DNA from: a virus
Virus record (IMG/VR): IMGVR_UViG_3300006853_000005
Coordinates: 1 to 51,168 of that record
Length of the DNA stretch: 51,168 bases
Reading direction: 5' to 3' (one strand)
The position numbers and the translations under genes were made by a program. Below the pieces are notes generated by a model, which was given only the letters and a program-made list of their open reading frames with translations, had not been told where the DNA came from and did not search any database. Position 1 is the first letter of the stretch. Each line of letters starts with the position of its first letter. This document shows, in pieces, positions 1-51,168 of the stretch.

Positions 1-29
1 CGACGGGCTCCAGGCCACGTCACCCGGAC
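1..29. repeat. Terminal direct repeat, copy 1
   Basis: These 29 bases recur exactly at 51140-51168. Identical ends are what an assembler leaves when it walks round a circular or circularly permuted molecule. On the circle the junction lies between the HNH gene and the small terminase gene, where cohesive-end phages usually carry cos. It could also be a true short terminal repeat; sequence alone cannot separate these. Confidence 0.9.
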
Positions 30-93
30 CCTTCGCCACCCAAACTTTTCGCCGCGTAACGGCGTGATCTCGAATTCGACTACGGAGGGTGTT
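30..93. other. Intergenic region before terminase, possible part of cos
   Basis: Noncoding stretch upstream of the small terminase gene. It contains CTTTT at 45-49 followed by a small stem, CGCCG at 50-54 with CGGCG at 60-64, and a GGAGGG ribosome binding site at 84-89. Position between the HNH and terminase genes on the circle makes it a candidate for the packaging site. No cleavage site can be assigned by eye. Confidence 0.35.
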
Positions 94-624
94 GTGCCTG
101 CACCGAAGGCCAAGCACGCCCTCAGCCCCAGGGCGAAGCCGAGGACCCAGGAGTTCGGGGTCGTAGCCCGCACGTCGCTTCATGACCCGCCGGCGTGTCC
201 CGCCCGTCTGGCTGGCTTGGCTCCGCTCGGCTCGACGGTCGAGGCGTGGGATCGCCTGTGGCGGTCGGACGTGGTGTCGGTTGTCGACCTCGGGTCGGAC
301 ATGGAGGCAGTGGTGCGGTGGGCGTCGCTGCTCGACGAGCGGGAGCGTGCGCTTCGGGCGTTCCGCCGGAAGCGGCTGGTGGAGGGCTCGCAGGGTCAGG
401 CGGTCCTGAACCCGCTGTGGAACGTGGTGCGTGGCTGTGACGGTGAGCTGCGGGCGCTCGAGGACCGGATCGGGTTGTCGCCCAAGGCCCGGCTGCAGCT
501 GGGGATCACTTACGCCGAGGCGGGGAAGTCGCTCGACGAGCTGAACCGGCTCATGGACGAGGAGGGCGATGCCGATGACGTCGACGACCCTCGTCTCCGA
601 GCCATCGACGCCTCCGCTTCGTGA
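94..624 (+). CDS. terS: Terminase small subunit (P27-like)
   Basis: Probable DNA-recognition subunit of the packaging motor, binding the packaging site and delivering DNA to the large subunit encoded next. The C-terminal half has the layout of the P27 family: a helical stretch with NPLWNVVRGCDGELRALED followed by the conserved GLSPKARLQLGI segment and an acidic tail. A longer GTG start exists at 64, but the GTG at 94 is preferred because GGAGGG lies at 84-89 and the product then begins MPAPKAKH, giving 176 residues. The end overlaps the large subunit gene by 56 bases, so the two are translationally coupled. Confidence 0.8.
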   Translation: MPAPKAKHALSPRAKPRTQEFGVVARTSLHDPPACPARLAGLAPLGSTVEAWDRLWRSDVVSVVDLGSDMEAVVRWASLLDERERALRAFRRKRLVEGSQGQAVLNPLWNVVRGCDGELRALEDRIGLSPKARLQLGITYAEAGKSLDELNRLMDEEGDADDVDDPRLRAIDASAS

Positions 625-2104
625 CTCCCTGGGGGCTCGTTCGATCAGGTGGATCGAGCGGTTCATGGTCCACGGCGAGGGCGACCTCGATGGCCAGCGT
701 GCCCGGTTGCGTGAGGACCAGAAGCTGTTCCTGTTCCAGTGGCAGGAGGTCGATGACGACGGCGGCTGGTGGTACGACGAGGGCTACTTCGAGGCTCCGT
801 CGGGTGTGGGCAAGACCCAGGAGATGGCGTGGCTCGCTGCTGAGGCGTTCGCTGGTCCGACGTCGAAGGCGACGAAGGCTCCGCCGAACATCGTGGTGCA
901 GGCGAACAGTCGGGAGCAGGCGGGGGAGAAGAAGGGCGACGATGTCGCGGAGGGGATCTTCGGGCGGGTCGCGCAGGTCTTGACGCATCGGAAGTGCCCG
1001 CTGCGGGATCACGTGTCGGTGCTGGAGGACCGGATCGTGTTCGCTGATGGCCGGCCGGGGCGGATCCGGTTGATCCCGGCGAAGGGGTCGACGACTGATG
1101 GCGGGTTGCCGACGCTGTACCTGGGTGACGAGGTCCAGGACTGGATGGGCCAGGCCTACGACGCGTACGTGCGGAACTCGAAGTCGACGACGAAGACCCG
1201 GATGGGACGGGTGCTCTCCGCATCGACACCGGGTGCGTACGCCGGGCAGGCGTGTGTGGGCTGGGACCTTCACCAGCGGGGCGAGCGGGGCGACGACCCG
1301 CGGTTCCTGTACCGCAAGCTCGCGGTCCCGGAGAACCTGAACTTCAAGGACGAGGCGGCGCTGAGGGCGGCGCTGGTGGCAGCCAACCCGGGTATCGAGC
1401 CCCGGCGTCTGGAGCGGCTGGTGCGCCGGGTGGGGCAGATCCCGTTGTCGCACTTCAAGCGCTTCCACGGTGGGCTGTGGGTCGAGGCCGACAAGGAGTC
1501 GTGGCTGCACGACTTCCCCGGTGCCTGGGAGGCTTGCGCTCAACCCGACCTGGTGATCCCGCCTGGCGCCGAGGTGACCGCCGGTGTGGACGTGGGGTTG
1601 AACAGGGATTCGATGTCGGTCGCCTGGTGCTGGAGGCACGAGGACTTGCGGGTGGTGCGGGCGAGGATCTGGGCCCCCGAACCGGACCGTGCCGTCGATG
1701 TGACCCAGGCGCGGGTGTTCATCCAGAACGAGCTGTCCCGGGATCACGAGGTGGTGTCGGTCGCGTACGACCCGAGACAGTTCGAGGAGTCGGCGTCGCT
1801 GCTCGAGGACGCCGGCGTGCCGATGTTGGAGACGCCGCAGGTGATCGAGCGTCTGGCCCCGGCCGACAGCCACCTGTTCACGCTGATCCTCGACAAGGCG
1901 GTGGCCCATGACGGCGATCACGACGTGGCGATGCAGGTGAACGCTGCGGTGAAGCGGGACACCGAGCGGGGCTGGTATCTGTCGAAGAACCGGTCGAAGC
2001 GTCATATGGACGCCTGCCGGGCGATCTCGCTCGCGGTCGCCGCGAGCGACCTGTGGCCCAAGCCGGACCGGACCGGGCCTGTCCCGTTGGTCGCCTGGCG
2101 GTGA
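569..2104 (+). CDS. terL: Terminase large subunit
   Basis: ATPase and nuclease of the DNA packaging motor, docking on the portal. The ATPase domain shows Walker A APSGVGKT (residues 76-83) and Walker B LYLGDEV (183-189). The RNase H-like nuclease domain starts near 335 with GVDVGLNRDS and offers acidic residues D341, D401 (AYDPRQFEES) and D481 (HMDACRAISLAV), matching the usual metal-binding triad. Length 511 is normal. ATG 569 lies only three bases after GGAGGG (561-566); ATG 575 is better spaced and may be the true start. The stop TGA overlaps the next gene's GTG. Confidence 0.93.
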   Translation: MPMTSTTLVSEPSTPPLRDSLGARSIRWIERFMVHGEGDLDGQRARLREDQKLFLFQWQEVDDDGGWWYDEGYFEAPSGVGKTQEMAWLAAEAFAGPTSKATKAPPNIVVQANSREQAGEKKGDDVAEGIFGRVAQVLTHRKCPLRDHVSVLEDRIVFADGRPGRIRLIPAKGSTTDGGLPTLYLGDEVQDWMGQAYDAYVRNSKSTTKTRMGRVLSASTPGAYAGQACVGWDLHQRGERGDDPRFLYRKLAVPENLNFKDEAALRAALVAANPGIEPRRLERLVRRVGQIPLSHFKRFHGGLWVEADKESWLHDFPGAWEACAQPDLVIPPGAEVTAGVDVGLNRDSMSVAWCWRHEDLRVVRARIWAPEPDRAVDVTQARVFIQNELSRDHEVVSVAYDPRQFEESASLLEDAGVPMLETPQVIERLAPADSHLFTLILDKAVAHDGDHDVAMQVNAAVKRDTERGWYLSKNRSKRHMDACRAISLAVAASDLWPKPDRTGPVPLVAWR

Positions 2105-2262
2105 TCGTCATCATCCTCGCCGTCGCTGGGGCGGTGCTGTTCTCGGTCGGCGCAGGGGTCGAGTGGGGCGCGGGGGCAGGGCTGATGTACGCGGGCGTGT
2201 TCTGCGTCACCGGCGCCTGGATCACCGAGACGGTGCTGCGGAAACGGAAGGAGGCGCGGTGA
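2101..2262 (+). CDS. Small two-helix membrane protein between terminase and portal
   Basis: A 53-residue product starting at GTG 2101, which overlaps the terminase stop as GTGA. It has two hydrophobic segments (about residues 1-20 and 25-45) and a basic tail ending RKRKEAR, so a small inner-membrane protein is likely. An upstream in-frame ATG at 2053 would lie wholly inside terL and is disfavoured. Its stop overlaps the portal start. Function unknown; placement in the packaging operon does not itself prove a packaging role. Confidence 0.6.
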   Translation: MIVIILAVAGAVLFSVGAGVEWGAGAGLMYAGVFCVTGAWITETVLRKRKEAR

Positions 2263-3677
2263 GACTGTTCGAGCCCCTGATCAGCCGCACCGACGGGCCT
2301 CCGGCGGACCAGTACCCGGCGATGAGCTTCGACCAGTGGGTGCAGTTCACCGTCGGTGGGAACTCGTACCGGTTGCCGGTCGACACGACCCTGCCCGGCC
2401 AGCAGGCGGAGCCGATCGGGAACAGCTTCGAGGGTTACGCCGCTGGTGGGTTGTTCGGCAACGGTGTGATCTTCGGGCTCGTGTCGAAGCGGGTCGAGGT
2501 GTTCTCCCAGGCCCGGTTCCAGTTCCAGAACTTCAACAAGGGCCGGCCCTCCACGTTCTTCGGCGGCCCTGATCTGGGGATCCTGGAACGGCCGTGGCCG
2601 GGTGGGACGACCGCTGACCTGCTGGCGTTGATGCTGCTCCACGTCGACCTGGCCGGGAACTCCTACGTCACCACCCTCGACGGGCAGCTGGTGGTGATGC
2701 GTCCCGACTGGGTCGACATCTTGCTGCGGGAACGCATCTATGTGGATCCGTCGGGGGCGACGTCGGGGGTCGTCGGGTGGGAGAAGGCCGGGTACGCCTA
2801 CTACCACGGCGGCAAGGGGCAGACGTCCCGGCCGGTGCTGTTCCTTCCCGACGAGGTCGCGCACTTCATCGACAAGCCCGACCCGCTCGCGTCGTACCGG
2901 GGGATGTCGTGGCTCACCCCTGTGGTCCGGGAGATTCAGACCGACAGTGAGCTGACCCGCTACAAGCTGCGGTACCTGGAGAACTCGGCGACCCCGAACC
3001 TCGCTGTGTCGTTGGCGAAGGAAGTCACCCCCGAGCAGTTCTCCAAGTTCGTCGAGCTGATGGACGCCAAGCACGAGGGTGTGGACAAGGCCGGCAAGAC
3101 GCTCTACACGGGCGGCGGCGCCGATGTGACGGTGATCGGTGCGTCGCTCAAAGACCTCGACCTCAAGTCCGTGCAGGGCGCCGGTGAGACCCGTCTCGCC
3201 CAGGCGGCGGGGGTGCCGCCGGTGGTGGCGGACATGTCGGAGGGGATGCAGGGCTCGTCGCTGAACGCCGGGAACTTCGGGCAGGCCCGCCGCAAGTTCG
3301 CTGACACGACTCTCGCTCACCTGTGGGGCGCTGTTGCCGGGTCGCTCGAGGTCCTCGTTCCTGCGCCTCAGTCGGGCACCCGGCTGTGGACGGACTCCCG
3401 GGACATTCCGTTCCTCCACGAGGACCAGAAGGACCGAGCCGAGATCCTCGCCACGCAACTCAACGCGATCGAGGCCGGCGTGCGGGCTGGGTACGTGCCA
3501 GACACCGTCGTCGCAGCAGTGGACGCCAACGATCTGACCCTTCTCGAGCACACGGGCCTGTTCAGCGTCCAGCTCCAACCCCCGATGACCGAACAGCAGC
3601 AGGCCGACGCCACCGGGGACGTCGCCGCAGAACCGTCCCCAGACGACGAGGTGGCCGATGAGCCAGCAACTGTTTGA
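2259..3677 (+). CDS. Portal protein (HK97-like)
   Basis: Dodecameric ring at the capsid vertex through which DNA enters and leaves. The 472-residue product shows the portal pattern: an early FGNGVIFGLVSKRVEVFSQ helix, a middle LLHVDLAGNSYV strand, the LASYRGMSWLTPVVREIQ segment, the long helix with ENSATPNLAVSLAKEVTPEQ, and the late GVPPVVADMSEGMQGSSLNA loop. GTG 2259 is chosen because it overlaps the previous stop and follows an AAGGAGG-type site; the upstream ATG at 2163 would read through the preceding gene in another frame. The acidic tail overlaps the protease gene by 20 bases. Confidence 0.88.
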   Translation: MRLFEPLISRTDGPPADQYPAMSFDQWVQFTVGGNSYRLPVDTTLPGQQAEPIGNSFEGYAAGGLFGNGVIFGLVSKRVEVFSQARFQFQNFNKGRPSTFFGGPDLGILERPWPGGTTADLLALMLLHVDLAGNSYVTTLDGQLVVMRPDWVDILLRERIYVDPSGATSGVVGWEKAGYAYYHGGKGQTSRPVLFLPDEVAHFIDKPDPLASYRGMSWLTPVVREIQTDSELTRYKLRYLENSATPNLAVSLAKEVTPEQFSKFVELMDAKHEGVDKAGKTLYTGGGADVTVIGASLKDLDLKSVQGAGETRLAQAAGVPPVVADMSEGMQGSSLNAGNFGQARRKFADTTLAHLWGAVAGSLEVLVPAPQSGTRLWTDSRDIPFLHEDQKDRAEILATQLNAIEAGVRAGYVPDTVVAAVDANDLTLLEHTGLFSVQLQPPMTEQQQADATGDVAAEPSPDDEVADEPATV

Positions 3678-4434
3678 GCGCTCCTACCGGCTCGAGGACA
3701 TCGCCATCCGGGCCGGCGGCGACGGGCGCACCGTGACCGCCTACGCGGCGGTGTTCGACACCCCGGCCGAGGTCCGGGACTTCGACGGTCACTACATGGA
3801 GACCATCACCCGTACCGCGTTCGACAAGACCCTCGCCGAACGTTCCTCACGGGTGCAGGTGTTCTACAACCACGGCAAGACCCTCTACGGGACCCCGTCG
3901 GAGCGGTTCTCGCTCCCCATCGGCGTCCCCGAGGAGATCCGGGCCGACGACCGCGGGCTCCTCACCGTCACCCGCTACAACCGCACCGAGCTCGCGGACG
4001 AGGTCCTCGAGGCGATCCGCAACGGCGACATCACCTCGCAGTCGTTCTCCGGCCGGATCTTCACCTCGAAGCGCCCGCCGGAGAAGCTGAACGGTCTCAA
4101 GCAGATCGTCCGCACCGAGTTGGGCCTGACCGAGTACGGCCCCACCCCGATCCCCTCCTACGACGATGCCGCCGTGGTCGGGGTCCGTTTCCAGCAGCTG
4201 GTCGAGTCGCTCGACCAGCTCGACGAGGAGCAGCGCCTCGAGGTGCTCTCCCGCTACGGCACGCTTCCCACGATCGAGGAAGCGCCGCCTGAGTCCGATG
4301 TCGCCGGAGCCGAACAGGCCACCACGACCGAGGACAGCGACTCGCCGGTCTCCGGGGACCACGTGTCGGGACCCAGCCACGCAGAGCGCCAACAGCGCAT
4401 GCGTGCCCTCACTCTTCAAAGGAAGTTCACATGA
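3658..4434 (+). CDS. Prohead maturation protease (HK97/U35 type)
   Basis: Serine protease that trims the capsid scaffold domain during head maturation. The fold signature is clear: VFYNHG with catalytic H72, ITSQSFSG with nucleophile S129, and TELGLTEYGPTP in which E154 is the likely third residue. The C-terminal 80 residues (about 180-258) are acidic and low in complexity, as often seen for the part that directs the enzyme into the prohead. The start follows GAGGTGG and lies inside the portal gene; the stop overlaps the capsid ATG as ATGA, so portal, protease and capsid are coupled. Confidence 0.88.
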   Translation: MSQQLFERSYRLEDIAIRAGGDGRTVTAYAAVFDTPAEVRDFDGHYMETITRTAFDKTLAERSSRVQVFYNHGKTLYGTPSERFSLPIGVPEEIRADDRGLLTVTRYNRTELADEVLEAIRNGDITSQSFSGRIFTSKRPPEKLNGLKQIVRTELGLTEYGPTPIPSYDDAAVVGVRFQQLVESLDQLDEEQRLEVLSRYGTLPTIEEAPPESDVAGAEQATTTEDSDSPVSGDHVSGPSHAERQQRMRALTLQRKFT

Positions 4435-5924
4435 ACACCCTCGAAGAGGTTCTGGCCCGGCTCTCCGAGATCCGGACCGACCTCGAGAACATCGCCGCCA
4501 TCGAAGGCGACCTGGACGAGGCCCAGCGCTCCGACTGGGACGCCCTCAACACCGAGTGGGACACCCTCGACGCCAAGCGCGTCGAGCTGGAGGGCCGGGC
4601 CGAGCGCCTCCGCGCCCTGCGCTCCACCAACCTCATGCCCGCCACCGGCGACGGCGCCGAAGGGGCCGACGTCGAGCGGTCACGCGTGACCGACGAGTTC
4701 AACGCCCAGCGGTCGACCACTGACGACATCTACGAGCTCGGCGAGCTGGCCACGATCTCGCGTTCGTCGGGCGCGTACGGCACCGCGGTCCGGGATCGGG
4801 CCATGCGCTCGATCGAGGACTGGGAGGGTGTCACCCCCGAGATGCAGGCGTCGGCCGAGCGGCTGATCGCCAACGCCGGCCGAGCCGCCCGCCGGGGCAA
4901 GCACGACCACGCGCAGGAGATCGCCGAGCACATCCTGCGCACGGCCCAACCCGACTACGTCGAGGGCTTCTACAACCTCCTGGAGTCCCCTCAACTCGGC
5001 GTGGCGGGCCTCGACATCGACCAGGCCAAGGCGTTCCGCGCCGCGATGAACGAGGGCACCACAACCCAGGGTGGGTTCATGGTGCCCCCGATGCTCGACC
5101 CGTCGATCATCCTGACCAACGCGGGGATCTCGAACCCGTTCCGGCAGCGGTCGACGATCAAGAGCATCACGACCCAGACCTGGAAGGGTGTCACCTCCGC
5201 CGGTGTCACCGCCGAGTGGACCGCTGAGGCGGCCGAGGCGGCCGACGCTTCGCCGACGGTCGCGCAGCCCTCGATCACCCCGGTCCGTGCCGACGCCTAC
5301 GTGCAGGCCAGCTTCGAGATGGTCGAGGACACCTCGATCTCCGGTGAACTGGCGATGCTGTTCGCCGACGCCCGCGACCGGCTCGAAGGCACCGCGTTCG
5401 CTGTCGGCACCGGTTCGACCCAGCCTCACGGCATCGTGACCGAGCTGGGCCTCGTCACCGCTTCGCGGGTGTCGGCGAACACCAACGGCACCTACGGCGC
5501 CGTGGACGTGTACGCCGTCGACAACGCCCTGCCCCAGCGGTGGCGGGCCAACGCCACCTGGGTCGCGAACAAGTCGATCTACAACCTGACCCGCCAGTTC
5601 GCCTCGGGCTCGGGCCCGCAGCACGCGTTCTGGACGGACCTCGGTGGTGGTCGTCCGCCGATCCTGATCGGCTACGACGCCGACGAGTCCTCGGCGATGT
5701 TCAACGCCCCACTGTCCACGGCGACGGCGTCGAACGACGACATCCTGGTGCTGGGCGACTTCCGCCAGTACTACATCGTCGACCGGGTCGGCATGCAGGT
5801 CGCGTACAACCCGCTCGTGATCGGCTCCAACCGCCGGCCCACGGGCGAGGTCGGCTGGTTCGCGTTCTGGCGTGTCGGCGGTCGCACCGTCAACGCCGAC
5901 GCGTTCCGCATGCTCCGCGTCTGA
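4431..5924 (+). CDS. Major capsid protein (HK97 fold, with N-terminal delta domain)
   Basis: Builds the icosahedral head. Residues 1-65 are predicted coiled coil (regular hydrophobic heptads, LEEVLARLSEIRTDLENI at the start), typical of the scaffolding delta domain removed by the protease. The shell domain begins around TQGGFMVPPMLDPSII (212-227) and continues with HK97-type strands including WTAEAAEAADASPT and FEMVEDTSISGELAM. About 200 residues precede the shell domain, long for a delta domain, so extra maturation may occur or the cleavage site may be late. A strong hairpin follows the stop. Confidence 0.9.
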   Translation: MNTLEEVLARLSEIRTDLENIAAIEGDLDEAQRSDWDALNTEWDTLDAKRVELEGRAERLRALRSTNLMPATGDGAEGADVERSRVTDEFNAQRSTTDDIYELGELATISRSSGAYGTAVRDRAMRSIEDWEGVTPEMQASAERLIANAGRAARRGKHDHAQEIAEHILRTAQPDYVEGFYNLLESPQLGVAGLDIDQAKAFRAAMNEGTTTQGGFMVPPMLDPSIILTNAGISNPFRQRSTIKSITTQTWKGVTSAGVTAEWTAEAAEAADASPTVAQPSITPVRADAYVQASFEMVEDTSISGELAMLFADARDRLEGTAFAVGTGSTQPHGIVTELGLVTASRVSANTNGTYGAVDVYAVDNALPQRWRANATWVANKSIYNLTRQFASGSGPQHAFWTDLGGGRPPILIGYDADESSAMFNAPLSTATASNDDILVLGDFRQYYIVDRVGMQVAYNPLVIGSNRRPTGEVGWFAFWRVGGRTVNADAFRMLRV

Positions 5925-5933
5925 CCCTCAGCT

Positions 5934-5978
5934 CGTCCCCAGCCCGCCGCGCCCCGGATCGCCGGCGGGCTGGGGACG
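5934..5978 (+). terminator. Perfect 16-bp hairpin after the capsid gene
   Basis: CGTCCCCAGCCCGCCG (5934-5949) pairs without mismatch with CGGCGGGCTGGGGACG (5963-5978) around a 13-base loop. It starts nine bases after the capsid stop. There is no T run, but T-poor GC-rich hairpins commonly end or weaken transcription in actinobacterial phages. It would set high capsid output against low output of the decoration genes downstream; a role in mRNA stability is the alternative. Confidence 0.7.
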
Positions 5979-5999
5979 GAACCTATCCGGGAGGTTCTG

Positions 6000-7475
6000 T
6001 TGCCCAACCCCACCAAACGCGCCAGCGACAAGGTCGTGGTCGCCTACGCAACCACAGGCACCCACGACCATCGCTTCACCGCGTCGCTGCTCGACCTGTG
6101 GCGCTTCGACGCCATCGGCGGACGCGTCGACGGGAAACGCGTCGGCGGCCACCACCGGATCCTCCGCGGCGGCGGCCGGTTCGAGCGGGTCGGTTCGTCG
6201 ATCAGCCGGAACCGCAACCAGCTCGCGTCGCTGTTCCTCGAGGAGCACGACGCGCCGTGGCTGTTCACGGTCGACGACGACATGGACTTCGAGCCCGACA
6301 TCGTCGAACAGCTCCTCGCCGCTGCTGATCCGGTCGAGCGGCCGGTGATGGGCGGGCTGTGCTTCCAGTACCGGTTCGACGACCCGGTGCGCAAGCTGTG
6401 GCCCACCCTGTTCGCGCACATCCCCGGGACCACGAAGCTCGCCCGGCTCCAGCAGTACCCGGCGGATTCGGTGATCCAGGTCGCGGCGACGGGCGCCGCG
6501 TGCATGCTCGTCCACCGGTCGGTGCTCGAGGCGATGGCCGCCAAGTTCCCGAAGCCGAGACCCTGGTACGACCGGACCCCGTTCTACGACCACGACGCCG
6601 ACGGGAAGGCGATCCCCGAGACCGGCGACGAGTACTCCGAGGACATCACGTTCTGCCTGCGGGCCCAGGCGTGCGGCTTCCCGATCCACGTCCACACGGG
6701 AGCGAAGACCGGGCACGTGAAGTCGTTCGTCGCCGACGAGGAGCTGTTCATCAACGAGTCCGCGCAGCTCGCTGTGTCAACCCACTCCCCGGCGACGCAG
6801 GCCCCGACGTATGTGGTGGTGGCGTCGAAGTCCCGTCGGGGGATGCTCACCCGGCTCCTCGAGCAACTGAAGCCGCAGGTCGCGGGGTGCTTCGTGTACG
6901 ACAACGGCTACACCCCGCCGTTGCGTGACTCGATCGAGGCGCACGGCTGGCCGTTGCACCGCATGTGGAACGACGGCCTCGCCCAAGCCGAGAAGGCCGC
7001 GGGCGGGAAACCCCACAACGTCCTGATCATCAACGACGACGTCGAGGTCGAAGGGCACTGCGCTGCGCTTCTCGACGGTGCGCTCCGAGCGAGCGACGAC
7101 CACTGGGTCGCCTACCCGAACTGGCACGGCGCCGACATCCCCCTCGGCGCTGCGGTCGAGACCAGCAACCCGGAGATGGCCGGCCAGACCATGTCGGGCT
7201 GGTGCTTCATGCTCCGCGGGGAGACCGGTCTTCGCTTCGACGAGCAGTTCGAGTGGTGGTACGGCGACTCCGACCTACAGCGCAAGGTCGAGCAGGGCGG
7301 CGGGAAGGTCGTGTGCGTCGGTGGCTGCCACGCCATCCACCATGACCCGCTGCGGTCCACAGTCGACGACCCGGACCGTCTCGCTCAGGCGAGGGCCGAC
7401 GAGGCCCGGTTCGCTGCCAAGTGGGGGATCGACCCCGAGACGCTGTGGCTCGCCCAGAACCTGGTGTCCGCATGA
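6000..7475 (+). CDS. Two-domain family 2-type glycosyltransferase
   Basis: A 491-residue protein that appears to contain two GT-A folds in tandem. The first (about 10-260) has a VDDDMDF metal-binding motif at 91-97 and ends near a EDITFCLRAQACGF segment typical of the acceptor side of such enzymes. The second (about 280-480) has NDDVEV around 345-350 and a YGDSDLQRKVEQ segment. Together they would transfer two sugars in sequence. TTG 6000 is used because GGGAGG precedes it. First gene of the decoration cassette, separated from the capsid gene by the hairpin; its stop overlaps the next ATG. Confidence 0.82.
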   Translation: MPNPTKRASDKVVVAYATTGTHDHRFTASLLDLWRFDAIGGRVDGKRVGGHHRILRGGGRFERVGSSISRNRNQLASLFLEEHDAPWLFTVDDDMDFEPDIVEQLLAAADPVERPVMGGLCFQYRFDDPVRKLWPTLFAHIPGTTKLARLQQYPADSVIQVAATGAACMLVHRSVLEAMAAKFPKPRPWYDRTPFYDHDADGKAIPETGDEYSEDITFCLRAQACGFPIHVHTGAKTGHVKSFVADEELFINESAQLAVSTHSPATQAPTYVVVASKSRRGMLTRLLEQLKPQVAGCFVYDNGYTPPLRDSIEAHGWPLHRMWNDGLAQAEKAAGGKPHNVLIINDDVEVEGHCAALLDGALRASDDHWVAYPNWHGADIPLGAAVETSNPEMAGQTMSGWCFMLRGETGLRFDEQFEWWYGDSDLQRKVEQGGGKVVCVGGCHAIHHDPLRSTVDDPDRLAQARADEARFAAKWGIDPETLWLAQNLVSA

Positions 7476-8095
7476 TCGGCGTCGCGTTCATCTCCGACCG
7501 TGGCGCCACCTGCCCCGCCCTCCTGCCGGCGTGCTGCGACTCCCTCTACGAGCAGATCCCCGACGCCCCCCAGATCGGTCACGTCATCGACGACCGCGAC
7601 CATCAGCTAGGCCTCGCCGGCGCCGTCCAAGCCGCGTGGACGTGGGCGCTCGACACCGGGGTCGACCACCTCCTGCACGTCGAGGAGGACTTCCTGTTCA
7701 CCTCACCCGTGCGGCTCGCCGACCTGGTGTGGATCCTCGACCACGCCCCCCATCTCGCGCAGGTCGTCCTCAAGCGCCAGGCGTGGTCCGTCGAGGAGAA
7801 GCAGGCCGGCGGGATCATCGAGCTCAACCCTGACGTCTACACGCAGTGCGGGGGGATGCGTCACTCGACGTCGTGGGTGGAGCACACGAAGGTGTTCTCC
7901 CTCAACCCCTGCCTGATCCCTCGTCGTGTCCTCGAGTTGGGGTGGCCATCCGGTCCCCTGGGCGTGGGGAACGAGGCAGGGTTCACGCAACGGTGCCTCA
8001 TCGAGGGCTACCGGTTCGCCTTCTACGGCCAGGCTGGTGACCCCCCGGTCGTCGAGCACGTCGGCCATCAGCGGGGCGAGGGGTGGCGGCTGTGA
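7472..8095 (+). CDS. Glycosyltransferase-like protein (GT-A)
   Basis: A 207-residue protein starting at ATG 7472, which overlaps the previous stop. The pattern is that of small phage GT-A enzymes: IGVAFISDRGA at the N terminus, a HVEEDFLF motif (residues 69-76) in the place of DxD, and a late GNEAGFTQRCLIEGYRFAFYG segment resembling the acceptor side. The EED form differs from the usual DxD, so metal binding is not certain. Coupled to its neighbours on both sides. Confidence 0.68.
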   Translation: MIGVAFISDRGATCPALLPACCDSLYEQIPDAPQIGHVIDDRDHQLGLAGAVQAAWTWALDTGVDHLLHVEEDFLFTSPVRLADLVWILDHAPHLAQVVLKRQAWSVEEKQAGGIIELNPDVYTQCGGMRHSTSWVEHTKVFSLNPCLIPRRVLELGWPSGPLGVGNEAGFTQRCLIEGYRFAFYGQAGDPPVVEHVGHQRGEGWRL

Positions 8096-8601
8096 TCGCC
8101 GTCCTCGGTGCCGGTCCCCACGGCCGCCAGCTCGCTTCGCTGCTTTATCCCGCCGCGCTCTACGACGACCTCCTCGACGGGTACGCACCGACCGTTGAGG
8201 GCGCCCGGAACCATCCGTGGGTGCTGGGCGCCGCGTGGCCCCACGTACGCCGCCAGATCGCCGCACAGTCGCTGTCTCGGTCCCCGAAGGACAACGGGAT
8301 CGTGATCTTCCCCGGCGCCCGGATCGGGACCGACACGACGATCGGGACTCACACCCATGTCCTGTTCAACGCCGTCGTCTCCCACGGGTGCCGGGTGGGG
8401 GAGTTCGTCACCATCTGCGCCGGGGCGGTCCTCTCCGGCGACGTCCATGTCGGTGACGACGTGATCATCGGATCGAACGCGACGGTCATCCACGGCGGCA
8501 TCACCATCGGTGCCGGTGCGGTGATCGGCGCCGGCGCCGTCGTGACCGGCGATATCGAGCCCGGCGAAGTTGTCGCCGGTGTCCCGGCGAGGCCGCTGTG
8601 A
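8092..8601 (+). CDS. Hexapeptide-repeat acyltransferase (NeuD/PglD-like)
   Basis: Likely O- or N-acetyltransferase acting on a sugar, trimeric left-handed beta-helix. The N terminus VIAVLGAGPHGRQLASLLY is the Rossmann-like segment found in sugar acetyltransferases of the NeuD and PglD type. From about residue 70 the chain is made of hexapeptide turns (VIFPGARIGTDTTIGTHTHV, AGAVLSGDVHVGDDVIIG and so on) and ends with the usual GDIEPGEVVAGVPARPL. GTG 8092 is chosen over GTG 8083 because GAGGGG precedes it and it overlaps the stop upstream. Likely modifies the glycan made by neighbouring transferases. Confidence 0.85.
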   Translation: MIAVLGAGPHGRQLASLLYPAALYDDLLDGYAPTVEGARNHPWVLGAAWPHVRRQIAAQSLSRSPKDNGIVIFPGARIGTDTTIGTHTHVLFNAVVSHGCRVGEFVTICAGAVLSGDVHVGDDVIIGSNATVIHGGITIGAGAVIGAGAVVTGDIEPGEVVAGVPARPL

Positions 8602-9185
8602 CCTGGCGTGAAGTGGCCGATCAGGCGAAGGGGTGGCTGTTCCCCGACGAAGCCGAAGCCCTCCACGCTTTCGCGCTCCTGGCCGCCGAGTCCCTCCCGG
8701 GGCTGCCGCTCGTCGAGATCGGCGGGTACTGCGGCAAGTCCGCCTGCTGGATCGGCGCCGCCGCCCAGGAACACGGCACGGTTCTCTACTCGATCGACCA
8801 CCACCGGGGGTCGCCGGAGATGGCCCCCGGACGGGAGTGCCACGACCCCGATCTGATCATCGACGGGGCACACGACTCGCTACCCCAGTTCCGGGCCACC
8901 ATCCGCCAGGCCGGCCTCGACGACACCGTGATTCCCGTCGTCGGCCCGTCACAGACCGTCGGCGCCCACTGGGACACGGCGGTGTCGTTCCTGTTCGTCG
9001 ACGGAGGGCACGACACCCGCACCGTCACCGGCGACTACAAGCTGTGGTCCCCCCACCTCGCGTCGGGTGGGGTGCTGGCGTTCCACGACACCACCGACCG
9101 CAGCATCGCCCCCCTCATGGACCAGGTTCGTGCCGACGGGTGGACCCTCACCGCCGAGATCGAGTCGCTGAAGGTGTTCCGGTGA
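8598..9185 (+). CDS. Class I SAM-dependent methyltransferase (Methyltransf_24-like)
   Basis: Predicted methyltransferase of 195 residues. Motif I is VEIGGYCGKSACWIG (39-53), followed by SIDHHRG as the acidic strand-2 end and FVDGGHDTRTVTGDY (about 134-148), a block typical of the Methyltransf_24 group and of small-molecule or sugar O-methyltransferases. The SGGVLAFHDTTDR stretch is the expected late strand. The GTG start overlaps the acyltransferase stop. The context in a glycosyltransferase run suggests sugar methylation rather than DNA methylation. Confidence 0.78.
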   Translation: MTWREVADQAKGWLFPDEAEALHAFALLAAESLPGLPLVEIGGYCGKSACWIGAAAQEHGTVLYSIDHHRGSPEMAPGRECHDPDLIIDGAHDSLPQFRATIRQAGLDDTVIPVVGPSQTVGAHWDTAVSFLFVDGGHDTRTVTGDYKLWSPHLASGGVLAFHDTTDRSIAPLMDQVRADGWTLTAEIESLKVFR

Positions 9186-9895
9186 TCGTCGCGATCACGA
9201 TGGTCCGCGACGAGATCGACATCCTCCCTTGGACCCTCGCCCACATGCTCGACCAGGTCGACTACGTGATCGTCGCCGACAACGGGTCGGTCGACGGGAC
9301 CCGCGAGCACCTCGCGGACATGGCCGCCGCCTCACCGTCCCGGTTGCTTGTCCAGGACGACCCCGAGCCCGGCTACTACCAGGCCGACAAGATGACCCGC
9401 CTCGCCCACCAGGCCGGCGACATGGGCGCCACATGGGTCGTCCCGTTCGACGCCGACGAAGCATGGGACCTCCCCGACCTCGCCACGCTCGACGCGGACG
9501 TGATCACCGTCCGCCCGTGGTGGCACGTCCCCCACAACGACGACCCGGTCGACCCCAACCCCCTCGTCCGGATCCGGTGGCGGCTCTCGCAACGACAGGC
9601 CATGCCCAAGGTCGCGTTCCGCTACCACCCCCACGCCCAGCTCCACATGGGCAACCACGCCGTCAGGCGCCCGATCGGCTCGACGATCGCCGCCGCGGGG
9701 GAGATGCGGCACTATCCGTTCCGGTCCCTCGACCAGACCCGCAGGAAGGTCACCAACGGCGCCCAGGCGTACCGTGCCGCCCCCGACCTCGACGCCGGCT
9801 ACGGCGCCCACTGGCGCCAGCTCGATTCCTTCGACGACGACGCGCTCGAAGCGTGGTGGCGGGACCTCCAAGCCCGGGCGACTGACCGTGCATGA
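9182..9895 (+). CDS. Glycosyltransferase family 2-like protein
   Basis: A 237-residue GT-A enzyme. It begins MIVAITMVRDEIDILPWTLA, then has the nucleotide-sugar segment DNGSVDGTREHL (33-44) and a metal-binding FDADEAWD (89-96), the layout of the Glyco_tranf_2_4 type of small transferases. A late FRYHPHAQLHMGNHAV stretch may form the acceptor site. GTG 9182 overlaps the previous stop. The stop overlaps the next gene by eight bases. Confidence 0.85.
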   Translation: MIVAITMVRDEIDILPWTLAHMLDQVDYVIVADNGSVDGTREHLADMAAASPSRLLVQDDPEPGYYQADKMTRLAHQAGDMGATWVVPFDADEAWDLPDLATLDADVITVRPWWHVPHNDDPVDPNPLVRIRWRLSQRQAMPKVAFRYHPHAQLHMGNHAVRRPIGSTIAAAGEMRHYPFRSLDQTRRKVTNGAQAYRAAPDLDAGYGAHWRQLDSFDDDALEAWWRDLQARATDRA

Positions 9896-10421
9896 CCACG
9901 CCCGCCGCTGGGTCACCGCCCACGCTGCCCTCGGCCACGACGAGAACATCGCCGACATCGGCGGCCGGAACGTCAACGGGTCGATCCGCGATCTGTTCCC
10001 CACCGCCCGCGACTACGTCACCGTCGACCGGCTCGACGGTCCCGGCGTCGACGTCGTCGACGACTTCCTCGAATGGCAACCAGCCGCCATCTTCGGACTC
10101 GTGTTGCACCTGGAGGTCGCCGAGCACACTCCCGACTGGCGGGCCCACATCGCCAAGGCCGCCGAGATCCTCCGTCCCGGCGGGGCGCTGATCTGGACGT
10201 GCGCCGGTCCCGACCGGCTACCGCACTCCGCGATCGACGGCGGACCCCTACGCGACGGGGAGCACTACCAGAACATCCACCCCAGGGAACTCGCCGCCGA
10301 GCTGCGCAGCGCCTTCCCGTCCGTCGTGACCCAGGTCGGGATCGGCCACCCGCTCGCGCTGCGCCACGACCATCCCGACACACCCGTAGGCGACCTGTAC
10401 GCGGTCGCCTGGACCGCCTGA
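9888..10421 (+). CDS. Class I SAM-dependent methyltransferase, second of the cassette
   Basis: A 177-residue product starting at GTG 9888. Motif I reads IADIGGRNVNGSIRDLFP, the acidic end of strand 2 is TVDRLDGPG, and the block GLVLHLEVAEHTPDW followed by ILRPGGALIWTCAGP is diagnostic of the Methyltransf_11 group. No strong ribosome binding site is visible, so translation probably depends on coupling with the upstream gene. An ATG four bases later is in another frame and gives only a shadow product. Probably methylates a sugar on the virion glycan. Confidence 0.75.
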   Translation: MHDHARRWVTAHAALGHDENIADIGGRNVNGSIRDLFPTARDYVTVDRLDGPGVDVVDDFLEWQPAAIFGLVLHLEVAEHTPDWRAHIAKAAEILRPGGALIWTCAGPDRLPHSAIDGGPLRDGEHYQNIHPRELAAELRSAFPSVVTQVGIGHPLALRHDHPDTPVGDLYAVAWTA

Positions 10422-10437
10422 TCCGGAGGCGCACCCC

Positions 10438-11016
10438 ATGTCCATCGCCGCTCTCGTCGTGTCCCTCCCGGAACGCCGCGGTCTGCTCTACGAGGCGATC
10501 GAGTCGATCTCCGACCAGACCCGCCAACCCGACCACCTCCTCATCGGCGTCGACTACGCCCACGTCGGAGAGGTCGCGAACCAGAACCGGCTCATCACCG
10601 CCGCCCTCGAGTCCGGCGCCGACTGGCTGGCGTTCCTCCACGACGACGACCTGTGGCTCCCCGACCACCTCGCCGCCGCCGAGAAGCACTTCGACACCGC
10701 CGACGTCATCGTCTCCCGGGTCACCACCATCGGCCGTCCCCAGTCGACCCTCGAACCCCAACACGACGACTTCGGCGACCTCCTCTACACCAACTGGTTC
10801 CCGCCCTCAGCGGTCGTCGTGCGGGCTGAGACGTTCGGCCGGTGGACCGACGGCGAAGCGCCCGCCGAACACCCCCAACTCCACTCGCGGACCCCGTGGA
10901 TCGACTGGACCAACTGGCGGCGCCTCTACACCTCCGGCGCCCGGATGGTCCACACCAACCAGGCCACCTGCCTCTACCGCTTCGGCGACTGGGACAACGG
11001 CTCCTGGAGGTCGTAG
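10438..11016 (+). CDS. Glycosyltransferase family 2-like protein, last of the cassette
   Basis: A 192-residue GT-A protein with AALVVSLPERRGLLYEAIES at the N terminus, the nucleotide-sugar region GVDYAHVGEVANQNRL and a clear metal-binding HDDDLWLPDHL (68-78). CCGGAGGCG lies upstream of ATG 10438. It is the last decoration gene; the next ATG directly follows its TAG stop and starts the connector gene, which shows that the cassette has been inserted seamlessly into the head operon. Confidence 0.82.
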   Translation: MSIAALVVSLPERRGLLYEAIESISDQTRQPDHLLIGVDYAHVGEVANQNRLITAALESGADWLAFLHDDDLWLPDHLAAAEKHFDTADVIVSRVTTIGRPQSTLEPQHDDFGDLLYTNWFPPSAVVVRAETFGRWTDGEAPAEHPQLHSRTPWIDWTNWRRLYTSGARMVHTNQATCLYRFGDWDNGSWRS

Positions 11017-11646
11017 ATGACCATCACGAACGGCTACTGCACCCTCGCCGAGTTGCAGGACTGGTCCGACTTCGCGGTCCCGTCGCAGCAGAACAACCAG
11101 GAAGCCGTGGTCACTGCCGTGTCCCGGTGGATCGAGCAGTACACCCAACGCCACTTCTGGCAGGACGGCGATGATTCACCCGTCGCCAGGGTGTTCGACA
11201 CCTGCGACCCCTACGTGGTCGACCTCGGGCCGTTCAACGACCTCGTGTCGATCACCGCCCTCAAGACCGACCAGGGCAACGACGGCACCTACGAGACCAC
11301 CTGGGACACCACCGACTACCAGCCGGCACCGGTCAACACCACCGGGCCCGAGCAGCGCCCCTACACCCAGGTCCGTGCGGTCCTCGGCCGCACCTTCCCC
11401 AGCCCCGACCGGCGGGCCGGGCGGATCCAGATCACCGGGGTCTGGGGTTGGCCGGCGGTCCCCCAGGCCGTGACACAAGCGTGCCTCATCCAGACAGCCC
11501 GGGTCCTCAAGCGTCGCCAAGCCCCCGAAGGTGTCGTCGGGTTCGCCGACCTCGGCGTCGTCCGCATGCAACCACGCCTCGACGCCGACGTGCAGGCGCT
11601 CCTCGACCCCTACCGGCACCCCAACACCGCCGTCCTCGTCGGATGA
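11017..11646 (+). CDS. Head-tail adaptor (gp6-like connector)
   Basis: A 209-residue protein that begins with CTLAELQDWSDFAVP and a helix ending WIEQYTQRHFW, then a beta region with VVDLGPFNDLVSITALKT and a final helical region (AVTQACLIQTARVLKRRQAPEG). This is the familiar layout of the adaptor ring below the portal (HK97 gp6 and SPP1 gp15 group). GGAGG precedes the ATG. In other phages it directly follows the capsid gene; here the decoration cassette sits between them. Confidence 0.78.
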   Translation: MTITNGYCTLAELQDWSDFAVPSQQNNQEAVVTAVSRWIEQYTQRHFWQDGDDSPVARVFDTCDPYVVDLGPFNDLVSITALKTDQGNDGTYETTWDTTDYQPAPVNTTGPEQRPYTQVRAVLGRTFPSPDRRAGRIQITGVWGWPAVPQAVTQACLIQTARVLKRRQAPEGVVGFADLGVVRMQPRLDADVQALLDPYRHPNTAVLVG

Positions 11647-12053
11647 CCACCCTCACCCAGGTCATCGAAGCGCTCACCGCGAAGCTCGAAACGATCGGCG
11701 GGCTCAAAGGCTACGACTACGCCGCCGCCGCCGAGTTCCCCTCCGTCACCGTGATGCCCCCCGACATCAACTACCGGGAGACCATGGGCCGCGGGTGCAT
11801 CGGACTCAACCTCGAACTGCTCCTGTTCGTGTCTGCCGCCGACGCCATGAAGGTCAAGGACCTCTACCCGTACATGGACTGGGAAGGCGACCAGTCGATC
11901 GTCAAGCTCATCGACGACGACATCGACCTCGGCTTCGACGACCTCAACTGCCACGTCGTCGCCGCCCGCCCCCTCGGTCTCGAAGAGGTCGCCCTCTACA
12001 GCGCTTACGGCGCCGCGTTCACCGTCCAGCTCTACGCGACGAACCCCAGCTAG
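11643..12053 (+). CDS. Probable tail terminator or neck protein
   Basis: A 136-residue protein overlapping the adaptor stop (ATGA). It starts with a helix (LTQVIEALTAKLETIGGLKG), then strands with FPSVTVMPPDINYRE and LELLLFVSAADA, and ends with FTVQLYATNPS, matching small tail-terminator proteins that cap the tail tube at the head side. Position just before the tail-tube genes supports this. A head-closure role cannot be excluded. Confidence 0.6.
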   Translation: MTTLTQVIEALTAKLETIGGLKGYDYAAAAEFPSVTVMPPDINYRETMGRGCIGLNLELLLFVSAADAMKVKDLYPYMDWEGDQSIVKLIDDDIDLGFDDLNCHVVAARPLGLEEVALYSAYGAAFTVQLYATNPS

Positions 12054-12062
12054 GGAGGCCCC

Positions 12063-12797
12063 GTGGCGACCACCGCTCTCACCGACGTGTTCTCGTACGT
12101 CTCCGAGTACGACTTCACGTGCGACACCAACAACGCCATGCTCGACCTCGCCGCCGCCGAGCTCGACGCCACCACGTTCTGCTCGAGCGGGTGGACCACG
12201 AAGATCGCCGGGCTCAAGTCGGTCAAGTACGACATGGCCGGGTTCTGGCAGTCCGCCGCGAACCAGGCCGTCGACCCCCAAGCGTTCCCGAGGCTGGGGA
12301 CGGTCGATGAGGTGTTCACCGTCGGCCCGGTCCGCACCGAAGCGACGGGGGTGACCTCGAGCGGCTGCTACTTGTTCAAGGCCGGGAAGTTCAGCTACGA
12401 GCAGTTCGGGCAGGTCGGGACGGTCGCCCCGTTCAAGCTGTCGTCGATGGGCACCAACGGGGTCGGTGTCCGTCGGGGCTGGCTCCTCAAGGCCAAGGGC
12501 TCGGTCTCCGCGACGGGACAGTTGGGTCAGACGTTCGACACCGCTCTCGGGTCCGCGTCGTCGACCCTGTACGCGACGGTCCACATCTTCACCGTCGGGA
12601 CGACGATCACGATCCAGCTCCAGTCCGACGACAACACCGGGTTCACGACCCCCACGACCCTGGCGACGATCGGTCCGCTCACCGCTGTCGGCGGGACGTG
12701 GATGACCCCGGTGGCAGGGAACTCCGACCGCTACCTCCGTTTCAACGTTTCCGCCAACACCGGCACACATTCGGTCGCAGCGGCCCTGGCCACCTGA
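12063..12797 (+). CDS. Tail-tube-like protein A (probable major tail protein)
   Basis: A 244-residue beta-rich protein. Residues 1-60 match the start of the next gene product: LDLAAAELDATTF with GLKS here, LTLDAAALDSTAM with GLKS there. Both continue into strands typical of tail-tube subunits. This copy is longer, with a C-terminal beta domain (about 140-244; GTTITIQLQSDDNTGF) that looks like a surface-exposed carbohydrate- or Ig-like addition. GTG start after GGGAGG. Either copy may be the main tube subunit; the size favours a decorated tube here. Confidence 0.65.
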   Translation: MATTALTDVFSYVSEYDFTCDTNNAMLDLAAAELDATTFCSSGWTTKIAGLKSVKYDMAGFWQSAANQAVDPQAFPRLGTVDEVFTVGPVRTEATGVTSSGCYLFKAGKFSYEQFGQVGTVAPFKLSSMGTNGVGVRRGWLLKAKGSVSATGQLGQTFDTALGSASSTLYATVHIFTVGTTITIQLQSDDNTGFTTPTTLATIGPLTAVGGTWMTPVAGNSDRYLRFNVSANTGTHSVAAALAT

Positions 12798-12807
12798 AGG
12801 AGAAGCA

Positions 12808-13218
12808 ATGGCTGCTTTCGCTCTCACCAACGAGTACTTCGCGCTCAACGCCGTCGACATGTCGTCGTTCGTGAAGTCCGCGACCCTGACCCTCGACGCC
12901 GCCGCGTTGGACTCCACGGCGATGGGGGACTCGTGGACCGAGCAGACCCCCGGGCTCAAGTCCGGGACCCTCGCTCTCACGTTCAACGACGACTACGCGG
13001 CGACGACCGTCGATGACCGGCTGTTCCCGCTGTTCGGGACGGTCGTGACGTTCGAGGTCCGGCCGGTCGCCGGGATCGCCGTGTCGGCGACGAACCCCCG
13101 CTACACCGGGTCGGTGCTCGTCACCCAGCACACCATCGGCGGTGACGTCGGGTCGCTCGCAGCGAAGCAGCTGTCGTTCCCCACGTCGGGGACCGTCACC
13201 CGGGCCACCTCGACCTGA
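12808..13218 (+). CDS. Tail-tube-like protein B (short paralogue)
   Basis: A 136-residue protein that appears to be a single tail-tube domain: FALTNEYFALNAVDMSSFVK, the LDAAALDSTAMGDSWTEQTPG stretch and later strands with GSVLVTQHTIGGDVGSLAAK, an insertion-loop pattern common in major tail proteins of actinobacteriophages. AAGGAG precedes the ATG. It is related to the gene just upstream, so the pair probably arose by duplication. It might be the main tube subunit, with the longer copy serving as an accessory. Confidence 0.68.
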   Translation: MAAFALTNEYFALNAVDMSSFVKSATLTLDAAALDSTAMGDSWTEQTPGLKSGTLALTFNDDYAATTVDDRLFPLFGTVVTFEVRPVAGIAVSATNPRYTGSVLVTQHTIGGDVGSLAAKQLSFPTSGTVTRATST

Positions 13219-13251
13219 CCCGCCGCTCCAAGATCCGGGATGGAGGACTTG

Positions 13252-13875
13252 ATGGGTACATCCACGTCGGGCGCTCAGGTCGCCCGCAAGTTCATGCGGC
13301 TCGCCGAGGGGCTGTCGGACCAGAAGGTCCCGTTGAACCGCACCGCGCTCGAGGTGAAGCGGATCATGGAACGTTCCGCCGCGTCCGCTGGGGCGTTGGG
13401 GAACCGGCCGTCGGGGAAACGCAAGACGATCGGGGTCCGCTACAACCTGCGGAACCTCGCGGAGGGGTCGGGTGTGGCGATCGTGTCGTACACGGGCGCC
13501 GCTCACCTGCTCAACAACCCAACCTCGGAGCACTTCATCGCCCCGTCCGCGTACGGGTCGGTGGGTGCCCTGTCGGAGATCAGCCGCGGGCTGGGCGCGG
13601 TCACCGCGTTCGGCGGGTCGACCCGCGGGATGCTGTCGGCGGGGAAGGGCCGGCGGTTCCAGCTCTCCAAGTCCGGCAATCTGGTCCGCCGTAAGACCCG
13701 CGGTGGTGCGAGGGCGTTGACGATCGGCCCCGATCTCCGGGCCCACGCGTTCCACCCGGGCACCGCGGGCCAGGGGTTCTTCCAGGAAGCGAAGACTCGG
13801 GCTCTGGTGGTGGCGCCGAGGACCTACGCCCGGGCCGGGCTGACCGAGCCCCTCAAGCAGGCGTTCGCCGCGTGA
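13252..13875 (+). CDS. HK97 gp10-like tail completion or minor tail protein
   Basis: A 207-residue basic protein. ATG 13252 is used since GGAGG lies at 13242-13246; ATG 13240 overlaps that site. The first 60 residues are helical (QVARKFMRLAEGLSDQ, then LEVKRIMERSAASAG), followed by a GVAIVSYTGAAHLLNNPTSEHF region, and the C terminus reads HAFHPGTAGQGFFQEAK. This resembles the HK97 gp10 type, usually found before the tube gene; here it follows the tube genes. Function is inferred only from this resemblance. Confidence 0.5.
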   Translation: MGTSTSGAQVARKFMRLAEGLSDQKVPLNRTALEVKRIMERSAASAGALGNRPSGKRKTIGVRYNLRNLAEGSGVAIVSYTGAAHLLNNPTSEHFIAPSAYGSVGALSEISRGLGAVTAFGGSTRGMLSAGKGRRFQLSKSGNLVRRKTRGGARALTIGPDLRAHAFHPGTAGQGFFQEAKTRALVVAPRTYARAGLTEPLKQAFAA

Positions 13876-14282
13876 GCACAGCGAAGCCGACGACCGACAA
13901 GGTCGTCACCGAGATCCTCGCCGGCCGACATGACGGCCGCCTCGTCGACATCGCCCAGGCGATCGAGCGGCGGGTCACGTCCGACGCCACCGGGTGGCTG
14001 TGGCGCATCACGCTCCCCGATGGTGAGGCGTGGGATTCCGAGACGGTCACGGTCGGGGAGCTGACGTTCGTCGAGCAGACCACCGGGGTGTCGTATCTGC
14101 TGATCGACCCGAACAAGTCGATGGCCCAGTTCCGGGCGCTGGTCACCGCCCACCACGTAGCCGCCGGGCTCGAACGCGACGCAGCGATCGCGAAAGCTTC
14201 GGCCCTCACCCAGTCCGAAGCGGTCAAGGCTGTTACCCACTACGAGGGCACCCTGGGAAAAGGATCAGGCTCGACCAGTTGA
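13872..14282 (+). CDS. Tail assembly chaperone, unshifted product
   Basis: A 136-residue protein lying between the tube genes and the tape measure, the fixed position of siphovirus tail chaperones, which coat the tape measure during tube growth. It is a helical protein with WLWRITLPDGEAWDSETVTV in the middle and QFRALVTAHHVAAGLE near the end. The slippery heptamer GGGAAAA sits 21 bases before its stop, allowing a longer product. GTG start overlaps the upstream stop. Confidence 0.8.
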   Translation: MSTAKPTTDKVVTEILAGRHDGRLVDIAQAIERRVTSDATGWLWRITLPDGEAWDSETVTVGELTFVEQTTGVSYLLIDPNKSMAQFRALVTAHHVAAGLERDAAIAKASALTQSEAVKAVTHYEGTLGKGSGSTS

Positions 14283-14383
14283 TCAGCCTGTGCATCCAGG
14301 CGTGGCGCTGGCCGCCGACGGTCACCGCCGATCAGCCGGTCGGCCCGGTCGTGCGAGCCCTGATCCCGCTGCTCAAGGACTAG
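13872..14383 (+). CDS. Tail assembly chaperone, -1 frameshift fusion product
   Basis: At G-GGA-AAA (14255-14261) the ribosome can slip back one base. The -1 frame then continues from 14261 as RIRLDQLISLCIQAWRWPP and on to TAG at 14381-14383, adding 40 residues to the first 130, for about 170 in total. The extension has no start codon or ribosome binding site of its own, and its Trp-rich short form matches the shifted domain of other phage tail chaperones. The lambda gpG-gpGT arrangement is the known model. Confidence 0.85.
14255..14261 (+). promoter_or_regulatory. Slippery heptamer for -1 programmed frameshift
   Basis: GGGAAAA in the correct phase (G-GGA-AAA relative to the chaperone frame), of the form X-XXY-YYZ. 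It is the same heptamer class used in many siphovirus tail chaperone genes. The 0-frame stop follows 18 bases later. No long downstream pseudoknot was worked out. Confidence 0.85.
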
Positions 14384-14591
14384 GGGAGTCTCGGCGCATC
14401 GAGGCTCCCACGGTCACGAGCACGAACCCAGCGACGGCCGATATGCCGGCCAGTCCGCTCGACCCTCCGCCGACGGCTACCGCCGCGGCGAGCATGAGCA
14501 CGAACAGCCCCGCTGTCCGCAGGTTGACGCCGGTCTGCGTGAGCTGTGTCCGCCTCATATCGCCCTGCTGCTGATGCATCCGCCTGTTCAT
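14373..14591 (-). CDS. Possible small membrane protein on the reverse strand
   Basis: A 72-residue reading frame on the reverse strand (ATG at 14591; a longer GTG start at 14615) in the 260-base gap between the tail chaperone and tape measure genes. It has a basic start MNRRMHQQQGDMRRTQ and two hydrophobic helices (about 28-45 and 48-65). Codon use is GC-rich at third positions, like the real genes. No good ribosome binding site is seen, and it would be the only leftward gene in the structural region, so it might be a lysogenically expressed gene or a chance frame. Confidence 0.45.
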   Translation of the reverse strand: MNRRMHQQQGDMRRTQLTQTGVNLRTAGLFVLMLAAAVAVGGGSSGLAGISAVAGFVLVTVGASMRRDSPSP

Positions 14592-14643
14592 TAGGCCGAC
14601 GGTAGCTGCCAACACACGCTATGTGCGTAGAGGAGGCGCCTCG

Positions 14644-17067
14644 ATGGGCTTCACCGAGACTCTGCGGCTGCTGGTCGAGGCGGACGCGAAGGGCGCGATC
14701 TCCGAGGTCGAGAAGCTCGGGTCCACTGCCGAGCGGGAGGCCAACCGCTCGGAGAAGGCCCTGGACCGGTGGGGCAACCGGATGCAGTCGGTGGGCACCG
14801 GGATGATGGTCTTCGGTGCCGCCGCCCTGGTCGGGCTGAAGTCGGCGGGTGACGCGGCCAGTGATCTGAACGAGGTGGCGTCGAAGTCGGCGACCGTGTT
14901 CGGCGAGGCCGCTGGTGAGGTTGACGAGTTCGCGTCGAACGCTGCGGACATCGGTCTGTCGAAGCGTGCTGCTCTCGAGGCGGCGTCGGGGTTCGGGAAC
15001 CTCTTCGATCAGCTGGGGTTCGCTAACGAGGCGTCGGCGGACATGTCGATGTCGTTGACGCAGCTCGCGTCGGACTTCGCGTCGTTCCACAACGCGGACA
15101 TCACCGAGGTGATCGAGGCGCAGACGGCTGCGTTTCGGGGCGAGTACGACTCGCTGCAGCGGTTCGTGCCGACGATCAACGCGGCTGCGGTGCAGCAGCA
15201 GGCGATGGCCGAGACCGGCAAGGACAACGCCGACGCCCTCACTGAGGCCGAGAAGGCCGCGGCGACCTACACGTTGATGATCGAGGGCGCCGGCGCGGCG
15301 ACGGGTGACTTCGCCCGGACCGGTGACTCCGCTGCGAATCAGCAGCGGAAGCTGAACGCCAACTGGGAGAACCTCAAGGCGCAGCTCGGCCAGGGTGTCC
15401 TGCCCGCGATGCAGACGATGCTGGGTGTCACCAATGACGTCGTGGGCGGCCTGTCCGACCTCAACGCGGTGACCGACGGAACGCTCGGGAAGATCGCCAC
15501 CTTCGGTGCCGTCGGGCTCGTCGCCGCCGGTGGCGTGTCGACCCTGGTCGGCAAGGTCATCACCATGCGGGAGAACTTCAAGACCGCATGGGACGCGGTC
15601 CAGAAGCTGAGGGGCGGGATGAGCGGTCTCTCCGGATCCGCCACCCGGGCCGGCCTCGCTTTCGGCGCCCTGGCGATCGTCGGCCAGACGATCGACGAGA
15701 TCTCCGGGGGGATCGAGCACATCGACCTCGCGAAATTGGAGAACGATCTGCTGCGGCTCGGTGAGACCGGGCGAGCGTCGGGCGACCTACTCGCTGCCGC
15801 GGGTGGAGATCTCGACAAGCTCCGCGATGCCATCGAGATGATCGCGGCGCCGTCGACCGCCACCCAGGTCAAGAACGTGATGGAAGAGATCTCGACTGGC
15901 GGCGGACTCCTGGGCGAGACCGGTCACGACCTCGAAGAGGCAAAGGCCCTCGTCGACGACTTCGATAAGGCCCTCGCCCAACTTGCCACCCGCGACCCCC
16001 AGCTTGCTGCTGACGCGCTCAAGCAGCTGACCGACCAGATGAACCCGGAGGAAGCCGGCCGGTTCGTCGGGCTCCTCGACGACTACGACTCGGCGCTCGC
16101 CGAGATCGATACGACTGAGGCGACGTCGGGGACCGATGAGCTCGGCGGCGCTATGGGCGAACAGTCCGAAGAGACCGCCGCTGCCGAGGACGCCCTGAAG
16201 GACTACCAGGACCAGCTGAAGGGGATGTTCGACCCGCTGTTCGCTATGTCCGACGCGTTGGACAAGAACAGCGAGGCGCACGCCAACCTCCAGGCCAAGC
16301 AGCTCGAAGCGTTCGTGGCGCAGGATGAGTACAACGAGGCGGTCCGCCGGTACGGCGAGAACTCTGACGCTGCCCGGGACGCGGCGGCGAACAACATGGA
16401 GGCCCAGGAAGCGCTCGCTGATGCGCAGCGCGACGCCCGCAACGCGGTGATCGATCTCGACTCTGCGGCGGCTGACCTGCGGTTCGAGATGGACGAGAAC
16501 GGGCTGACCGCCGAGCAGGCCCGGGCCCGGTTCGTGGAGATGGCCACCCAGATGGGCTACACGGAAGCCCAGGCGAACCAGCTGGCCGACGAGTTCGGGT
16601 TCGTGACCCGCAAGGCCCAGGAGGTCGGCCGGCAGCATCCCCGCCCGACGATCAGTGCCAGGGACCTCGCCACGGGGGTCATCAACTCGGTGGGCGCCGG
16701 GCTGGGGGCGATCGACGGGCGCTCGGCGACGGTCACGATCAACGCCAACACGATCATCCGGTCCGTGGTCGAGGGCTTCGGGTTCGGTGGTGGCCGAGCG
16801 CGTGGCGGCTCGGTGTCGGGGTCCAAGTTCTACGAGGTGGTCGAGGACGGCGCACCGGAGCTGTTCAAGACCGGGGGCCGGACCTTCATGATCCCCGGCG
16901 CTGACGGTGAAGTCGTCCCGACCTCCGACGTGTCGCTCGGCTCGGGCGTCGGGATGGGCGGGACGACGATCATCAACCACGTCCACGTCGCCGGGTCGGT
17001 GCTTTCCGACCGGGACCTGGTGCAGACGATCAACCGGCTCACCGCCCGGGGCAGGGGGCTCAACTAG
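14644..17067 (+). CDS. Tail tape measure protein
   Basis: An 807-residue, alanine-rich helical protein that sets tail length. The N-terminal third has the phage tape-measure pattern (ALVGLKSAGDAASDLNEVAS, then KSATVFGEAAGEVDEFA), and helical repeats continue to about 680, ending in a globular C-terminal region with ARGGSVSGSKFYEVVEDG and MIPGADGEVVPTSD. Two hydrophobic stretches lie at about 290-310 and 345-360. ATG 14644 is chosen since AGGAGG sits at 14631-14636. By the usual rise of about 0.15 nm per residue a tail of roughly 120 nm is expected. Confidence 0.88.
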   Translation: MGFTETLRLLVEADAKGAISEVEKLGSTAEREANRSEKALDRWGNRMQSVGTGMMVFGAAALVGLKSAGDAASDLNEVASKSATVFGEAAGEVDEFASNAADIGLSKRAALEAASGFGNLFDQLGFANEASADMSMSLTQLASDFASFHNADITEVIEAQTAAFRGEYDSLQRFVPTINAAAVQQQAMAETGKDNADALTEAEKAAATYTLMIEGAGAATGDFARTGDSAANQQRKLNANWENLKAQLGQGVLPAMQTMLGVTNDVVGGLSDLNAVTDGTLGKIATFGAVGLVAAGGVSTLVGKVITMRENFKTAWDAVQKLRGGMSGLSGSATRAGLAFGALAIVGQTIDEISGGIEHIDLAKLENDLLRLGETGRASGDLLAAAGGDLDKLRDAIEMIAAPSTATQVKNVMEEISTGGGLLGETGHDLEEAKALVDDFDKALAQLATRDPQLAADALKQLTDQMNPEEAGRFVGLLDDYDSALAEIDTTEATSGTDELGGAMGEQSEETAAAEDALKDYQDQLKGMFDPLFAMSDALDKNSEAHANLQAKQLEAFVAQDEYNEAVRRYGENSDAARDAAANNMEAQEALADAQRDARNAVIDLDSAAADLRFEMDENGLTAEQARARFVEMATQMGYTEAQANQLADEFGFVTRKAQEVGRQHPRPTISARDLATGVINSVGAGLGAIDGRSATVTINANTIIRSVVEGFGFGGGRARGGSVSGSKFYEVVEDGAPELFKTGGRTFMIPGADGEVVPTSDVSLGSGVGMGGTTIINHVHVAGSVLSDRDLVQTINRLTARGRGLN

Positions 17068-20000
17068 GTGGCGACCCCGGCGCTTCCGATCACCGGACTG
17101 ATCGAGGCCGCGCTGGGCGCGGACCTCGACGGCGATGAGCGCACCTGGACCTACACGGCACTCACCCGCTCGGGGAAGACAAGGCTGCTCGACCGGACCT
17201 CGGCGGTGATCACCCGCGGCCAGGCCGACGAGCGCAACGGGATCGAACCGGCCACGTTCAGTGCGCTGCTCGACAACCGCGACGGCGAGCTCACCCCCGG
17301 ACGCGCGACGTCGACGCTCTACCCGTTCTTCGACCTGGGCTGCCAGATCCGCTACAGCCTGACCAACGTCGGGGTTCCGCACCTGCTCACGACCGGGGCG
17401 GCGACGTCGCGGGCGGGGACCGTCGACCACGCCGACTTCCCCACCGGCGACTGGTTCGTCGGCGTCGAGGTCGAAGCGCCGTTCTACTTCCCGCCCACCG
17501 GGTCCGCGTACGAGATCGCCGGGAAGTTCAACGTCACCGGCGGGCAACGATCGCTGCTGCTCTACATGCTCGACGATGGGACGCTTCGGATCCGGTCGTC
17601 GCCCGACGGGACCGCCGAGGTCAACAACGCCTCGACGATCCCACTGCCTCGACCCATCGCCGGGACGTTTGCGTTCGCCACCTGGTACGACGTCGCCAAC
17701 GGCGGCAACCGGGTCATGACGGTCTACGCCGCACGCACGCTCGACGCGATCCTGGCCGACCCGGCCGGCACGGTCCACGAGACCGTCACCACCGCCGGGA
17801 CCACCTCGGTGTTCAACAGCACCGCGACCTTCGACGTCGGCGACGTGACCGGGTCGGGGTTCGCGCCGTTCCCCGGCCACTACCGCCGCGTCGAGGTGCG
17901 GGCCGGCGACTCCACCGGCACGGTCGTGACGAACCCCGACTTCACCATCCAGACCCCCGGTGCGACCAGCTTCGCCGACACGGCCCCCAACCCCAAGACC
18001 TGGACCGTCGGCGCCCTCGGGCTGATCGAGCGCAAGCAGGTCCGGTTCGTCGGCCAGATCACCTCCATCACCCCCGAGTGGCCCGACGGTGACGGCGCCG
18101 AGACCGCAGCGGTCAAGATCGAGGCGTCGGGTGAGCTGGAGCGGTTCCAGCGCGACGAGACCCCGCTGCGCTCCGCGATCTACCGGACCGTCACCGCCCC
18201 CCGTTACGCCGCCAACATCCACGACTACTTCCCGCTCGAGGACGGACGGGACGCCACCTCGGCGTTCGCGGCGATCGGCGGCGGCCCGGGCGGGGTGGCC
18301 ATGAACCTCGCGTCGGACGACTCGCTGGTGTCGTCGGGTCCGCTCCCGTCGATCGGGGGTGGCCAGCCCTACGGCTGGAACCTCACCCTGTCGGGGACAG
18401 CCCCGACGTCGGGCTGGTCGGCGCACTGGTTCCTGAACCTCGCGACGGTCCCGGCCGGTGGCGAGTTCCTCGACCAGCGCCTCGACACGACCGGCGGGAC
18501 GACCACGCAGTGGATCGTCCGCATGGACTCCGGCGGTTACACGCTCTACGCCAAGGACGAAGCCGAGACCAACGTGCTGGTCGACCCGATCGCCCTCGGC
18601 TCCGACGTCTACGGCGACTGGCTGATGGTCACGCTGACGGTCGCCCAGGACGGCGCCGACATCGACTACGGGGTCACGTTCACCCACCTCGGCGGTGGCG
18701 GGGGCGGCGCGGGCGGGACCCTGGCCGGCTACACCCTCGGCTCACCGGTCCGTGCCCGGAGCCTCGACGACCAGGCGCCCAGCGACGGGTTCTCGTGGGG
18801 GCACCTGGTGATCTCCTCCGGGCTCACCACCAGCTTCCTGGTCCCGGCGGACACCGGCTACCTCGGCGAGACCGCAGCAGCGAGGATCGCCCGGCTCTGC
18901 GACGAGGCCGGCATCCCCTACGTGGTCGAAGGCGACGACTCGGCGCCGGTGGGCCCACAGCGGCCGGTGAAGCTCACCCAGCTCCTCACCGACGCCGCCG
19001 AAGCGGACGGCGGGGTGCTCGTCGAACTGCCCAACACCCGGGGGATCGGCTACCGCACCCGGGCGTCGCTCCTCAACCAGACCCCGGTCTTCGCGGTCGC
19101 CGCCGACCTGAACCTCGGGCTCGACCTGAAACCGGTCCGGGACAACCAGCGGACGGTCAACGACTTCACCGCCTCCCGCACCGACGGGTCGAGCTTCCAC
19201 GCCACCGACCCCGACCACATCGCCAAGATGCGCCGCTACCCCGACGGCACCGAGGTCAACGTCGCCTACGACTGGCAGCTCCCCTACGTCGCCGGCCGGC
19301 ACCTCGCCGCGGGGACCGTCGCCGAGCTCCGCTACCCGCGGGTCCCCGTCAACCTGGTCGCCGACTCGGCGATGCACGACGCGTGGCTGGGCGCCGGCCC
19401 GGGCGACATCTTCGAGATCACCGGTCTCGCCGCCGGGACCCACCCCGCAGCGACGGTGCCGCTCATCTTGGAGGGGAGCACCGAGACGATCTCGTCGACG
19501 GGCTGGGACCTCGGGCTCGACAACAGCCCCGGCTCCCTGTGGGACGCCGGCGTGGTCGACGAGGACCGGGCCGACACCGCTGGCTCCGAGCTCGCCGTCG
19601 CGATCGACGACAACGACACGTCCCTGTCGGTGGCGACCACCGTGTGGCCGCCGTGGCGGTCCGTTGCAGGGGGCGCGTCGCTGCCTTTTGGTATCGCCGC
19701 CGGTGGCGAGGAGATGTCGGTCACCGACCTCGACGACATCGTCGCCACGTTCGGTGCCGTCGGCACGGCCAGCCACGCCGTCAACGCGTCGGTCACCCCC
19801 GGCGCCCCCGCGAGCGTGGCCGCGGGGAACCTGCTGATCCTGTTCGCCGCGATCCGCAACACCGGCGCCGGGACAGTCAACACCCCATCGGGCTGGGAGC
19901 GGTGGCCGGTGTTCACCGAGACCGACAACGTCGCCGTGTTCGCCCGGATCGCCCAGTCGGGTGGCGAGGCCATGCCGACCGTGACATTCAGCGGGGGCAT

Positions 20001-20466
20001 CGCCAACGCCGACACCACCGCGCAGGTCGCCCGGTTCGCCGGCACCTACCACGACGTGACCAACCTTCCCGTGCGCTGGGGCCGCTACATCTCGCTCTCA
20101 GCGCAAGACATCGCCTACCCCGCCACCAAGGTCCCCTACGACGACTCGGTGGCGATGTACTTCGGATGGAAGCAAGACGACTGGACCAGCGTGGCCAGCC
20201 CGGGGACCGAGATCGGCGAGCCCGACACGACGACCGGCGACGATCAGGGCCTGGTGTGGGGCTACACCATCCAGACCACCGCCACCGACATCGCCGCCGG
20301 GTCGTTCGTCGTCACCGGGGGGGCCGCAGCGGTCACGGTCGGCGGGGTGCTCGTGTTCCACCCCGACGTGCAGACCTTCACCGTCACGCGCTCGGCCAAT
20401 GGCGTCACCAAGTCCCACGCCGCCGGCACCGCCGTCGCGCTCGCCGACCCCATGACCGCGGCCTGA
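17068..20466 (+). CDS. Large minor tail protein with LamG-like domains
   Basis: A 1132-residue tail-tip protein. The N-terminal 100 residues resemble tail-tip attachment proteins (WTYTALTRSGKTRLLDRTS). Two beta-sandwich regions of LamG type follow, near 105-290 (DFPTGDWFVGVEVEAPFYF) and 395-590 (GWSAHWFLNLATVPAGGEF), suggesting carbohydrate binding. From 600 to 850 comes a tail-hub-like part (GYLGETAAARIARLCDEAG). The final motif, GGEEMSVTDLDD with VQTFTVTRSANGVTKSHAAG, is split by an insert of about 210 residues. GTG start directly after the tape measure stop. Role: baseplate scaffold and probable host contact. Confidence 0.8.
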   Translation: MATPALPITGLIEAALGADLDGDERTWTYTALTRSGKTRLLDRTSAVITRGQADERNGIEPATFSALLDNRDGELTPGRATSTLYPFFDLGCQIRYSLTNVGVPHLLTTGAATSRAGTVDHADFPTGDWFVGVEVEAPFYFPPTGSAYEIAGKFNVTGGQRSLLLYMLDDGTLRIRSSPDGTAEVNNASTIPLPRPIAGTFAFATWYDVANGGNRVMTVYAARTLDAILADPAGTVHETVTTAGTTSVFNSTATFDVGDVTGSGFAPFPGHYRRVEVRAGDSTGTVVTNPDFTIQTPGATSFADTAPNPKTWTVGALGLIERKQVRFVGQITSITPEWPDGDGAETAAVKIEASGELERFQRDETPLRSAIYRTVTAPRYAANIHDYFPLEDGRDATSAFAAIGGGPGGVAMNLASDDSLVSSGPLPSIGGGQPYGWNLTLSGTAPTSGWSAHWFLNLATVPAGGEFLDQRLDTTGGTTTQWIVRMDSGGYTLYAKDEAETNVLVDPIALGSDVYGDWLMVTLTVAQDGADIDYGVTFTHLGGGGGGAGGTLAGYTLGSPVRARSLDDQAPSDGFSWGHLVISSGLTTSFLVPADTGYLGETAAARIARLCDEAGIPYVVEGDDSAPVGPQRPVKLTQLLTDAAEADGGVLVELPNTRGIGYRTRASLLNQTPVFAVAADLNLGLDLKPVRDNQRTVNDFTASRTDGSSFHATDPDHIAKMRRYPDGTEVNVAYDWQLPYVAGRHLAAGTVAELRYPRVPVNLVADSAMHDAWLGAGPGDIFEITGLAAGTHPAATVPLILEGSTETISSTGWDLGLDNSPGSLWDAGVVDEDRADTAGSELAVAIDDNDTSLSVATTVWPPWRSVAGGASLPFGIAAGGEEMSVTDLDDIVATFGAVGTASHAVNASVTPGAPASVAAGNLLILFAAIRNTGAGTVNTPSGWERWPVFTETDNVAVFARIAQSGGEAMPTVTFSGGIANADTTAQVARFAGTYHDVTNLPVRWGRYISLSAQDIAYPATKVPYDDSVAMYFGWKQDDWTSVASPGTEIGEPDTTTGDDQGLVWGYTIQTTATDIAAGSFVVTGGAAAVTVGGVLVFHPDVQTFTVTRSANGVTKSHAAGTAVALADPMTAA

Positions 20467-20475
20467 GGAGGAACC

Positions 20476-20916
20476 GTGCCCATCCTGTCCGGTGACATCG
20501 TCACCGCCGCGACCCTCAACCGGCTGCAGACCAAGAGCTACCACGCCGACGCCACGTCGGCGGTGGGCCCGTCGGTGACCGACACCGACGTGCCCGGCGC
20601 GACGATCACGTTCAACACCGAGACCGACGGCGCCACGTTCGTCGCGACCGGCGACTACGACTTCGACTACTCGGGCGCCGCGACGGCGCTCGAGCAGGGA
20701 AAGCTCGTCGTCGACGGCGCCATCCAGGCCGGCACAGCGAACTGCCAGGACAACAGCTCAGGTGCCAACGACCGCCGCACCCACTCCCGGACATGGCACG
20801 GGACGCTCGCCACCGCGGGGTCCCACACGATCAAGCTGACCGTCACCCTCGGGTCGGGCATCACGGTCAACGCCACCCACACCGGCATCACGGTGCGGAT
20901 CGACGAGGTGGTCTGA
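20476..20916 (+). CDS. Small minor tail protein or fibre base
   Basis: A 146-residue protein starting PILSGDIVTAATLNRLQTK, a start often seen for small minor tail proteins placed after the tip protein in actinobacteriophages. The rest is beta-rich (ATFVATGDYDFDYSGAAT; then HTIKLTVTLGSGITVNATHT), similar to a small jelly-roll domain. GAGGAGG precedes the GTG. Its last base is shared with the ATG of the next gene. Confidence 0.65.
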   Translation: MPILSGDIVTAATLNRLQTKSYHADATSAVGPSVTDTDVPGATITFNTETDGATFVATGDYDFDYSGAATALEQGKLVVDGAIQAGTANCQDNSSGANDRRTHSRTWHGTLATAGSHTIKLTVTLGSGITVNATHTGITVRIDEVV

Positions 20917-21893
20917 TGCCCACTGTCTCGGAGAACGTCGACCTCCCAGGCAGTGTCGACCCCACCCGCTGTGTCGTCGAGCTCCAGCTCTACCAGGCCG
21001 ACAACACGCCCCTGCTCGAGGCGCGGCGCACATCGGACGGAGCGACGATCGCCGGCCGCCGGGTCGTCGCCCTCGACGCGACCGGATCGTGGTCGCAGGT
21101 TCTCGACGGGAACGCCGGGCTCACCCCATCGGGCACGGTGTGGGGCCGGCGGCTGAGCGCCCCGAGCGTCGGGCCCACCCTCTCCTACGCGACCGTGCCG
21201 ACCTCGGGCGGGCCGTTCAGCTGGAAGGCGATCGAGACCGACCCGCCCGGAGCACTCACGTCCTCGGCGCTCGAGGTCGGGCTGGCGACCAAGGTCGACC
21301 GGGACGGCGACACCATGACCGGCCCACTCGTCGTCAACGCCGACGTCACGATCACCGGCGAGATCCTCACCGGTGCCCTCCCGAACCCGGCCACGTTCGG
21401 TGGGATCGAGCGCGAGGGCCGGGTGTGGACGTCGGGGATGATGACCAGCCCGACGGCGGTCATGAACTTCGGGGACGGATTCCCCCGGGTCAACATGCCC
21501 GCCGACGTCACGACCGACGTCTACACGATCTTCGAGGTGGAGGAGTGGTGGCTCGACTCGACGATCGGCGTCTACTTCGAGTGGTGCAATGACCATTCGG
21601 CGACCGGTGACGTGCGGTTCGACTGCCAGATCAAGGAGTGCGACATCGCCACCGAAACACTCGCCGCTGCGGGTGTGATCGCCACGAGGACGTTCACGGC
21701 GACGACCTTGGCGGCGAACACGCCGACGACGAGCATCGTGGGCTCGGTAGCCAACGGGAACCCGATCACGTTCGACCCGGGCCTGTTCGCCAGCTTCTAC
21801 GTGCTGCGCATCTCCCGTCTCGGCGCGGATGCGGCCGACACGCTCCCGGGACCGGTCGGGTTGATCGCCGCGTCGATGACGAGGGGGCAGTGA
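20916..21893 (+). CDS. Tail fibre-like protein A
   Basis: A 325-residue protein starting at ATG 20916 (TGATG overlap). Residues 1-120 form an N-terminal beta domain (RCVVELQLYQADNTPLLEAR). Near 130 it has DRDGDTMTGPLVVNADV, the hallmark repeat of phage tail-fibre shafts. Residues 180-325 form a C-terminal beta domain ending ISRLGADAADTLPGPVGLI, which is shared with the next gene product. It is likely a receptor-contacting fibre. Confidence 0.7.
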   Translation: MPTVSENVDLPGSVDPTRCVVELQLYQADNTPLLEARRTSDGATIAGRRVVALDATGSWSQVLDGNAGLTPSGTVWGRRLSAPSVGPTLSYATVPTSGGPFSWKAIETDPPGALTSSALEVGLATKVDRDGDTMTGPLVVNADVTITGEILTGALPNPATFGGIEREGRVWTSGMMTSPTAVMNFGDGFPRVNMPADVTTDVYTIFEVEEWWLDSTIGVYFEWCNDHSATGDVRFDCQIKECDIATETLAAAGVIATRTFTATTLAANTPTTSIVGSVANGNPITFDPGLFASFYVLRISRLGADAADTLPGPVGLIAASMTRGQ

Positions 21894-21894
21894 C

Positions 21895-22425
21895 ATGACG
21901 GTCTCACTGGCCGGACCGGCTACCGGTTCGACGCTCACGGGTCACGACGCCCTCTACGTCTATCCGGCAGACATGCAGCACAACGGCACGCTGATATCTG
22001 GGAGCGGAGCGGACACGGGGCTCCCGCGGATAACTCTCGCTGACGCCGCGACACAGCGGGTCAAGTGGGTGTGGGCCATCCCCGTCCGGTGGGCGGCCAT
22101 CGCCGTGCGCTGGTCGGCCATCCCCGAGGTCGGCACCGGCGGAAACGTCAAATGGCAGTTCGCGTACAAGCTCATCCACCTCGGCGAGGGCAACGTCGAC
22201 GGTGCTGTCACCACCGTGTCGATAGCGGCGCAGGACGCGACGGGCGCCGCCGACTGGAAGTACCTGACCCCCTCGGAGGTCGCGTCGATCGACACACCGG
22301 CCGGCTTCTTCGGCGACGCCCCGTTCATGTTGTGCTCGCTGTCCCGCCTCGGAGCCGACGGTACCGACACCCTGGCCGGCGGTGTGTCGGTGGGCGTGGC
22401 GACAGCGACCAGAGCAGACCTTTGA
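21895..22425 (+). CDS. Tail fibre-like protein B (paralogous C-terminal domain)
   Basis: A 176-residue protein that matches the C-terminal domain of the upstream fibre gene: LSRLGADGTDTLAGGVSVGV here against ISRLGADAADTLPGPVGLI, preceded in both by an FFGDAPFML/LFASFYVLR strand. It appears to be a free-standing copy of the tip domain without the shaft. GAGGGGG precedes the ATG. Receptor binding or fibre capping is the likely role. Confidence 0.6.
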   Translation: MTVSLAGPATGSTLTGHDALYVYPADMQHNGTLISGSGADTGLPRITLADAATQRVKWVWAIPVRWAAIAVRWSAIPEVGTGGNVKWQFAYKLIHLGEGNVDGAVTTVSIAAQDATGAADWKYLTPSEVASIDTPAGFFGDAPFMLCSLSRLGADGTDTLAGGVSVGVATATRADL

Positions 22426-22451
22426 GGACACCCCCCGATGGCGAGGAACCG

Positions 22452-22595
22452 ATGACCCACGAGCACACCCCCGGTGGCGAAGCCGACGGCGGACCGGAGA
22501 ACGACGACGCGCTCCCCGACGCCCGGTCTATCCCTGTCGCGGAGGGGCCCGACGACCTCGACCCCGTCGAGCACCCCGACGAGTGGGAGGGCTGA
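22452..22595 (+). CDS. Small acidic protein of 47 residues
   Basis: Starts at ATG 22452 after GCGAGGAAC and ends by sharing its last base with the amidase ATG (TGATG). The product, MTHEHTPGGEADGG at the start and HPDEWEG at the end, is strongly acidic with no hydrophobic segment. No family recognised. Tight coupling to the endolysin gene makes it likely to be translated. Confidence 0.55.
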   Translation: MTHEHTPGGEADGGPENDDALPDARSIPVAEGPDDLDPVEHPDEWEG

Positions 22596-23401
22596 TGGCG
22601 CGCATCGTCATCCAGGCCGGCCACTACCCCCGCACCTCCGGGGCCACAGGCACGGGCGGCCGTGACGGCGACCCGACCGAGCAGGAGTTCAACATCGCCG
22701 CCGCGAGGGCCTGCGCTCGCCGGCTCGCCGAGGTCGGCCACCAAGGCGTGGTGATCAACGCCGACGTGCCCGACGCCAGCTACCGCGGCGACGCGTTCGT
22801 GGCGATCCACTGCGACGGCTCGACGAGCTCGTCGGCACGTGGCGCGTCTGTCGGGTACCGCACCGCCGAGGGCCAGGCGTTCGCTGGGGCGTTCAAGCGG
22901 GCGTACCAGGCCGCGGGCTGGTCGGGTGGGTGGCGGCCGGACAACTACACCGCCGCGCTCGCCGGGTACTACGGCACCAAGCGGGCCGTCGCCCAGGGTG
23001 TCCGGCGGGCGTTCGTCGCCGAGGCCGGGTTCCTCACCAACCCCGCCGACGAGGCCCAGCTCTCGCTGCCGGGCGGACCCGACCGGTTCGCCCGTGCTCT
23101 CACCGCCGCGGTCGTCGCGACCTTCGGCGTGCCCCACCAGGAGGACGACTTCGACATGACCCCAGCCGAGCGCACCAAGCTCATCGACGACATCGCCAAG
23201 AAGGTCCACCAGCGCCTCGACGCCGAGGGCTTCGACCCCGCCACGGCCCGCGGGTCGGTGATCCGCAAGGCCACCGTGGGGCTCGTCGCCCAGGGGATCG
23301 ACGCTCAGCTCGAAGAAGACGGGGAGCTGCACGCGCGTCTCGCCCGGCTCGAGGCCAAGATCGACGCTCTCGCGGGTCCCGATGCCAGCCCCACGGTGTG
23401 A
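22595..23401 (+). CDS. Endolysin, N-acetylmuramoyl-L-alanine amidase (Amidase_3)
   Basis: Cuts the bond between muramic acid and the stem peptide in peptidoglycan. Zinc-site residues are visible: H10 in IQAGHYP, E29 in TEQEFN, H72 in VAIHCDG, and catalytic E143 in VAEAGFLTN. The amidase covers about 1-180. The remaining 90 residues form helices (AERTKLIDDIAKKVHQRLDA; LHARLARLEAKIDAL) that may oligomerise or bind the wall. ATG 22595 is used; the reading frame upstream is not plausible coding. Followed by membrane genes of the lysis group. Confidence 0.87.
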   Translation: MARIVIQAGHYPRTSGATGTGGRDGDPTEQEFNIAAARACARRLAEVGHQGVVINADVPDASYRGDAFVAIHCDGSTSSSARGASVGYRTAEGQAFAGAFKRAYQAAGWSGGWRPDNYTAALAGYYGTKRAVAQGVRRAFVAEAGFLTNPADEAQLSLPGGPDRFARALTAAVVATFGVPHQEDDFDMTPAERTKLIDDIAKKVHQRLDAEGFDPATARGSVIRKATVGLVAQGIDAQLEEDGELHARLARLEAKIDALAGPDASPTV

Positions 23402-23419
23402 GGCCCCGGCCGGTGAGAT

Positions 23420-23635
23420 GTGAACTGGGATCGCCTGGCGGCAGCGTGGCCGCTCCTGCGCGACGTGGCGTGCGTGGTGGTCGCCCTCGGCGGGCTGATC
23501 TACGAGGCCACCCGCAGCGGCGACGTGCGCCCCGAGCTGATCCTCGCATGGGTCGGTCTGCTGGGGTCGCCGGTGTTCCTGCGCAAGGACGCCCAGGAAC
23601 GCGACGAGCCCGAGGCCCGGGAGGCTGACCGGTGA
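23420..23635 (+). CDS. Holin-like membrane protein
   Basis: A 71-residue product with one or two hydrophobic helices (LLRDVACVVVALGGLIYEAT and ELILAWVGLLGSPVFL) and a charged tail (RKDAQERDEPEAREADR). Size, charge pattern and place directly after the amidase fit a holin. GTG start; the ribosome binding site is weak. Three other small membrane genes follow, so which one is the pore former cannot be decided. Confidence 0.6.
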   Translation: MNWDRLAAAWPLLRDVACVVVALGGLIYEATRSGDVRPELILAWVGLLGSPVFLRKDAQERDEPEAREADR

Positions 23636-23712
23636 TCCTGGCCCGGAACCGGTACCTCATCGCCTGGTGGGCGGCCGTCCTCTACGGGATCGCGGTGGTG
23701 GCGTGGCGGTGA
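23632..23712 (+). CDS. 26-residue membrane microprotein
   Basis: A tiny frame that starts at GTG 23632 overlapping the upstream stop (GTGA) and ends overlapping the next GTG (GTGA). The product is RNRYLIAWWAAVLYGIAVVA between a short start and a WR end: one membrane helix with a basic N terminus. Both overlaps and the hydrophobic pattern argue for a real gene; the length leaves doubt. It may modulate the lysis membrane proteins on either side. Confidence 0.5.
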   Translation: MILARNRYLIAWWAAVLYGIAVVAWR

Positions 23713-23984
23713 ACCGTCTCGCCACGTGGGTGCGGGCCCGCCTGGCGTGGCTGCGGTTCGCTGCGTGGGTCGGTGCGGTCGGCACCGCCGCCCTGCTGTT
23801 CCGCAACGACCAGGACCAGGACACCGAACGCTGCCAGGCCCGCAACGACTCGATCCGGGTGGCGGCGCTGACTGTCGCCGGCTGGCTGGTCGACCAGTCC
23901 CCTGACGCCCCGCCCGCCCGGGTCGAAGCCGCGCTCGCTGACCTGAACGAGCGGCTCGATGCCGCCGACCTCGACTGCACGTGA
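23709..23984 (+). CDS. Membrane-anchored small lysis-region protein
   Basis: A 91-residue product: basic start (MNRLATWVRARLAWLR), one membrane helix (about 16-32; FAAWVGAVGTAALLF), then a soluble part with one Cys pair candidate (RCQARN and DLDC at the end) and a helix (ARVEAALADLNERLDAAD). A signal-anchor protein facing outside is likely, as in accessory lysis or spanin-like proteins. GTG 23709 overlaps the previous stop. Confidence 0.6.
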   Translation: MNRLATWVRARLAWLRFAAWVGAVGTAALLFRNDQDQDTERCQARNDSIRVAALTVAGWLVDQSPDAPPARVEAALADLNERLDAADLDCT

Positions 23985-24004
23985 CGGACAACGAGGAGGA
24001 CAAC

Positions 24005-24193
24005 ATGCGTGAGCTGATCTCCCGGGCCGGTGCCCGGATCGGCAACTGGAACGACCGACGGTTCCCCTACGCCAGCGAGAACGCCGACACCTACCGTCGG
24101 TGGAAGCGGGTGGACCGGATCGTGAGCTGGCTCTACACACTGCCCGACCGGCGCCGGGGTGACGGGCTGTTCAGGAAGATCGGGGCGGCGTGA
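24005..24193 (+). CDS. Small basic protein in the lysis region
   Basis: A 62-residue, Arg/Trp-rich soluble protein (RIGNWNDRRFPYASENADTY). ATG 24005 follows a strong GAGGAGG at 23994-24000. A GTG at 23981 overlapping the previous stop would add eight residues. No family recognised; its place between membrane genes suggests a lysis-timing or membrane-associated role, but nothing in the protein proves it. Confidence 0.6.
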   Translation: MRELISRAGARIGNWNDRRFPYASENADTYRRWKRVDRIVSWLYTLPDRRRGDGLFRKIGAA

Positions 24194-24429
24194 TGTTCTG
24201 GACCAAGGTTCGTGTGCTGCTGGCCGCGCTGCCGGCGCAGCTCGCTGCGGTCCAGTCGCTGCTGACCGTGTTGGCGGTGGAGGTGATCCCGTTGCTGCCC
24301 GAGCACCTGGCCGTCCGTGCCGGCGCGATCGTCGCTGTCGCTGCCGGGTGGATCGCCACCGCAGCCGCCGTGGTGTCCCGTGTGACCCCGGTGTCGCCGG
24401 CGAGACAGGGACTGCTACCCCCGCCGTAG
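24190..24429 (+). CDS. Holin-like protein with C-terminal TPVSPARQGLLPPP tail
   Basis: A 79-residue protein with two hydrophobic helices (LPAQLAAVQSLLTVLAVEVI and AGAIVAVAAGWIATAAAVVS), followed by a short tail RVTPVSPARQGLLPPP. This tail ending is common among small membrane proteins annotated as holins in actinobacteriophages. GTG 24190 overlaps the upstream stop, with ATG 24193 as the alternative. Last gene before the terminator. Confidence 0.65.
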   Translation: MMFWTKVRVLLAALPAQLAAVQSLLTVLAVEVIPLLPEHLAVRAGAIVAVAAGWIATAAAVVSRVTPVSPARQGLLPPP

Positions 24430-24447
24430 ACCCCCCCCAGCGGCGTT

Positions 24448-24484
24448 CGCCCCCGGCCTCAGGGTCGGGGGCGTTCGTCGTTTT
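24448..24484 (+). terminator. Rho-independent terminator after the lysis genes
   Basis: CGCCCCCGGCC (24448-24458) pairs with GGTCGGGGGCG (24463-24473) with one G-U pair and a TCAG loop; TTCGTCGTTTT follows. It ends the rightward late operon and lies at the meeting point with the leftward operon, whose last gene ends at 24489. Confidence 0.8.
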
Positions 24485-24488
24485 CTAC

Positions 24489-24794
24489 CTAAGGGCCTGG
24501 TTCGGCGGATCCTCGCGAGGAACCCGGCGGCCGGGTGCCGAAGAGGCGTTGGGCGTTCTCCACCGGGTCGCCCGGGTGGGCCATGACCCACTCGACCGCT
24601 CGACGGTGAGGGCACCTATCGTCATGGGTGACCGGTTCGCTGACCGACTCGCCCGTGCAGAGGGTGCAGTACGGGTCGCCCGACGTCTCGCCGGCGGCGA
24701 TCGGGTACTGGGCGGCCAGGTCCCGGACGATGGCCTCCAGCGGGCCGAGCCGCTCGACCTCGGCCTCTAGCCAGCGCTGCTGCTCCACCCTCAT
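24489..24794 (-). CDS. Unknown protein with Cys/His cluster
   Basis: A 101-residue product, last gene of the leftward operon. It begins with a helix (QQRWLEAEVERLGPLEAIVR) and has CTLCTG plus a later DDRCPHRRAVEWV, so C-C-C-H spacing could hold zinc. ATG 24794 overlaps the end of the gene upstream by four bases (ATGA). No function recognised. Confidence 0.65.
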   Translation of the reverse strand: MRVEQQRWLEAEVERLGPLEAIVRDLAAQYPIAAGETSGDPYCTLCTGESVSEPVTHDDRCPHRRAVEWVMAHPGDPVENAQRLFGTRPPGSSRGSAEPGP

Positions 24795-25096
24795 CGGTCT
24801 GTCTCCGGGGCTTGGAGGCTCCGCAGGTAGGTCAGCTCATCTGCGGTGAGGTGGTCGAGGTGCATGTCGAGCACCCCGCCGTCGAGGTCCGCGTACCACT
24901 GCATGCCGTTGTGCTCGGCCGCCGGCTCGTTGACCAGCTTGCGCAGGATGGCCTCCTGCCGCTCGACGACGTCGGCGGCCTCGACTAGCAGCGAGGCGGG
25001 GCTGTCGGGGCCGAACGTCTTGCCGGGGGCGTCCCACCACCACGGCTGGTCGTCCCAGTCGGCGGCGCCGCGCAGTCGACTCGGCAGGTCGCTCAT
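24791..25096 (-). CDS. Unknown protein of the leftward operon
   Basis: A 101-residue soluble protein with a Trp-rich start (DDQPWWWDAPGKTFGPDS), a long helix (LLVEAADVVERQEAILRKLV) and an acidic C-terminal part with LTADELTYLRSLQAP. ATG 25096 overlaps the upstream stop. No family recognised. Confidence 0.65.
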   Translation of the reverse strand: MSDLPSRLRGAADWDDQPWWWDAPGKTFGPDSPASLLVEAADVVERQEAILRKLVNEPAAEHNGMQWYADLDGGVLDMHLDHLTADELTYLRSLQAPETDR

Positions 25097-25311
25097 CGGT
25101 CTGTTGCCCCGGCGGGATCGGCGGCAGGCCAGAGGGTGACCGTTGCCTCGTAGCGGCCGATCACGGGCGCCACCTGCACGCTGATCGTGTGGTTGATGTC
25201 GCTGCGGATGAACCGCCGCACCACTGCGTCGACGTCCTCGACGTCGAGGACGTCGGGTGCCGGGCCCTTGATGGTCATGGTCACCGACGTCAGCTCGTCG
25301 TAGCTGCCCAT
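25093..25311 (-). CDS. Small beta-rich unknown protein
   Basis: A 72-residue product from ATG 25311, preceded by GGAGGCGGAG. Pattern of strands (SVTMTIKGPAPDVLDVED; HTISVQVAPVIGRYEATVT) suggests a compact beta-alpha fold. The ATG shares a base with the stop of the tiny frame upstream. No family recognised. Confidence 0.6.
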   Translation of the reverse strand: MGSYDELTSVTMTIKGPAPDVLDVEDVDAVVRRFIRSDINHTISVQVAPVIGRYEATVTLWPAADPAGATDR

Positions 25312-25358
25312 CACTCCGCCTCCGTGGTGTTGGTGCCCCCGGGGGATACGGCGGTCAT
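25311..25358 (-). CDS. Possible 15-residue coupling frame
   Basis: MTAVSPGGTNTTEAE, starting at ATG 25358 (ATGA overlap with the stop of the gene upstream) and ending on the ATG of the next gene. It carries the ribosome binding site of that next gene. It may simply be a reinitiation bridge rather than a functional peptide. Confidence 0.3.
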   Translation of the reverse strand: MTAVSPGGTNTTEAE

Positions 25359-25861
25359 GCTGCGACGGTCCCGACATCGATGCCCTCGGCGTCGAACCCT
25401 TCGGCAGCGGTGGCGACCTTGTGCTTGCGGGCCAGCTCCAGTCCGCAGCGCATCGCGAGCGCCCGGTCCGAGAGGGTCCCGGCCTTCACCTCCATCTCGT
25501 CGATCAGCATGACGAGCGCCCCGAGGTCGACGTGCAGCCACAGGCTCATCTGCTGGGCGCCGTCCTTGCGCCGCAGCGAGTACGCGGACGGCATCGTGAC
25601 CGTGCCCTCGGGCGCGGGGATGGTGACGACCGTGTTCTTGAGCCGGCGCGAGATCGCCTTGCGGTGCCCGACCGCCTCGGCGGCGTCGCGGACGCTCGCC
25701 GCCCACATCTGACCGCCGGCTTCGAGCGCCGCGAGCTCGTCCTGACGACGACCCGCGGCGGCAACATGATCGACCCGCCCGTCAGGCAGCCGGCACCGGG
25801 CGATCGCCTCGTCCTCGATGGCACGGACGATCTCCTGCTCGACCCGTCCGAGCCGGCTCAC
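25355..25861 (-). CDS. Unknown protein following the ParB-like gene
   Basis: A 168-residue soluble protein starting at GTG 25861 (GTGA overlap; GGTGGTGGAG upstream). Its N-terminal half is helical (LGRVEQEIVRAIEDEAIARC; LAALEAGGQMWAASVRDAAE), its middle is an AISRRLKNTVVTIPAPEGT segment with a run of strands (MSLWLHVDLGALVMLIDEME). No family recognised. Consistent pairing with the ParB-like gene suggests a functional partner. Confidence 0.6.
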   Translation of the reverse strand: MSRLGRVEQEIVRAIEDEAIARCRLPDGRVDHVAAAGRRQDELAALEAGGQMWAASVRDAAEAVGHRKAISRRLKNTVVTIPAPEGTVTMPSAYSLRRKDGAQQMSLWLHVDLGALVMLIDEMEVKAGTLSDRALAMRCGLELARKHKVATAAEGFDAEGIDVGTVAA

Positions 25862-26640
25862 GACTCCACCACCTTCAGGTGGCGCCGACCCTGGCGGAAC
25901 GAGGACAGCCAGGCGACGATCTCGTCGACCTTCTCCATGGTCAGGTCCGAATGGGGATGACGCTGGGCGCCGTCCCACGCGACCTCCGGGTCGATGTCCT
26001 TGAGCGTCCGCCACACCTCGCGCAGCGCCTTCGAGACGTCCCGGTAGGCGGGCCCGTTGGTCAGCTCGGGCACGTTCTCGGCCAAGTGCTGGCCGACCGC
26101 ATCGAGGTCCGGGTCGGCCTCGTTGGCGATCTCGCCGGCCTGCGGGTCGACGCCAACGAGAGGGGCTTCTCGCGCCAGGGCAGGGCGTCGCGTCGGCTCG
26201 GGGCGCGTGGCAGGACGGGCCTTGCCGTCGAGGCCTCGCACCGTCTCGGGCTGCTTCAACTGTCCGGCTCCGGACAGTTGGGTGAGGTCGTCCTGGATCG
26301 TCGACTTCGAGACACCGAGGGCGCCACCGATCGCTCGGACGCTGTGCCCCTCGCTCCGCAGGTCGGCGACGACCTCTCGCCGCTGGTCGAGCGGTAGCTG
26401 ACGTCTGTCCTCGTTGAGGGTGCGGGCCAGCTCAAGCGCCTCGTCCTCGCTGCGGACCCGGCGCACTTCGATCTTGGGGCGCTGGCCCAGCTCTTGGGCG
26501 ATGCGCTGCCGATGGTGGCCGTCGATGACCCGGCCGGCCTGGTCGGTGACGATCGGGTAGATCACACCCCACCGGCGGATGCTGGATCGGAGCGCCGCTT
26601 CGACGGCAGGTTCGAGGTCGGGATAGAGCTGGTAGCTCAC
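25858..26640 (-). CDS. ParB-like DNA-binding protein
   Basis: A 260-residue protein. Residues 1-75 form a ParB N-terminal nucleotide-binding domain: IRRWGVIYPIVTDQAGRVID then GHHRQRIAQEL (41-51), the variant of the G-E-R-R box. A helix-turn-helix follows (GHSVRAIGGALGVSKSTIQD, 98-117). A disordered linker leads to a C-terminal helical region (YRDVSKALREVWRTLKDID). GTG 26640 overlaps the upstream repressor stop. No ParA gene is visible, so it may act as a regulator or a solo partition or replication protein. A 24-bp dyad lies within the gene just after the helix-turn-helix. Confidence 0.8.
   Translation of the reverse strand: MSYQLYPDLEPAVEAALRSSIRRWGVIYPIVTDQAGRVIDGHHRQRIAQELGQRPKIEVRRVRSEDEALELARTLNEDRRQLPLDQRREVVADLRSEGHSVRAIGGALGVSKSTIQDDLTQLSGAGQLKQPETVRGLDGKARPATRPEPTRRPALAREAPLVGVDPQAGEIANEADPDLDAVGQHLAENVPELTNGPAYRDVSKALREVWRTLKDIDPEVAWDGAQRHPHSDLTMEKVDEIVAWLSSFRQGRRHLKVVES
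26257..26280. promoter_or_regulatory. 24-bp perfect dyad inside the ParB-like gene (parS-like candidate)
   Basis: CAACTGTCCGG (26257-26267), two bases, CCGGACAGTTG (26270-26280). Perfect 11-bp arms are hard to get by chance. ParB proteins often bind a dyad near or inside their own gene, so this is a candidate binding site. It is unlike the classic bacterial parS sequence, and no second full copy was noticed in the window. Confidence 0.45.
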
Positions 26641-26849
26641 GACGCGACCTCTTCGACAAACAGGTCGCCGGGTTCGATGTCGAGCCGGTCGGCGAGCCTC
26701 GACAGGATCTCGACGGTGGGGCCGTTCATCCCGCGCTCGTAGTTGATGATGCTGTTGAAGCTGCGCCCGATGTCGAGGGCGAGCTGCTCTCGGGAGACGC
26801 CTGCACGTTCGCGTGCGGCTCGGAGAGCGGGGCCGGAGAAACGCTGCAT
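26637..26849 (-). CDS. XRE-family helix-turn-helix regulator
   Basis: A 70-residue single-domain regulator: LRAARERAGVSREQLALDIG then SFNSIINYERGMNGPTVEIL, the Cro/CI five-helix fold. First gene of the leftward operon, with the stop overlapping the ParB-like gene. AGAGG lies six bases before the ATG. Likely controls its own operon through the dyad at 26889-26911. It is separate from the repressor/Cro pair at 30044-30734. Confidence 0.82.
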   Translation of the reverse strand: MQRFSGPALRAARERAGVSREQLALDIGRSFNSIINYERGMNGPTVEILSRLADRLDIEPGDLFVEEVAS

Positions 26850-26888
26850 CGCGTACCTCTGATTCCTGTTCAGGTTCCGCCCTGCCTA

Positions 26889-26911
26889 TGTGACCTCCGC
26901 CGGTAGTCACA
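26889..26911. promoter_or_regulatory. Operator-like inverted repeat upstream of the leftward operon
   Basis: TGTGAC (26889-26894) and GTCACA (26906-26911) form an inverted repeat with 11 bases between. It lies about 40 bases upstream of the XRE regulator start in the only intergenic gap of this region (26850-26937), a good place for a repressor dimer site. No promoter could be assigned with confidence. Confidence 0.5.
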
Positions 26912-26937
26912 CTACTACAGCGAACGTGGGTTCGGCG

Positions 26938-27141
26938 TCAGCGCTTTCGCCGCTGTTCCTCGGCCGCTTCCTCGATCGCTACCTCAGCCTCGATCGCAGC
27001 TTCGAGCCACGCCTTGAACGTGACCCCCTTGCGTGCCGCCGCGGCCTTGGCCCGGCGGTGCAGCTCGTCGTCGATCACGTAGGCGATGTGCCCCACGTCC
27101 GGTGGTCTATCGGCGGATCGCACCGCGAGCGAGTATCGCAC
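26938..27141 (-). CDS. Ribbon-helix-helix DNA-binding protein
   Basis: A 67-residue protein with the Arc/CopG layout: a beta strand (HIAYVIDDELHRRAKAAAAR, positions 18-37, covering the strand and helix A) then KGVTFKAWLEAAIEAEVAIE for the second helix, ending with a basic tail. GTG 27141 is the first start; GTG codons at residues 7 and 16 are alternatives. No ribosome binding site precedes any of them, so leaderless translation is possible. Palindromic half-sites directly upstream point to autoregulation. No toxin gene was recognised beside it. Confidence 0.72.
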   Translation of the reverse strand: MRYSLAVRSADRPPDVGHIAYVIDDELHRRAKAAAARKGVTFKAWLEAAIEAEVAIEEAAEEQRRKR

Positions 27142-27205
27142 TGCTCACACCGCGAACAGTGCGGGCACTGTGATGGCGAGGTACCGTCGCCAGAACGATC
27201 AGTGC
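27138..27205. promoter_or_regulatory. Alternating GCACTG / CAGTGC sites upstream of the ribbon-helix-helix gene
   Basis: Four hexamers in alternating orientation: GCACTG 27138-27143, CAGTGC 27157-27162, GCACTG 27165-27170, CAGTGC 27200-27205. The middle two form a perfect palindrome, ACAGTGC-GG-GCACTGT (27156-27171). Ribbon-helix-helix dimers bind pairs of short half-sites, and this cluster lies between the ribbon-helix-helix start (leftward) and the rightward gene at 27258, so it could control both. The rest of the gap to 27257 shows nothing but a GGGAGG site at 27248-27253. Confidence 0.6.
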
Positions 27206-27257
27206 CCCGGCCGGCGCCGAACACGCTGACCGGGGCTGACCACCCCGGGAGGTGGCC

Positions 27258-27431
27258 ATGCCCAAACCCTACGAGCCCCCGTCCGACGCCGAGACCGAAG
27301 CGCAGCTCCTCGACCAGCTCCCCCGCATCCGGGCGAAGGTCGACCGGCTCGACCAGTTCGCCGACGCCGACTGCATGCAGGCCGCCCACGACCTGTACGT
27401 GTCCCTCCGCGAGACCCTGGGGTTGTCGTGA
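27258..27431 (+). CDS. Small acidic helical protein, 57 residues
   Basis: Starts at ATG 27258 after GGGAGGTGG and ends overlapping the next GTG. The product is helical (AETEAQLLDQLPRIRAKVDR; AAHDLYVSLRETLGLS). No family recognised. Good ribosome binding site and coupling support that it is expressed. Confidence 0.6.
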   Translation: MPKPYEPPSDAETEAQLLDQLPRIRAKVDRLDQFADADCMQAAHDLYVSLRETLGLS

Positions 27432-27829
27432 CCGGGCCCGTCGACCTTGTCCACCGGGCCACCCGGGCCCAGGGCTGGCGCTACGACGGCGACGCCGACC
27501 GCGAGCAGCTGTTCAAGTGGGTGATCTCCGCCGGCGGCGAAGCGGCGACCACGCATGACGGGCTGCTGGTGAAGACCCCGGTGAAGTGGGCGCCCGTCCA
27601 ACCCGGCTGGTGGGTCGTCCGCGGGGTGATCGGCCAGTTCTTCGTGATCCAACCCGAGGTGTACACCGGCTCCTACGACCGGGCCGAGCCGCTCGGGTTC
27701 GGGGCCGACCTGTCCCTGTCGGACGGTCAGGTCCGGGCGTTGCGCACCGCCGCCCACGAGACCGCGGATGTGCGCAAGCTCCGCGAGATCGTCGACCAGA
27801 TCGCCGCCGCTGCGCTCGAGCGCGGGTGA
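27428..27829 (+). CDS. Unknown protein, 133 residues
   Basis: GTG start overlapping the previous stop. Features: N-terminal helix (LVHRATRAQGWRYDGDAD), strands with HDGLLVKTPVKWAPVQPGWW and IGQFFVIQPEVYTG, and a C-terminal helix with VRKLREIVDQIAAAALE. Looks like a compact soluble domain. No family recognised. Confidence 0.6.
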   Translation: MTGPVDLVHRATRAQGWRYDGDADREQLFKWVISAGGEAATTHDGLLVKTPVKWAPVQPGWWVVRGVIGQFFVIQPEVYTGSYDRAEPLGFGADLSLSDGQVRALRTAAHETADVRKLREIVDQIAAAALERG

Positions 27830-27841
27830 GAGGATGGACGG

Positions 27842-28021
27842 GTGGTGAAGCGCCGGATCGTGGACGGCTTGGAGTGGGCGTGCACCCTGTCGCACCCGCT
27901 CTTGCATCGGCGCCCGTTCCTGTGGTGCGGCCGGGTCTGTTGGCTCTCGTTGTGGTCCTACAGCCTCGACCAGCGCTGGCACACCGGCCGCTGGGTCGAG
28001 AACGTCACACCCCGCTCGTAG
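27842..28021 (+). CDS. Small Trp- and Cys-rich basic protein, 59 residues
   Basis: Reads from GTG 27842 to TAG 28019-28021, preceded by GAGAGGATGG. The product has many Trp and Arg residues (LSHPLLHRRPFLWCGRVCW; YSLDQRWHTGRW) and three Cys. Weakly hydrophobic middle, perhaps membrane-associated. No family recognised. Confidence 0.45.
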   Translation: MVKRRIVDGLEWACTLSHPLLHRRPFLWCGRVCWLSLWSYSLDQRWHTGRWVENVTPRS

Positions 28022-28046
28022 GCTGTCCCCCAGCACAGATGGTGCC

Positions 28047-28394
28047 GTGAGCCGACGCCACAACGCCCGCCGCCTCGACGGACACGCCCGTCGTGGACGG
28101 GTGGCCGAGCTGGGCGGGCGCGACGGCTGGGCCTGCCACTACTGCGGGATCGGTCTCGCTCCCGGCCGGCGGTCGACGACGATCGATGAGGTGCGTCCAC
28201 TCGTCCGCGGTGGCCACCCGAGCGCCGACAACCAGGTGCTCGCCTGCTCGCCTTGCAATCAGCGCAAGGCCGACATGACCGCCGAGGAGTTCGCCCACGT
28301 GCTCGCTCGGGGCGGCCCGCCCGCGTCGTACTTCGCATGGCGCCGTGAGCTGAAGCAACGCCAGCGACGGCTCGCTGTCACACCCGGCTCGTAG
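28047..28394 (+). CDS. HNH-like nuclease with altered catalytic motif
   Basis: A 115-residue protein with the zinc and fold marks of HNH nucleases: CHYC (30-33), RPLVRGG, NQVLACSPCNQRK (62-74). The normal D-H pair, which carries the general-base histidine, reads IDEVRP (46-51), with Glu at the His position, so catalysis may be lost or use another residue. Sits upstream of the attP-like region and is unlike the HNH gene beside terminase. GTG start. Confidence 0.68.
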   Translation: MSRRHNARRLDGHARRGRVAELGGRDGWACHYCGIGLAPGRRSTTIDEVRPLVRGGHPSADNQVLACSPCNQRKADMTAEEFAHVLARGGPPASYFAWRRELKQRQRRLAVTPGS

Positions 28395-28414
28395 GCTGCC
28401 ACTGGTCGTGCAGC

Positions 28415-28456
28415 CACGGCGCGGTCGGCTACCAACCGGGGGCCGACCGCGCCGTG
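28415..28456. terminator. Perfect 15-bp inverted repeat after the HNH gene
   Basis: CACGGCGCGGTCGGC (28415-28429) pairs with GCCGACCGCGCCGTG (28442-28456) around 12 bases. It lies just after the HNH gene and before the arm-type repeats. A GC-rich terminator without T run is the likely function; it may also insulate the integrase region from upstream transcription or take part in the attP structure. Confidence 0.6.
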
Positions 28457-28464
28457 ACGCAGGC

Positions 28465-28631
28465 GTTGGCTCACACGTTGGGCTCACATCGGGCCTCCCG
28501 GCCCTGGTCAGAGCGTTTTCAGCGGAAGGTATGGGATTCCCCCAACCAGCCCTCGCACACGGGTTGAGCAGCCATAACGACCCATAGGAGACCATCGCAA
28601 CCTATGGTCTATGGCTCACGTTGGCTCACAC
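28465..28631. promoter_or_regulatory. attP-like region with paired arm-type repeats
   Basis: TGGCTCAC occurs three times exactly (28467-28474, 28612-28619, 28622-28629), plus TGGGCTCAC at 28480-28488, giving a pair on each side of a 120-base centre. The outer copies extend to GTTGGCTCACAC (28465-28476 and 28620-28631). Tyrosine integrases use such direct arm sites around a core crossover site. AGACCAT (28589-28595) and ATGGTCT (28604-28610) form a small inverted repeat in the centre. The core cannot be pinned down without a host attB. The region lies immediately before the integrase gene. Confidence 0.6.
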
Positions 28632-28647
28632 GGACAGGGGCAGGCGG

Positions 28648-29727
28648 ATGGCCTCCAAGACACGCGGCAAGGGCGAAGGCTCGGTCTACCAACGGGCCGA
28701 CGGGTACTGGGTCGGACAGGTCGACCTCGGCCGCGACGCCAACGGCCGGCGACGACGGCCCAGGGTGGTGCGCAAACGCAAGGACGACGTCCTGGCCGAG
28801 CTCGGCCGCCTCGCCGCGGGCACCGCGGTGGACCGCAACACCACCGTCGCCGCGTACCTCGAGTTCTGGCTGACCCAGGTCGCGGCGACCCAGGTGGGCA
28901 CGTCGTCGCTCGCCGAATACACCAAGCGCATCGACCGCGTCACCGGGCTCATCGGTCACGTGCGCCTGGCGAAGCTGGGCAAGGCGCAGATCCAGACGCT
29001 CGTGAACCGCCTCGCCGAGACCTACGCCCCCAAGACGGTCCAGACCACCATGGCGACCGTCCGCCAGGCGCTCGCCTGGGGGGTCCCCGACTACCTCGAC
29101 CGCAACCCCGCCGTCGGGGTGCGGGCGCCGAGGAAGGTCACGGCCCGCGTCGACGACGCCCTCACCGGCCCGGAGACGGCCGCTGTGCTCGCGGCGGCGA
29201 CCGGTGACCGCTACGAGGCCCTGTACTGGCTGGCGCTCACCTACGGGCTGCGCATCGGTGAACTGCTCGCGCTCGACTGGGGCGACGTGGACCTCGACGC
29301 CGCCACGGTCACCGTGGTCCGGTCCAAGACCGCCGCAGGGGAACGGACCCTCCCGCTCACCCCCGGCGCCGTGGCGCAACTGCGGTCGCACCGCAGGCGC
29401 TGGCCGGCGATCACCGGGCCCGTGTTCACCGGACCCCAGGGCGGGACGCTCAAGGCCCAGCGGGTACGCGAGTGGTGGTCGCAGCTCCTCAAGAGAGCGG
29501 GGGTCGAGCACCGTTGCCGCAACTGCGGGACCGGCACCGAGTGCTCGACATCGACGCGGCGTTTCCACGCGTCGCGCCACACCGCCGCCACCCTGCTGCT
29601 GGAGGCCGGCCTGGAGCTGGAGGTCGTATCGAAGATCCTCGGCCACTCGAACATCGGGGTGACGGCGGACATCTACGTGAAGGTCCGGGCCGACCTGATG
29701 CGCAAGGGCCTGTCGAAGCTCGGCTAG
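28648..29727 (+). CDS. int: Tyrosine integrase
   Basis: A 359-residue site-specific recombinase. The N-terminal segment EGSVYQRADGYWVGQVDLG is the three-stranded AP2-like arm-binding domain. The core-binding domain covers about 65-165. Catalytic residues: R202 (GLRIGELL), a likely K227, H307/R310 in FHASRHTAATLL, H333 in LGHSNIGVT and nucleophile Y343. A CRNCGTGTEC insert (290-299) just before the second Arg may bind zinc, which is common in actinobacterial relatives. ATG 28648 is preferred over TTG 28621, which lies inside the arm repeats. Confidence 0.92.
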   Translation: MASKTRGKGEGSVYQRADGYWVGQVDLGRDANGRRRRPRVVRKRKDDVLAELGRLAAGTAVDRNTTVAAYLEFWLTQVAATQVGTSSLAEYTKRIDRVTGLIGHVRLAKLGKAQIQTLVNRLAETYAPKTVQTTMATVRQALAWGVPDYLDRNPAVGVRAPRKVTARVDDALTGPETAAVLAAATGDRYEALYWLALTYGLRIGELLALDWGDVDLDAATVTVVRSKTAAGERTLPLTPGAVAQLRSHRRRWPAITGPVFTGPQGGTLKAQRVREWWSQLLKRAGVEHRCRNCGTGTECSTSTRRFHASRHTAATLLLEAGLELEVVSKILGHSNIGVTADIYVKVRADLMRKGLSKLG

Positions 29728-29903
29728 GGGTTACCGGCACGTAGCGGACGGCGGTTCGCGCTCGGGGCGGCGGTTCTTTGCTGGTCGCTTACATCGGGCA
29801 CTCCAGGTGGCGGCACCCTTGCGATGTCCTGTCGCCGGCACTATCAGTGATGCCTCGGCGGAACGAGCGGCCCCTGACCGTGGTCGCAGCGAGGGGGTAG
29901 ACG
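29728..29903 (+). other. Intergenic gap after integrase
   Basis: No gene fits. A weak promoter-like pair occurs, TTGCGA (29819-29824) and TATCAG (29842-29847) with a 17-base spacer, about 55 bases before the next ATG. A GAGGGGG ribosome binding site is at 29891-29897. Nothing else recognised. Confidence 0.4.
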
Positions 29904-30059
29904 ATGCCCGCACCCGACGACCGGATCGCGGAGCTAGAGGCCGAGAACGCCCGGCTACGTCAGCGTGTCGCCGACCTGGAACGGTTCCGGTCCCTAGTGG
30001 TCGACGTCATCGAGCCGCTCGTGTCCGCCGCCGTGCGGGCGGGTCAGTCTCGGCCCTGA
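29904..30059 (+). CDS. Short coiled-coil protein, 51 residues
   Basis: MPAPDDRIAELEAENARLRQ followed by RVADLERFRSLVVDVIEP is a regular leucine-zipper-like heptad series, so a dimer is likely. Strong GAGGGGG upstream of ATG 29904. The end overlaps by 16 bases the end of the oppositely oriented repressor. It could act as a dimerising regulator or a partner of the integrase; neither is shown. Confidence 0.6.
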   Translation: MPAPDDRIAELEAENARLRQRVADLERFRSLVVDVIEPLVSAAVRAGQSRP

Positions 30060-30403
30060 GCCTTCTCGCGACTCCGCTGGTAGACCTCGATGATGACCTC
30101 GCGCCGGTCGTCGCTGATGGAGGTGTCTCGGCGGATCAGGTCGAGCACGTCCACGTCGGACGGGACATAGCCAGCGTCGATCAGTAGGGCCCCGCGCCCG
30201 AGGTTGAGAGCGTCCTCTACGGCGACGACGTCGTCGAGGCTGTCGAGATCGCCGTTCTCGTAGCGGCTGATCGTCTGCTGCGTGGTGTCGAGTCGCTCGG
30301 CGAGAAGGTCCTGGTTGCGCAGGCCGGCGCCGAGGCGAGCGTCTCGTAGCGCTCGGCCAAGGGCGCGGCGTAGCCGGCGTGCAGCCTCGGTGGGTTCGCC
30401 CAC
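30044..30403 (-). CDS. Immunity repressor (XRE family, CI-like)
   Basis: A 119-residue regulator. Helix-turn-helix: LRDARLGAGLRNQDLLAERL then DTTQQTISRYENGDLDSLDD. The C-terminal half (LLIDAGYVPSDVDVLDLIRR) could dimerise; no protease domain of the LexA kind is present. The GTG start lies two to three bases after the expected transcript start of a good leftward promoter (30412-30440), so translation would be almost leaderless. Divergent from the Cro-like gene at 30495. Confidence 0.78.
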   Translation of the reverse strand: MGEPTEAARRLRRALGRALRDARLGAGLRNQDLLAERLDTTQQTISRYENGDLDSLDDVVAVEDALNLGRGALLIDAGYVPSDVDVLDLIRRDTSISDDRREVIIEVYQRSREKAQGRD

Positions 30404-30411
30404 TCACACGC

Positions 30412-30440
30412 ATTATGCGTACTCACAGTGCGAGTAGCAA
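30412..30440 (-). promoter_or_regulatory. Leftward repressor promoter
   Basis: On the reverse strand: -35 TTGCTA (30440-30435), 17-base spacer, -10 CATAAT (30417-30412). Start of transcription is expected near 30405, two or three bases before the repressor GTG at 30403, so the mRNA would have almost no leader. Confidence 0.7.
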
Positions 30441-30448
30441 GAACTACT
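30420..30448. promoter_or_regulatory. Overlapping operator-like dyads of the switch
   Basis: TACTC (30420-30424) and GAGTA (30432-30436) form one dyad; AGTAG (30433-30437) and CTACT (30444-30448) form a second that overlaps it. They cover the -35 box of the repressor promoter and lie just upstream of the Cro promoter. Further TACTC (30466-30470) and CACTC (30401-30405, 30487-30491) half-sites occur in the same gap. Confidence 0.5.
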
Positions 30449-30457
30449 AGGACACCC

Positions 30458-30486
30458 TTGACGTGTACTCATACCGTGTGTAGCTT
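30458..30486 (+). promoter_or_regulatory. Rightward Cro promoter (early)
   Basis: -35 TTGACG (30458-30463), 17-base spacer, -10 TAGCTT (30481-30486). Transcription should start near 30493, right at the GTG (30492) or ATG (30495) of the Cro-like gene, so a leaderless mRNA is predicted. This is probably the main early promoter for the rightward array. Confidence 0.7.
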
Positions 30487-30494
30487 CACTCGTG

Positions 30495-30734
30495 ATGGAA
30501 GTGCCCCCCGAGATCATCGAGATCAGGAAGCGCCGGGGCCGCCGCGTGTACGAGGCCCGCCAGGGTCGGATGACACAGGAGGAACTGGCCGCCGCGGCTG
30601 GATGCACCCAGCAGACGGTGTCCCGGATCGAAGCCGGCCAGCACGATGTGAGCCTCAAGGTGGGTTTGGCGCTCGCTGAGGCGCTGGGCAAGACCTTTGA
30701 CGAGCTGTTCTCAACGACCGAGTCGGTGGCCTGA
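30495..30734 (+). CDS. Cro-like XRE regulator
   Basis: A 79-residue helix-turn-helix protein: ARQGRMTQEELAAAAGCTQQ followed by TVSRIEAGQHDVSLKVGLAL. First gene of the rightward early operon, divergent from the repressor. No ribosome binding site is seen and the promoter position suggests leaderless translation from ATG 30495 (or GTG 30492). Its stop shares a base with the next ATG. Likely the lytic-side regulator of the switch. Confidence 0.78.
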   Translation: MEVPPEIIEIRKRRGRRVYEARQGRMTQEELAAAAGCTQQTVSRIEAGQHDVSLKVGLALAEALGKTFDELFSTTESVA

Positions 30735-31021
30735 TGCGCCCCGGACCGCTCGCCGAGCTGATCGGCGACACCGCTGCGATCTGCCGGGAGACCGACCCGA
30801 CCGGCTGGACCGACGTCGAGCGCGACGACGTGCTCGCCGCTCTCGGTCCCGCCGCCGTCGAGATCGTCGGTCTGTCGGCCCGCATCCGGGCCGCGCGGGT
30901 CAACGGCACACCCGTGCCCCGGCCCGAGCCCAAGCGGGTCGAGCCGACGACCCCGCCCAGCCAGGACCCTCCGCCCGAACCGCCGGCTCCGCCCGCCGAG
31001 GGCACCGGGGAGGGACGGTGA
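30734..31021 (+). CDS. Unknown early protein with Pro-rich tail
   Basis: A 95-residue protein: helical N-terminal 60 residues (PLAELIGDTAAICRETD; DVLAALGPAAVEIVGLSARI) and a disordered Pro-rich end (TPVPRPEPKRVEPTTPPSQ onwards). ATG shares a base with the Cro stop; the end overlaps the excisionase GTG. No family recognised; position suggests a regulatory or excision-related job. Confidence 0.6.
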   Translation: MRPGPLAELIGDTAAICRETDPTGWTDVERDDVLAALGPAAVEIVGLSARIRAARVNGTPVPRPEPKRVEPTTPPSQDPPPEPPAPPAEGTGEGR

Positions 31022-31218
31022 CCGCCGCCCCCGTCGCCGACCAGCTCGCCTACCGGCCCAAGCAGGCCGCGCAGGTGCTCGGGCTGTCGGTGGCGCAGGT
31101 GACCGAGCTGCTCGCCCAGGGGCGCATCGAGTCGTTCAAGCTCGGCGCCGCCCGCCTGATCCGACGCGAGGCCCTGGTCGCGTTCCTCGACGACCTCGAG
31201 CGCAGGGCAGCCTCATGA
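31018..31218 (+). CDS. Excisionase-like MerR-type helix-turn-helix protein
   Basis: A 66-residue protein starting at GTG 31018. The winged-helix pattern YRPKQAAQVLGLSVAQVTE then IESFKLGAARLIRREALVAF is that of the HTH_17/excisionase family, which bends attachment-site DNA and steers tyrosine integrases to excision. Its place directly downstream of the Cro-like gene in the early operon fits. A general regulator of the same fold is the alternative. Confidence 0.75.
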   Translation: MTAAPVADQLAYRPKQAAQVLGLSVAQVTELLAQGRIESFKLGAARLIRREALVAFLDDLERRAAS

Positions 31219-31219
31219 T

Positions 31220-31285
31220 CGTCACGCCGTCCGCCTGGCGTGACGCCCCGACCGGTGCCGGTAACCGCCTCCGGCCCGGTCGGGG
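31220..31285. repeat. Two perfect inverted repeats in tandem after the excisionase gene
   Basis: CGTCACGCC (31220-31228) with GGCGTGACG (31237-31245), then without a gap CCCCGACCGG (31246-31255) with CCGGTCGGGG (31276-31285). Back-to-back hairpins after an early gene suggest an attenuator or a partial terminator. A 30-residue frame, ATG 31215 to TGA 31307, runs through both with overlaps at each end, but its composition looks like structured RNA rather than protein. Confidence 0.6.
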
Positions 31286-31303
31286 CCCCCTCGGGGAGGC
31301 GTC

Positions 31304-31573
31304 GTGAGCATCGTCTACGCCGCCACGGTCAACTCGACCGACACCGATGACGGGCTCGACTCCAGTGAGACCGTCGAGTTCACCAGGCTGGCGCCGGCCG
31401 AGCGGTGGATCGACACCCACGCCGACCGGTACCTCGGTGCCAGCATCGACGTGCTCGAGCGTCGCAAGGTGCGTGGCCGCCCGGTCGACACGCTCACGGC
31501 TCAGCGGATCTACCAGCTCACAGATGCCCGCACCGGCTTCGTCCTCGACGAGGTCGTGGAGGTGGCGTCGTGA
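31304..31573 (+). CDS. Unknown early protein, 89 residues
   Basis: GTG start after GGGGAGG. Contains strands (MSIVYAATVNSTDTDDGLD; FTRLAPAERWIDTHADRYLG) and ends LDEVVEVAS. The last codons form the GAGGTGGCGTC ribosome binding site of the next gene. No family recognised. Confidence 0.6.
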   Translation: MSIVYAATVNSTDTDDGLDSSETVEFTRLAPAERWIDTHADRYLGASIDVLERRKVRGRPVDTLTAQRIYQLTDARTGFVLDEVVEVAS

Positions 31574-31836
31574 CCCCGGTCCCTGTTGTTCGACCCGCCA
31601 GGGGGCGCCGACTCAGCAGCGGCGTTGGCGGGTCGTGCCCGGTGTTCCCGGTCCCCCAGTGCCGTAGCGAACCCGGGTCGACGGTGGAGGACCCTCGGAC
31701 CCTGGGGGTCCTCCACCGCATCCCCACCGGCCTGCTGGTCGCGTTGTTGATGGCGGCGCTGGCCGTGTTGTTGCTGTTGGCGATGCGGTTCGACCCGATG
31801 GTCGACCGGCCCGTCACCACCGAGGAGGACCGGTGA
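31570..31836 (+). CDS. Single-pass membrane protein
   Basis: An 88-residue product, GTG 31570 overlapping the previous stop. Residues 1-50 are Pro/Arg-rich; a strong membrane helix follows (TGLLVALLMAALAVLLLLAM, about 54-73), then an acidic tail. Two perfect inverted repeats lie within the first half of the gene, so the true start might be later, such as GTG 31685, with the upstream part acting as RNA. Confidence 0.55.
   Translation: MTPVPVVRPARGRRLSSGVGGSCPVFPVPQCRSEPGSTVEDPRTLGVLHRIPTGLLVALLMAALAVLLLLAMRFDPMVDRPVTTEEDR
31591..31635. repeat. Inverted repeat with nested stem
   Basis: CGACCCGCCA (31591-31600) pairs with TGGCGGGTCG (31626-31635); inside, CGCCG (31606-31610) pairs with CGGCG (31620-31624). 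Lies in the 5' part of the membrane protein gene. May be an RNA element that lowers readthrough. Confidence 0.5.
31682..31718. repeat. Perfect 13-bp inverted repeat
   Basis: CGGTGGAGGACCC (31682-31694) pairs with GGGTCCTCCACCG (31706-31718) around 11 bases. It is the fourth strong hairpin within 500 bases downstream of the excisionase gene. If it folds in mRNA it could hide a GGAGG-like site. Confidence 0.5.
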
Positions 31837-32207
31837 TGGCCCTTGCCCGCAGCGACGTCGCCCTGGTCACCCACTGGTTGGCCAACGGCGTCCCCGCCGA
31901 CCGCGGCACCCGGGACTTCATCTGCGACGTGCTCTTGCCCCGGCTGTGGGCGGACCGTCAGACGTGGGTCGACGTCGCCACCGAAGCCGTCGATCGGTTG
32001 TGTCAGGAAGCCCCGCACGCCGGGCCGGGTGGTTCGACCGCCTTGGCCGCTCGGTCTGGCGTGCAGGACGGCCTGGCAGACCGAGGCGCACAGCGTCCCG
32101 CTGTTCCCAACTCCAGCGGCGTACAGGCCGTCCGACATCCCGAAAACGACACCGCCCGGGCGACCCCTTCCACAGAGCGCCCGGGCGAACCGACCCCAGG
32201 AGTATAG
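31836..32207 (+). CDS. Unknown protein with disordered C-terminal half
   Basis: A 123-residue product; ATG 31836 is favoured over GTG 31833 by GAGGAGG at 31822-31828. Residues 1-60 look structured (VALVTHWLANGVPADRGT; LLPRLWADRQTWVDVATEAV), while the rest is low in hydrophobics (RHPENDTARATPSTERPGE). No family recognised. Confidence 0.55.
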   Translation: MALARSDVALVTHWLANGVPADRGTRDFICDVLLPRLWADRQTWVDVATEAVDRLCQEAPHAGPGGSTALAARSGVQDGLADRGAQRPAVPNSSGVQAVRHPENDTARATPSTERPGEPTPGV

Positions 32208-32591
32208 ATGGACCCCGATCGGCTCGACCAGGACCACATCGACAAGGCGGCCGACTTCGCCGCCGAGCACCTCGCCACCGACGGCGTCGCCCGCATCCGT
32301 CTCGCCCCCGGGGACATGACCGAGTACCGGTTCGTGATCGCCCGGCCCGGGATCGAGTGGGCCTACGGCGAGCCCCGCGAGGGCCGCTACTACTGGGTGA
32401 CGCTCTGCGCCGACTTCGGTGGCGGCTACGAGTGGCACGGCGGAGGAGTCGACGGCGGGTACGCCACCGAGAAGTGGACGAACCGATCGAGCGGCGATGC
32501 CACCCGCCGCCACACGGGTGAGGTCGTCGCCCGGTTCCTGACCGCCGTCGCTGAGGCCATGCGGCACCTCGCGATCGAGACGGCCGAGTGA
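32208..32591 (+). CDS. Unknown protein, 127 residues
   Basis: ATG follows AGGAGTATAG. An alpha/beta protein: DHIDKAADFAAEHLATDG, then strands ARIRLAPGDMTEYRFVIA and YYWVTLCADFGGGYEW, then a C-terminal helix VVARFLTAVAEAMRHLAIE. The stop overlaps the next GTG. No family recognised. Confidence 0.6.
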   Translation: MDPDRLDQDHIDKAADFAAEHLATDGVARIRLAPGDMTEYRFVIARPGIEWAYGEPREGRYYWVTLCADFGGGYEWHGGGVDGGYATEKWTNRSSGDATRRHTGEVVARFLTAVAEAMRHLAIETAE

Positions 32592-32852
32592 TCAGCGACC
32601 CGATCCCCGTCGAGGACGCCACCTCGGTCAGCTTCCTGCCCGGCGGCTCCCTGGTCTGCGCCGACCCGATCCTGGCCGGCTCGACCAACTGCGCCGAGTG
32701 GACGTTCCCCACGTGGGATCCCCCGGCTCGGCCACCGCGACAACCGCATCAGCGCCGAGGTCATCAAGAACCTCTACCGCGCCGGCTACGCCCTGGTGAA
32801 GGTGCTGCCCGACCACGCCGAGGTCACGGTCTACCCGCAGGACGGCGAGTGA
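32588..32852 (+). pseudogene. Small gene apparently split by an extra C
   Basis: Starts at GTG 32588 (overlap with the stop upstream) and reads MISDPIPVEDATSVSFLPGG up to EWTFPTWDP near 32720. Beyond the CCCCC run at 32720-32724 the same frame turns into Arg/Pro-rich shadow sequence, while the neighbouring frame continues sensibly as RLGHRDNRISAEVIKNLYRA and ends VTVYPQDGE at TGA 32850-32852, exactly overlapping the next ATG. Removing one C restores a protein of about 87 residues. Unshifted, the frame would fuse to the next gene. A sequencing error, a true mutation or +1 frameshifting are all possible. Confidence 0.6.
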
Positions 32853-33238
32853 TGGCCGACGCCGAATGGGCGGACCTCTGCTGTCCGCTGCCCGTCATCC
32901 GCTTCACCTGGTCCGACGACGGCGAACGTGGCCCGGCCGCCGTGCACCACTGCGGGTCGAACCTCCATGTGGAGCACACCCGCTACAACACCCTCCTCGC
33001 CGGCGGTGAGATGGAGATCTCTGCCGCCTGGCGCGTGATCTGCGAGGGCGGACACACCCTGCTGGTGCCCGACGACCAGGGCAACGACGACGTCGAGGAC
33101 CTGACGTTCGACGTGGCTCTGGTCCAGGAGGCGCTGGTCGGCGTCGGGGTCGTGGCGCAAGGGCCCGGCGGCATCAACTTCCGGGAGTCGCCGTCCCCGT
33201 CGAGGTCGGGGTTCCACGACGGGGTGGCGTGCGAATGA
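32852..33238 (+). CDS. Unknown protein with CC and H-C residues
   Basis: A 128-residue protein from ATG 32852. Contains DLCCPLPVIRFTWSDDGE, HHCGSNLHVEHT and WRVICEGGHTLLVPDD; the Cys/His residues could hold a metal. The C-terminal part has a helix (VALVQEALVGVGVV). Ends overlapping the next start (ATGA). No family recognised. Confidence 0.6.
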   Translation: MADAEWADLCCPLPVIRFTWSDDGERGPAAVHHCGSNLHVEHTRYNTLLAGGEMEISAAWRVICEGGHTLLVPDDQGNDDVEDLTFDVALVQEALVGVGVVAQGPGGINFRESPSPSRSGFHDGVACE

Positions 33239-33600
33239 CCCTGATCGCTTTCCCCTTCGGCGACGGCTGCCCCGACGGTGGACGTCTCGTCGACTCCGAC
33301 GTGGTCAACGGTCACGGCGTCGTCTGGTGCGCCACCTGCGGCCGCTACGCCTGCGCCGAACCCACCACCACCGACGGGTCGGTGTGGCAGGTCGAACGCC
33401 ACCGCCGCAAGCCCCTCACCGTGACCACCGTCGCCCCCTCGACCGACCCGCTGCCGCACCACGTGCGCCTCCCCCGGGCCGACGGGCGGTTGACCCGCGA
33501 CGAACTGCGCGAGCTCTCCGCCCAGTGCCTCGGGGTCCTCGCCGCCACCCATCCCCTCGACCACGACGGCGCCCACCCCGTCGACTCGGAGCCGTTCTGA
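33235..33600 (+). CDS. Small zinc-finger-like protein
   Basis: A 121-residue product (ATG 33235, with GTG 33229 as alternative). Has a WCATCGRYACAEP knuckle near residue 32, with basic QVERHRRKPLTV after it, and a helical end (LTRDELRELSAQCLGVLAAT). Likely a small nucleic-acid-binding protein, but no family recognised. Confidence 0.55.
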   Translation: MTLIAFPFGDGCPDGGRLVDSDVVNGHGVVWCATCGRYACAEPTTTDGSVWQVERHRRKPLTVTTVAPSTDPLPHHVRLPRADGRLTRDELRELSAQCLGVLAATHPLDHDGAHPVDSEPF

Positions 33601-33602
33601 GC

Positions 33603-34166
33603 ATGGACCTCCACCACGACCTCGACGACCAGCTCGCCCAGATCGGCGACGAAGCCGAGTCGTCGTTCATCATCGACGACCTGTCGAAGGCCAACTGGGC
33701 CGTCCGCAAGCTCGGGGTCTACGCCGCCCGCCTCGCCGAAGCCGAAGCGTTCGCCCAGCGCGAGCGCGACAACCTCGACGTGTGGCTCGCCGGCGAACGC
33801 GAGCGGGCCGAGCAGTCGTCGAGCTTCCTCGCCGGACTGCTGCGCCGCTACCACGAGGACCGCCTCGAGGCAGACCCGAAGGCCAAGACGATCCACCTCC
33901 CCGCCGGGGACCTGACGGCCCGCAAGACCCCCGATCGGTGGGAGGTCGACAGCGACGAGGACCTGATCGCCTGGGCGGAGCAGTCCGGGTGGGCCGAGGT
34001 CGTTCGTCGGCGTGACCCCGAGGTCGACCGCAACGCCCTGAAGCGCACGTTCCACGTGGCGCCCGGCGGGACGGTCCTGGCGCCGGATGGCGAGGTGGTC
34101 CCCGGGGTCTCCGTCGTCGAGGGCGAGGTCTCGTTCAAGGTCAAGCCCAGGGTGGCCGAGCAGTGA
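33603..34166 (+). CDS. Gam-like host-nuclease inhibitor
   Basis: A 187-residue protein matching the Mu Gam layout: a long antiparallel coiled coil (LGVYAARLAEAEAFAQRERD; LAGLLRRYHEDRLEADPK), then the KTIHLPAGDLTARKTPDRWE strands and LIAWAEQSGWAEVVRRRDPE, ending with strands (VVEGEVSFKVKPR). Gam dimers bind the ends of double-stranded DNA and block exonucleases. Directly upstream of the Sak4-like gene, forming a recombination pair; overlapping stop and GTG. Confidence 0.78.
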   Translation: MDLHHDLDDQLAQIGDEAESSFIIDDLSKANWAVRKLGVYAARLAEAEAFAQRERDNLDVWLAGERERAEQSSSFLAGLLRRYHEDRLEADPKAKTIHLPAGDLTARKTPDRWEVDSDEDLIAWAEQSGWAEVVRRRDPEVDRNALKRTFHVAPGGTVLAPDGEVVPGVSVVEGEVSFKVKPRVAEQ

Positions 34167-35299
34167 CCGGGCTCCGAACCCGCAAGCCGACTGGTGAGGT
34201 GGCGTGGCCGCTGATCCTCGTCGAGGGCGGGGAGAAGGTCGGCAAGTCGTGCACGGCGTTCGGGTTCTCCACCGACGGACGGGTGGGCCGGACGTTCGTG
34301 TTCGAGCTGGGCGAGGCCAAGGCCGACGAGTACGCCCGCCTCGGCCCCTACGAGATCGTTGACCACAACGGCACGTTCTCCGACATCTACGACCAGCTCG
34401 AAGCCGCGTGTGCCGAACCCCGCACCGAGGGCCGCCCGAACGTCGTGGTGTTCGACCAGATCACCTCGCTGTGGGAGCTGATCAAGGACTGGACCGAGAC
34501 CCGGGCCCGCAGCTCCAAGACGGCCCGGAAGATCCTCGCCGAGGACCCCGACGCCGAGATCGACATCTCGATGAACCTGTGGAACGACGCCAAGGCCCGC
34601 TGGTACAAGGTCATCAACCTCCTACGCCGCTCCGACGTGATCGGCGTGCTCGTGGCTCGAGCCAGCGAGGTGGCCAAGGTGCAGGGCGGCCGGCCGGTCT
34701 CAGGGCAGACCGACTACCGGGTCGAGGCCGAGAAGTCGACGGTGTTCGCCGTGACCGCGCAGGTGCGGATCGGGGCCGATCACCGGGCGACGCTCGTCGC
34801 GGTCAACTCGCTCGATGCCCAGGTCCCAGCGAAGGGACTTCTGCTCCCCGAGGATCTGCCGCTCGGGCATCTGGTGTTCGAGGTGCTGGGCTGCACAGCG
34901 ACGACCGGCCCGCAGCGGATCACCCACGGCGCCGTCGAGATCCCACGGGCCGAGGCGATGCGACGGCTGCTCGGCTACCTGACGCCCAACGTCCCCGATC
35001 CCCAGTCAGCGGCACGGGTGATCTGGGACGCCGACCCGAAGTCGGGTGCCGAGGAGTTCGCCCCGGATGATCTCGTGCGGATCCTCGACGCGGCGGGCGA
35101 GTACGTCGAGCGCCACGCCCAAGCGACGCAGACGATCGTCGCCGCCATGTCCGCGTTGACCAACGCGGATGACCGGACGGCGGGTCAGGCCCAAGCGTGG
35201 ATGTTGCAGCGTGGGTTCCCCGAGGACCCGCACCAGCTCGACCAGGACCAGGCCGCTCAGCTCCTCGCCCATCTGGCGACGCTCACGGACGCCGCGTGA
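34163..35299 (+). CDS. Sak4-like RecA-fold ATPase (AAA_24)
   Basis: A 378-residue protein. Walker A GGEKVGKS (22-29) and Walker B VVVFDQIT (94-101) in a RecA core that ends near 230. This is the layout of phage Sak4-type single-strand annealing proteins. A C-terminal region (235-378) with LGYLTPNVPDPQSAARVIWD and coiled-coil-like helices is extra to the minimal family. Works in recombination-dependent replication with Gam and the exonuclease-like genes nearby. Confidence 0.8.
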   Translation: MTGLRTRKPTGEVAWPLILVEGGEKVGKSCTAFGFSTDGRVGRTFVFELGEAKADEYARLGPYEIVDHNGTFSDIYDQLEAACAEPRTEGRPNVVVFDQITSLWELIKDWTETRARSSKTARKILAEDPDAEIDISMNLWNDAKARWYKVINLLRRSDVIGVLVARASEVAKVQGGRPVSGQTDYRVEAEKSTVFAVTAQVRIGADHRATLVAVNSLDAQVPAKGLLLPEDLPLGHLVFEVLGCTATTGPQRITHGAVEIPRAEAMRRLLGYLTPNVPDPQSAARVIWDADPKSGAEEFAPDDLVRILDAAGEYVERHAQATQTIVAAMSALTNADDRTAGQAQAWMLQRGFPEDPHQLDQDQAAQLLAHLATLTDAA

Positions 35300-35667
35300 T
35301 GAACACCTCGACCGAGTTCTACGAGGAGTTCAAGCGGCTCGGTGTCCTGCTCGAAGCCGGGCTCGATGCGCTCAAGCGCCACGTCGTGGCGTACGCCGAC
35401 GCTGAGGCTGCGTACCGCAAGGCCAAGGCCGAGGCGTGGCTGATCGCTCCCCGGTTCACCGAGGAGATCAAGGTCACCGCCGGCGAGCGCGAGGCGTGGG
35501 TCGAGGGCCAGACGTCCAAGGTCCGCCACGCCCGCGACATCGCTGACGGGATGAAGCAGGCGGCGCTCGAGGCGGTCCGTTCGCGGCGGGCGCAGATCAG
35601 TGCGCTGCAAACGCTGCTGAACGCCCACCAGGAGGAGGCGAAGTTCGCACGGATGGGACCGTCGTGA
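35299..35667 (+). CDS. Coiled-coil protein of the recombination cluster
   Basis: A 122-residue, mostly helical protein (FYEEFKRLGVLLEAGLDALK; ARDIADGMKQAALEAVRSRR; ISALQTLLNAHQEEAKF). ATG 35299 shares a base with the previous stop. This kind of small helical protein is regularly found just after phage Sak4-like genes. Function unknown. Confidence 0.65.
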   Translation: MNTSTEFYEEFKRLGVLLEAGLDALKRHVVAYADAEAAYRKAKAEAWLIAPRFTEEIKVTAGEREAWVEGQTSKVRHARDIADGMKQAALEAVRSRRAQISALQTLLNAHQEEAKFARMGPS

Positions 35668-35885
35668 CGCTCACGCCGTTCCAGACCACGGTCCTGCTCG
35701 CCCTGGTGCGCATCGGTCGACCGGCGACGGTCCGGGAGGTCGTGGTCGAGGCGGGCATCCACTCGCTGGGCGATGTGAACCGGACCCTCACGGAGCTGTG
35801 GCGGCTCGGGGTGGTTGCTGACGACGGCGGGTTTGTCCGACCGCTCGATCTGGGCGCCTGGTCGCTGGTCGAGGTGGCGTCGTGA
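35664..35885 (+). CDS. Winged-helix DNA-binding protein
   Basis: A 73-residue product: TPFQTTVLLALVRIGRPATV then REVVVEAGIHSLGDVNRTLT and ELWRLGVVADDGGFVRPL, a clear three-helix plus wing pattern of MarR-type domains. GTG overlaps the previous stop. Its end holds the ribosome binding site for the next gene. Small regulator or DNA-binding accessory. Confidence 0.62.
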   Translation: MTLTPFQTTVLLALVRIGRPATVREVVVEAGIHSLGDVNRTLTELWRLGVVADDGGFVRPLDLGAWSLVEVAS

Positions 35886-36349
35886 CCGCCCAGTTGCCTC
35901 TCCCTGGCCCGCAGAAGGTGATGTGCCCGTGCGGATGCGGGACCTTCGGTACACCCCGCAAGAAGGCTTGGGGCGACGGTCTGCGCCACGTCCGTGGCTG
36001 CGGTCCGTGCAACCGCTGCGCCGGGTCGAGGCACTCGAAGAACGCGTCGCGTCGCGAGCGCCGGATCGCCGCCGATCTGGGCGGTGCCCGTGAGGTGATG
36101 TCCGGTGCCCTGTCGGGTGCGGACGTGAAGGCCGGGGGCTGGTCGTTCGAGGAGACCTCCAATGAGGCGGTTGTGCGTGGGTTCCGCCGTTGGTGGACGT
36201 CGAAGACGGTGCGCTCGAAGACGGCCCGCCTGTTGGCCCGCCACGGCGAGGCGCACGCCCTGATCCTCTCGTGGGACGGCCGCCCTCAGTGCGTGGTCGT
36301 CCCTTACGCCGATTTCGTCGGCCAGTTCGATGAAGGGAAGACAGCGTGA
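35882..36349 (+). CDS. Possible resolvase-like nuclease with zinc knuckle
   Basis: A 155-residue protein. It starts with a Cys cluster (MCPCGCGTFGTPRKKAWGDG; CGPCNRCAGSRHSKNASRRE) and continues with a mostly helical part ending VVVPYADFVGQFDEG. Similar phage proteins with C-G-C-G then basic residues sit in recombination clusters and are annotated as Holliday-junction resolvase or PD-(D/E)xK-like enzymes; catalytic acids are not clear here, so the function is only a guess. GTG overlaps the previous stop. Confidence 0.5.
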   Translation: MTAQLPLPGPQKVMCPCGCGTFGTPRKKAWGDGLRHVRGCGPCNRCAGSRHSKNASRRERRIAADLGGAREVMSGALSGADVKAGGWSFEETSNEAVVRGFRRWWTSKTVRSKTARLLARHGEAHALILSWDGRPQCVVVPYADFVGQFDEGKTA

Positions 36350-36690
36350 GCGACACCCACCCCCGCTACATCGTGGCCCCGGACCGGTTGGCCGAGCCGC
36401 CGGCCTACGCCGTGGTCGACACGCAGGGCGACAACGGCGACAACCCCCAGATCCTGTGCGCCACCACCGACGCCTTTGCCTCCCGGATCGCTGCCGCCCT
36501 GAACGACTGGGGCAAGTGCGACCGACTGCACCACGAGCTGCACCGGATGGGGGTGGCGAGGGAGGAACTGCGTCAGCGCACGGCTGACGAGATGGCGTCG
36601 CTTCGTTCGGAGCTGCACGCCGCTCTGACCCGGCTGGCCGACATTGACCCCGCACCCAAGGGTGAGGCCCCGAAGGCGGTCGACCGGTGA
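36346..36690 (+). CDS. Unknown protein with C-terminal coiled coil
   Basis: A 114-residue protein: N-terminal strands with PAYAVVDTQGDNGDNPQILC, a short ASRIAAALNDWGKCDRLHHE helix, then coiled coil (ELRQRTADEMASLRSELHAA). GTG start; GAAGGGAAG upstream. No family recognised. Confidence 0.6.
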   Translation: MSDTHPRYIVAPDRLAEPPAYAVVDTQGDNGDNPQILCATTDAFASRIAAALNDWGKCDRLHHELHRMGVAREELRQRTADEMASLRSELHAALTRLADIDPAPKGEAPKAVDR

Positions 36691-36857
36691 GGACGTTCGC
36701 ACCGTACGCGGTGGCGATCGGGGCTCTGTTGGTGTCGCCGTCGATCGATGGCTGGGCGTTCCTCGCCGCCATGGTCGTGTTCGCGGTCGCGGTGTGCGTC
36801 GCTCTCGTCGACGCTGCGGTCGCTGATCGGGTCGGCCCACGGGGAGACCAGCGATGA
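36687..36857 (+). CDS. Small two-helix membrane protein, 56 residues
   Basis: GTG 36687 overlaps the previous stop and TGA 36855-36857 overlaps the next ATG. The product is nearly all membrane: PYAVAIGALLVSPSIDGWAF and AAMVVFAVAVCVALVDAAVA, then a short polar tail. Coupling on both sides supports it as a real gene. Function unknown. Confidence 0.6.
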   Translation: MRTFAPYAVAIGALLVSPSIDGWAFLAAMVVFAVAVCVALVDAAVADRVGPRGDQR

Positions 36858-37087
36858 GCTATGCCCGCTTCGGAGCGAACGGCTCCAACGTCTACGTCTT
36901 CCAGAACACCGACCTGATGATCGAGTGCTGTGGCTGCGCCCTGCGTGCCGGTCGGGAACGGATCGAGTTCGCCACCGTCGACGAGATGGTCGAGCACCTC
37001 CGCTACCACGAGGCCGCCGGCCACTGCGTCCCGGGCGAGACCTACGAGGCCATGTTGGCCGACCGGGCGATCGGCGAGCTGCGATGA
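36854..37087 (+). CDS. Small Cys/His protein
   Basis: A 77-residue product with ECCGCALRAG near residue 25 and EHLRYHEAAGHCVPG near 49, a C-C-H-H arrangement that may hold zinc. ATG overlaps the membrane gene stop. No family recognised; resembles small zinc-finger proteins common in early regions of actinobacteriophages. Confidence 0.6.
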   Translation: MSYARFGANGSNVYVFQNTDLMIECCGCALRAGRERIEFATVDEMVEHLRYHEAAGHCVPGETYEAMLADRAIGELR

Positions 37088-37557
37088 GCCGGTTCGCTGA
37101 GAACACGACGGTCCCGGCCGACAAGTCGAGGGCCGAGATCGAGCGGACGTTGCAGCGCTACGGCGCAGACCAGTTCGCCTACGGCTGGGAGACCAACCGG
37201 GCGATGATCCAGTTCCGGGTGGACGACCGGCTGGTGCGCTTCGTGCTGCCCCTCCCGGACCGGGCCGACCCGCTGTTCACCCGCACACCGACCAAGGGCG
37301 ACGTGCGTTCCCCGGAGGCGGCTGAGCGGGCGTGGGAGCAGGCGACCCGCCAGAAGTGGCGGGCGCTGCTGCTGATGGTCAAGGCGATGCTCGAAGCGGT
37401 CGAGTCCGGGATCGTCGCCTTCGAGGACGTGTTCCTCGCCCAGACGGTCCTGCCCGACAACTCGACGGTCGCCGACTTCATGCACCCCCAGATCGAGGTC
37501 GCCGCACGGACCGGGCAGATGCCCCACGCCATGCCCGCGTTGGAGGCCGGGTCATGA
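37084..37557 (+). CDS. Conserved-type phage protein of unknown function, 157 residues
   Basis: Starts at ATG 37084. Begins MSRFAENTTVPADKSRAEIE and RTLQRYGADQFAYGWETN, then a strand block (AMIQFRVDDRLVRFVLPLPD) and a long helix (RWRALLLMVKAMLEAVESG is approximated by QKWRALLLMVKAMLEAVE), then VFLAQTVLPDNSTVADFM. This sequence type is frequent in phage replication or recombination regions, but no activity is assigned to it. Confidence 0.7.
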   Translation: MSRFAENTTVPADKSRAEIERTLQRYGADQFAYGWETNRAMIQFRVDDRLVRFVLPLPDRADPLFTRTPTKGDVRSPEAAERAWEQATRQKWRALLLMVKAMLEAVESGIVAFEDVFLAQTVLPDNSTVADFMHPQIEVAARTGQMPHAMPALEAGS

Positions 37558-37790
37558 ACACCACTGCTCGGAGCTGTCGGGCAAACACGTCGGGTCACGT
37601 GCTCTACCGATGGACGGACGGCGGGGGCAACGAGTGGGCGTGCGCTGCCTATGACCACGGGCCGTTCTGTCGCCTGTGCTCGTTGGTTGATCCGTCAATG
37701 GCTGCACAGCTCGCTGACGTCGAGGTCGGAGCAGCTGAGGTGTGGACTGAGGCAGACGGTGCTCTGACGTTCACGAAGGCAGAGTCATGA
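37554..37790 (+). CDS. Small Cys-containing unknown protein
   Basis: A 78-residue product from ATG 37554 (ATGA overlap). It has WACAAYDHGPFCRLCSLVDP in the middle, with several Cys/His that might bind metal, and an acidic end. No family recognised. Confidence 0.55.
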   Translation: MNTTARSCRANTSGHVLYRWTDGGGNEWACAAYDHGPFCRLCSLVDPSMAAQLADVEVGAAEVWTEADGALTFTKAES

Positions 37791-38119
37791 CCCCCGGTCT
37801 TGCTCGTGTCATGGAGTCTGCCCGTGGGGCGGTAGCGCTCGGACAGGCAGTCCCCGCCGACCACGCACGGGTCCTACTCGACGCCCTCCCTTCTGGTCCG
37901 GCTCATCCGCCGCACCTGCTGTTCGCCCTGTGGACGGACAACGAGACCGGCGAGCTGGTCCTGACCAACCAGCGGGGCGAGGTGTTCCACCTGCCCGCCG
38001 TCGAGTCCCCGCATCTGGCGGTCATGTTGGCCGACCACTGCGACGACAACGACGAGCGTTGGCACGTCCGGTCCGAGTGGGCCGACCTCGAAGACGACGA
38101 CGAGGAGGGCGAGCTGTGA
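37787..38119 (+). CDS. Unknown acidic protein, 110 residues
   Basis: ATG overlaps the previous stop. Helical start (LARVMESARGAVALGQAVP), strands (HLLFALWTDNETGELVLTN) and a highly acidic end (DLEDDDEEGEL). The acidic tail encodes the GAGGAGGG binding site of the next gene. No family recognised. Confidence 0.55.
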   Translation: MTPGLARVMESARGAVALGQAVPADHARVLLDALPSGPAHPPHLLFALWTDNETGELVLTNQRGEVFHLPAVESPHLAVMLADHCDDNDERWHVRSEWADLEDDDEEGEL

Positions 38120-38610
38120 TCCCGGTCTCGTTGGGTCTCGCTGTCGGTGTGGTCCTGGGTCTGCTGGTCGGGGCGAAGGCCCGTCGGACCTTGCGTCAGG
38201 AACGCAACGAGGCGGCGGCGCTGGTGGTGATGTTCAACAGCTCGGCGGTGTCCGATGACCGTGCCGAGGTCGGGCCGATCACCCCCGCCCGCGGGACCGT
38301 GGTCGGTGACGACCTCGACCCCGAACCGTTCATGGCCGACAGCGGCTACCGGGCGCCGATCTTCCGTCGCCCTGCGGGTTCTGGTCTGCACGTTTCGCGT
38401 GGCTGGCACGCCGACCCGTTCGCCCCGGGGTGCGGATGTGTTCTCGCTCACTGCGGGCTGGTCATCCCCCAGTCGGGATGCGCCCAGCACGACAACGGCA
38501 AGACGTTCCGCCTAGCCCACCGGGTTGAGGACTGTCCGGTCTACGCCGACCCGGTCGAGGACGACTCCTCTGATGGGCCCCGTACGGTCCCCGGAAAGGT
38601 CACGGACTGA
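38116..38610 (+). CDS. Membrane-anchored Cys/His protein
   Basis: A 164-residue product from GTG 38116. A membrane helix at the start (MIPVSLGLAVGVVLGLLVGA) is followed by a basic stretch (KARRTLRQERNE) and a soluble part with HADPFAPGCGCVLAHCGLVI, SGCAQHDN and EDCPVYAD. The metal-site-like cluster probably faces the cytoplasm. No family recognised. Confidence 0.55.
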   Translation: MIPVSLGLAVGVVLGLLVGAKARRTLRQERNEAAALVVMFNSSAVSDDRAEVGPITPARGTVVGDDLDPEPFMADSGYRAPIFRRPAGSGLHVSRGWHADPFAPGCGCVLAHCGLVIPQSGCAQHDNGKTFRLAHRVEDCPVYADPVEDDSSDGPRTVPGKVTD

Positions 38611-38978
38611 TGCGGGTCATCGTGTGCGGCTCCCGCACCTTCACCAACAAGCGGCTTCCGCACGCCCTGCTCGACGGCCTCCACGTCAGCACGCCAGATC
38701 GGCTCACTCTCATCGAGGGCGGGGCCAGAGGCGCCGATGAGATCGCCGCCCGCTGGGCCGCCACCACCCCGACCGTCGAACACCTGACCTTCTTCGCCGG
38801 GTGGGACGAGCACGGCAAGGCCGCGGGTCCGATCCGCAACCAGCAGATGCTCGACGAAGGGCGACCCGACCTCGTCATCGCCTTTGTCGACAAGCCCCTC
38901 GCCCAGTCGAAGGGCACCGCCGACATGGTCACCCGTGCCCGCAAGGCCAACGTGCCCACCTGGGTGGTCGAGCTGTGA
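38610..38978 (+). CDS. SLOG-domain protein (YspA/DUF2493-like)
   Basis: A 122-residue Rossmann-type protein: VIVCGSRTFTNKRLPHALL at the start, LIEGGARGADEIAARWAATT in the middle and GPIRNQQMLDEGRPDLVIAF later. These three glycine-containing motifs mark SLOG proteins, which bind nucleotides or nucleotide-derived signals. In phages this family is common and uncharacterised. ATG overlaps the previous stop by one base. A role in sensing or removing defence signals is possible but unproven. Confidence 0.78.
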   Translation: MRVIVCGSRTFTNKRLPHALLDGLHVSTPDRLTLIEGGARGADEIAARWAATTPTVEHLTFFAGWDEHGKAAGPIRNQQMLDEGRPDLVIAFVDKPLAQSKGTADMVTRARKANVPTWVVEL

Positions 38979-39202
38979 CGGTCCTCGCTGTGATCGCCGT
39001 GGCCCTCACCCTCACCGCCGCCGTTCTGGTGGCGGGGTGTGCGTGGCACCGGATCGATCAGCTCACCGTCGACTGCCGGCGGCTCACCCGGACCAACCAC
39101 CGCCAGGCCCGGACGATCGACCGGCTCGCCCGGCAGCTCGACCCCCACCGGCCCCGGCGCCGGGCGGGCTGCGCACGCAAGGAGAACGCACGTGGCCGAT
39201 GA
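38975..39202 (+). CDS. Small membrane or lipoprotein-like protein
   Basis: A 75-residue product from GTG 38975. The hydrophobic start (MTVLAVIAVALTLTAAVLVA) runs into VAGC, which resembles a lipobox, but no basic residues precede the helix, so a simple membrane anchor is as likely. The remainder is very basic (RLTRTNHRQARTIDRLARQL). Function unknown. Confidence 0.5.
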   Translation: MTVLAVIAVALTLTAAVLVAGCAWHRIDQLTVDCRRLTRTNHRQARTIDRLARQLDPHRPRRRAGCARKENARGR

Positions 39203-39449
39203 CCGCACCAAGAAAGACGGGGTGACCTACCCGACCCAGCTGGCCGCCGAAGCCATGGCCTCCCACGACAGCCACTCCTGGTCGACCCTCGCCCCCCGGG
39301 ACAAGCGGGCGTATCTCGACGCGGCCGTGGCCGTGTGCGAGGCGATCGTGGCCAGCGAAGAGGGCTGGCAGATCGTCCGTGTCGCCGACTCGTGGGCCAG
39401 TGACAACGGCGGGCATTGCATCCTCGCCGACGAGGTGTGGCGGCCATGA
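39192..39449 (+). CDS. Unknown protein, 85 residues
   Basis: GTG 39192 after AAGGAGAACG. Helical middle (THE region TLAPRDKRAYLDAAVAVCEA IVASEEGW in two parts: DKRAYLDAAVAVCEA and IVASEEGWQIV) and a C-terminal WASDNGGHCILADEV. Overlaps the upstream gene by 11 bases. No family recognised. Confidence 0.55.
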   Translation: MADDRTKKDGVTYPTQLAAEAMASHDSHSWSTLAPRDKRAYLDAAVAVCEAIVASEEGWQIVRVADSWASDNGGHCILADEVWRP

Positions 39450-39664
39450 CCGACCCGATGGAACGCCCGATGAACGCCTGGGTACGCCCCGGCCCGAGGG
39501 GCCGCTGGCACCAGGCCGAGCAGGACACCCGCACCGACACGGCGGTCCTGTGCTGCTCCGGACAGACCGTGAGAACCACCCGGGCCGAGGTCATGGACTA
39601 CCGGTGGCGACCGTCGTCGGGCCAGTGCTACCACCCGCCCTGCAATCGGGAGGTCGGGCCATGA
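39446..39664 (+). CDS. Small Cys-containing protein, 72 residues
   Basis: ATG 39446 overlaps the previous stop (ATGA). Contains TAVLCCSGQTVRTTRAEV and SGQCYHPPCNRE, a C-C-C-H-C arrangement that might bind zinc. Ends overlapping the next ATG. No family recognised. Confidence 0.5.
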   Translation: MTDPMERPMNAWVRPGPRGRWHQAEQDTRTDTAVLCCSGQTVRTTRAEVMDYRWRPSSGQCYHPPCNREVGP

Positions 39665-39867
39665 CCGACCCGGTCCACGACGCCGCCCAAGCACTCCTCG
39701 ACGCCGTCAGCCCGCCTGGGCAGCCCCACGGTGTTTGCGCCGCCTGCAAGCGGGCGTTCATCGAGAACCATGCGCCGGACTGCGCGTGGGAGGCCCTGCG
39801 TGAGGCCCTGGGCACCCGTGTGCGTGTCGTCCGGGCCATCGACCAGGAGGAACCGTGGCCACACTGA
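39661..39867 (+). CDS. Small zinc-knuckle-like protein, 68 residues
   Basis: ATG 39661 (ATGA overlap). A CAACKRAFIENHAPDC segment in the middle gives C-C-H-C spacing typical of a zinc knuckle, followed by helix (WEALREALGTRVRVVRAI). No family recognised. Confidence 0.55.
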   Translation: MTDPVHDAAQALLDAVSPPGQPHGVCAACKRAFIENHAPDCAWEALREALGTRVRVVRAIDQEEPWPH

Positions 39868-40241
39868 CGCCCCCGACGGGCTGGCGCTTCGCCTGGCTCG
39901 ATGAGATCCCCGATGGCGCAGCTTTCCGCTTCCACGCTGAGGACAAGGACCGGGCCGCCGAAGACCGAAAGGCCCAGCGTCCCCACAGCCTGGTGATCAT
40001 CCCCTTGCCGTGCCCCACGTGCGGCGGGACTGGCCGGGCCACCGACCAGCCGAATGAGGACCTCCTTGATGCCGAGCGCATCGAAGGCACAGTCCTCGAC
40101 GCAGTGCACAAGGTCGACGGGACGTGCGAGCTGGTCATCGAAGTCCCTGAGGCCGAGTATGGCGATCACCTCGGCATGCCCGTAGCCGTGCTGCCCATGG
40201 TGGCGGCCGACCAGCCGACGGAGGTGGCCGGCGATGGCTGA
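39855..40241 (+). CDS. Unknown protein with DnaJ-like Cys motif
   Basis: A 128-residue product, GTG 39855, overlapping the gene upstream by 13 bases. It contains PCPTCGGTGRATDQP, one repeat of the DnaJ-type zinc motif, in a mostly acidic protein with strands (DGTCELVIEVPEAEYG). Only one such repeat, so no chaperone function is implied. Confidence 0.55.
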   Translation: MATLTPPTGWRFAWLDEIPDGAAFRFHAEDKDRAAEDRKAQRPHSLVIIPLPCPTCGGTGRATDQPNEDLLDAERIEGTVLDAVHKVDGTCELVIEVPEAEYGDHLGMPVAVLPMVAADQPTEVAGDG

Positions 40242-40485
40242 CCGCACGCTGGACAAGCGGCTCGCCGAGCTGGCCGAGCTGCCCGAGGACTGGAACGGCT
40301 ACGGCGCCAAGCGCATCACCCCTGAGGCCATCGACACGGCCGAGCGGCTGATCTTCACACCGATGTCGCAGGGCGGATTGCAGATCGAGCTGCACGTCAA
40401 GGGTGCCAGCGTCGAGGTTGAGGTTGGCGCCGACGGTCGCATCCTCTGCTGCGACTTCGACGTGCGGGGAGGTGGCCGGCGATGA
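40234..40485 (+). CDS. Unknown protein, 83 residues
   Basis: ATG 40234 with GAGGTGGCC upstream. Begins DKRLAELAELPEDWNGYGAK, a stretch that occurs in small phage and plasmid proteins (W-N-G-Y-G), then strands (LQIELHVKGASVEVEVGADG). Ends overlapping the next start. No function known. Confidence 0.6.
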   Translation: MADRTLDKRLAELAELPEDWNGYGAKRITPEAIDTAERLIFTPMSQGGLQIELHVKGASVEVEVGADGRILCCDFDVRGGGRR

Positions 40486-40730
40486 GTGACCCCGTGACCA
40501 AACGCGAGCGGCGAGCGATGGACCTCAGCCCCGGAGGATGGGGCCAGGTCGGCGCCGCCACCATGACCCGCTACTCCAAACCGGCCCGCAGCTCGAGCCG
40601 CCGCCGCTGCCCGTGGTGCCACCGTCGGGCGACGCACGTGGGCATGGCCAACGGCGTGGCCCTGACGTCCGGGTGCGAGTGGCACGTGGCCGTCTGGGTG
40701 CGTGTCGGTTGGGTGGCCGGCGATGAGTGA
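40482..40730 (+). CDS. Small basic zinc-knuckle-like protein
   Basis: An 82-residue basic product (SSSRRRCPWCHRRATHVGMA) with a C-x2-C-x6-H segment and a later CEWH, likely binding one zinc and nucleic acid. ATG overlaps the previous stop; end overlaps the next gene by eight bases. No family recognised. Confidence 0.55.
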   Translation: MSDPVTKRERRAMDLSPGGWGQVGAATMTRYSKPARSSSRRRCPWCHRRATHVGMANGVALTSGCEWHVAVWVRVGWVAGDE

Positions 40731-40929
40731 CCGCACCGACAGCCGAGCCATCTCCCGGGCGTCGAACGACCTGAACAACGACGTGCAGCTCATGGCGGCC
40801 CGCTTCGACCAGGCGCTCGACCTGCTGGAGCAGTGGATGCTCACGTACCTCGACGACCAGTTCTTGGTGATCAGCACCCGGTCGTTGCTGACCCGTGGTG
40901 GGCGGGAGGTGGCCGATGGCCAGCCCTGA
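40723..40929 (+). CDS. Small helical protein, 68 residues
   Basis: ATG 40723 inside the end of the previous gene. The product is helical (AISRASNDLNNDVQLMAARF; ALDLLEQWMLTYLDDQFLVI). No family recognised. The final codons provide GGGAGGTGG for the next gene. Confidence 0.55.
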   Translation: MSDRTDSRAISRASNDLNNDVQLMAARFDQALDLLEQWMLTYLDDQFLVISTRSLLTRGGREVADGQP

Positions 40930-41200
40930 GCCGAGCCGCACAGCGATCGCCGTCAGTCTCTTCGATGGAGCCGAGAGCCCCGAGGCACTGAACGCAGAGA
41001 TGGCGGAATACGTGTCGGACCTCATCGTCAAGCAACTGGGACTCACCATGCACCTCGCTCCCCAGAGCCGCGATGAGGACGGCGAGGTCTGGTGCTGCTC
41101 ATGCCACAGCCGCGACGGCCTCGCACTCGTTGCGCCCGGCTGGGGCGGCGTCTACGCCTGCCGCGACTGCCACCCCCGAGCAGCGAGGCCCACACGATGA
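40916..41200 (+). CDS. Zinc-ribbon protein, 94 residues
   Basis: ATG 40916 after GGGAGGTGGCC. First half helical (ALNAEMAEYVSDLIVKQLGL), second half a two-knuckle ribbon (EVWCCSCHSRDGLALVAPGW then YACRDCHPRA). Zinc ribbon suggests binding to nucleic acid. Ends overlapping the next ATG. Confidence 0.6.
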   Translation: MASPEPSRTAIAVSLFDGAESPEALNAEMAEYVSDLIVKQLGLTMHLAPQSRDEDGEVWCCSCHSRDGLALVAPGWGGVYACRDCHPRAARPTR

Positions 41201-41520
41201 CCTGCACGGCCGCGGACTGCACCCGACCCCCGCGCACCCATGGGCTGTGCGCGGCGCACCGCTGGCGGCAACGGACATGGGGTGACGCGATGGCCGAACG
41301 CCCCCTGCGGCCAGGTAACCCGCCCGGCCTCGACCCCACGCCAGCGCTCGCCCATGTCAGAGACGAGTCGTCAGCGACGATCGCCCGCATCTTCGCAGTC
41401 AGCTCAACGACAGTCCGATGCTGGCGCACGGGCCGACGACTCGTCTCCCGGAGCCTCGCCGATCGCATGGCCATCACGCTCGGGCTCCACCCGTCGAACC
41501 TGTGGCCAGAGGAGTGGTGA
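41197..41520 (+). CDS. Zinc-knuckle plus helix-turn-helix regulator
   Basis: A 107-residue protein. N-terminal Cys/His knuckle (CTAADCTRPPRTHGLCAAH), then an XRE-like helix-turn-helix: SSATIARIFAVSSTTVRCWR and TGRRLVSRSLADRMAITLG, ending HPSNLWPEEW. Its stop shares a base with the ATG of the serine recombinase, so the two are coupled; it could regulate the recombinase or act as a directionality factor. That link is inference from position. Confidence 0.65.
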   Translation: MTCTAADCTRPPRTHGLCAAHRWRQRTWGDAMAERPLRPGNPPGLDPTPALAHVRDESSATIARIFAVSSTTVRCWRTGRRLVSRSLADRMAITLGLHPSNLWPEEW

Positions 41521-42809
41521 TGACCACCTCGGTCCGCCGCTGTGTGCTCTACGCCCGGCTCAGCGTCACCAAGGAAGAGTCCGTCTCGATCGACCGTCAG
41601 CTCGACGCCTGCCGACGCTACGCCGAGAGCCGCGGTTGGGAGATCATCGGCAAGTTCGTCGACGATGGCGTGTCCGCGACCGCCAACCGGCCGGAGGACC
41701 GCCGCGGCTGGGCGGCCCTCCTCGCCACGAGCGGGTTCGACGCCGTGGTCATCTGGAAGGTGGATCGGCTCGCTCGGCGGGTGCTCGATTTCCTGCACGT
41801 CGACGAGGTGTTGCAGGCCCGGGGTGCTGGGCTGGTCGCGGTCGAGGACCCGATCGACATGACAACCCCGATGGGCCGGGCCTTCGCAACGATCCTCGCC
41901 GTGTTCGGGGAGATGGAAGCCGCGGCGATCTCGGCCCGCATCCGTGCGGCCCGGGCGCACCTGCTCAAAGAGGGCCGCTGGGTGGGCGGCGGGATCCCCT
42001 ACGGCTACCAGTCGGCCCCCAACCCCGACGGCCCCGGCCACATCCTGGTCAAAGACCCGAAGCGCGCGCCGTGGCTCACGGAAGCGGTTGGGATGGCCAT
42101 GGCCGGTTCCACGGTCAACGGGATCACCCGCTGGCTAGACGCCCAAGGGGCGCCGCTTCCTGCGGGCCCGAACGCGCGGCGGAGGTCAGGCAGCGTGACC
42201 TGGAACCGACAGACCGTCGACGGGCTCCTGCGCAACCCGATCCTCGCTGGCATGACACCCCGCAACCCTGGGCGGAAGCGAAGCGCCAAACGAGCTGACC
42301 CATCAGCGGTCGTTCGCGACGAGGCCGGCAACCCGGTGATCGACGAGTCGCTGGCGATCCTCACCAGTGACGAGTTCGCTGCGTTGCAGCACATCCTCGA
42401 TTCCCGTGCCACTCCTCAGGCCCGGAAGCGAAGCGAAAGGGAGAAGACGAGCCCGTTGCTCTCTCGCGTCGCCCGCTGTGACGACTGCGCCGTGTACATG
42501 TGTCGTGGGACGAACCAGAAGCGCCCTGTCCTCTACTGCCCTCGCTGCAGACAGACCATCGGTCGCGAACGCCTCGACGCGTACCTGATCCGGCGGCTCC
42601 TGCGCGAGCGCGGAGGCCAACCACTAGGGGCGACCACGGTCCGCGACCACTGGCGTGTCGCCGGCACCGACGACCTCGCTCGCCGAGAGGTGCTCGTCAG
42701 TCAGATCGCCAGCCTCCGCATCCGCCGCGGTTTGGTCGGCCGGGCCTTCGACAAGACCCGGGTCCTGCTCACCTGGGCCCCGTTCTCATCAGCCGAGGAG
42801 GCAGCGTGA
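41520..42809 (+). CDS. Large serine recombinase
   Basis: A 429-residue site-specific recombinase. Resolvase domain with nucleophile S15 in LYARLSVTKEESVSIDRQLD, the VVIWKVDRLARRVLDF segment and the GEMEAAAISARIR helix. Recombinase domain begins VGGGIPYGYQSAPNPDG. A zinc ribbon follows (RCDDCAVYMCRGTNQ with LYCPRCRQ). All standard parts are present, though the total is at the short end for this class and the C-terminal coiled-coil part is brief. GAGGAG precedes the ATG. It is unrelated to the tyrosine integrase at 28648. Confidence 0.9.
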   Translation: MTTSVRRCVLYARLSVTKEESVSIDRQLDACRRYAESRGWEIIGKFVDDGVSATANRPEDRRGWAALLATSGFDAVVIWKVDRLARRVLDFLHVDEVLQARGAGLVAVEDPIDMTTPMGRAFATILAVFGEMEAAAISARIRAARAHLLKEGRWVGGGIPYGYQSAPNPDGPGHILVKDPKRAPWLTEAVGMAMAGSTVNGITRWLDAQGAPLPAGPNARRRSGSVTWNRQTVDGLLRNPILAGMTPRNPGRKRSAKRADPSAVVRDEAGNPVIDESLAILTSDEFAALQHILDSRATPQARKRSEREKTSPLLSRVARCDDCAVYMCRGTNQKRPVLYCPRCRQTIGRERLDAYLIRRLLRERGGQPLGATTVRDHWRVAGTDDLARREVLVSQIASLRIRRGLVGRAFDKTRVLLTWAPFSSAEEAA

Positions 42810-42938
42810 GCGCCACCCAGCCGGTACCCGGCCCCACCTCCCGGTGCCAGCGACATCGAGCACGAACCGATGACCGACGCCGAGCAGACCGCCATCTACG
42901 GGACGGTCATCACCGAGGGAGAGCCCGATGCCTGCTGA
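42806..42938 (+). pseudogene. Short gene apparently shifted by one base
   Basis: GTG 42806 overlaps the recombinase stop (GTGA) after GAGGAGG, and the start MSATQPVPGPTS looks like a real protein. Near CTCCC at 42838-42842 the frame turns Arg-rich (RCQRHRARTDDRRRADRHLR), while the next frame reads GASDIEHEPMTDAEQTAIYG and stops at TGA 42936-42938, just inside the next gene. Skipping one C gives an acidic protein of about 43 residues. Alternatively only the internal ATG 42870 is used (22 residues), or the stretch is an attachment site for the serine recombinase. Confidence 0.4.
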
Positions 42939-43371
42939 CCCGCTCGTCGCCTACTGCGTGATCACCCTCGTCGGCCTGCTGCTCACCGCCGCGATCGCCT
43001 ACGACCGGCCCGCCCGCCCCACACCCCGCATCGTCGGCCGACCACGGACCACCTGGTCAGGCAGGTCGAGCAGCATCGACACGACACCCCGGCCCGCGTG
43101 GCTCGACCGCCCCGACGACACCGTGACCTGGACCTACCGGGCAGGACAGGGAGACCCGCGACGAATGCGACGCCTCCGCACATACAACGCGTTCGCCGGG
43201 ACCACCTTCGGTGACCCCCCGCCGGCCGTGTTCGCCCGCCAAGCCCGACCGACCCTCACCGGCTCGGTCGCCGCAGCGTGGGACCAGTGGCACCACCGCA
43301 CCACCTGGCACGCCACCACCCCCGTCGTCCTACCCCCCGTCGACCCCGACCCCATCGAGGTGGCCGCGTGA
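42928..43371 (+). CDS. Membrane-anchored unknown protein
   Basis: A 147-residue protein from ATG 42928 with GGGAGAG upstream. Residues 5-25 form a membrane helix (LVAYCVITLVGLLLTAAIAY). The rest is polar, Pro/Arg-rich and Trp-containing (DTVTWTYRAGQGDPRRMRRL; AAAWDQWHHRTTWHATTPVV). No family recognised. Confidence 0.6.
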   Translation: MPADPLVAYCVITLVGLLLTAAIAYDRPARPTPRIVGRPRTTWSGRSSSIDTTPRPAWLDRPDDTVTWTYRAGQGDPRRMRRLRTYNAFAGTTFGDPPPAVFARQARPTLTGSVAAAWDQWHHRTTWHATTPVVLPPVDPDPIEVAA

Positions 43372-43571
43372 CCAAGCACCTCAACGACCGCGACCGGTCA
43401 CGCCACTGCGACGTGTGCGTCTGCGACACCCCCCGCTTCACCGGGCCCTGCAACTGCGACCAGAAACGCCACGCCCCCGGCGAATGCCGCGCCTGCCACC
43501 GCCCCTACGGGCCCACCTTCACCCACATCCGTGACGCCTGGCGGGCCCGGCTCCTCCAGGAGGTGTCGTGA
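43368..43571 (+). CDS. Cys-rich zinc-binding-like protein, 67 residues
   Basis: GTG 43368 overlaps the previous stop. Three Cys clusters: HCDVCVCDTP, GPCNCDQKRHAPGECRACHR, giving up to seven Cys and two His, enough for two zinc sites. Basic end. Probably binds nucleic acid. No family recognised. Confidence 0.55.
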   Translation: MTKHLNDRDRSRHCDVCVCDTPRFTGPCNCDQKRHAPGECRACHRPYGPTFTHIRDAWRARLLQEVS

Positions 43572-43984
43572 TGCCCCAGCGAATCCAGCTCCGTCGCACC
43601 AAGGGATGGCGCAAGCCCAAGGACTCCATCATCGTCGCCCGCCCAAGTCGATGGGGCAACTGGTACGTCGTCGGCACCGCCAGCGAGTACCGCCACGGCA
43701 AATACGGCCTCGGCGATGACCTCATGGTCTGGACCGTCGACAAGTGGGGCCACCGCGACGGCAACCGCTGGGCCGGGTTCACCGACCGGCTGGAGGCCGT
43801 GACCTTCGCCGTCGACCTGTACCGCCGGTCCCTGGAGGCGACCTACGTGGACGTCGACGGGCCGCTCAACCGGGAGTTCTACCTCGGCGAGTTGACCGGG
43901 CACGACCTCGCCTGCTGGTGCCCGCTCGACCAGCCTTGCCACGCCGACGTCCTCCTCGACCTCGCCAACCGGGAGGCGCAGTGA
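43571..43984 (+). CDS. DUF4326-like protein
   Basis: A 137-residue product (ATG 43571; GTG 43568 also possible). It starts MPQRIQLRRTKGWRKPKDSI then VARPSRWGNWYVVG, and ends LACWCPLDQPCHADVLLDLA. The R-P-S-x-W-G-N start and the CWC-x4-QPCHAD end are the marks of DUF4326, a domain common in phages and of unknown activity. Ends overlapping the next GTG. Confidence 0.75.
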   Translation: MPQRIQLRRTKGWRKPKDSIIVARPSRWGNWYVVGTASEYRHGKYGLGDDLMVWTVDKWGHRDGNRWAGFTDRLEAVTFAVDLYRRSLEATYVDVDGPLNREFYLGELTGHDLACWCPLDQPCHADVLLDLANREAQ

Positions 43985-44346
43985 ACGACGTCGACACGGT
44001 CCTCGACGCCCTCCGCACCCACGCCAACGGAGGCACCCCCACACCCCGCCTCGTCGCCGCGTGGGCCGCCGACCTCATCGACCACTACCGCACCGCCACA
44101 CCCGACGACCAGATCTGCGGGTGCGGTGACGGGCTCTCCGCCCGCCAGAACGCCCGCTGCGCCAACTGCCAACTCACCGACCGGACGAACCTCGAGGTCC
44201 ACTACGAGGCCATGCGCTCGGTCGCCCGCCGCTACCGGGGCGGGTGGTCGATCGTCGAGGGGGAGTGGTGGCTCGCGTTCGACGTCGACCCCGAACCCAT
44301 CACCCCCGCTGAGCGTCGCGCTCTCGACGACCTGGGGCCGGCATGA
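43981..44346 (+). CDS. Unknown protein with zinc-ribbon-like centre
   Basis: A 121-residue protein, GTG 43981. N-terminal helix (VDTVLDALRTHANGGT), a Cys group (ICGCGDGLSARQNARCANC) that resembles a zinc ribbon, then a basic and Trp-rich part (RRYRGGWSIVEGEWWLAFD). Coupled to the sigma-like gene that follows. No family recognised. Confidence 0.55.
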   Translation: MNDVDTVLDALRTHANGGTPTPRLVAAWAADLIDHYRTATPDDQICGCGDGLSARQNARCANCQLTDRTNLEVHYEAMRSVARRYRGGWSIVEGEWWLAFDVDPEPITPAERRALDDLGPA

Positions 44347-45005
44347 CCATCGGCTCCAGCACCCAGCAGTACGGCTCCAGCGTCCTACGCACCCAGGGAC
44401 GCGGCCACGACGGCATCGAGCCACGTGCCCTCGCTCTGCGGTTCATGGCCCACGACGGACACCTCGGTGCCTCCGACCACGACGACGTCCTCTCCGACGC
44501 CATGTACGGCATCGCCCGGGCCATCGCGACCTGGGAGCCCCGGGAGGACGGCGTAGCGCTGACCACCTGGTGCTGGTGGACCATGCGCTCGACCGTCAGC
44601 CATGGCCGACGCCACCGCTCCCGCTTCACCCGGGAGGACCCGATCGACTGGGCACTCGCTCCGGGCGAGTGGCACCCGGAACTGATCGACCCCGGTTACA
44701 AGCGGGTCGAGGACCGGGTCACCCTCCAGCGTTGGGCCGACATGGCACACCTGACCGACGCCCAGGCCGACGTGCTCGGGTGGCTTGCTGTATACGGCGG
44801 CCAGCATGGCACCGCTCCCGGCGGGCACAGCGTCCCCAACCCCACCCGAGGCCGCGGGTCTCTCGGGGTGTCGGCTATCGCCCGGCTGCGGCGCGTTGCC
44901 GTCACCGGGAAGCCGTTCGTCCGTTGGGGCTCCACCGCGGAGACCGCCGGGGTGCCTCGCCCCGATGATCGTCCCGAGGCCGTCCGCAGGGTCGTGGACC
45001 CATGA
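44343..45005 (+). CDS. Sigma-70-like transcription factor
   Basis: A 220-residue protein. Residues 44-92 match sigma region 2: DHDDVLSDAMYGIARAIATW then GVALTTWCWWTMRSTVSHGR, the D-x-x-x-E/D-G-x-x-G-L/I-x-x-A and A-x-x-W-I pattern of core-binding helices. Residues 140-195 have HLTDAQADVLGWLAVYG and SLGVSAIARLRRVA, consistent with a helix-turn-helix of region 4. It would turn host RNA polymerase to phage promoters, probably late ones. Divergent from known sigmas, so a replication or other DNA-binding role remains possible. Confidence 0.65.
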   Translation: MTIGSSTQQYGSSVLRTQGRGHDGIEPRALALRFMAHDGHLGASDHDDVLSDAMYGIARAIATWEPREDGVALTTWCWWTMRSTVSHGRRHRSRFTREDPIDWALAPGEWHPELIDPGYKRVEDRVTLQRWADMAHLTDAQADVLGWLAVYGGQHGTAPGGHSVPNPTRGRGSLGVSAIARLRRVAVTGKPFVRWGSTAETAGVPRPDDRPEAVRRVVDP

Positions 45006-45373
45006 GCGTCGCCGCGGGACTCATCGACTGGGCCGAGCAGGGCCCGCAGGCCGACCTGTTGCGCATGGCCCTCATCCTGGCCGTCCCGTTGTGGATCGAC
45101 CGGCACATCGACACGGGCTACGACGACGAGACCCTGATCGCCCACGCCCAGTTCATATGGAACGTCAAGGCCGCTCGTCAGCACGAAGCCCTCCTCTACA
45201 AGGTCAAGGCGCACAAGAGCGGCGGGGAGCGGATCCCGGGTACCGCCGAGGTCTTCAACTGGTTCGCTGAGGCCGTCGCCTGCTGCGCCATCGTCACCGC
45301 TGGCGGCATCGACGTCCTCGGCCTCCACTTCTGCCCCGGCGACTGCGAACGCTGCACCAGGGGGCCGGCATGA
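45002..45373 (+). CDS. Unknown protein after the sigma-like gene
   Basis: A 123-residue protein from ATG 45002. Mostly helical (GPQADLLRMALILAVPLWID; DDETLIAHAQFIWNVKAARQ), with a C-terminal Cys cluster (HFCPGDCERCTRG). The hydrophobic stretch is too short for a sure membrane helix. No family recognised. Confidence 0.55.
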   Translation: MSVAAGLIDWAEQGPQADLLRMALILAVPLWIDRHIDTGYDDETLIAHAQFIWNVKAARQHEALLYKVKAHKSGGERIPGTAEVFNWFAEAVACCAIVTAGGIDVLGLHFCPGDCERCTRGPA

Positions 45374-45435
45374 CCCAGCTCTCCCTCGCCCTCCCGCTCC
45401 CCGACGCCCACACGCTCCCCAAAGGCCACCGATGA
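45370..45435 (+). CDS. 21-residue coupled microprotein
   Basis: MTQLSLALPLPDAHTLPKGH then R and stop. ATG 45370 overlaps the previous stop, and its own stop overlaps the methyltransferase ATG, so ribosomes would pass straight through. Either a real small peptide or a bridge that keeps the methyltransferase translated. Confidence 0.45.
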   Translation: MTQLSLALPLPDAHTLPKGHR

Positions 45436-46688
45436 GCACCGCCACCTACCTCGTCGGCGACGTCCGGGAGCGGATGGCGCGGCTACCTGATCGGTCGGTC
45501 GACCTCGTCGTCACCTCGCCGCCGTTCCTCGCGCTTCGCTCCTACCTGCCTGTCGACCACCCCGACAAGGCCAAGGAGATCGGCTCCGAACCCACCCCCG
45601 CCGAGTTCCTTCAGACCCTCCTCGAGCTGACCGCCGAGTGGGGACGGCTCCTCGCCCCGCACGGGTCGATCGCTGTCGAGCTGGGCGACACGTACGCCGG
45701 GAGCGGGGGAGCGGGCGGGGACTACAACCCCGACGGGCTCAGGGACGGCCAACCGTCGTTCGGTGGCTCAGCGAAGGCGCGGCGCACCAGCGGCGACTAC
45801 CCGATCAGGGACGACATGCCCCGCCCCAGCCGGCATCAGCGCGATCAGTCGGGGTGGCCAATGGAGAAGTCGCTGTGCGGGATACCCACCCTCTACGCCT
45901 GGTCGCTCGCCTACGGCCGCAACCTCCTCACCGGCGAACCCTCACCGGCGGGGATGTGGCGCATCCGCAACGTCGTCGCCTGGGTCCGCCCCAACCCACC
46001 CGTGGGTGCGCTGGCCGACAAGTACCGGCCCGCCACCAGCTACATCACGATCGCCACTCGGGCCCGTGACCGCTGGTTCGACCTCGACGCCGTCCGCCAG
46101 CCCCTCGCAGCGAAGACACTCACCGTCGCCGACGGCACCCCGCCGAGCGCCAAGAACAACGGCTCACCGTCCGGCCACCACCGACAGGACCGGCTCAACA
46201 ATCTCTCAGGCGCCCCGCCGCTCGACTGGTGGGAGATCACCCCCGGCGGCTACTCCGGCGCCCACTACGCCGTCTTCCCGGCCGAGCTACCGAAGCGGCT
46301 CATCGACTCCATGTGCCCCCGCAAGGTCTGCACCACCTGCGGGCAGCCCTCGAGGCGCATTGTGAAGGCCGAGACGGAGCAGCAGGGCCGGTGGACCGCA
46401 GCGCGTGTGCGCCCCGAGCCCTACACGGCCGGTAACGGCTCGGCCACCGGCCAGCCGTCGTACCGCACGACTCACACAACCCTCGGCTGGACCGACTGCG
46501 GCCACAACACCTGGCGCCCCGGGCTCGTGCTCGACCCCTTCGCCGGCAGCGGCACCACCCTGGCTGTCGCCTCCGGGATGGGCCGCGACTCCATCGGCAT
46601 CGACCTCGACAGCAGGAACGCCGACCTCGCCCGCAACCGGGTCGGCATGTTCCTCGCCGTCGACGACCCAACGGTGGTCGTGTCGTGA
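45432..46688 (+). CDS. DNA methyltransferase (beta class, m4C or m6A)
   Basis: A 418-residue enzyme. Motif IV TSPPF sits near the N terminus (28-32) and motif I DPFAGSGTTLAVA near the C terminus (368-380): the order of beta-class amino-methyltransferases. TSPPF is the form typical of N4-cytosine enzymes, so m4C is the first guess. The region 90-300 is a large target-recognition insert including KVCTTCGQPSRRI, a possible zinc knuckle. It may protect phage DNA from host restriction. A possible nuclease gene lies 100 bases on. Confidence 0.85.
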   Translation: MSTATYLVGDVRERMARLPDRSVDLVVTSPPFLALRSYLPVDHPDKAKEIGSEPTPAEFLQTLLELTAEWGRLLAPHGSIAVELGDTYAGSGGAGGDYNPDGLRDGQPSFGGSAKARRTSGDYPIRDDMPRPSRHQRDQSGWPMEKSLCGIPTLYAWSLAYGRNLLTGEPSPAGMWRIRNVVAWVRPNPPVGALADKYRPATSYITIATRARDRWFDLDAVRQPLAAKTLTVADGTPPSAKNNGSPSGHHRQDRLNNLSGAPPLDWWEITPGGYSGAHYAVFPAELPKRLIDSMCPRKVCTTCGQPSRRIVKAETEQQGRWTAARVRPEPYTAGNGSATGQPSYRTTHTTLGWTDCGHNTWRPGLVLDPFAGSGTTLAVASGMGRDSIGIDLDSRNADLARNRVGMFLAVDDPTVVVS

Positions 46689-46738
46689 GCCACTACCGGC
46701 CCGAGACCATCACCAACCACCACGGGACGGCGACGTGA
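46685..46738 (+). CDS. 17-residue coupled microprotein
   Basis: GTG 46685 overlaps the methyltransferase stop; the frame ends at TGA 46736-46738, overlapping the next GTG. Product VSHYRPETITNHHGTAT. Too short to judge; its overlaps on both sides are the only support. Confidence 0.35.
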   Translation: MSHYRPETITNHHGTAT

Positions 46739-46791
46739 GGTTCGTCCCCACCGACGCCCGGCACCCGCTCGACGACAAGGAGATGTTCTAG
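46735..46791 (+). CDS. 18-residue coupled microprotein
   Basis: GTG 46735 overlaps the previous TGA; TAG 46789-46791 shares a base with the next GTG. Product MRFVPTDARHPLDDKEMF. It carries the AAGGAG site for the gene downstream. Either a small peptide or a translational bridge. Confidence 0.4.
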   Translation: MRFVPTDARHPLDDKEMF

Positions 46792-47336
46792 TGACCTCGG
46801 GTCGGCTGGCTGCCCGCAAGACCATCTACAAGGGCATCGAGATGCGTTCCCGCCTCGAAGCCGGCTACGCGATGTGGCTCGACCAGCGGCGCTGGGACTG
46901 GTCCTACGAGCCCCGTGCCCTCGCCAACGAGGACGGCCTTTACCTGCCCGACTTCCTCATCGAAGGCGTCCGCGACCTGACCTCCGGCCGCACCGGCACC
47001 GCGTACGTGGACGTCAAGCCGCACTACGAGACCGACACGACCGCGCTGCTGCGCCGCATGGAGGCCATCTGGGACAGCGACCCCGACGGTCACCTCCTCA
47101 TCCAGGCCCCCGCGCCTGAAGGATCACAGGTTGCCCTGGTCCGTTGCTTGTGGCGCTTCGAGACCGCCCGAGGCGACGGCAGCAACTCCGAGCACCGCGC
47201 CGAGGGCTGGACCTGCTGGATGGCCGCCTGCCCCCAGATGCCCGGACCCACGCTCGGGAACCCGCTAGCGATCGAATCGAGCCCCTGGCACGGCGAGTGG
47301 TGGAAGGCCGCCACCGACATGGCCCCGACCCAGTGA
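46791..47336 (+). CDS. PD-(D/E)xK-like nuclease
   Basis: A 181-residue protein. The core pattern is present: YKGIEMRSRLEAGYAMWLDQ (conserved E and R-S-R-L-E-A), then WSYEPRAL, YLPDFLIEGV and AYVDVKPHYET, giving the P-D and D-x-K residues of the fold. Similar proteins in phages resemble resolvases of the T7 endonuclease I or TnsA type. Its position after the methyltransferase also allows a restriction role, but the phage-resolvase reading is simpler. Confidence 0.68.
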   Translation: MTSGRLAARKTIYKGIEMRSRLEAGYAMWLDQRRWDWSYEPRALANEDGLYLPDFLIEGVRDLTSGRTGTAYVDVKPHYETDTTALLRRMEAIWDSDPDGHLLIQAPAPEGSQVALVRCLWRFETARGDGSNSEHRAEGWTCWMAACPQMPGPTLGNPLAIESSPWHGEWWKAATDMAPTQ

Positions 47337-47354
47337 CCTGTCTCCGGGCACCGG

Positions 47355-47370
47355 CCCCGCGGCTGCGGGG
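47355..47370. promoter_or_regulatory. Short hairpin just before the helicase ribosome binding site
   Basis: CCCCGC (47355-47360) pairs with GCGGGG (47365-47370) over GGCT; GAAGGAG (47372-47378) then leads to GTG 47383. The hairpin may insulate or modulate the helicase start. The remainder of the gap 47337-47382 shows nothing else. Confidence 0.45.
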
Positions 47371-47382
47371 TGAAGGAGCGCC

Positions 47383-48702
47383 GTGAGCGGGACAGCCGAC
47401 GAGCCGTCCCGCTCGGCCGCGCTCGCCAACGTCGACCTCGAACGGGCCCTCATCGGCGCCGCGCTCATCGACTCGGCTGCGGCGGGCCTCGTCGCCGCCA
47501 TGCCCCTCGACGCGTTCTGGGGGCCGGCCAACAACCGTGTCGCGTCGGTGATCGCCGAGCTCGACCGGGACGGCCAGGCGCCCGACGCCCACCTCGTCCA
47601 CGACCGGCTGTCGGCGACTGGTCAGCTCGACGCCGTGGGAGGCCTCGAGGGGGTCCTGGCGATCGCGACGGAGGGAGGTGTGCCCGAGTCGGCCGACCGG
47701 TACCGGGCCGAGCTGCTCGGCCTGCACCGGCTGCGGGTCGATCTGTCCCGTATCGAAGCGGCCCGCCAAGCGATCCTTGGCCGCAACCACGACCTCGCCG
47801 TCGCCTGCCTCGCCACCGTGATCGACGAAGCCCCCGACGACGACACGGTCGCCGATGTCGCCAAGCTCGCCAACGACTACCTCGAGCTGCTCACCGCACG
47901 CGAGAGCGGCGACGTAGGCGGACTCGCGACGGGGATGCGTGACCTCGACGAGATCATCGGTGGCGTCCACCCGGGCAACCTGGTGGTGATCGGGGCACGT
48001 ACCGGGGTCGGCAAGACAGCCGTGCTCTGCCAGCTCGCCACCAACGTGGCCCGTAGCGGCAACCGGGTCCTCGTGGTGTCCCTCGAGATGCCGTGGCCCG
48101 AGCTGTTCGACCGGTGGGTCGGCAACCTCGGCTGGATCGACACCCGCCGGCTACGGCGGGGCGAGATGGGCGACGACGGCTGGAACCGGGCCACGACCGG
48201 GCTCACGTCGCTCGCCAAGATGGCGATCCGGGTCGCCAAGCCCACCACGATGACCGTCCCGGCCATCCGGGCCGAGGCCCGCCAGCACAGCGCCGACCTG
48301 GTGCTCGTCGACTACCTGCAGCTCGTCCACGCCGTCGGCCGGCGCAACACCAACCGGGAGAACGACGTCGGCGAGGTGTCCCGCACGCTCAAGGGCATGG
48401 CCCTCGCCCTCGGCGTCCCCGTCGTCGCCGCGGCGCAACTGAACCGCAACCTCGAAGGCCGGTTCACCAAGAAGCCCGAGCTGTCGGACCTGCGGGACTC
48501 GGGGCAGATCGAACAGGACGCCGACGTCGTGATCATGCCCTACCGGGCCGCCCAGCACGACGACGAAGCCGACCCCTCCGAGATCGAGCTTCTCGTGCGC
48601 AAGAACCGCCACGGCGAGACCGGCGTGGCCTACATGACCTTCCTCGGCCCCACCCAGCACGTGGTCGACCGAGCCACCGAACGTCACCTGAGGAGTGTCT
48701 GA
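47383..48702 (+). CDS. dnaB: Replicative DNA helicase (DnaB-like)
   Basis: A 439-residue helicase. The N-terminal domain (about 15-120) has NVDLERALIGAALIDSAAAG. The RecA core holds Walker A GARTGVGKTA (204-213), SLEMPWPELFDR for the second motif, LVLVDYLQLVH as Walker B and the QLNRN / QIEQDADVV motifs near the end. Normal length. The stop shares a base with the ATG of the initiator gene, so helicase and its partner are made together. It would act at the candidate origin just downstream. Confidence 0.92.
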   Translation: MSGTADEPSRSAALANVDLERALIGAALIDSAAAGLVAAMPLDAFWGPANNRVASVIAELDRDGQAPDAHLVHDRLSATGQLDAVGGLEGVLAIATEGGVPESADRYRAELLGLHRLRVDLSRIEAARQAILGRNHDLAVACLATVIDEAPDDDTVADVAKLANDYLELLTARESGDVGGLATGMRDLDEIIGGVHPGNLVVIGARTGVGKTAVLCQLATNVARSGNRVLVVSLEMPWPELFDRWVGNLGWIDTRRLRRGEMGDDGWNRATTGLTSLAKMAIRVAKPTTMTVPAIRAEARQHSADLVLVDYLQLVHAVGRRNTNRENDVGEVSRTLKGMALALGVPVVAAAQLNRNLEGRFTKKPELSDLRDSGQIEQDADVVIMPYRAAQHDDEADPSEIELLVRKNRHGETGVAYMTFLGPTQHVVDRATERHLRSV

Positions 48703-49679
48703 TGCAACCAGTCGACCGCTTCACGTGGGAACGAGGCCTCAGGAACGACCCCGGTGCCAGAGGGGTCCGCCTGGCCGTGCTGTTGACCCTCGGGACCTAC
48801 ATGGACGCCGACGGCACCAACGCCCGACCGACCCAGAAGGCCCTCGCCGAGGCGTGCGGGCTCAGGGAACGGGCCGTGCGCAGCCACCTGACGTGGGCCG
48901 TCGACAACGGGTGGCTCGAGGTCGTCCAGCGCGGCCACCACATCGTCAACACGGGCCGTTCGGTGGCGTCCCTGTACCGGGCCAGCACTCCACAACCGGC
49001 ACCCACCGACCGGTTGTACGACCCTCCTACTACCGGCACCCAGGAGCCGGTTGTGGAGGACACAACCGGCGTCACCGTGCCGGTTGTGAACCCCCCCGAG
49101 GCCCCACAACCGGCACGAAACGTCCCCACAACCGGCACCGGGGTGCCGCCTACCACGAACCAAAAACCCCCTACCTCAAGTACCGCGGTAACTCACGAGG
49201 GCCCCGAAGCGGTCGAAGAGGCGGCGAAGGGCAGGATCACCCCCAGCCGCATCCTCACCGAGATGGCCCGCCGGCGGCTCGTCGTCCTCAGACAACAACG
49301 GCTACCGACCGCCCCGCCCGAAGGATGCGACCCGCGGCGGGTCGAAGGGTTCCTCCGGGTCGAGGTCGACGCGCTCCGGGCCCAGCACGGGTTCGCCCTC
49401 GACGCGCTCATCGCCCGCAACCACCCCGAGCACCCCGCCAAACCACGCCACGCGGATCCCGACTGGTACGTCTGGCGGCTCGACCCCGACCTCGCCCGCC
49501 GCGACTGGTCCCTACCCACCGCAGCCGAGACCCGAGCCCGCCACGACGCCGAACGAGCCGCCTGGGCGCTCGACACCCCCGAGAAGGTCGCAGCCAACCG
49601 CGCCGGCCGCGAGGCCGCCATGGCCCTGCGCGACGAGCTTCGTGAATCCCGCAGACAACGAGAGCAGGTCCCAGCATGA
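48702..49679 (+). CDS. Winged-helix replication initiator or helicase loader
   Basis: A 325-residue protein from ATG 48702 (AGGAG upstream). Residues 1-95 form a winged helix: FTWERGLRNDPGARGVRLAV, RPTQKALAEACGLRERAVRS, then HLTWAVDNGWLEVV. Residues 97-165 are a Pro/Thr-rich linker whose coding DNA carries inverted iteron pairs. Residues 180-325 are helical (PSRILTEMARRRLVVLRQQR; ALRAQHGFALDALIARN), possibly the helicase-contacting domain. The arrangement recalls lambda O, where the origin is inside the initiator gene. Coupled to DnaB. Confidence 0.72.
   Translation: MQPVDRFTWERGLRNDPGARGVRLAVLLTLGTYMDADGTNARPTQKALAEACGLRERAVRSHLTWAVDNGWLEVVQRGHHIVNTGRSVASLYRASTPQPAPTDRLYDPPTTGTQEPVVEDTTGVTVPVVNPPEAPQPARNVPTTGTGVPPTTNQKPPTSSTAVTHEGPEAVEEAAKGRITPSRILTEMARRRLVVLRQQRLPTAPPEGCDPRRVEGFLRVEVDALRAQHGFALDALIARNHPEHPAKPRHADPDWYVWRLDPDLARRDWSLPTAAETRARHDAERAAWALDTPEKVAANRAGREAAMALRDELRESRRQREQVPA
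48992..49190. promoter_or_regulatory. Candidate replication origin with inverted iteron pairs
   Basis: Sites resembling ACAACCGGCAC lie at 48992, 49029, 49062, 49106 and 49128; reverse copies (GTGCCGGTTGT type) start at 49007, 49044 and 49077. Three pairs share an exact spacing of 15 bases start to start (four between arms); the last site, 49128, has a degenerate partner GTGCCG at 49143. The element is read in more than one frame (PQPAP, TTGT, EPVV, VPVV), so selection is on DNA. An A-rich stretch follows (49160-49166), and a TACCGCGGTA palindrome is at 49181-49190. Confidence 0.65.
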
Positions 49680-50005
49680 TCAACCAGAAACCGATGCTCT
49701 TCGGCGTCCACGCCGAGGGCCGTGGTGACACCGCCCATGGCAGTCAGCACTGGTGCGTCGGACTACCGGACGGACGCGAAGCGCACGTTCTCGTAGACAG
49801 CGTCGAGGTGCTCCCCAACGGTGCCCTCCGCTGCGTCGGGGCGTACCGACCAAACCCGACCGCCCCGCCCGACGGGGACGAGCAGACCACGCTGCTGCTG
49901 GCCCCCGGCGCCTGGGTCCACGCGTACGCCCACGGCTTCGACGGCGCACCCGTCGCGGTCACCTACCTGCCGGACCCGACGGCACCCCGAAAGGACCAGC
50001 CGTGA
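49676..50005 (+). CDS. Unknown protein, 109 residues
   Basis: ATG 49676 overlaps the initiator stop. A beta-rich small protein (MLFGVHAEGRGDTAHGSQHW; EAHVLVDSVEVLPNGALRCV; VAVTYLPDPTAP). No family recognised. Ends overlapping the next GTG. Confidence 0.6.
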   Translation: MINQKPMLFGVHAEGRGDTAHGSQHWCVGLPDGREAHVLVDSVEVLPNGALRCVGAYRPNPTAPPDGDEQTTLLLAPGAWVHAYAHGFDGAPVAVTYLPDPTAPRKDQP

Positions 50006-50625
50006 CCGTCACGGTTAACGCAGCGAAGAACCTCTTCGACCAGCTCCGGGCCCTCCACCAGAACAAGGACGCCAACGTCAAGATCCCCACCCGCCTCGTC
50101 GACTGGCTCGAGACCCGGATGCTCGCCGCCCTCGAACGAGACCGAACCGGAGCGCTCACGGTCGACGGGTGGCCAGCCTCCACAACCGGAAGCGGCGCGA
50201 CCGGCCTCCCGACATCCAGCGTCGAAGCTGCTGTCGTCTCGCTCGTCGACCACCGCCAACCGAGGGACTACCACCACGAGCTCACCCTCCGAGCGGCACG
50301 AGCCCTCGAAGACGCCGTCATCGCGCTCAACACGTGCCGGTCGGCGCTCAACTCGATCGACGACCTCACCAAGACCCGGGTCGACCCCGAGGAACCGCAG
50401 ACCTGCGCCCACTGCACCGGCAAGCGGGGCAGCAACGCCGACCGGCCCGTGTACGCCACGAGCACCGTCGCCGACCGCCTCGAGCGATCCCTGGCTCTGT
50501 GCTCTGCGTGCTGGCACTTCGTCGAGCAGACCGCACCCGCCGCCTCACGGGCCGGCTACCTCCCGTCCGACGAACAGATCCGGGACCACGAAGACCGCGG
50601 TCGCTGGCGCATCCGCGTCGCGTGA
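50002..50625 (+). CDS. Unknown protein with C-terminal zinc ribbon
   Basis: A 207-residue protein from GTG 50002. N-terminal helices (NLFDQLRALHQNKDANVKIP), a middle helical part (ALEDAVIALNTCRSALNSID) and a ribbon built from CAHCTGKRG and LCSACWHFVE. One extra origin-type site (CACAACCGGA at 50181-50190) lies in its coding region. Last gene of the replication cluster. Function unknown. Confidence 0.6.
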   Translation: MTVTVNAAKNLFDQLRALHQNKDANVKIPTRLVDWLETRMLAALERDRTGALTVDGWPASTTGSGATGLPTSSVEAAVVSLVDHRQPRDYHHELTLRAARALEDAVIALNTCRSALNSIDDLTKTRVDPEEPQTCAHCTGKRGSNADRPVYATSTVADRLERSLALCSACWHFVEQTAPAASRAGYLPSDEQIRDHEDRGRWRIRVA

Positions 50626-50646
50626 AGTCGGAACCCGGAACCACCG

Positions 50647-50679
50647 ATGACGTGCACATCTACAGCCGGTATGTACTAT
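50647..50679 (+). promoter_or_regulatory. Possible late promoter before the HNH-terminase operon
   Basis: ATGACG (50647-50652), 17-base spacer, TATGTA (50670-50675), followed by a second -10-like TACTAT (50674-50679). It lies in the gap 50626-50722 just upstream of the HNH gene and, on the circle, of the packaging and head genes. The -35 is a poor match, so a phage sigma or activator may be needed. Confidence 0.45.
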
Positions 50680-50722
50680 GTGCGCTAAGTGGCAGGGCGT
50701 GTCACTGAACGGGGCGGGCTGA

Positions 50723-51085
50723 GTGCCCCGCCGCCCCTGCCTCGGTCCCCCCGGCATCCCCTGCCCCACCCAGTCCCTGGCCCAACCAGGCAAACCACGC
50801 TGCACCACCTGTGAAGCCGCACACCAGCGGCAACGCAACACCACACGCCCCCAGTACCGAGGCGACTGGCCGGCCCAGGCACGGGCAGCCATCGCCACAC
50901 ACCGAGCCCAACACGGCGACGTGTGCCCAGGCTGGAACCGCCAGCCACATCGGATAGACCCTGCCGACTGGACCTGCGACCACGACATCGGTCCGCTGTG
51001 CCGGCCGTGCAACGGCAGCAAGGGTGGCAGCGAGGATCGACGGCGAGCCGAGACTCGCCGGACCGGACTCGACCAACAAGCCTGA
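50723..51085 (+). CDS. HNH endonuclease next to the packaging genes
   Basis: A 120-residue protein: CTTC (27-30), GDVCPGWNRQPHRID, then the nuclease core TCDHDIGPLCRPCNGSKGG with D86-H87, C93, C96 and N97. Small HNH proteins adjacent to terminase are a known part of cohesive-end packaging in several phages, and this gene reaches the terminase gene across the contig ends. GTG start after GGGCGGGCT, with no strong ribosome binding site. Distinct from the HNH gene at 28047, which lacks the histidine. Confidence 0.82.
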   Translation: MPRRPCLGPPGIPCPTQSLAQPGKPRCTTCEAAHQRQRNTTRPQYRGDWPAQARAAIATHRAQHGDVCPGWNRQPHRIDPADWTCDHDIGPLCRPCNGSKGGSEDRRRAETRRTGLDQQA

Positions 51086-51139
51086 TCCGCCACGCAACGT
51101 GCCCCCAACAGGTACCCCCAGGGGTAGGGGGAGGGGGTC
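51086..51139. other. Intergenic DNA before the contig end, cos candidate
   Basis: Noncoding between the HNH gene and the terminal repeat. It contains the palindrome TACCCC-CA-GGGGTA (51113-51126) and a G-run region (51127-51138). Palindromes close to the terminase gene are expected for packaging sites. No cut position can be derived from the sequence alone. Confidence 0.4.
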
Positions 51140-51168
51140 CGACGGGCTCCAGGCCACGTCACCCGGAC
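51140..51168. repeat. Terminal direct repeat, copy 2
   Basis: Exact copy of bases 1-29. Joining the ends at this repeat gives a circle of 51139 bases in which the HNH and small terminase genes are neighbours. Confidence 0.9.

Follow-up and report, generated by a model that had tools for sequence, protein, structure and literature searches.

The O-like gene 18 and the DnaB-like gene 12 of phage P22 are thought to act as an initiator and phage-own DnaB loading pair. The P22 origin is annotated inside the initiator gene, the phage's own DnaB-type helicase adjoins it, and the repeats are followed by an A-rich tract and then a palindrome; all of this recurs, with a predicted origin, at the locus described here, but in P22 the helicase gene comes after the initiator gene instead of before it, the repeats measure only about 17 bp and have a different core, and the host belongs to another phylum. 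In phage lambda, ori-lambda likewise lies in the middle of the O gene as tandem dyad iterons with an A-rich tract and a palindrome beside them, and O dimers bind each iteron, which has the form of an imperfect inverted repeat (PMC7466680). The lambda iterons measure 18-19 bp at 20-24 bp steps, whereas the present ones measure 26 bp at 33-37 bp steps and are joined by extra half-sites; lambda loads the host DnaB via P, whereas the DnaB found here is phage-encoded. Since lambda iterons are themselves dyads, the remark of the initial annotation that the layout was not one it recognised was overstated; tandem dyads, an A-rich tract and a palindrome form the lambda/P22 plan with wider dyads. A further parallel is offered by the RepA_N plasmid pSK41 and its relative pPR9, in which, as proposed here, a winged-helix N-terminus binds repeats central in its own gene and the origin encodes the linker; these are plasmid replicons, however, with a C-terminus that contacts host DnaG and with no phage DnaB. 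The initiator of pPR9 has a phage-like HTH_36 N-terminus (PF13730) and supports autonomous replication (PMC5703833). Little mapping has been done of protein-driven origins in phages of mycobacteria and other actinobacteria. For extrachromosomal prophages of mycobacteria, a study from 2020 put the RepA origins inside repA or adjacent to it and identified no repeated motifs in the region examined (PMC7157519).

The whole stretch of DNA analysed here, 51,168 nucleotides long and referred to as the window, is an IMG/VR virus record with genes for large terminase, portal, tape measure, serine integrase, methylase and a DnaB-like helicase; its source is a tailed phage whose hosts are probably actinobacteria. 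The last open reading frame (50723-51085) reads like a small HNH endonuclease (CDHDIGPLCRPCNGSKGG), and since it stands at one end and terminase at the opposite one, the genome may be nearly complete. Elsewhere, the segment 43884-43988 contains 75-86 bp with 87-95% identity to the otherwise unrelated Gordonia phages Kamaru, Easley and BetterKatz; its in-frame reading is REFYLGELTGHDLACWCPLDQPCHADVLLDLAN, which we take to be a DUF4326-like domain.

The helicase and initiator genes overlap in TGATG at 48700-48704, so that the initiator starts within the DnaB stop codon. The initiator matches phrog_391, "replication initiation O-like" (E 3.4e-10), along with further PHROGs for initiation, and PF13730 HTH_36 scores over the cut-off as the only Pfam domain; RepA_N (PF06970) is absent, and the protein would therefore work like the initiator of a RepA_N replicon without being filed there. 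The PDB holds no sequence relative of it. AlphaFold2 predicts a confident winged helix over the first ~95 residues (pLDDT mostly 77-93 for residues 1-80), with generic fold matches that include, among many, the plasmid-type "initiator" domain 4pql/4pt7. Residues from about 100 to 180, for which the array and the following tract are the coding DNA, are modelled as disordered, in agreement with the flexible linker that the initial annotation had proposed for this winged-helix protein. The window combines what marks a lambda-type origin (an O-like initiator family, tandem dyad iterons in the gene, and an adjoining A/T-rich tract) with the P22-type arrangement of a phage DnaB-type helicase gene adjoining the O-like gene.

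Table 1. Window coordinates of the candidate origin, its accessory elements and the two associated genes.
Feature	Position	Strand	Evidence or sequence
DnaB-like replicative helicase gene	47383..48702	+	PF03796 E 1.2e-70, PF00772 E 7.6e-10, phrog_19 E 5.6e-84
O-like replication initiator gene, 325 aa	48702..49679	+	phrog_26991 E 1.4e-11, phrog_391, PF13730 HTH_36
Winged-helix DNA-binding domain, residues 1-95 (predicted)	48702..48986	+	AlphaFold2 and winged-helix structural matches
Dyad 1	48992..49017	.	ACAACCGGCAC-CCAC-CGACCGGTTGT; codon phase 2
Dyad 2	49029..49054	.	ACTACCGGCAC-CCAG-GAGCCGGTTGT; codon phase 0
Dyad 3	49062..49087	.	ACAACCGGCGT-CACC-GTGCCGGTTGT; codon phase 0
Solitary half-site ACAACCGGCAC	49106..49116	+	codon phase 2; counterpart of the relatives' out-of-phase penultimate half-site
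Last unit	49128..49153	+	half-site ACAACCGGCAC and decayed second arm GTGCCGCCTAC; codon phase 0
A-rich tract, proposed unwinding element	49149..49180	+	A and AT content
Palindrome TACCGCGGTA at 49181-49190, overlapping GTAACTCAC	49181..49196	.	counterpart by position of GTTACGTAACTC in relatives

The array spans 48992-49153 and consists of three 26-bp dyads and two further half-sites (Table 1). All eight sites of the initial annotation lie where it had put them, on the plus strand at 48992, 49029, 49062, 49106 and 49128 and on the minus strand at 49007, 49044 and 49077; those at 48992 and 49106 are in codon phase 2, and all others in phase 0. The three pairs share the 11-4-11 geometry, as it had stated. 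The 49007 arm (CGACCGGTTGT) departs from the 11-mer at its three inner bases, so that the invariant part of the dyads is ACCGG-N10-CCGGT, with the core extended to ACAACCGG-N10-CCGGTTGT in dyads 1 and 3. Behind the 49128 site stands a partial second arm (GTGCCG at 49143), and the last unit is therefore regarded as a decayed dyad; relatives have a decayed last unit as well (TGTAVPP, TGTGVPP). Within the 51-kb window, ACCGG-N10-CCGGT occurs only at the three dyads. When the protein was re-encoded 3000 times from the phage's own codon usage, three dyads never appeared (maximum 2), nor did seven half-sites with up to two mismatches. A de novo 9-mer count is unexceptional alone, with 8 copies in the array and 49 of 208 control segments reaching 8; what is unusual about the array is its geometry and clustering rather than its raw number of 9-mers.

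Relatives were sought by DNA and by protein. Scans with the initiator or the helicase as a single protein brought up no relative among viral or genome contigs, and the initiator had no match among named phages; the relatives described here are distant, with about 30-45% identity at the N-terminus. Searching IMG/VR for two tandem ACCGG-N10-CCGGT dyads, on DNA only, yielded 23 stretches, several of them inside O-like initiator genes (including L009, L011, L019, L020, L013, L014 and L023), and some of these relatives encode the repeat as quite different peptides (NTGRILPV, DTGSNLPV); such dyad scans also match many places without an initiator nearby. The stretch L005:2209-2360 has five near-perfect ACCGG-N10-CCGGT dyads at 33-bp steps and no recognisable initiator gene around them. 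A protein-only scan with the conserved N-terminus as a profile alignment yielded 27 loci. The array occupies the same place in 26 of them; in the remaining one, L047, it lies 3' of the gene. In the common plan, two to five units at 33-bp steps are followed by a half-site in another phase and by a last unit 22-23 bp further on, and the window shows this plan too, at spacings of 37, 33, 44 and 22.

Across 25 distinct genes, the half-sites occupy all three codon phases (99, 30 and 8), and codon choice shifts inside the arrays: glycine is encoded by GGA in 73% of cases there vs. 17% elsewhere in the same genes, and valine by GTT in 42% vs. 3%. The initiator genes of L010, L047, L063, L075, L079 and L080 stop short of the array, leaving it immediately 3' of the coding sequence; therefore it is the DNA that is conserved. 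The initial annotation had argued the same from the window, and had taken relatives that keep the linker and lose the dyads as the sign against its reading; the relatives went the other way, keeping arrays in other phases or outside the gene. Dyads of other sequence occur in L063/L079/L080 and in L076/L077. The two half-site types of the relatives, ACCGGAAC and ACCGGACA, pair with two versions of the recognition helix, which suggests co-evolution.

The named members are mycobacterial phage or prophage genes annotated as helix-turn-helix proteins. Four mycobacterial initiators (GD21-1 gp54, P3MA gp54, IdentityCrisis gp55 and prophi62-1 gp14) share with the window a related winged helix, the same array plan, a decayed last unit, an A-rich tract and a palindrome; they differ in having DnaA boxes among the dyads and no DnaB gene, and in half-sites that read ACCGGAAC or ACCGGACA where the window has ACAACCGGCAC. 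A literature search of incomplete coverage found no report of the array or of the origin of the mycobacterial members, and among other named phages the neighbours of DnaB-like genes revealed no convincing array. Two genes after the initiator, the mycobacterial relatives carry a phrog_908 gene of unknown function and a constant 876 bp (L028:5166-6041, L029:4073-4948, L030:4115-4990, L031:4109-4984), which could act as a partner in replication where there is no DnaB.

The A-rich stretch and the palindrome that the initial annotation had seen behind the array are borne out by base composition and by the relatives. The A content of 49150-49199 falls in the top percentile among the window's 50-mers, and the AT content of the tract in the top 0.5% of its 40-mers; at 47.5% AT vs. 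a mean of 30%, the tract is nevertheless weaker than that of lambda. Many relatives have the palindrome GTTACGTAAC in place of TACCGCGGTA. The hexamer GTAACT occurs once in the 51-kb window, at +60 counted from where the last half-site begins; its counterpart in relatives mostly falls between +52 and +58, and at +58 L079 carries the very same 9-mer, GTAACTCAC. In L076-L080 and L063, a second conserved element, ACG(T/C)AACTCAC, followed by a CCGCGCGCGACC-like sequence, lies 50-130 bp 3' of the last half-site; it recurs behind arrays of differing half-site sequence.

Strict DnaA boxes (TTRTNCACA) are concentrated at the relatives' arrays: of the 71 in 209 kb of their loci, 70 lie within initiator/array regions, where almost all share one strand and the usual place is between dyads. 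Their number is above the synonymous null for six of the seven genes tested (P about 0.005 or less), with P 0.07 for the seventh. Most relatives without DnaB have such boxes in their arrays, woven among the dyads in L028-L031, L034-L037, L039-L060, L010, L063, L076, L077 and L109; neither array boxes nor DnaB_C were found in L038, L075, L078, L079, L013, L007/L014 and L023. The window's array has no DnaA box at 48900-49300, even with one mismatch allowed, and among the about 55 records searched first, the window alone has DnaB_C. Scans with the window's own dyad type were added to try whether DnaB carriers lack boxes; of the further initiators, L096 and L121 are on records with DnaB and have no DnaA box in their loci, L109 has no DnaB and a single box in its array, and the fragment L123 has neither. 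Boxes occur in 0 of 3 DnaB carriers vs. 13 of 21 lineages without DnaB (Fisher p 0.08), a comparison of hand-counted lineages, partly fragments, in which close relatives are not independent. These counts suggest that DnaA boxes and an own DnaB may exclude each other. It is possible rather than probable that this is one modular origin with two helicase routes, in which members that have no DnaB gene would recruit the host DnaB through DnaA boxes set between the dyads, and the window, L096 and L121, which lack the boxes, would use their own DnaB independently of DnaA.

Taken together, the array is very probably this phage's lytic origin, at which the winged-helix N-terminus would bind as dimers and the phage DnaB would be loaded in a P22-like manner. 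The origin function put forward in the initial annotation fits every comparison: the gene families fit an O-like initiator with a helicase; the dyads are unique in the window and beyond the synonymous null; 26 of the 27 protein-found relatives keep the array plan; half-sites fall in all three phases, with rare codons inside the arrays; where the initiator gene is shorter, the array stands 3' of it; behind the array come an A-rich tract and a palindrome, as in lambda and P22; DnaA boxes, the sites of a replication initiator, lie within relatives' arrays; a winged helix and a disordered linker are predicted; and autonomous replication is supported by a plasmid initiator with a phage-type PF13730 N-terminus (PMC5703833). 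Counted against it were the lack of a GC-skew turn at the array (the contig stops 2 kb further on), the unexceptional per-gene 5-mer counts in relatives, the unexceptional 9-mer count and the distance of the relatives. The array and its position, its conservation at the DNA level, the accessory elements and the gene pair can be read directly from the DNA. As to binding, unwinding and helicase loading, we infer that dimers of the N-terminal winged helix would bind the 26-bp dyads, that further initiator subunits would fill the half-sites, which are spaced by about two turns, and that both would together form an O-some-like complex; the adjacent A-rich tract would open, and the complex would load the phage DnaB encoded immediately upstream. 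Independence from host DnaA is likewise predicted, because DnaA boxes are missing from the window's origin.

Selection could alternatively have acted on a linker motif in the protein, Thr-Gly-x-x-x-Pro-Val (e.g., as a helicase contact), with the dyads as a by-product of codons. Many relatives indeed have their units in one phase, as TTGTAVPV-like repeats at frame-keeping 33-bp steps, and their per-gene ACCGG 5-mer counts are not above the synonymous null, because Thr-Gly often encodes ACCGG anyway; yet conserved half-sites in other phases encode the unrelated PQPAP, HHRNGHD and HDRTNA, the rare codons fit a DNA motif, the array stands outside the initiator gene in several relatives, and the window's dyads exceed the synonymous null. 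Selection on the protein motif is therefore very improbable.

Somewhat less improbable, although still unlikely, is an operator or a partition (centromere-like) site through which the winged-helix protein would regulate its operon or segregate a plasmid-like prophage. The array lies mid-operon and not at a promoter, in a gene that belongs by its matches with initiation families and has DnaB as its neighbour; DnaA boxes, the A-rich tract and the palindrome accompany such arrays, and the window has a serine integrase. These points outweigh the observations that repressors too bind dyads through winged-helix proteins and that one relative (L063) is on a record filed as a plasmid; autoregulation could coexist with origin function. 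The probability that the dyads are RNA hairpins (for attenuation or translational control) or cruciforms is minute. Folding of the strand as RNA is strong (z -5.6), as for any dyad set, but the cognate protein has a DNA-binding fold; the hairpin reading was rejected because relatives conserve, at fixed places, solitary half-sites that have no partner for a local hairpin. Rfam gave no match.

Read as an origin, the array has counterparts in many uncharacterised relatives, including mycobacterial prophages, which carry the same kind of predicted origin; the interleaving of DnaA boxes with dyads in most DnaB-less relatives is new. In dozens of phages, annotation labels the initiator only as a helix-turn-helix or hypothetical protein; for these the comparison provides a predicted origin with defined binding sites. 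It also supplies small replicon cassettes for testing, and natural pairs of recognition helix and half-site that are useful for working out DNA specificity. For the biology of these phages, it leads to the testable hypothesis that they may switch between host DnaA and a helicase of their own.
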